From: Ectocarpus siliculosus
Lineage: Eukaryota; Sar; Phaeophyceae; Ectocarpales; Ectocarpaceae
DNA: 32,114 nt
Direction: 5' to 3'
Assembly: GCA_000310025.1 (NCBI GenBank)
Contig: FN648822.1
Location: forward strand, 1 to 32,114
The position numbers were made by a program, and so were the translations under genes. The notes under the pieces are model-generated. The model was not told the DNA's origin, searched no databases, and was given only the letters and a program-made list of their open reading frames with translations. Shown piece after piece: positions 1 through 32,114 of the stretch; the stretch's first letter is position 1, and each line of letters opens with the position of its first letter.

Positions 1-420
1 GGGGGGGGGGGGGGGGGGGCGCCTTCCAGCGCTCGGGGGTGGCCCCCACTTGGTTCTTTGGTTTTGGGGGTCGTCCTGGGAGTAGTTTTTCGTACTGTGC
101 CAGGGGTCCCCGCGGGTTCCTTTTTTCCTTTTTAAGAAAAAGGAAAGGCCGGGTTTTTCCAGGGGTTGGCTGACGGGGCGTGGGGAGGGCCAAGAGGGAG
201 TGGGGCCCCTCCGGGCTTTTCCGTGTTTTAAATTTTTTGAAAATCCGGGGCCCGTTGTCCATGGTTTTTTTAGGGGGGCGCTAGGGGAGTAGTTTTTTCA
301 GCCCCGGGGCGGCGGTTTTTTTTTCCCCTTGAAGTTTCCCCCGGGGAATTAGGGGGGTCAAGAGTGCTTGAGAGAGAACTTTTCCTTCAGAGCCGGTGCA
401 TGGGGGGGGGGGGGGGGTTA
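1..420. other. Low-quality homopolymer-rich contig end
   Basis: The window opens with a run of about 19 G, then alternating G-, C- and T-runs, and closes this stretch with another long G-run near 403-417. This pattern is typical of uncalled or poorly called read ends. It is mirrored at the other end of the window. No gene, repeat unit or regulatory element can be trusted here. Confidence 0.8.
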
Positions 421-2362
421 ACTAGCTGGCACGGGCAATGTCGTTTGCATGTGATCTACCATATGCAAGTGTTGCTGTAATTGGATCTTTAAGTTGGGGT
501 GGGGGCTCGATGTCAGAGATCTATCTGCGGAATGGTGGTGGGAGAAGTTCGGTGAGAGATGCCATTGGTTGTCAATGGCATGGGGGCTTTCGTGTCGCGA
601 GGTGTGCGGAGGCGTTTTTTACTTCTAGATTGTTTTTTGCTTCATGTTTTGCTTCATGTTTGGGGGAATGGAAACCACGAACTTATGCGATTGATGTAGC
701 GCCCCTCGCAATGGGCTGCTCTCTTTAAAGGTAAGCACACATGCATGGGGGGGTTGCAGATCATGTAGGCATGTAGGAAGAGGGGGGACACATCATTTCT
801 TGCTCGTCCCGCGTCGACAAGGGTGTTTGTAGCTGTTGATTGTTACTGACGGGCGTGTTCATACTCCTCATGTGTCTCCCACTCTTCCCCCACTGCTGGT
901 TTTCTCTCGTAACCCCGAAAGTGGCGGTGGCGAGGAGGTGAGTCGGTGATTTTTTTCAGGTAGTGGGCGGTGGTCATCGAAACAACGGGGGAAGGTTCGG
1001 TAGCGTCGGAGTTCAAGTGCGGAAAAGCAGGTTGCCTGAGGGCTACGACGACGTTGGCCAAGTTTCGGGCGATCTCTGTTGAGCATAACGATCTTTTTTT
1101 TATTGTGATTTTTTTTGTAGTTTTGTACAAGGCGTTGTTTTTACATGTACTACCGTAGTGTTTTTTTAATATTCTGTTGTGTTTTTGTTTCCCTTTCTTG
1201 GCGTGGGGAAGAGCGTCCGGCCGTTTGTCTCGCCCTTCTCCTCTTCTTTCTGTCGTAAAAGTACGTAACGTATTCGCATGTTTTTTCGCCCTCCACTGGT
1301 CGATTTTTCCTTTGATCGTGGTCCTTTCCAGGAATGTCTGCTTGCATCCGATTTTTCGACGTGCTGGGGTACATGTAGCTTGCGGTGCGAATTGTGGAAG
1401 GCGGAAGAAGACAACAGGCGCGTGTCCCACGGGGATGTACAGTAGTAGTAGTGAGCCAACCCCCTCGCGCTTGTGAAGTTTTCGCCTCGCGACATCTATC
1501 TGTGCAGCGTGTGGTAACTTTGCCATGGTGATGACCCTCGCTCATTAGTGCCGAGCAGTGCCAACCGCAGCGCTTCCGCCAATCAATGCACCCGACCCCC
1601 GGTCATAGGCGACCGACTGCTATTTAGTGTTTCTCTATTCGTTCGAGACAGCCGATAAGCCGCTCGAATTAGAGAAAGACCTGATCGATCGGTGTGTGCA
1701 GGAGTTGTGCCCGAGATTGAGCTGTGTTTCTTAGACCTTTTTTCTTAGTTTCTGTAAAAGTTTGAGCCTTTTTTTCTTAACCGAATTTTTTTAACTGCGG
1801 GCCCCATCTGTAGGGAAAACGCTGTGAGTCGCAGCTAGCATGTATTGATTGGTGAATGCATCTTCCAGCAGCAGATGACATATACTGTACATTCATTTTC
1901 CCTTTGATATCACGACAACATATTATCGCCATTTACCGGAGCTAGCCCTCCTCACCCCCCGCCCCCCACTTACCCTTAAAGTATTGACTACAACAGGGAA
2001 CCTTGTTGTTTGACCCTGAGGTGTACAGCAGTTTGTGATCACTAGCTGTAGTAGGCCACTTACAGTTGTTACAGCGATGATGTGCGGGCTCTAAGATCGG
2101 ATCCATCCGGGAACACACATGTGACACCTGATATATATCCGTCGCATTCGAAAACCAACCAGACTACCCCCCACCTTCTCTATGTTCTATCCTCCATGCT
2201 GTGCGCATGTGCAGATCAGACAGGTTCTCGCGTAGACCCTATCCCAACCCTACCACCAAGTTTGGGCAGGGCATGAATACAATGAACAATGAACACGTTT
2301 GCACGTTCGCACGGTCGACACCGGAAGAAACCAACCAATCAGCGACGCGCTTTGGCCGAGGT
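421..2362. other. Intergenic stretch without a recognisable gene
   Basis: No open frame here shows a recognisable domain, convincing splice pairs or protein-like composition. The overlapping frames on both strands at about 843-1545 have the arginine/threonine-rich composition of chance translations. T-rich tracts occur at 1090-1180. A copy of a dispersed repeat sits at 1711-1812, and a GTACAGCAGT motif occurs at 2023-2032. Confidence 0.6.
1711..1812 (+). repeat. Dispersed ~100-bp repeat, copy 1
   Basis: This stretch begins ccgagatt and ends gggccc..ctgta. It is clearly similar in the same orientation to 4811-4913. Both carry, in the same order, the blocks gtttcttag, a T-rich run, gtaaaag/gtgaaaag, ttgagcct, ttctcaa/ttcttaac, and a terminal gggccc. 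The family was identified by eye from these two copies only. No coding capacity or terminal inverted repeat is visible. Confidence 0.7.
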
Positions 2363-2401
2363 TGCGCCGCACCTGTCGAACCCACCTGCGCCGCACCTGT
2401 C
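2363..2401 (+). repeat. 15-bp direct repeat upstream of the TTC38-like start
   Basis: The 15-mer tgcgccgcacctgtc occurs at 2363-2377 and again at 2387-2401, a 24-bp period. It lies just 5' of the proposed start codon at 2440, in a GC-rich stretch. It could be 5' UTR or promoter sequence. Function is unknown. Confidence 0.6.
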
Positions 2402-2439
2402 TACCCGCACCTTGCACCTTGCGCGTGCGCCACCACGCG

Positions 2440-2664
2440 ATGCTCCTCTCCGGCGTTGCTAGGCGGCGATTCGCTGCGCCTGGTGCATTGCGCGCTGCCT
2501 CCGTCAGGAGATCTGTTCTCGGCAGCAGCAACAGCACTAGAGGCTGTCAAGCCGCTCCCCGCTCTGCTAGTAGGCTCGCCTCTACCCTGCCCGATGTGTG
2601 CGGCCTGCCCGTAGTCACCACCAGCTGGCAAGCCATCAAGAGCCTCGATGACGCGTATACGGAG
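2440..2664 (+). CDS. TTC38: Candidate first exon of the TTC38-like gene
   Basis: The frame from ATG 2440 starts MLLSGVARRRFAAPGALRAA, an Ala/Arg-rich leader that could be an organelle presequence. It then reads GLPVVTTSWQAIKSLDDAY, which fits the conserved N-terminal block of TTC38 proteins (G-x-x-V-x-T-x-S-x-x-A-I). A donor follows GAG at 2664 (GTGAAT); another lies after GTC at 2673 (GTGAGA). Both leave phase 0. The next recognised exon at 5293 needs two bases from the previous exon, so either a short exon is missing in between or a weaker phase-2 donor (GTATAC after 2655) is used. Assignment to this gene is moderately supported; the exact 3' boundary is not settled. Confidence 0.6.
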
Positions 2665-5600
2665 GTGAATGGTGTCGTGAGAGATGGATAGGTAGGCACA
2701 CCGACGGTAGCGGGTGTGGTATTTAGACTTGAAGTGCGTGGTATTCCTGCGCTTTGTTGCGCCGCGCAACGCCGGTATGCCAAGAGCCTACAGCAGCAGT
2801 GTGCCACAGGGTTGGCGGTGCCGCACCGTCGTGCCAATCTTCTCTCTTGTTTTGTCTGAACTGCGGTACTGTGCGCGTGTTTGTTTGTGTGGGAGAGAGG
2901 TCCAGAGAGAGAGAGAGAGAGCCAGACAGCCAGACAACCAGACAGACAAGCCACAGACAAACAGCAGGTTGCTGTACAGCAGTAGTACTGCTGTAGACAG
3001 ACTACTGCTGTCTCTTTGTGTTGTACTCACACACTCCTTCATGCGACCAGACGTACACACCTATCAACACTCCTCGCCCGTTTCGGTGGTTCGACTTCTC
3101 CGCATCAATGGGTGAGGTTGACAGGAGTCCCGAAAGAAGACTCGACTTGTAGAGAGTCATCGATGTGGTACTTACTCTACAGAACGGGACCGGAGATGAG
3201 AAACGTCAAAATCGGGTCGAGCCTCAACATCATTTTTTTGGCAGACGCCCCAGCCGAAGTCGGCCCAATTTCTTAAAACAGATTTATCATCCCTTTGTGC
3301 TGTCGCATCCTGCTGATGCTCTTAGTTTCTTGTTTTCTTATTTCTGGCGAAGAAAACAACACACCAATACAGCAGGAGTGGCTGGTGGGTATACACACGT
3401 GTTGCCCCCTATAGGAAATTGAAAAAAAGTACGGACAAAAAATCACGCCGCAGGTTTCAGCGGGGCAATTTTGTTTCATCCCCTCCCCAGATTGGACAAG
3501 GCTGAGCCCAGTTCTTTCACCACCTCGTGCTCCTCACACAGACCTCGGCGTGCCACCAAAGTACACGGGCACCTCAAGCAGATCATACCTTCCACCGGAA
3601 AGCTGTTTTCATCCTTTGATTTTGCTTTGGACGCGAGAAATGCCTCACGATCACATCTGAGTTGAACCAGCTTTCTGCTGCTGCGCGCAACCTTTTCAGC
3701 TCTTGGGAGCCAACTTTCACCGAAGTTTGCTGAAACACTGCGGTCCCCCGATTCGGCCGATACTTGGCCTATCGTAGAGATATAAGACCATAGAACGAAT
3801 CCATGATGTGCACGATTAGGGATCTCCACTACAGCGTCCGCGGTTGGCCTGCGAAAGTCGGCCCAAATTCAAGTCTAAACTCCAGTAGTCAGCAGAAGTG
3901 GCTTCCAGAACGATCATGCGTCTACCTCCGAAAACATATAGAAATCCAAGCCATGGAAGCACGCACCGGACTTTCAACGCCGTTTGCAGAAGACCTAACC
4001 CCAACCAAACCTCACAGAAATTGGGGGGTGTGCGTCTCTATGTGTGGGCAAGGCATATCGGATGTGCACGATTAGGGATCAGCACTACAACGAGAGGTAT
4101 AGCAGAATAAATTAAGGAATAATAAAAACACACACAGAAAGACTACCCATTCGAATAGCTCAAAACTCTATGCGGAGGGACCGCCAGGGGATGTGATTCC
4201 AGGATTTGTATTGTCTGCATATAAAAAAAATATGGTAATTTTTCCATAGGGGGCAACACGTGTGTAGCGCAGCCCGCGGCGGCGCGGGGGCGCGGGGGGC
4301 GCCGCGAAACTAACCCCTCCCCCTCGCTACCAATAAAGGGGCCCGAATTGCAAACCGAAGGTAGTTAAATTGAATGATTGGAAATTCTAAGGTGTGTGCT
4401 ATGTTGGGGTATGTATGGTCGTGCCGAACGTACAGCAGTCGAAGATTTGAGTGATGGTCCTATGACGCCGTTGAGCTCTGGGCGACCCGGTTGTGGCCTC
4501 TCAAGGCTGGACGGATGCGGTATAAACTGTCTAAACGCCCATCAACCAATGTTTCATTGTGTACGCATGTTTGTTTCTGTGCTGTTGCAGCACTCGTGAG
4601 ATGGCCATTGCTTCTTCCGTGAGATGTCACTATTTTCCTATTTTCTAGCAGTGCGTCCGACGATGAGCTAGGTAGGGGGTGGGAGCATGGCAGCAGCAGC
4701 ATCAGCGGGACGTTTCTTATTGGACACGCTCCCCCAGCAACCCCTTGTTTCTTATATCTGGGGGGTATCGCACGATCATGTTGCTTGTTGGGACGTTTCT
4801 TATCTTATGGCCGAGATTTAGCTGAGTTTCTTAGCCCTGTTTTCTTATTTTTCGTGAAAAGTTGAGCCTCATTTTCTCAACACATTTTTTGTTAATTGTG
4901 GGCCCGTTCTGTATGCATACCTCTGCAATGCCATCTGTCTGGGCAGTCTGCAGCGCTCTCTTGGCTGCGAAGAAGCCAAGCTTTGAAAATCGCCCCAGGG
5001 TGTGGTAGTATCTTGTGGGGTATAGGTTTAACCCGTTTCGAAAGGTTTGCGTGGAAAATGATTCAACGACAGAGACCCATACAATTGAAAACCGCCCCCT
5101 CAAGGTCAATACAGTCTAACGACTACGGCATGCGTTTTCGTGCGTACGAGCACCACCCAGTAGATCGTCACGGTCAGAAGAAGGCACTGGGCTGAGAGAT
5201 CGGAATGGTTGTTCATGTGAATTGACAATTCATTACAACAATATCCCGTCACCCCCCCCCCAAAAAAAAAAACAAAAGTACGCCAATCTCAGCGGAGACC
5301 CGTTCCTGCGGACCCAGGAGGCCCTCGAGCACGACTCCTCTTGCGTCATGGCGCACTGCTTCCGCGGGCTGCTCGCCGCCCTCAGCCAATCAGACCCCGA
5401 CGCCGTCGCCGGGTGCCTCGCTGCCGCGGAGAGGGGGCTGCAGCTTCAGGGGATTGACGTTGGCGACGGTGACGATGCCGCCCGTGCCAAGGAGGGGGAG
5501 AGAGAACGGGTGTTCGCCGCTACTCTGAGGGCGTGGTGCGGTGGACGCTGGCGCGAGGTAGGTACATATATCAATTTGGTTTTGTGTGTGTGTTTTTTTT

Positions 5601-7670
5601 TTTTTTTTTTGCATCAACCGCGGGGAACCGGCTGACCAACTGAAATACGTCAGTCTCAGTGCGGTTGAAAGCAGAGAATGCTTCTGGACCCGGTGTGCGT
5701 TTTAGGTCGGCACCGAACGATACATCCGGCGGACCAATGGAAAGACGTACAACAGTACAGCAGTACGGCGGTAGTGTCGACGGGACAGAACAAACTCGAC
5801 AATGCTTGCAAATCCACAGGACCCTTGGAGTAGAAAAGTGGGTGTGTACAAGTATTTTCTTCCGTTAACATCACCCCGCCCAAACCGGCTCGCCGACGCA
5901 GAGCCGTCAGTCTCGCTACGGCTCAAAATCCAAAATGTGTGTAGGTGACATGCGTTTCTTTGAAATAGTATCGACCGCGCTAAACCGACTGAGAGATGAC
6001 GCCAGTGCGCGTGTGCGCTCGCGAGCATGTCGGCAACTGCATGTACTATCACGGACGACGTGCTCAAGAGGGGTGAGCGTTTGAACGGTGGTTGCGAGAC
6101 GAGGGGCATGGACGAAAAAATACCGGAGTGTTGGCGGCTACGCTTTTGGCCTTTTCTAACTCATGATGCCGCGAAGAGGCCCGGCGTTTTATGCTGTCGT
6201 CGTGGGCGCGGGTGTAGGTGTGTTTATCTGTGCGTGTGCGCGCGCGTAGCTTAGCGATCCTCTTCGAAAACCAAGGTTGCCTCCGCCCATGCGGGGTGCA
6301 GGACTAGCCTTTGACTGACGATTACATCTCCACCGCCCGTTCCGTCCTCACCATCCACTGCTGCAGCTACGGTACAACCCTCATCCCCCCTCCGTTAGAA
6401 ATTTGTTGGCGTAATTCTGAGTTCGTAGCCCCCCCTGGCAGCGTCGTTGTTCTCAACGTCAAAGGGAGAAAAACACGACCAGCATTCGCCCCCCTCTGAT
6501 CCATGTTGTCTCGCCCCCTCCCCGATATTTTTCCATCCCAGATGGAGGAAACGGCTGTTGCAGCGTTGACTCATGGTTCCTTAACCTTGTACCATGTATC
6601 TTGTGGCCTTTCCTGCAGGGAGCGCTGCACCTGGAGACGTGGCTCATGTCGGCGCCGGTGGACCTGCCGGCGCTAAAGCTGTCGCAGGACGCTCACCTCA
6701 CCCTGGGCGATAGCGCCAACATGAGAGACTGCGTCGGAAGGGTGCTCCCCTTCTGGTCTGACGGTGGGCTCTCGTCCTCCTCCTGCTGGACTAGAGAGGC
6801 GTTGTTCTCGCTCTCGCCGCGAGAGGGTGTTGCGCTTGTACTTGTATTGTATTGTATTTAAAGTGTAGTACCCCGTGTAGTCTAAGCTAATTCCAGAGCG
6901 CAAAATGCAACGACGGGCCGCCTACATGGCCTGTCTCAACTCACATGGCCCTTCGAACGCTCCCGCTACTCTCACTTAGTCTTGCCATGATTGGGGATGC
7001 TCGGCAGAGTTCTGATCTACGGGGGGAGGTTACGTGGATGATGATATGGGTATGATGGACGTCCCTCGTGAGGATCGTCTTGCCACCCGCATGTCTTGTC
7101 ACTCGGTAACGAAACATGATCTTGGGTCAAGCTTCTCGCTCTTCGGCCTCTGACGAAGCTGCTGCACACAAATACGCGCTTGTGCTTGCATCGAAGTGCG
7201 GTGCCCCGTGTTGTCTTAAGCTTTACCCAGAGCGCAAGATGCAACGACGTGCCGCCTACATTGGCTGCCTCGATTCACACGACCCTTCGAACACCACCAC
7301 CACTCGTACTGCTCCCCCCCCTCCTACCGGTCTGTGAACGTCCGTTTGTCTCTCCCTCCTGTCGCCGCCAGCGACTTTCGGCTACGGAAACGTGCTGGGC
7401 ATGCACGCTTTCGGGCTAGTGGAGAACGGCGCCTACGCGTTGGCGGAGGAGCGGGCGGACATGGCCCTGGCGATTCAGAGGACGGACATCTGGGCGGTGC
7501 ACGCCATGGCGCACGTTTTCGAAATGGAGGTGGGACAAAGTTTGTTGTTTTGTTTCCTTCCGGGCAACGCCGGCAGCAACACCATCGTGACGAGACCAAA
7601 CACGATTTGACGAGAACCGCAACGAGCACAAACCAAGGGTACCAATGCCAACAGCAGCTAGAACCAAACG

Positions 7671-7723
<53 letters not shown>

Positions 7724-10700
7724 CCACAACAGCTGACGGTCAACAACAACAATACTATTTATCAACGACAAAACCCACAAAAACCGAGGTTACCAACGGC
7801 AACGACCACAACCACAACAGCAACTCCTTCCGAACTACTACACCAGGCCAGGGCGAGCGAGGGCTGCTCGTTTCTAACGGAGTGCAGGGACAAGTGGGAG
7901 GACACGGAGGGGCCGCTGCAGCAGCACATGGCCTGGCACCTCGGGCTGTTCTCCTTGGAGAGGGGCCAGGAAGCGCGAGCGACGAGGGTGTTCGATACGC
8001 TTCTGGCACCCCCAAGAGTAAGTCGAGTTGACTAAAGCGTACAGCAGTATGCTCTGCGCGAGCAAGCCAGGGGTTTAGAAAAACGGAAGAGGTAATGATT
8101 TCGTACTCGTGCGTGTTGAATTTCGCGGAGCACTCTGTTGATGTGAGGGAGAGGTCAGTATAACTTCCGCGAAAAACTCGAGGCAAGTTAAGTATATAAT
8201 ATAGCCAAACGCTTACCAGGTACGGAGAGGAGAAGCGCGCATTCATGCATGGGGATGAATGCGTTTGCCGCGAAGTTGATGCTCCAAGATTTTTTTCGAC
8301 AAGGCAGCACAAGTACCTGGACACAAGGAGGGTTCTCTAGCTCTTCTCTGTTCCGCCGCCGTGTACATTGCCAGGAACTGCTGTGCATAGGTTACGGGTA
8401 CACTATTCAGTACTCTTTCTTTTCTTTGCCCGTAGTCTACCTTTGTTCCTTGGCCAGAGTCTACTGTACACGCACAGAGGCATCTGCATCCTTACAAACT
8501 GCTTCCGTTTCTCGCCCCTGCCCAACAACCGACTTCACTGCGACATGCTGTGCACCCTCCCCCCCCCCCTCCGTCACCGATTTGGGCAATGGATGTCGCA
8601 GGAGGGGGGTACGCTGGACGGGGCGCTTCTGCTCCCGCCCCCCGCCCCTTTCGCGTTGACGGACGCCTCAAGCCTACTGTGGAGGATGGATTTGTTGGGA
8701 GTGGAGACCGGGGCTTCGAGATGGCGCGGTGTCGCGGAGGTATGCATACGTGTATCGTGTGCGGCTTGTGTCTTGTGGGTGTTAGTTATGTTTTGTCCCG
8801 ATGTCGGGCCGCGCAAACGTCTTTCGGTGTGGGAGAACATGTCAATCTCACCGGGAAGAAGTAAAGAAAGGCTTTCTGTGCGTCGACCCGGGATGAGTAG
8901 GATAATGGGTTGTATGGTGGGAGAGCTGGATTGGATTTCTCACGGCAGAGTTTCGACGGTTGGCGCGAGGAACTGGGAATAGACGGGAAGCGACGGCAGT
9001 CGTAGAAGGCCATGGCAATGCCGCGCGAGGAGAAGGGTTGGCGGAGAGATTTCTCGCAGTATCGTCAGGTTTTCTCTTTTGTTGCCCCCCGCCATTGACT
9101 TCATATTACGAAACCCCACAAAGAGGCTTTTGCGTCAAACTCCCGACTACCCCCTTTCGGCCACAACGCGCGCTGTCCGTGTCGGAACGGCATCGATTTT
9201 GCAGGCTTGGCTCCAGTACCAGCACGCGCGACACCTCTCCACGTTCCACGACCTCCACGCCCTGATGGCGTTCGCGGCCATGGCCAACGGCGTTGAAGAC
9301 GATGCTGAGGCGGAGTACTGGGAGTCCAGGACCCGGGAACTACTAGAGTCCATGGGAGAGTATGTCAAGAGCGGAGGAGAAGCCCCTGCGGCGGCAAGGC
9401 GACGACGACAACCACCAGCGCCAGCAGGTGGCTCGGAGCCAACACCAGCGTCCACAGCAGCAACGCCGACTGCGGCGCCCGTTGAACTCCACGCGTTCCC
9501 GGTCAGCCGAAACCGTGGCGTTGGGGGGGACGCGGATGAGGGGGGCGTGGAGGGTCCCCCGGACAACTTATGGGTGGCGGAGCACGTTGGCCTGCCGTTG
9601 TGCCGCGCGATGGCTGCGTACCGGGGGGTGAGCGATGATGGGCGCTACCGTTACTGAAACGCTCGTTCTATTATAACACCCTTTTCACGTTGCATGCGCA
9701 GCGTTGTATGAAGAGACAGAATCACGGCCGTTGTTCGTTTTCAGTGCTCGTTCTCGCCTTGCCGATACCCTCCGTAGCATGCGACGGAGGTGTGTCTCAC
9801 CGCTGCTGCTTGATGTCACCGAGGTGCAAGGGGTGCGCTGTTTCCTGGGGCCCTGGCTGAACAACAATTATTTCCAATCCACCCGACACTGCATAACAAA
9901 CAGAACCTGCAGACGCGGCACACGAGCTTTTGCGCCTGTTGTAAAAGCCACCCGGTTCTTGATGTTCGCAGTGTGACGAGTTTGCTGACGAATACATCCG
10001 GAGGGGTGAACAAGCGACATGCGGCGGTGTCGCTCCTGTTGCTCCTACTGCCGAGAACCCGTTCCCGCTGAACCGCAACAAGTGTCACCCGACAAAGATC
10101 ATCTCATAACTGACAAGACTCGCAGCTTGCCCAAACTAACGCCCCGCAGCAAAACCTGCCCCCGATCTCTCACTCTTCACCTAGATCACCACCACTCCCT
10201 ACCTCGATCATACAACCGTTTTTGTGACGCAGGGCGAGTTTGACGAGGCGGTATCGCTGCTGCTGCCCCTGCGGTATCACCTCGACGCCATCGGTGGCAG
10301 CAAGGCCCAGCAGGATGTGGTGCACCTAACCCTTCTAGACGCGGCCTTGCGGCTCCCAGAGAAGGTGCGGTGTGACTCCACATCGCTCGTTTTATTTTCT
10401 ATCTGCTGTCTCTGTCTCTGTCTGCACCTATCTGTCTCTACCTATCTCTGTCTCATCTCTGGCTCTTAAGCCCGTAAATACCCCACTACTGCGATCATGC
10501 ACAAGAAAGTCGCGCAGCCAGCCAGCCTGTCAGCCATTTGTAGCCCGCCCGTCACGTCAAAGTCATCGATCGTGATCCGCGGTCAACCGCAGCCTCGAGA
10601 CAAGAGTCAAGGTACCTACCGTGTCACCGGTGTTTTACTACTGGGTGGGTGGTCACATCGGATGGAGCTCGCACCACGGATCACGCCCACCCCACCCCCA

Positions 10701-10892
10701 CCATCCTTTTCTCAGGCCACGGTAGCGAGAACGCTGGTGTGCGAGCGTCGACTGCAGCGGCCCACGAGCGGGCGAGCCTGGGAGGCGTTCGCCACGGTGA
10801 TGGAGAGGGACGGTGACATGCGCCAAGCCTTCGAGGCCCGAAAGCTGTCGTTCGAGTTCGGCATCGGCCAGGGCGGGGTCGGCGCAAACTAA
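2440..10892 (+). CDS. TTC38: TTC38-like tetratricopeptide repeat protein, nine recognised exons
   Basis: Eukaryotic TTC38 family: TPR-type alpha-solenoid proteins conserved from plants to animals, with no established biochemical role. Exons seen: 2440-2664 (see separate entry), 5293-5557, 6619-6763, 7372-7529, 7847-8017, 8602-8739, 9205-9627, 10233-10364 and 10716-10892 (TAA). All internal introns are GT-AG, and phases agree from exon 2 onward (0, 1, then 0). Family blocks seen in order include VMAHCFRGLLAAL, LKLSQDAHLTLG followed by MRDCVGRVLPFW, GMHAFGLVENG, DIWAVHAMAHVFEME, FHDLHALMAFAAMA, VGLPLCRAM, and LLLPLRYHLDAIGGSKAQQD near the C-terminus. Exons 2-9 encode about 536 residues, longer than human TTC38, partly because of an Ala/Pro/Arg-rich insert in the 423-nt exon. 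It converges on the protease gene. Low-complexity and transposon-like sequence is confined to introns. Confidence 0.88.
2890..3012. repeat. Simple-sequence tract and CAG/CTG palindrome cluster
   Basis: A (GA)n run at about 2904-2920 passes into degenerate CAGA/CAGC units to about 2965. It is followed at 2975-2995 by tacagcag / tagta / ctgctgta, a perfect 8-bp inverted repeat with a 5-nt loop. It lies in intron 1 of the TTC38-like gene. Confidence 0.75.
3392..4266. mobile_element. MITE-like non-autonomous DNA element in TTC38 intron 1
   Basis: A perfect 21-bp inverted repeat bounds this 875-bp stretch: tacacacgtgttgccccctat at 3392-3412 and its exact complement at 4246-4266. Similarity continues weakly inward (gg-aaa-tt). 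The arms begin and end with TA, so a TA target duplication of the Tc1/mariner or PIF kind is possible; outer flanks show no longer duplication. There is no transposase frame inside. The interior carries a 20-nt direct repeat (3805-3824 and 4061-4080). Inferred to be a MITE; the superfamily is not determinable by eye. Confidence 0.7.
3805..4080 (+). repeat. 20-nt direct repeat inside the MITE-like element
   Basis: The 20-mer gatgtgcacgattagggatc occurs at 3805-3824 and 4061-4080. Similarity continues downstream (ccactacagcg versus gcactacaacg). It may be a subterminal repeat of the element or an internal duplication. Confidence 0.75.
4811..4913 (+). repeat. Dispersed ~100-bp repeat, copy 2
   Basis: Second copy of the repeat at 1711-1812, in the same orientation, here inside TTC38 intron 1. 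Shared blocks run from ccgagatt through gtttcttag, aaaagttgagcct and a terminal gggcccg..ctgta. Just upstream, the 14-mer gggacgtttcttat occurs twice (about 4708 and 4790). Confidence 0.7.
6861..7308 (+). repeat. Duplicated ~115-bp segment in a TTC38 intron
   Basis: 6861-6973 and 7194-7308 are diverged copies in the same orientation. Both contain ccccgtgt, then gtctaagct/gtcttaagct, then agagcgcaa.atgcaacgac, gccgcctaca and cccttcgaac. The second copy has an open frame (KCGAPCCLKLYPERKMQR...) that the first does not share in full, so it may be a fragment of an unrecognised repeat gene. Both lie in the intron between 6763 and 7372. Confidence 0.65.
7671..7723 (+). repeat. (CAA)n microsatellite
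   Basis: An almost uninterrupted CAA/ACA/AAC tract of about 53 bases lies in the TTC38 intron between 7529 and 7847. In one frame it reads as polyglutamine, but it falls outside the exons that match the TTC38 family. Confidence 0.9.
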
Positions 10893-13277
10893 GACAAGTC
10901 GGCTTCAGAGAACACCGCTTTGGAAGCAAGAGTGTCTCGATATCACTCCAAATCATACCCCGTCCACGTTTGACGAGCCTAGGTGACGCAGAATCGCTCA
11001 GCACAGACAGGGGTATTGGCCGCACAGCAGTTGCCTACGGCCTTCCAGCATGGAGATATTGAAATGCATGCATCGAGGCCGTACGTGCTTTTAGATCGTA
11101 GCACCAAAACTCGAAAATTCTCAGAAGTGCGTCAAGGCTGTTTTTCCATCATGTCATGTTTCCTCCACACCTGGAGGAACAACACACTTGAGGAGGTCTG
11201 CCTGTGCTGTACCTTTTTTCGGCGTCCCAATCGAGTGACCGCGAAGAAGAGAGGTAGACTTTGTTCACTGCGGTGGTCCACGATCAGTGTTGGACTTCCT
11301 TGTTGCGAGAGAGAAGACTTAGCAGTTAGTTGCCTCTCAAGTCGACGTACTTCTCGCACATCGTTCGCCCCAGGCGCAGCCAGTATAGATCAGACCCTCG
11401 CTGGCAGGCTGCTGATCGTTCTACAACCATGTACTTTTATGATAGGAGAGGCGTATATCGCCCCATTCGCTGTGGACTCGTTTTGACTCGGGCGTATTTC
11501 GCAGTATTTCGCCGTCTTTGGGGGTGCGGGATTTTTGTCGGCCTCTACGACGGTGGTGGGTGCTGATGGCTTCTGCTCACGAAGGCATGCAGGTGGCGTG
11601 TGGGGTGGTGAACACGGGTGGTTACGACCGTGAACGGTGTGCCACGACGGCAGCAAATAGTGGGACATGTCCAATCGATCGAGCCGTTTCGGGTGGGCGC
11701 GAGGGTTGGGCTTTTGATGCCATTGCTGTTGCTCCGCCGATCAAATCGCACATGAATCGATCCAACAGATGAGGGGTGCTGGCTTACCCGAGCAGAAAGA
11801 ATTGAGTTAAATCTCCGGTTCGGTTCTCCACAAACAGATTCGACGTCTCTATCTCTGCTCATCAGAGAGAGAAAAGAGACAAGGCTGCCGGCATGGGTAC
11901 AGCGCGGCATATAATGCAGTTGGTACAAGAAATTTCTCATGATGTTAACGTTAACGGATGACCGTCTCAGTCGTGGGGTTGATGGCTTCCAGTACTTCCA
12001 CGACCACGACTAAAGACTAATTCCGGGGGTATACGGGTAGCCATATTTTCAGTCCCCAACGACAACAGCTCATCGTTACACCACCATCACGGCGGCAGAC
12101 GAAATCACAAAGACAAAGGAACCATCTTTCGTTGCAACGGGCCGCAAGACTGCTGCACAGCCTTTTCAACCACACCAACAGCTTGGTCTCCAACCAACAA
12201 AATCCATGCACATGAGATTATGCACGCGGGTTGCCGCTTTATACTCGTGCCTTCCTTGATACCGAGCATCACATACCCCAGACTATGAGCACAAGACGCA
12301 AATATTACACGCGATAGATAAACGAGTTACCCGAGCAAGAGCTCACAAAAAAAAAATGAAGACCAAAAACCGGCCGGCGTATGTGAGGCTCTCACCGCAT
12401 CTTGGCGGTGCCCATGCAGTTATTGCTCAAGTCTGCCACAACCGTGTGCACGAACTCGAATCGCAAACGCGGGCAGAGCACATGCCGGAAGGCCTCACAA
12501 TCTTGTGTTTCCTCGGAAGGGAAAAATCAACAAGCGAAATACATTCAACAGACTAAAAATATTCCCCCAAAATAACATACACCAAAGAGAGACGAACACA
12601 ATACGGGTAGAATGCACACACCGTTTCGGTATGTGCCGAAAGGCAGCAATGGGCGTGTTCCAAGGCTGCTAGTACAAGCATTTCTACCTCTGTCTCCTGC
12701 ATGTGATGGTGCACGAGACCACGGGACACGAACCCCCCCGCCTGTTACAAAATGTTTTTGACAGACTCTTCTCTCAAGTCTAGTAGAATACGGCAGCGGT
12801 GGAACGCTTCGAAACGCCCGCCCGTCCCTCGCCCGAACCATAGCTTGCTGACAGCCCCTCAGTTGCCAACACACGTGGTCGCCGATTCTATTCGGCCATC
12901 TCACAGGACAACCCTGGGCTGCACCTACCAGTGACAAAACTCCGTGGGAAAGCAAAAGCGTCAACCAGTCCGTTTTCCCTCCCGCCCTCCTCCTCCTGTG
13001 GGTACCAAAAACAGGCTACAAAGCAGCTGGTTTTCAAACCAAGAAGAGCCCGTCAAGCCAAGCCGGACGAAACATCCGTGCATATCCCAACATACACAAA
13101 AAAAGCAAACGGAGAATGAAACAACACCAAAACAAACAATCACGTCACACAGCTGCTGGGTGGGCCGCGACCGCGAGAGGCATTGAACGCCCGTTCGTGA
13201 GAACATTTTCAAGCCAAGAAGCCCCCCACTCTCCAGAAGAAAATAACTTTCTTCTTGCGTGTCGCAGGTGTTTCAAT
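10893..13277. other. Convergent intergenic region / 3' UTRs
   Basis: This lies between the stop of the TTC38-like gene (+) and the stop of the cysteine protease (-), so it should hold both 3' UTRs. Long 3' UTRs are usual in brown algal genes. No frame here shows a recognisable domain. No inverted repeat or coding-like segment stands out. Confidence 0.5.
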
Positions 13278-18630
<5,353 letters not shown>

Positions 18631-19482
18631 GGTCCTGCTGCACCTTTCTCTCCCTCTCTATTGCTGTCTAGGGAGGGTGGGCGGATTGGCAAGCACAGCA
18701 GCGAGTGGGGCCCGTAGCGTGCGTGTGCTTGTGGGTCTGTTGTGTGTGTTGGTCACTCGAAAAACGGCTTTCGCGCGAGAACCGGAGACCGCGCGCAGTG
18801 CGTGCTTTTCTCCGCTTTTCAATGTATTGGGTTTCAATGTAGGGGCATTTATGTAACCGTCAGAACCAAGTTGGCGAGAACTGCTGCGGACGGGAGATCT
18901 TGCCATGGGCTAGAGGGGGGCGGGAGCGCGACAAAGGGCAGAGAAAAGAGGGAGCGACTCTGTCACGAAGCTGTGTGCTGCAGTATGTAGCATCCAGCCC
19001 GTAGGTGGCAGGGTACACGCTACATAGCACGCCTTGACCATATAAGAGAGAATCAGGCGGTCGCAGATCCATCTTACGTGTCTCCGATGTACACAGAGTC
19101 TACCTGTGTCAGGCGCTCCTATATATAGCATGAATATGTCATGATGTACTAGGTCAAGCACTCACACGTACGATCCACATTATGTAGTCACGTTCATTTC
19201 CTTTCCTCGCCGTGTGCATCTCAGAGGTCTTTCTGTTCTTCTTCTCTGTATCCTATGCTCACACTAAAATAAAAAGTAAACAAGTTCGTTCCCACTTACT
19301 TGCGGGATATATATACAATCGTATATGAGGTTTGTTCTCTCCATTCCGTCTCACAATCATTGTTTATTTATTGCTATCTAAGACGCATTCCGTTGGCAGG
19401 CTTGTAGGGAGGGGGAGGGGATTCCTTGTCTCATTTTCCTCTGATTGTTGTCCTCTCTTCCACGAATAAATCGACATTGTTG
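18631..19482. other. 5' region of the protease; no gene seen
   Basis: This stretch lies upstream of the protease start codon. TATA-like AT-rich strings occur at 19121-19130 and 19307-19316, the second within a partly palindromic stretch. None is at a spacing that would tie it to the protease start. No coding frame was recognised. Confidence 0.4.
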
Positions 19483-19634
19483 CTACATATCCTCCTTGGG
19501 ATTGATTGGGTGCAGCCAGTTCTCGCTCTGATCGAGTTCTCCCGGATGAAACAGGACAGCGAAAATCTTGGCCAGGAGGATCGTGCTCAAGGTCACGCAG
19601 AGCGAACGCCACAACGGCGCCTTTGCAAAATGCG
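19483..19634 (-). CDS. Candidate terminal exon of an unrecognised small membrane protein
   Basis: On the - strand a strong acceptor (pyrimidine tract ending ttcttggcag) precedes an open frame that reads HFAKAPLWRSLCVTLSTILL and continues with a hydrophobic stretch to a polar tail ending KEDM and a stop at 19483. It looks like one transmembrane helix plus a short soluble tail. A consensus donor (GTAAGT after 20031) and a second donor (GTACGT after 20647) lie upstream. The latter follows the frame RLAFSTSE, which resembles a mitochondrial presequence cleavage region. Phases of the middle exon do not resolve cleanly, so the model is only suggestive. I do not recognise the protein. Confidence 0.3.
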
Positions 19635-21103
19635 CTGCCAAGAAGAAGGGGTAAGCGGAACCGATAGGGTTCTCGTTTCCACCATGTAGATAGCTCCTCA
19701 CAGATGAAGTCTGGACTGGAGGAGAAATATCGAGAATATCAGCACATGCCCACGATTGGATCGGATTGCTTGAAGCCGGTTCTCTATCCTCTAGTATGAG
19801 AGTTTACTGGGCTGCGCAGGTCGATATCTGGGGACGTACATGTATGTATGCTGCGTGGGATACGAATCTGTATTTCGTGTGCAACGATTGCCCCAGTCTT
19901 CTCTCACAACTAAAGACTGCGCAGCGTAGATTCGGGTGTGTTGCATTTCTGCATGTAAGATAGCATTGTCTGGTCTGTGATACGATCGATACAAAGTGGA
20001 TTGTGTCGAAGGAATCGAAGTGTCACTTACTTGACGAAGGCGTTCGTTCAGGCAGACACAACCAACCATTCATCCTCGAGTGGTTTATTGATCGCCGTCG
20101 ATACCATTTGAGTAAAAGAAACACTTGGAGCGAGAAAGAGAGAGAGTTGGTGTTTTTTTACGGATCCCGTCATCGATTATTCCATTTACTACGTAGATTT
20201 CAGGAAGGTTCAGTGTTTGTGTCCTCAATGTGGAGTGGTTGTGAAGGTTGATTTACGATCACCACCCGATTGAATGTGATTTGTCTTGGATTATTGGTGG
20301 TTTTACGTTTGGATTTCGACCACTTCGATTGACACGCGATCGCTAGCCGTAGATCAAATTTTGTCTGGTGCGTTCGACTGTTGTGTTGCAACATGTATTG
20401 GTTCTGGAGGGCAACAGTGAAACATTCGGGAAACCATGCCACTGCATTTGGCTTTGATTGGATCAAAGGCAATCATGGTATCACCCTTCCCTCTCCGTGT
20501 AGCAAATTCCCCGATCCGCACAACAACACAACCACCGAACGGGATGGGAGATTGGTGGGCCGATGTATCATTCGCGGGTCGTGTGAGCCCTTTTGATTTA
20601 CTTGTATGTCGTTTGTGGAGATTTGCCGATCGATGTTGACACGTACCTCGGACGTTGAGAAGGCAAGACGTTGTATATGTATACTCATTGAAGCGTTGCG
20701 AAAGCGGCTCGAGATGGCGGGCGCGAGGGAGTAATGAGCAGACTTGCACAACCAACTACAATTATTTTCCTTCGTGTTTGTGTCGTTTTGTTCCTGTGTC
20801 CGACTGTCTATTATGTCTTCTCGCTTGTTGATGCTCGCACAATAATTTCGTGTGGTCTCCAAGCGTGACAACGCGATCAGAGACAACGTTGTGACACGGT
20901 GCGGAGACCCTCACACTCAGAAGCGGAAGGAAGCTTTGTTTCCGTTGTCAGCATTATACATGCATGCCTGGGTGCGCCACAATGTTGCTGGAAAGCTTTC
21001 AAACCCACACTACTCGTTCGCGTCCTGTCTGACCCACGAGTTTTTATTATTGAATACTTCGAAGTAATATTTTTTCAGGTCTTTTTTACACTTTATCATT
21101 ACA
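19635..21103. other. Region between the candidate small gene and the telomere-resolvase ORF
   Basis: It may contain upstream exons of the candidate small gene (donors after 20647 and 20031 on -). A 10-bp palindrome acaacgttgt lies at 20883-20892. I could not find a copy of the 26.9-kb palindrome here, so the left end of the mobile element is not located. Confidence 0.35.
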
Positions 21104-22222
21104 CTATAACACGATTCCAATCGTGTCAACTCTACCCCCACTCGTACAATCACCCACCCATTGCCTGCAATGACTGTCTTCAATCCCCTCTACCCTAATA
21201 ACTGAACTCTTACGTTGCAACGCTGGCGACAAATGACCCACAATCACTCGTACCCACCCTTCGAAATCCAAACCATGTCCTTTGAATACCCGATAAGAGA
21301 TCGCGGCATGTAAAACCTTGAGATCACCAAACACGTGCCGACCATCAGTCGGCAAAAGTTTCCTAGCTGCGATGTTGACTGACTTGCTGTAACGTTGATT
21401 TATCTCTGCAGCCGTGAGACAGGAGGTGTCTTTCATGCCGCGCAGCCTCTTGAGACCTTCGATGAAGTGGTCGAACTCACACAACAACAGGACCCGGGCC
21501 ACAGTTCCCATCTTAACCTCTGCCTCGTAGGGGCCACGCGTGCTTGGTGAAAAGTCAGATTTCCCGGCAAGCTCCGCTAGACCCCTCCCAGACACAAACG
21601 ACAACGCACACGCAAGTTCAAAGTAATTCGGGCGTGCGTATCTGATGATGGACTGCATGGTGTCGATGAGATCGCTCGCGTGCACCGTTATTCCACGCCT
21701 ACACTTTGCCTCTAGGGACTCTCGGCGTTTTATTCTTGGCAAGCTTTTCTCCTCGGGCGTGAGCTCTAACCGGGAGACGTAGGGCGGAAGCAATCGCACC
21801 TTCCTCAGGAGGTCGTCAATTTCGGCGAGCCCAGTGAAAGACACCGTCCGCGAGTGTATCGCGCGTCGGGCCGACCATTTATCGGTAAGGTCTAATTTCT
21901 CGAATGACACAACGCGACCCCAGGCCTTGTGTAGCTGTTTCAGGTATTCCTTCCGCCCCTTCGTCTTCTTCGCCGCGGATGATCTCTTCTTGATAAGGGC
22001 GAGCAATCGTCGGATTTCGGTCTTGACGGGACCTGCATTGTGTCGGGCGCCGAACGTTTGTATCCAAACTTCCCGAACCCTTCTGACGTTCTTGTTTAAG
22101 GAGCCAGGGTGTAGCTTCCTCAGAACATCCAGAACCTCGCGTGGATTCTCGTGCTCTTCCAGCCATATGGCGCACATCCATATATTTCCATCCATGTTGA
22201 ATACTGCTATTAACAAAAACAC
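21104..22222 (-). CDS. Telomere resolvase (protelomerase)-like protein
   Basis: The open frame is 372 codons; the Met at 22195 (MDGNIWMCAIW) is the more natural start, giving 363 residues. An N-terminal basic helical region (to about residue 180) precedes a tyrosine-recombinase-like catalytic half. ELACALSFVSGRGLAEL (Arg213) fits the first catalytic Arg; Lys237 sits in a likely beta-hairpin. CEFDHFIEGLKRLR, VFGDLKVLHAAISY (Lys302) and VRVIVGH (His330) follow in the order and spacing of TelN/TelK/ResT-type resolvases, which cut and rejoin palindromes into hairpin telomeres. Two departures: the expected second catalytic Arg is Lys302, and no Tyr follows His330; the position 11 residues on is Val341. 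So this copy may be inactive. A divergent tyrosine recombinase is the alternative. Confidence 0.6.
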   Translation of the reverse strand: MFLLIAVFNMDGNIWMCAIWLEEHENPREVLDVLRKLHPGSLNKNVRRVREVWIQTFGARHNAGPVKTEIRRLLALIKKRSSAAKKTKGRKEYLKQLHKAWGRVVSFEKLDLTDKWSARRAIHSRTVSFTGLAEIDDLLRKVRLLPPYVSRLELTPEEKSLPRIKRRESLEAKCRRGITVHASDLIDTMQSIIRYARPNYFELACALSFVSGRGLAELAGKSDFSPSTRGPYEAEVKMGTVARVLLLCEFDHFIEGLKRLRGMKDTSCLTAAEINQRYSKSVNIAARKLLPTDGRHVFGDLKVLHAAISYRVFKGHGLDFEGWVRVIVGHLSPALQRKSSVIRVEGIEDSHCRQWVGDCTSGGRVDTIGIVL

Positions 22223-22246
22223 ACATTATATCCTGTATTTGTTAAT
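22209..22246. repeat. Inverted repeat between the two element genes
   Basis: attaacaaa (22209-22217) and its exact complement tttgttaat (22238-22246) are separated by 20 nt. It lies in the ~60-bp gap between the HNH stop and the resolvase start. It could be a processing or termination hairpin, or a recognition site. Confidence 0.6.
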
Positions 22247-22253
22247 GATGGGG

Positions 22254-23039
22254 CTACTTCTCCTCCTTCCCACTATCATCTACCTTTTTCTTTTTTGTGC
22301 GTCCTCTCCCCAGGCTACCACGAGCGCGATTGCACCTCAAGCACTTGACATCCACATTGTCAGCAGTGTGAGGCAAAGAGCAGTCAAGGCGGTCGAGAGT
22401 CGGTTGGCGTTCGCTGTAAACGGCCCAGACAAGCTCACATGAGCAAAGGCTGCATCTACCTCCGTACGAGTTCAGGAGCTCTTCGGCAAGAGCTTCCCTA
22501 TGCTGGATACCCTCGTCTGGTCCAAGACGGCCGGCCGTAACGTCGGCGTAGATGTAGCTTGAAATCTTCCGAGAAACCCATGACACCCTCTCTCGGCCGG
22601 GCATGTTGCTCTTGCTACGGTGAATGTCGTCGATGACCATCACGTTCGAGGGTCCGGTCGCTCGACTGACAGCCGTGTACAGCCAGTGGACGTCAGCGTG
22701 ACGGTGCCGGGCCTGATGTATGATCAACCTCCCTTCCACGGTACGACCTTGGACCGCGTGTACTGTGCATGACCCCGGAGGATCAAAAACAACGTTTTCT
22801 GCCTCCGCTCGACAGAGTGAAGTTTCCTCAAGACTAGCACCATCGTCAAATGCACTCGCGACGATGACGTTATCTCCTGAGGACCGGATGATGCTGTAGG
22901 TGTGGTTCTTGTGAATCTTGCCCAGGTTTCCGAGGTCTCGGTATTGCGCACCGACAACCGTCTGACACCCCAGCCCATCCCAGTCACCGGCCTCGTTGCA
23001 CCCCAGCAAACCTCGAAAGGCGTGGAATCGAGCACATTC
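22254..23039 (-). CDS. Helicase C-terminal motifs plus HNH-type zinc module (3' part of the PolB-helicase gene)
   Basis: This frame continues the polymerase-helicase frame directly after an in-frame TGA at 23042-23040. It supplies the missing SF1 helicase motifs: motif V as CTVHAVQGRTVEG and motif VI as WLYTAVSRAT. A C-terminal module then reads CSLC (about codon 196 after the stop), LDRLDCSLPHTADN and CLRCNRARG. This is a C2-C2 zinc ribbon with the His and Asn spacing of HNH (His-Me finger) nucleases, and a Lys-rich tail follows. Motifs V and VI lie only after the stop, so helicase activity would need readthrough or an intact relative. The next methionine-type start (GTG/ATG context near 23009) would give only a helicase tail, so independent translation seems unlikely to be meaningful. 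Confidence 0.7.
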   Translation of the reverse strand, partial: ECARFHAFRGLLGCNEAGDWDGLGCQTVVGAQYRDLGNLGKIHKNHTYSIIRSSGDNVIVASAFDDGASLEETSLCRAEAENVVFDPPGSCTVHAVQGRTVEGRLIIHQARHRHADVHWLYTAVSRATGPSNVMVIDDIHRSKSNMPGRERVSWVSRKISSYIYADVTAGRLGPDEGIQHREALAEELLNSYGGRCSLCSCELVWAVYSERQPTLDRLDCSLPHTADNVDVKCLRCNRARGSLGRGRTKKKKVDDSGKEEK

Positions 23040-26000
23040 TCATGTGTACGCGAGATGAAAATCTGAAGGGCCAGGATTGTCGGTATGCTCCCTGCCAAAC
23101 CTCTCTATGGCTCGAGTCTGCGCCTCGTGACTGTCGTTGCCTGCGGCCAGAATGTACAGGAGGCCGTCATCCATCTCCACCTGGTCTTCGATAGTTTTGT
23201 CTCGCTTGCGCGCGAAGACGTGAAAACATATGGGGAAGGCTTTTTCGAGGATGACCTTCCTGTCGACGTTGTCCCTGCTAATCGACATGCCGCTGCTATC
23301 GCAAACGGGTTGGAGTTGGTGCGTGTCGTACGTCCCGATTACGTGGGTACCGCTACTATGGGCAGCCGCAAGGATCATGCTTAAGGTACGGAGAGGCATG
23401 TAGGCAGCTTCTTCGATGATGATTACGTCGACCTTGAGCGTTCGTATCGATCCCGCCGTCTTCCTCACGAAAGAGTCATCACTCAGGTAGAATCCAAGCT
23501 GGTGGTCAGCGGTTTTTACACTCCACCGGGATGGCAGGTTTGCGTAGGACGTGCGCAGGCTGTTTGTGGGGGTCAAGACTAGTCCTCTCTCGAATGTAGC
23601 GGTGGCAGCGCGGATAGTGCAGTAACTTTTCCCGGCCCCTCCATGTTCTCCGGTCACCGCACAGACGATCCTAGAACCTTGCGGAGACAACAAGCCGCGG
23701 AACAAACTTTCTAGTTTCGATGGTGACTCGGCCTCGCATATTTCCGGCCAGAGATCGCGCTTGACGTTCTTGCCGAGACGACGCCAGGCGTCGTGAGCTT
23801 CTTCCATCGAATTGAAGACGGCGCCGACGCCATCCCACAGAGGAATGATCCGCAGATGGGTCTGCGGTGGGCAGGGAATTTGCCTTGTTGCCGAAGGAAA
23901 CGCATCTAGCGATAGCTTGACCACGATGCCTTCGAACACCCGCCTCTCACCACACAGCGGGTATTTTAAGGCTGGTTGGAACTTAAGCGTGCCGGGAGTT
24001 TTTTCGTTGCCGCCGAACAAATGGCTGAAGCGGAGTCTCATCTCTTCCCGAACCGAGCAAGGTCCCTTGAAGAACACTGCGTCACACTGGTAGCTAAAGT
24101 TGGACGCGCCGCATGATTCGAGAGCGTTCCTCGCTTCTAACACTCGCAATCGAGTTTCGTCCAGAATGAGCGCACCTAACGCCCAGAAGCCATCTCTATA
24201 CCAAGTCCGTTCTGCGTTGAAACAAAGGTATGCATCACCGGTGCGAAGTGACTCGACTCCAAGGTCCCCTTGTCCCGTCCGAAGCTCGGCCTTGACGCGA
24301 TCGACTTCACACAGGACAGGCACGATTTTTCCGCCCACAGCGGAAGCCTCGTCACAGCTCGTAACCATGACGGCATCTATCCTGTCCGCGTATCTCTGCT
24401 GCAACATACCGCTGGCCCGCACGAGTATTCCTTTTTTGAACCGGCGTGCACAGTCGACATCCTCGAGGAGGGGATCACCCAGCTCGTGCGCGAGCAGGTC
24501 TTTCACCAGGGTGGGGATGTGACACCTGTCGACCGTTCTCGATGGTCGCACAAAGTGTGTGACTCTATGGCGAGGCGCGGAGTCGATGAGGTCGAGGTAA
24601 CGCTTGTAGTTTCGACCGAAGACTGGCATGACATCCGCGTTAAGGAATACGTCTGGCTCATCGAGTGCGTCCAGCTTGATGATGTACAGTGTCCAATCCT
24701 CGATGTTGTGGCCATCGAACTCTTCCACCTCGTGGATATGGCCGAAAACCGGCACCGTCTCCATGTTTGTTAGAGCCGCCGTGTATGCCCCGTTGATGTC
24801 ACATTGCCAGTCTTCCCTTCCGTAGGAACTCCCTCTCGCGTGCTCTGCCCCGACGATAGGTCCCCGCCAGCATACCTCAAGGAGGGCGAGAAGAGACTGG
24901 CTGTACTGGCTCGACACTCGAAAATCCAGTACTCCGCGGTAGAACTTTAAACCCAGCGCATTGTGCAACTCGATCAATCGTGTCGCCTGGTCGGAATCGA
25001 AGCCATCAGGATCGAGTCCGCCCATGCTCGAGCTGCACCAGGTTCGGATGGTTATGCCATGTGCCGGTAACGACAGGGAGTCCCAATGGCTGTAGTTGGT
25101 GAGCCTACCCCTGCAAGAGAATCCAGCGAGGTGCAAATGGAGCATCAGCTCGTCGAGAGCCGTTCCCGGTGGTGCGTACCACGTCTTGAACTCTGATGTT
25201 GTTTTTGCACGCTGCTTCCGTTTCTTCTGTGTTGCCTGTTGGTGGAAGTCCTCCTCCTCTGTCTGTTTGATTGCCGTGATATCGCTCACAATATGGGCGA
25301 CGCACGAGAAGGTCTTGCTTCCGCACCCCATACGGTCCGCTTCGTCATTCTCTTCGATGGCCTCGGCAATCCGACGGAATCTACGGTGGGTTCGAATGCC
25401 ATTTTCGATGGCCACGTCCACAGGTGATCCAAACCGGTCCCTCCACGGCCCCACGAGCTCCAGTCGGTACACGTGTCCCTCACGAACCCCGACGTGTATT
25501 GTGGGCGGTCGGAGTTTCGTTTTGCCTCCAGATGGTCCGAGAACGTTGGCGCCGATACCCCTGTGTGACCACACAACGACGTGGGCCTTGGTCATGTTGA
25601 GCCATTTTTCGAGATGACGTAACGTCAGGGCGGGTGGTTTCGCGTACCGTCTAACCCACCTATCGAACTCCGCTTCCCCGATATCACGCTCCAGTAGAAT
25701 CGAGTACAGGTTCCGGAAGTACTTTCCACCATCCAGAGCATTGTTGCTTTGCGCAGGCGCACCCTTTCTTGGTCGACCACCCCCGCGTGACATCTCGAAA
25801 ACACCGGCAGGGCGTACATCGCGGAATCCAAATCTCCTCCTCTCCCGTAGCAGTTCGATTTGACTGTCGCGCCACACGTTGGCGATGAGGACGGCGAGAC
25901 AGGACCCGGGGAGTTTTTCTTGCCACATTTTGCCGTACGTGGTCGTGGGGGTATACCTCACTATCCTGTGTCCGAAGGACGCGATATTCAATTGTCTGAA

Positions 26001-26092
26001 ACGTGGGCTCTGCGAGTCCAAAGTAGAGCGGACCTGGAGGTCCACGAGGGAACACGGGATGCCCTTGGCGTCGACATCGATCTTCCTGTCTA

Positions 26093-26542
26093 TTATAGTG
26101 ATGCCCAGCAGAGGATTGCTGGCCAGGTGTCATCCGCCGCCGAAACAACCAGCTGCCCCCGGCCACCGCCCTCGACGTCAATGAAGGCGGTTTTCCAAGC
26201 ATCTGCGTCTCTCGGGTGGACCAAACCGCGCCGCCACGTCCTTGTTGCCCAGGATTGAAAATTTTCCAGTGAAGGATCACCGCCGGCGGGGTGCGAATTG
26301 AACCATCTATGTCCCGGTCCACGGGACGTGGCCGAGATACGAACCCTACATCCTGTTCCGAAGACCGCCTGTCGACGATACATTACCCCTCGTGGCCCTT
26401 TGTAGCGCCACCCATTACTCCTGGTTGGCAGGGGTTCGGCCTGATCCACCTGCTCCACGTAGCACCATCTGTATCCTGGTTGTTGATGGGGTGATGACCC
26501 ACTCGTCGATGCTGCAAGTCGTTTTTTGAGCCCACGCAACAT
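26093..26542 (-). pseudogene. N-terminal segment of the polymerase gene, shifted frame
   Basis: The frame from ATG 26542 (MLRGLKKRLAAST...) runs to a stop at 26093 and overlaps the start of the polymerase frame, which is closed upstream by a TGA at 26132-26130. So the shift lies between 26132 and 26093. The segment is basic and Trp/Arg-rich, and ends near AFIDVEGGGRGQ, whose D-x-E could be the Exo I pair of a proofreading exonuclease. An intron instead of a frameshift is possible, but I see no convincing GT-AG pair there. Confidence 0.5.
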
Positions 26543-26602
26543 TCTTTTGTATCTATCTATAGTTTGAAGGACACAAAAATTATCCACAGATCTGCGCGAA
26601 TC

Positions 26603-26616
26603 GTCAACCACGGTCC
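26603..26616 (+). promoter_or_regulatory. Copy of the GTCA(A/T)CCACGG motif near the polymerase start
   Basis: gtcaaccacggtcc at 26603-26616 closely matches both arms of the nested palindrome: gtcatccacggcc at 26883-26895, and gtcatccacggtc as the complement of 26936-26948. Three copies in 350 bp, outside the coding region, suggest a protein-binding or replication site. Function is inferred only. Confidence 0.4.
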
Positions 26617-26882
26617 GATTCTTTGTTGATTGATTGAATGGTGGGACCGTTTGGAAGTCTGTAGATGACCAAAACCAAATTTCAGTTTTCGCCTCCTCCT
26701 ACTACTGTCGCTTTGTCCGTCGCGGGCTGAGTCGTGCCTCAACTGGAGAGATAGTAATTATCAGGAGATGACCCTGCGATCGGTGCTTTGTCACCCCTTC
26801 TCCATTGTTGACTGAGAGCGCTACTACCTTGTTTGTTTGGTTGGGTGATTCCCGAGATGGTGACTGGGATCATCATCAATCA

Positions 26883-26948
26883 GTCATCCACGGCCTAAAA
26901 TTCAAATTTTGAATTTCGCCGAAAGGCGACTTCTCGACCGTGGATGAC
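26883..26948. repeat. Nested (T-shaped) palindrome upstream of the polymerase gene
   Basis: The outer arms gtcatccacgg (26883-26893) and ccgtggatgac (26938-26948) are perfect 11-bp complements. Inside them lie a 9-bp palindrome, aaattcaaa-t-tttgaattt (26898-26916), and immediately after it cgcc-gaaa-ggcg (26917-26928), a 4-bp stem with a GNRA loop. Folded as single strand this gives a three-way, T-shaped hairpin like those at the ends of parvoviral and some linear plasmid genomes. It is a candidate end, origin or telomere-resolvase substrate of the element. Confidence 0.7.
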
Positions 26949-27014
26949 ATCATCGGACGACCAGGGATTTTTTTGCCCTTTCTTTAGAACGTTCCTTTAA
27001 AAAAAATGGCCAAT

Positions 27015-27031
27015 CAATTAATTATTAATTG
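27015..27031. repeat. 17-bp AT-rich palindrome
   Basis: caattaat-t-attaattg is a perfect inverted repeat with a single central base. It lies about 70 bp outside the nested palindrome, at the outer edge of the element as I can trace it. Telomere resolvases act on palindromes, but AT-rich palindromes also arise by chance. Confidence 0.5.
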
Positions 27032-27422
27032 CGGGCACCTTTAGTAGCCTTAACGACAACACCAAAACAAACAAACATATGGTTGCACATACAGACACGG
27101 CTTGGTCGTCATGTTACCAAATCTTATTTTTATCCTGGTGGGTGAGGCGACGGGCGACATATTATGAGATGTGGGATGACGTTGAAACACGGACCGACTA
27201 TACACAACGGCAACGTCATCGGAGGATTTGGGTCACGCCAGTGGTGCTCATCATGTTGTCGTGCATTGAACATTAACGTTCTCTAAAAATGTCTAGCATA
27301 CGCTTGCGTAGGAAGAAGAACCACCATCACAATTACTACTTTTCAGTCGCGAAAGCCGAACTCCTGTACATTACAAGGAGGACAACTCCTCCATATCTTC
27401 GACCAGGGTAGCGCTGACGCGG

Positions 27423-28505
27423 ATGTTGCTCCTCAAGGAACCTGCACCAACCCCGCTCACCCCTGCCCCATCTCCCGCAAAGGCATACACGGACGCCAGC
27501 GAAGTCGCCACCTGGATCCACCGGGTCAGGCCCGACGTGTCACTCCCTGGGGGGGCGTCACCATACCGAATACTCTTCGGTCGGGAGTTGCGTAGCCGCA
27601 TTGACGCCATGACCCAACAAGCCCTCGACGATGCCTCCTTTGGCCAGGGCCTTGAGAGGACGATTGCGGACCAACAACGCATGACGCAAGAAATCCTCAA
27701 ACGTTGCCGTGAAGCCCAAAACTGGCAACGACAGCGCCACAACGCCAACATGGCGCTGTAGTCGCCGGACGCCAATGCCGACTAACCCTCGGCGAGCAAC
27801 ACTCTCCACCGCGACAGCCACCACCCGAAGCTCGCGAACGATCACTACACCGGCCCGTGGAAGGTCACCCACGTCATCCGCGACCACCTGAGTTTCATGG
27901 TCCAACTGAACGGGCGACGGGTGCGCCAACGCCGAGTCGCGACCGCAGATGTCAAGATGTACCACGCGCGACCCTATCACCTTCGGCTCCCGTTCGAGGA
28001 CGAGTATGCACACCTCGTGTCGTCCGCCGACCTCGGCCTCGCCGACATCCCTGTCGTCGCGGTCTCCCTGTACACGCTGCTGGACAGGAAGGTCGTGCAC
28101 GGTACCGGCGGCACTTCGGCATGGTCTTGGGAGTGTCAAGGCCGCTTCCAAGACGGTACGCTGTCGCCCTGGCTGACGGAAGACGAGACGAGTGACAGCT
28201 TCTCCCCTTTCCAACCCGACGTCTTTCGCGCGGCGTATGAGGCCTATCATGGTGAGGATGCCACACCACGACCTGCCGGACCACCTTCTCGGGGCGCACG
28301 TGAAGTGGAGTCGCGGGAACACGCCTTGCGACTCTTCCCAGCGGGTACGCAAGTGGACCGCGAGTTTGTAAACAACGAGGGTCAATCCAAGGTGGCCAAA
28401 GCCACCGTCTTCGAGTTTTTCGACCCCTACTGGCGAATGGAGTACACTGACGGCGACTGCGAGGAGCTCACGGAGCGTGAGATGGACGTTGGCGTAGGCT
28501 TGGCT
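27423..28505 (+). mobile_element. Ty3/gypsy retrotransposon remnant (integrase C-terminus)
   Basis: The frame reads ASPYRILFGRELRSRID, the conserved end of the integrase core of gypsy-type elements. It then reads HYTGPWKVTHVIRDHLSF and RPYHLRLPFEDEY, the integrase C-terminal GPY-type module. Further on, VFEFFDPYWRMEYTDGDCEEL resembles the chromo-like tail seen in stramenopile gypsy elements (my recollection, not searched). The frame is interrupted by TAG at 27759 and TAA at 27783, so this is a dead copy. Protease, RT and RNase H parts are absent, so it is 5'-truncated; no LTR was identified. Confidence 0.75.
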
Positions 28506-29725
28506 GCCCGCCCTTCCTTCTCTGCCTGGGTCGCGACCGACCCGTACGCCACTGCCGTAAGCCTGCTGACTGTCTGTCTGGCAGTCTGGGGGAGTGTACT
28601 GGCAGTGGACCCCCACGCGATATCTCACGCGGAAGATATTTTTCTGCATCGCCGTCATCGTACCGATCGACGGAGAATGGATGAGACCCACGATCGCAGT
28701 CTTCTGGTCCATGAGAGTCAAGATCACCTTCTCCTGGCCCAAGGTCGTGTCTCCCTTCGCCAGCTTACGTCTTTGCGGACGAACTAGCAAGCGGGAGTCG
28801 AACCGGGTGGGGGAGCCGGAAAGCCCGTCGTTTAGAATAGCCGTCTACCACGGTCGATGCTGGGGGGGTAATACAGCCGGTCCTCCCCACCGGTTCTCGA
28901 AATACGATCATTCGCACGGTCGCGAGTATCCGGAGGGCGCAGGCTGACATGGTCGGGAATCAGACAGACCAATCTGTCCCCCGATCTAGCCTGCTGGAGG
29001 GGCTAGGATACATACATGTTGTCCGGCGCCTGGGGGCAAACGCCTCTTCGTCTGGTGTTTGTCCCCGACAACAAAACAGGTGTCTCACTCGATACCGCCC
29101 TGAGAAGCAAAGATCTTGAGCCATATCCGTTGCCTTTTGCCACCCACTGTGAGTGCTGAACCTGGTAGGCTTGACTATGGAGCTTTCTATGGATGGATAC
29201 TTGGATGCGGTGGATGAGATATGGATGACATGCAGGGGTTGGAAAGGAGCTTTTGGAAGTTGGAGCTGCTTGCTAGGATGTGTGATACCGCTCGATTGCT
29301 TTATGGGCTGTCGACTCGGCAGACGCAGGTTGACTATGTTTGCACAGGTGAGACATATCCCTCCCGATTGGATATTGCCCAACCTTACCTCTGTTTCATA
29401 TCAATCAGCCTCCCCTATTTGTGAGCCATGCCTTCAGTATCTGTCAGCAACTCCAAAACACAAGAAAATAAACTCAGAAACTCAACTCAAATCTGAAACA
29501 ATAGCCCTCCTGGCTAGAAATCAATTCCCACCCCCGATCATTCCAGTTGTATTTATTCGAAACGTTAGCGATCTAACTGCCCCCTAACCTAGAACAACTT
29601 CCATTGAGAAAACCATTGGCAAAAAAAAAAACTGTAAAACGTTGCCTCCCCAGTTGTTTAATCACACACAAATAAACCCAAGATCTAAGATTCTTATCCC
29701 ATACGCATTGGAACTCAATATCTCC
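28506..29725. other. Retroelement-flanking sequence, no gene recognised
   Basis: The gypsy frame stays open to 28787, but the part after about 28505 has no family similarity I know. About 29100-29720 lies downstream of the copia RNase H on the - strand, so it may hold its 3' LTR. On that strand it has AT-rich stretches including a TATA-like ataaatac, but terminal TG...CA repeats could not be confirmed with one copy. Confidence 0.4.
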
Positions 29726-31330
29726 TCATGTTAGTACGCCGACTCCACGTGGAAAATCGAAATCTCCTTCCTCCCTACTAAATAGTTCCCTGATAACGTG
29801 GTGCCTTACGTCGAGGTGCTTGGAATCACTGTTGTTAATCAGATTCTGCGCCAGCTGAATAGCCCCCTGGTTATCCTCATACACCGGAATATCCCGCTCT
29901 GGCAACCAAAAATGCCACACCGGCCTCTCTCTCTGGAACAACACCTCCTTCAGCACATCCGCAAGAGAGACATACTCAGCCTCTGTGGTGGTCAACGTAA
30001 GACACTTCTGCGTCCTCCTCGAAAACCAAGAAATACACCCCCACACACACATCACCGACCCCCCTGACACAGGCACAGACCTCCTATCGGCAGCCTTGCT
30101 TGCGTAGTCTGCGTCTGTCTGCGAAAACTAGCGTGCTCAACCCCTCTACACTGCCTCTCCTGAATGTAATATCCAAGTCACTTGTAGTCCTTACCACATA
30201 ACCCAAAATACCAAGACTTGCTCTCCAATGGATGTATTTGGGAGAAGCACGTAATACCTTTTGCCACCGCTCTTGCAGCATTCCCAACGTCTGGCCTCGT
30301 TTGCGTTGCCAGCCACATCAACGATCCTATCAGGTCACGAAAAGGCCACGACACTACTTCTTCACCCTGGTCAAACTCAGCAAGCTTCACCCATACCGGA
30401 AGAGGTATCTCATTTCCATACCCCACTCCAAACTCCAACCCCAACTCTTAAGCACACATCTGCTGCGATATCTTCAAAGTCCCTTCCTCCCAATCTCTCT
30501 CATAGAAGAACCCAGAATACCATCTCAAATCCCCAAGATTCTTCACCGGTATCATGGTGTTGACGTCCCTACCAAACAAACTGGTCACACCTCTCCTCCT
30601 CTCCTATCTGTAAAATACATCATCCACATGCACCACCATAGTCATTATTACCACTCGTCCATCCTCGATCAACCGAAACACACACACGTGTCACGTATCG
30701 TCACGTATCCGCCAGGCACTGGAAAAAAAACAAAAAAAAACAAGCACTTCCCCAAGTGCGAGTATCATTGCCTCGACGCCTGCGTCAGGCCGTACAAACT
30801 CTTGTTCAGTCTCACGATCATGCCTGGCAATCTACCACACCCCTCTGGCAGATGCATGAAAACATCCTGATCCAAATCCGACTGTGCGAATAACTGCTTG
30901 CTTGATGTCGAAATGGTGCAAAGAAAGGTTTTGCTCACACGCCATCGTAGCCAACAAGCGAACGCTAGAAACCGCCTAAGCTGGTGCATACGTTTCCCTC
31001 ATCAACATGTATGAGCCTGCTGCACATTTCCTCTCGCCACCAACCTTGCTTTCACCTTGGTTGGCCATCCATAAAACCCACTTAGCCTTACTGACGCTCT
31101 CTGGTTGCTAGTTGACTGGCTCAAAAGTACCAGCCTCCATCAGACCCTTGAAGTCACGCTCTACCCAATCCTTCCACAAATATCCATACTCTGGAGTCAT
31201 GGCGTCCCGAAATGTTTTCGGGGTATTCAAGTCACGGAGTCATCCCACGGTAGGGATAGCACATTGTGGGCCAGAATCTTCTCGTAATAACTTGTAGCTC
31301 ATCGAAATACTCGTCGCGTCGTAAGTTTTT
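29726..31330 (-). mobile_element. Ty1/copia retrotransposon remnant (RT and RNase H, heavily decayed)
   Basis: Pieces in different - strand frames follow copia pol order. The RT start near 31150-31250 reads KTFRDAM and WVERDFKGLMEAGTFEPVN. KARLVARGN lies near 31022-31060, HFDIKQA near 30895-30915, and FMHLPEGCGRLPGMIVRLNK then SLYGLTQASRQ near 30768-30850. HVDD, in place of YVDD, is near 30615-30640. DLIGSLMWLATQTRPD lies near 30330, and RNase H TLTTTEAEYVSLADVLKE, then YEDNQGAIQLAQN, at 29780-30000. Several frameshifts and stops separate them, so it is inactive. No gag, protease or integrase was found upstream before the low-quality end. Confidence 0.85.
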
Positions 31331-31769
31331 ATTTGGTCATTGTGTCCATTCCAGGCTGAGATAACGAGCTCCTCACTTTGGAGACTCAGAAGCGATCCCC
31401 GCACCCCTACCGTGATATGAGTCCGCTTGCATAACATTGGGACAAATCTGTTGCTACCTCGGGTGGATTTGGTGTCGCTAATGATTCTATCGATGCCGTC
31501 TCGGGTATTAGTAAGCAAGGTGGCACATCAAATGGGACTTCTTCACGCAGTCCTTCGGCCTTTGTGCCCCCCTGCTCCCGCCCCCCTGGTTCCACTCCGT
31601 CTCTCCCACCAGCTGAACTCGGAACCTCCTTCCCCCTCCATCGACGACGCTGCGGGCGGTGAGGGTCAACAGAAGCGTAGTCTAGTCCTGCGGAGACACA
31701 AGCCCAAAGCGGTAGGCGAGAGGGTTGCCGCTCTCCCCCAGTGACGTTGACAGCTCACCCCCCCTTCCT

Positions 31770-32114
31770 GGAACCCCCCCCCCCCCCCCCCCCCCCCCCT
31801 ACCCCCCCCCCCGGGGGGGGGGAAGGAATTTTAGGTATTAAAAGCGCCCCCCAAATTTTTTTGGGGGAAAAAACCCCCCCGGGGGAAAAAAACTTTTTCC
31901 CCGGGGCTTCCGGAAAAAAAAAATTGGGGGGCGGGGGGAGTTTGGGGGTTTTTTAAAAAAAACCCCCCGGCCCAAAATGGGGGACTTTTGCCCGGGGGGG
32001 GGGACTTTGGTTTTAAACACAACCCCCTGTTGGGGGGCCCTTTTTTCCTCGGGGGGCCCCCAAAAAAAACTAAAAGAACCCCCCCCCCCCCCCGACAATC
32101 CGGATTGGGAAGGC
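31770..32114. other. Low-quality homopolymer-rich contig end
   Basis: Long C-runs near 31774-31812 are followed by alternating G-, C-, A- and T-homopolymers to the end, mirroring the start of the window. The open frames here (Pro/Gly/Lys/Phe-rich) are artefacts of the homopolymers. Confidence 0.85.

What the first reader, a model, noticed from the sequence alone, without database searches (positions are those of the whole stretch)
21104..27031. Possible new element: PolB-helicase-HNH fusion paired with a telomere resolvase in a eukaryotic genome
A single gene joins a family B polymerase palm, an SF1 helicase and an HNH module. It is followed at about 60 bp by a protelomerase-like gene and preceded by a T-shaped palindrome. 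Telomere resolvases are known from phages such as N15 and from Borrelia, where they make hairpin chromosome ends. Coupling one to a replicase suggests a linear, hairpin-ended virus or plasmid that integrates into algal DNA. I know of no eukaryotic transposon class with this gene set, though I cannot search.
Basis: partly seen in the sequence, partly recalled or inferred. Interest (0 to 1): 0.92.

Follow-up and report, generated by a model that had tools for sequence, protein, structure and literature searches.

The report
Algal mobile element with dead resolvase
A brown alga's genome carries many copies of a virus-related jumping element that pairs its own DNA-copying enzyme with a relative of a giant-virus end-closing enzyme whose active site has been lost, a combination I did not find described.

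Summary
In detail: replicase gene, resolvase-like gene and T-shaped palindrome are there. They mark a multicopy integrated element of about 12-16 kb; the window holds a truncated, frame-broken copy (about 20194-27042, minus strand). Of 14 loci with nearly the whole polymerase part, 13 carry the second gene or part of it downstream. Two-ended copies have inverted terminal repeats, about 170-700 bp; one, set against paralogous empty sites, shows a TA duplication. The replicase is a protein-primed-type PolB, SF1 helicase and HNH fusion, a kind published for polinton-like viruses and transpovirons. The second gene is a true telomere-resolvase homologue, nearest to that of a phaeovirus-type provirus in this genome. 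But catalytic residues are lost: box-I Arg in 21 of 21, nucleophilic Tyr in 18 of 18 sequences covering the site, though the gene is under purifying selection. Hairpin-end formation by this protein is thus not supported; an end-binding role is likelier. No capsid, integrase or transposase was recognised in the ORFs tested. New variant of a known kind.

The parts
20194..27042 (-). window copy of the element: one terminal repeat, replicase, resolvase homologue; the far end is missing
   Evidence: blastn to copy C3 20194-26703 at 85% and to C12 20406-26700 at 80%; terminal-repeat match to 27042; no second terminal repeat of this contig among the matches
26870..27042 (-). terminal inverted repeat (one end); outer motif AAAGGTGCCCGC at 27031-27042
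   Evidence: matches termini of other copies; the (GA)n run outside the motif is decayed in this copy
26883..26948 (.). T-shaped palindrome inside the terminal repeat
   Evidence: the repeat finder I3; DNA fold z -5.9; strong in 5 of 25 terminal repeats folded
26093..26611 (-). N-terminal part of the replicase, separate frame in this copy
   Evidence: ORF list; resembles the N-terminus of longer relatives (by eye)
23040..26045 (-). main replicase ORF: PolB palm plus N-terminal part of SF1 helicase
23292..23639 (-). SF1 helicase ATP-binding part (AAA_30 match)
   Evidence: residues 803-918 of the ORF
22254..23009 (-). helicase C-terminal part and HNH/endonuclease VII-like module, separate frame in this copy
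22314..22484 (-). HNH module (phrog_1035 match)
   Evidence: residues 176-232 of the ORF
21104..22222 (-). telomere-resolvase homologue with catalytic residues lost
21224..21688 (-). degenerate ResT/TelK catalytic domain
   Evidence: PF16684 residues 179-333; same place in the genome search

Best explanation
The window holds a decayed copy of a multicopy integrated element that most likely descends from capsid-less, transpoviron/polinton-like-virus replicons. SHOWN: 12-16 kb; inverted terminal repeats ending in (GA)n-AAAAGGT(G/C)CCCGCA; insertion next to T, at one tested site in a TA; one gene for a PolB-SF1 helicase-HNH fusion; and just downstream a gene for a phaeovirus-type telomere-resolvase homologue that lost the canonical catalytic residues yet is under purifying selection. 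INFERRED: the fusion protein replicates the element as a linear extrachromosomal molecule from its terminal repeats, as pPolB-S1H proteins are thought to. The disarmed resolvase binds the paired or palindromic ends as a recognition or architectural factor rather than cutting and closing them. Integration goes into TA sites using the HNH nuclease or an enzyme supplied by host, virus or an unrecognised gene in the element's right half.
For: Multicopy, paired genes: 13 of 14 near-complete replicase loci carry the resolvase gene or part of it, 11 short replicase fragments carry none. In a second genome (Ectocarpus sp. CCAP 1310/34) three predicted proteins, P0022, P0027 and P0041, run from replicase into resolvase sequence (by eye). 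Ends: eight copies with both end motifs in inverted order, seven of them compared for repeats (C54 was not), six of which show the repeat there, C17 not. Terminal motif 76 exact genome matches, 0 for the reversed control. TA: 14 of 16 host bases next to the ends are T; for copy C6, 7 of 8 paralogous empty sites have one TA where the filled site has one on each side. PolB of phi29 type; motif C with one Asp in the 24 of 26 members in which my pattern found it; helicase and HNH profiles. Resolvase homology: PF16684 in 11 of 14, phrog_5272 in 12 of 14, PDB ResT E 8e-4, profile-profile probability 98.7; best match of all 10 full-length proteins tested is the provirus enzyme. Catalytic losses. dN/dS 0.17-0.36 for the resolvase gene (11 of 28 pairs, the rest saturated) and 0.09-0.29 for the replicase (9 of 10 pairs).
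Against: No extrachromosomal form was seen. No integrase, transposase or capsid was recognised, so how it moves is open. The second tested insertion (C455) did not give a clean TA duplication, and one of eight C6 empty sites lacks the TA. The modelled polymerase aligns with phi29 from residue 6, so an exonuclease-like fold may still be there, unlike published Tlr1-like fusions. Many sites hold only 18-217 bp of a terminus, which the model does not explain. The first box-I Arg is kept in 18 of 21, a Lys stands near the missing AKK motif in some members, and at the Tyr position Ser or Cys is invariant, so an unusual residual activity cannot be excluded.
Confidence: 0.6

Rival explanations
1. One reading: an active telomere resolvase makes covalently closed hairpin ends on a linear element.
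For: True homology to telomere resolvases; the two ends placed head to head would form a palindrome of about 50 bp (read); one natural, imperfect head-to-head junction exists at C26:2582169-2582206.
Against: Second box-I Arg lost in 21 of 21, Tyr lost in 18 of 18, AKK motif missing in 21 of 21, His and box-II Arg mostly lost. The C26 junction may be two neighbouring insertions.
Confidence: 0.12
2. A polinton-like virus: the right half encodes a capsid and integrase too diverged to recognise.
For: Replicase of PLV kind; size and inverted repeats fit endogenous PLVs (PMC10120064 passages: generally 15-30 kb, terminal repeats in about 47%); unassigned right-half ORFs of 200-400 codons, some conserved between copies.
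Against: Eight right-side ORFs against Pfam (best E 0.02), five against NCBIfam (none) and five against PHROGs (best E 0.07) gave nothing convincing; the right half differs much between copies.
Confidence: 0.2
3. An ordinary TA-targeting cut-and-paste transposon that carries the replicase and resolvase genes as passengers.
For: TA duplication at C6 is typical of Tc1/mariner-like elements (recalled).
Against: No transposase found in the ORFs tested; replicase and resolvase pair is the constant part while the right half varies.
Confidence: 0.13
4. The resolvase ORF is a decaying leftover of a viral gene without function.
For: Catalytic residues lost; many fragmentary copies.
Against: Purifying selection, dN/dS 0.17-0.36 in the 11 of 28 pairs that could be computed; eight uninterrupted copies; conserved C-terminus; relatives in several brown algae.
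Confidence: 0.05

Closest known systems
pPolB-S1H fusion proteins ('Tlr1-like helicases') of polinton-like viruses and transpovirons (PMC11071308, passages read)
   Same: Protein-primed-type PolB palm, then SF1 helicase, then a C-terminal HNH or GIY-YIG nuclease; first Asp of polymerase motif C missing, motif A kept.
   Different: N-terminal TP and vOTU domains not tested here; an exonuclease-like fold may remain; partnered with a telomere-resolvase homologue.
Transpovirons of mimivirids (PMC7031253, passages read)
   Same: pPolB-S1H replicase, terminal inverted repeats (380-520 nt there, about 170-700 bp here), no recognised capsid, repeats 3' of the helicase (spaced direct repeats in copy C6).
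   Different: Transpovirons are about 7 kb linear episomes of giant viruses; these are 12-16 kb and sit in algal chromosomes; no link to virus particles is known.
Telomere resolvase of phaeoviruses / Ectocarpus endogenous giant viruses (PMC13236599, section 8 read in full, passages elsewhere)
   Same: A provirus enzyme of this kind is the nearest relative of the element's second gene among those compared, including a C-terminal WTF ending in part of the family.
   Different: The viral protein keeps the catalytic residues and belongs to a virus of 288-407 kb; the element protein does not keep them.
Protelomerases TelN (N15), PY54, VP882, phiHAP-1
   Same: Same family by profile comparison.
   Different: Catalytic residues complete; phage enzymes, in N15 close to the annotated cut-site palindrome, not paired with a replicase fusion.
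OmPLV of Oxyrrhis marina (PMC12721341, abstract and passages read)
   Same: SF1 helicase and protein-primed PolB in one protein of about 1,500 residues, endogenous.
   Different: Domain order reversed (helicase first), complete exonuclease, capsid and tyrosine recombinase present; the word telomere does not occur in its text.
Polintons/Mavericks and Cryptons (recalled)
   Same: Self-synthesising element with PolB and inverted repeats; tyrosine-recombinase-related gene, respectively.
   Different: No integrase found here; Crypton recombinases are active, this protein lacks the residues.

Membership tests
pPolB-S1H fusion (Tlr1-like helicase) | palm of protein-primed family B polymerase | tested here: met
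pPolB-S1H fusion (Tlr1-like helicase) | motif A kept, first Asp of motif C missing | tested here: met
   one-Asp motif C found in 24 of 26 members by a pattern of my own, not found in P0038 and P0041; motif A DIN-x-[AS]-[HY] by eye; equivalence to phi29 motifs judged by eye, as the automatic alignment failed
pPolB-S1H fusion (Tlr1-like helicase) | exonuclease domain lost | tested here: inconclusive
   structural alignment starts at phi29 residue 6, but no exonuclease acids could be aligned
pPolB-S1H fusion (Tlr1-like helicase) | SF1 helicase C-terminal to the palm | tested here: met
   AAA_30 in 21 and UvrD_C_2 in 16 of 26, phrog_325 in 24 of 26
pPolB-S1H fusion (Tlr1-like helicase) | C-terminal HNH or GIY-YIG nuclease | tested here: met
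   endonuclease VII phrog_1035 in 12 of 26, several members being partial; window 2.4e-6
pPolB-S1H fusion (Tlr1-like helicase) | N-terminal TP and vOTU domains | not tested
Transpoviron | terminal inverted repeats with a pPolB-S1H gene | tested here: met
   linearity outside the chromosome not shown
Transpoviron | about 7 kb | tested here: not met
   two-ended copies 11.9-16.2 kb
Transpoviron | propagates with a giant virus | not testable with these tools
   needs infected cultures
Polinton-like virus | double jelly-roll major capsid protein | tested here: inconclusive
   no convincing Pfam, NCBIfam or PHROGs match among the right-side ORFs tested; no folds predicted
Polinton-like virus | RVE or tyrosine integrase | tested here: inconclusive
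   none recognised in the ORFs tested
Telomere resolvase (protelomerase) | homologous sequence profile | tested here: met
   profile-profile probability 98.7, E 4.2e-16; PF16684 in 11 of 14 at E up to 0.1
Telomere resolvase (protelomerase) | catalytic Arg, Lys, Arg, His, Tyr | tested here: not met
   second box-I Arg 0/21 (first of the two Arg 18/21), AKK 0/21, box-II Arg 4/18, His 4/18, Tyr 0/18
Telomere resolvase (protelomerase) | makes covalently closed hairpin ends | not testable with these tools
   needs in vitro assay or long reads
Phaeovirus provirus | NCLDV major capsid protein at the locus | tested here: not met
   the only PF04451 match found in the genome is C16:4438430, near the canonical resolvase, not at element loci

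The most novel reading that the evidence does not exclude
The element is a satellite of the alga's own phaeoviruses: it took the virus's telomere resolvase, disarmed it, and uses it either to dock on viral or element telomeres and borrow the virus's active enzyme, or as a decoy that hinders virus telomere resolution. It would be a chromosome-resident giant-virus parasite, and perhaps an antiviral defence, in a multicellular alga. A bolder alternative not excluded is that the invariant Ser/Cys at the Tyr position serves as a new nucleophile.
Probability: 0.2. Interest if true: 0.92.

Novelty: new variant of a known kind. Interest (0 to 1): 0.75.

Why it matters
It would be, as far as the searches here show, the first eukaryotic transposon-like element to carry a telomere-resolvase homologue, and the first case of that enzyme family turned into a selected protein without the catalytic residues. 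It links PLV/transpoviron-type replicons with the phaeoviruses that latently infect brown algae of the same kind, where resolvase-made linear genomes have just been proposed (PMC13236599, section 8). Because copies with uninterrupted frames exist and the virus of one Ectocarpus line is induced by low temperature (PMC13236599, section 8), the link can be tested directly.

Tried and rejected
Structure prediction of the resolvase homologue: pLDDT 48.6, no useful fold match; no weight given. MAFFT alignment of the polymerase with phi29 misplaced the motifs; motif equivalence rests on reading by eye and on the structural match. The replicase profile found no polymerase, helicase or nuclease in the PDB by sequence (one unrelated match at E 0.25). 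Viral contigs with the resolvase alone, with its alignment and with the replicase alignment: no relatives. A link between the element's end motif and the provirus region of C16: none among the first 100 of 354 places listed in a 2-mismatch search, and no 2-mismatch place was listed at all; the reversed control had 111. No inverted repeats within 60 bases of each other in the 3.5 kb held around the viral resolvase gene. Rfam over 19800-27200: none.

The short end fragments (18-217 bp of terminus in 32 of the 36 ends in L029-L062; the other four run to about 400 bp, the length compared) first looked like abortive integration. In one (C15:2227445) the sequence beyond the break is a highly repeated element that starts at the break, so some are simply interrupted; I do not build on them. 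That search took the first 12 of 18 joined solo flanks prepared, scored 40 of 763 candidates, and showed no clear empty site. In one search likewise 40 of 265 candidates were scored. C455 as a target-site test: its eight empty sites did not fit cleanly. Central tandem repeats as in transpovirons: Tandem Repeats Finder found none in the right-hand stretches of C6 and C17 and only a 25-bp pair in C9b; longer spaced direct repeats exist in C6. A first attempt at folding the C6 repeat was cut at the wrong place and was redone for 25 repeats. The alignment of terminal repeats was likewise cut unevenly and not used. A notebook line says the Tyr is replaced mostly by Arg; that was a hand alignment, replaced by the two computed ones, which give Ser or Cys.

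Full report
WHAT WAS CHECKED. The window is a whole 32-kb contig (C271) of a 189-Mb genome held as G000. In the window the replicase is broken into three frames and the far end of the element is missing. It is a decayed copy.

THE ELEMENT. A tblastn of the resolvase ORF against the own genome gave 33 matches, and of the main replicase ORF 48; the tool calls such counts lower bounds. Merged, these make 25 replicase loci and 21 resolvase loci. Fourteen replicase loci hold 2.7 kb or more of the gene, and 13 of them have resolvase sequence within 5 kb (at C8 only 237 bp), the exception being C9:178445. The other 11 are fragments under 0.9 kb without it. Eight resolvase loci have no replicase, one of them viral (below). 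DNA from the palindrome region matches 47 places, several of them in inverted pairs around the genes. Both end motifs were seen for eight copies: C6, C3, C17, C18, C9 (4.22 Mb), C54, C455 and C9 (0.17 Mb, without resolvase), from 11.9 to 16.2 kb. In the self-comparison the repeats are about 175 bp in C6 and C3 (97% identical), 540-700 bp in C18 and C9 4.22 Mb (95-98%), and about 79% identical in C455. C17 shows no such pair, its two ends being of different types, and no ends were found in the stretch of C457 held. In five copies the replicase is a single frame of 1364-1450 codons, and in eight copies the resolvase frame is uninterrupted.

ENDS AND INSERTION. The ends read (GA)n-AAAAGGT(G/C)CCCGCA. 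The core AGAAAAGGTSCCCGCA occurs 76 times, the reversed control 0 times. In eight two-ended copies 14 of 16 host bases next to the ends are T. Joined flanks of eight copies were searched (40 of 265 candidates scored). For C6, eight paralogous empty sites were fetched; seven show one TA where the filled site has a TA on each side, one lacks it. That is a 2-bp TA duplication, or an insertion at TA with an end A/T, which the sequence cannot tell apart. For C455 the eight empty sites fetched do not fit cleanly.

RESOLVASE HOMOLOGUE. Homology to telomere resolvases is firm. The genome also holds one canonical relative, C16:4529333-4530214 (30% identical, E 2.4e-16; PF16684 59-60 bits). It is found once and lies 90 kb from the only NCLDV capsid match found in the genome, so it most likely belongs to a phaeovirus-type provirus; such proviruses with a telomere resolvase are published (PMC13236599, section 8 and passages). 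All 10 full-length element proteins tested match this enzyme best (62-87 bits, against at most 52 for four phage enzymes). Residues invariant in the viral and four phage enzymes are lost in the element family (21 sequences, some of them near-duplicates, 18 covering the C-terminal sites): second box-I Arg G/A in 21 of 21 (the first Arg is kept in 18); AKK absent in 21; box-II Arg to Lys in 14 of 18; His in 4 of 18; Tyr aligned to Ser or Cys in 18 of 18, and in the same way in the profile alignment. That these are the catalytic residues is recalled knowledge plus the passages on TelA read in PMC3558466. Selection: dN/dS 0.17-0.36 for the 11 pairs with computable dS (17 of 28 pairs are saturated), replicase 0.09-0.29 for 9 of 10 pairs. 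Of 30 resolvase relatives in the protein search, the 6 with a species name are from Ectocarpus, Laminaria, Scytosiphon and Pylaiella, all brown algae. The word-based search could miss others.

MODULARITY. The window replicase is 83% identical to C17 and 70% to C12, but its resolvase is 60% identical to C17 and 81-87% to C12. The right 7.4 kb of C6 and C3 is 99.6% identical, the left 5.7 kb 91%. Copies exchange parts.

MECHANISM. Shown: anatomy, copy number, T/TA at insertion, selection, loss of active-site residues. Inferred: linear replication from the terminal repeats, end recognition by the disarmed resolvase, and the source of the integration step, which stays unknown.

NOVELTY. Searches for telomere resolvase or protelomerase with brown algae, transposons, polintons, virophages and eukaryotic elements listed no such element. 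Two of these gave complete lists (two papers, none); the others showed the top 12-25 of 20-602 papers; the library is open-access only. The replicase is a known kind, and its pairing with a disarmed giant-virus-type telomere resolvase is what appears new.

CHECK. On checking against the calls I mended the number of computable dN/dS pairs (11, not 12), the distance to the capsid gene (90, not 91 kb), the wording on ends and on capped lists, and added the kept first Arg.

Noticed in passing
L019:1388-3783 (G000:C9 about 174887-177280): Tandem array of truncated element ends (units of 28, 54, 76 and more bp), each restarting with the GA run; looks like repeated end addition or template switching.
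   Followed up: partly
L021, G000:C26:2582169-2582206: Two element ends head to head with almost no spacer, a natural imperfect palindrome; dimer junction or two neighbouring insertions.
   Followed up: no
L029-L062: Many genome sites with only 18-217 bp of a terminus followed by other DNA (32 of 36 ends); at least one is interrupted by another repeat.
   Followed up: partly
L063, G000:C16:4528265-4531738: Canonical telomere-resolvase gene beside a VWA-domain gene, 90 kb from the only NCLDV capsid match found: a phaeovirus-type provirus.
   Followed up: partly
L016:1407-2387 (-) and L027:1820-2641 (-): Right-half protein conserved between two copies (60% over 266 residues), no convincing family match; an H-x-D stretch recalls 2-oxoglutarate dioxygenases (by eye only).
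   Followed up: no
window 13278-16890 (-): ORFs that look like exons of a papain-type cysteine protease gene (by eye, no search).
   Followed up: no
window 27300-28790: Looks like an LTR-retrotransposon integrase tail next to the element (by eye); Pfam gave only a weak Tudor match for 27897-28784.
   Followed up: partly
P0049: Distant 1349-residue protein (E 5e-3, 24% identity over 19% of the query) with palm-like, helicase and HNH-like segments by eye: the fusion may reach beyond these algae.
   Followed up: no
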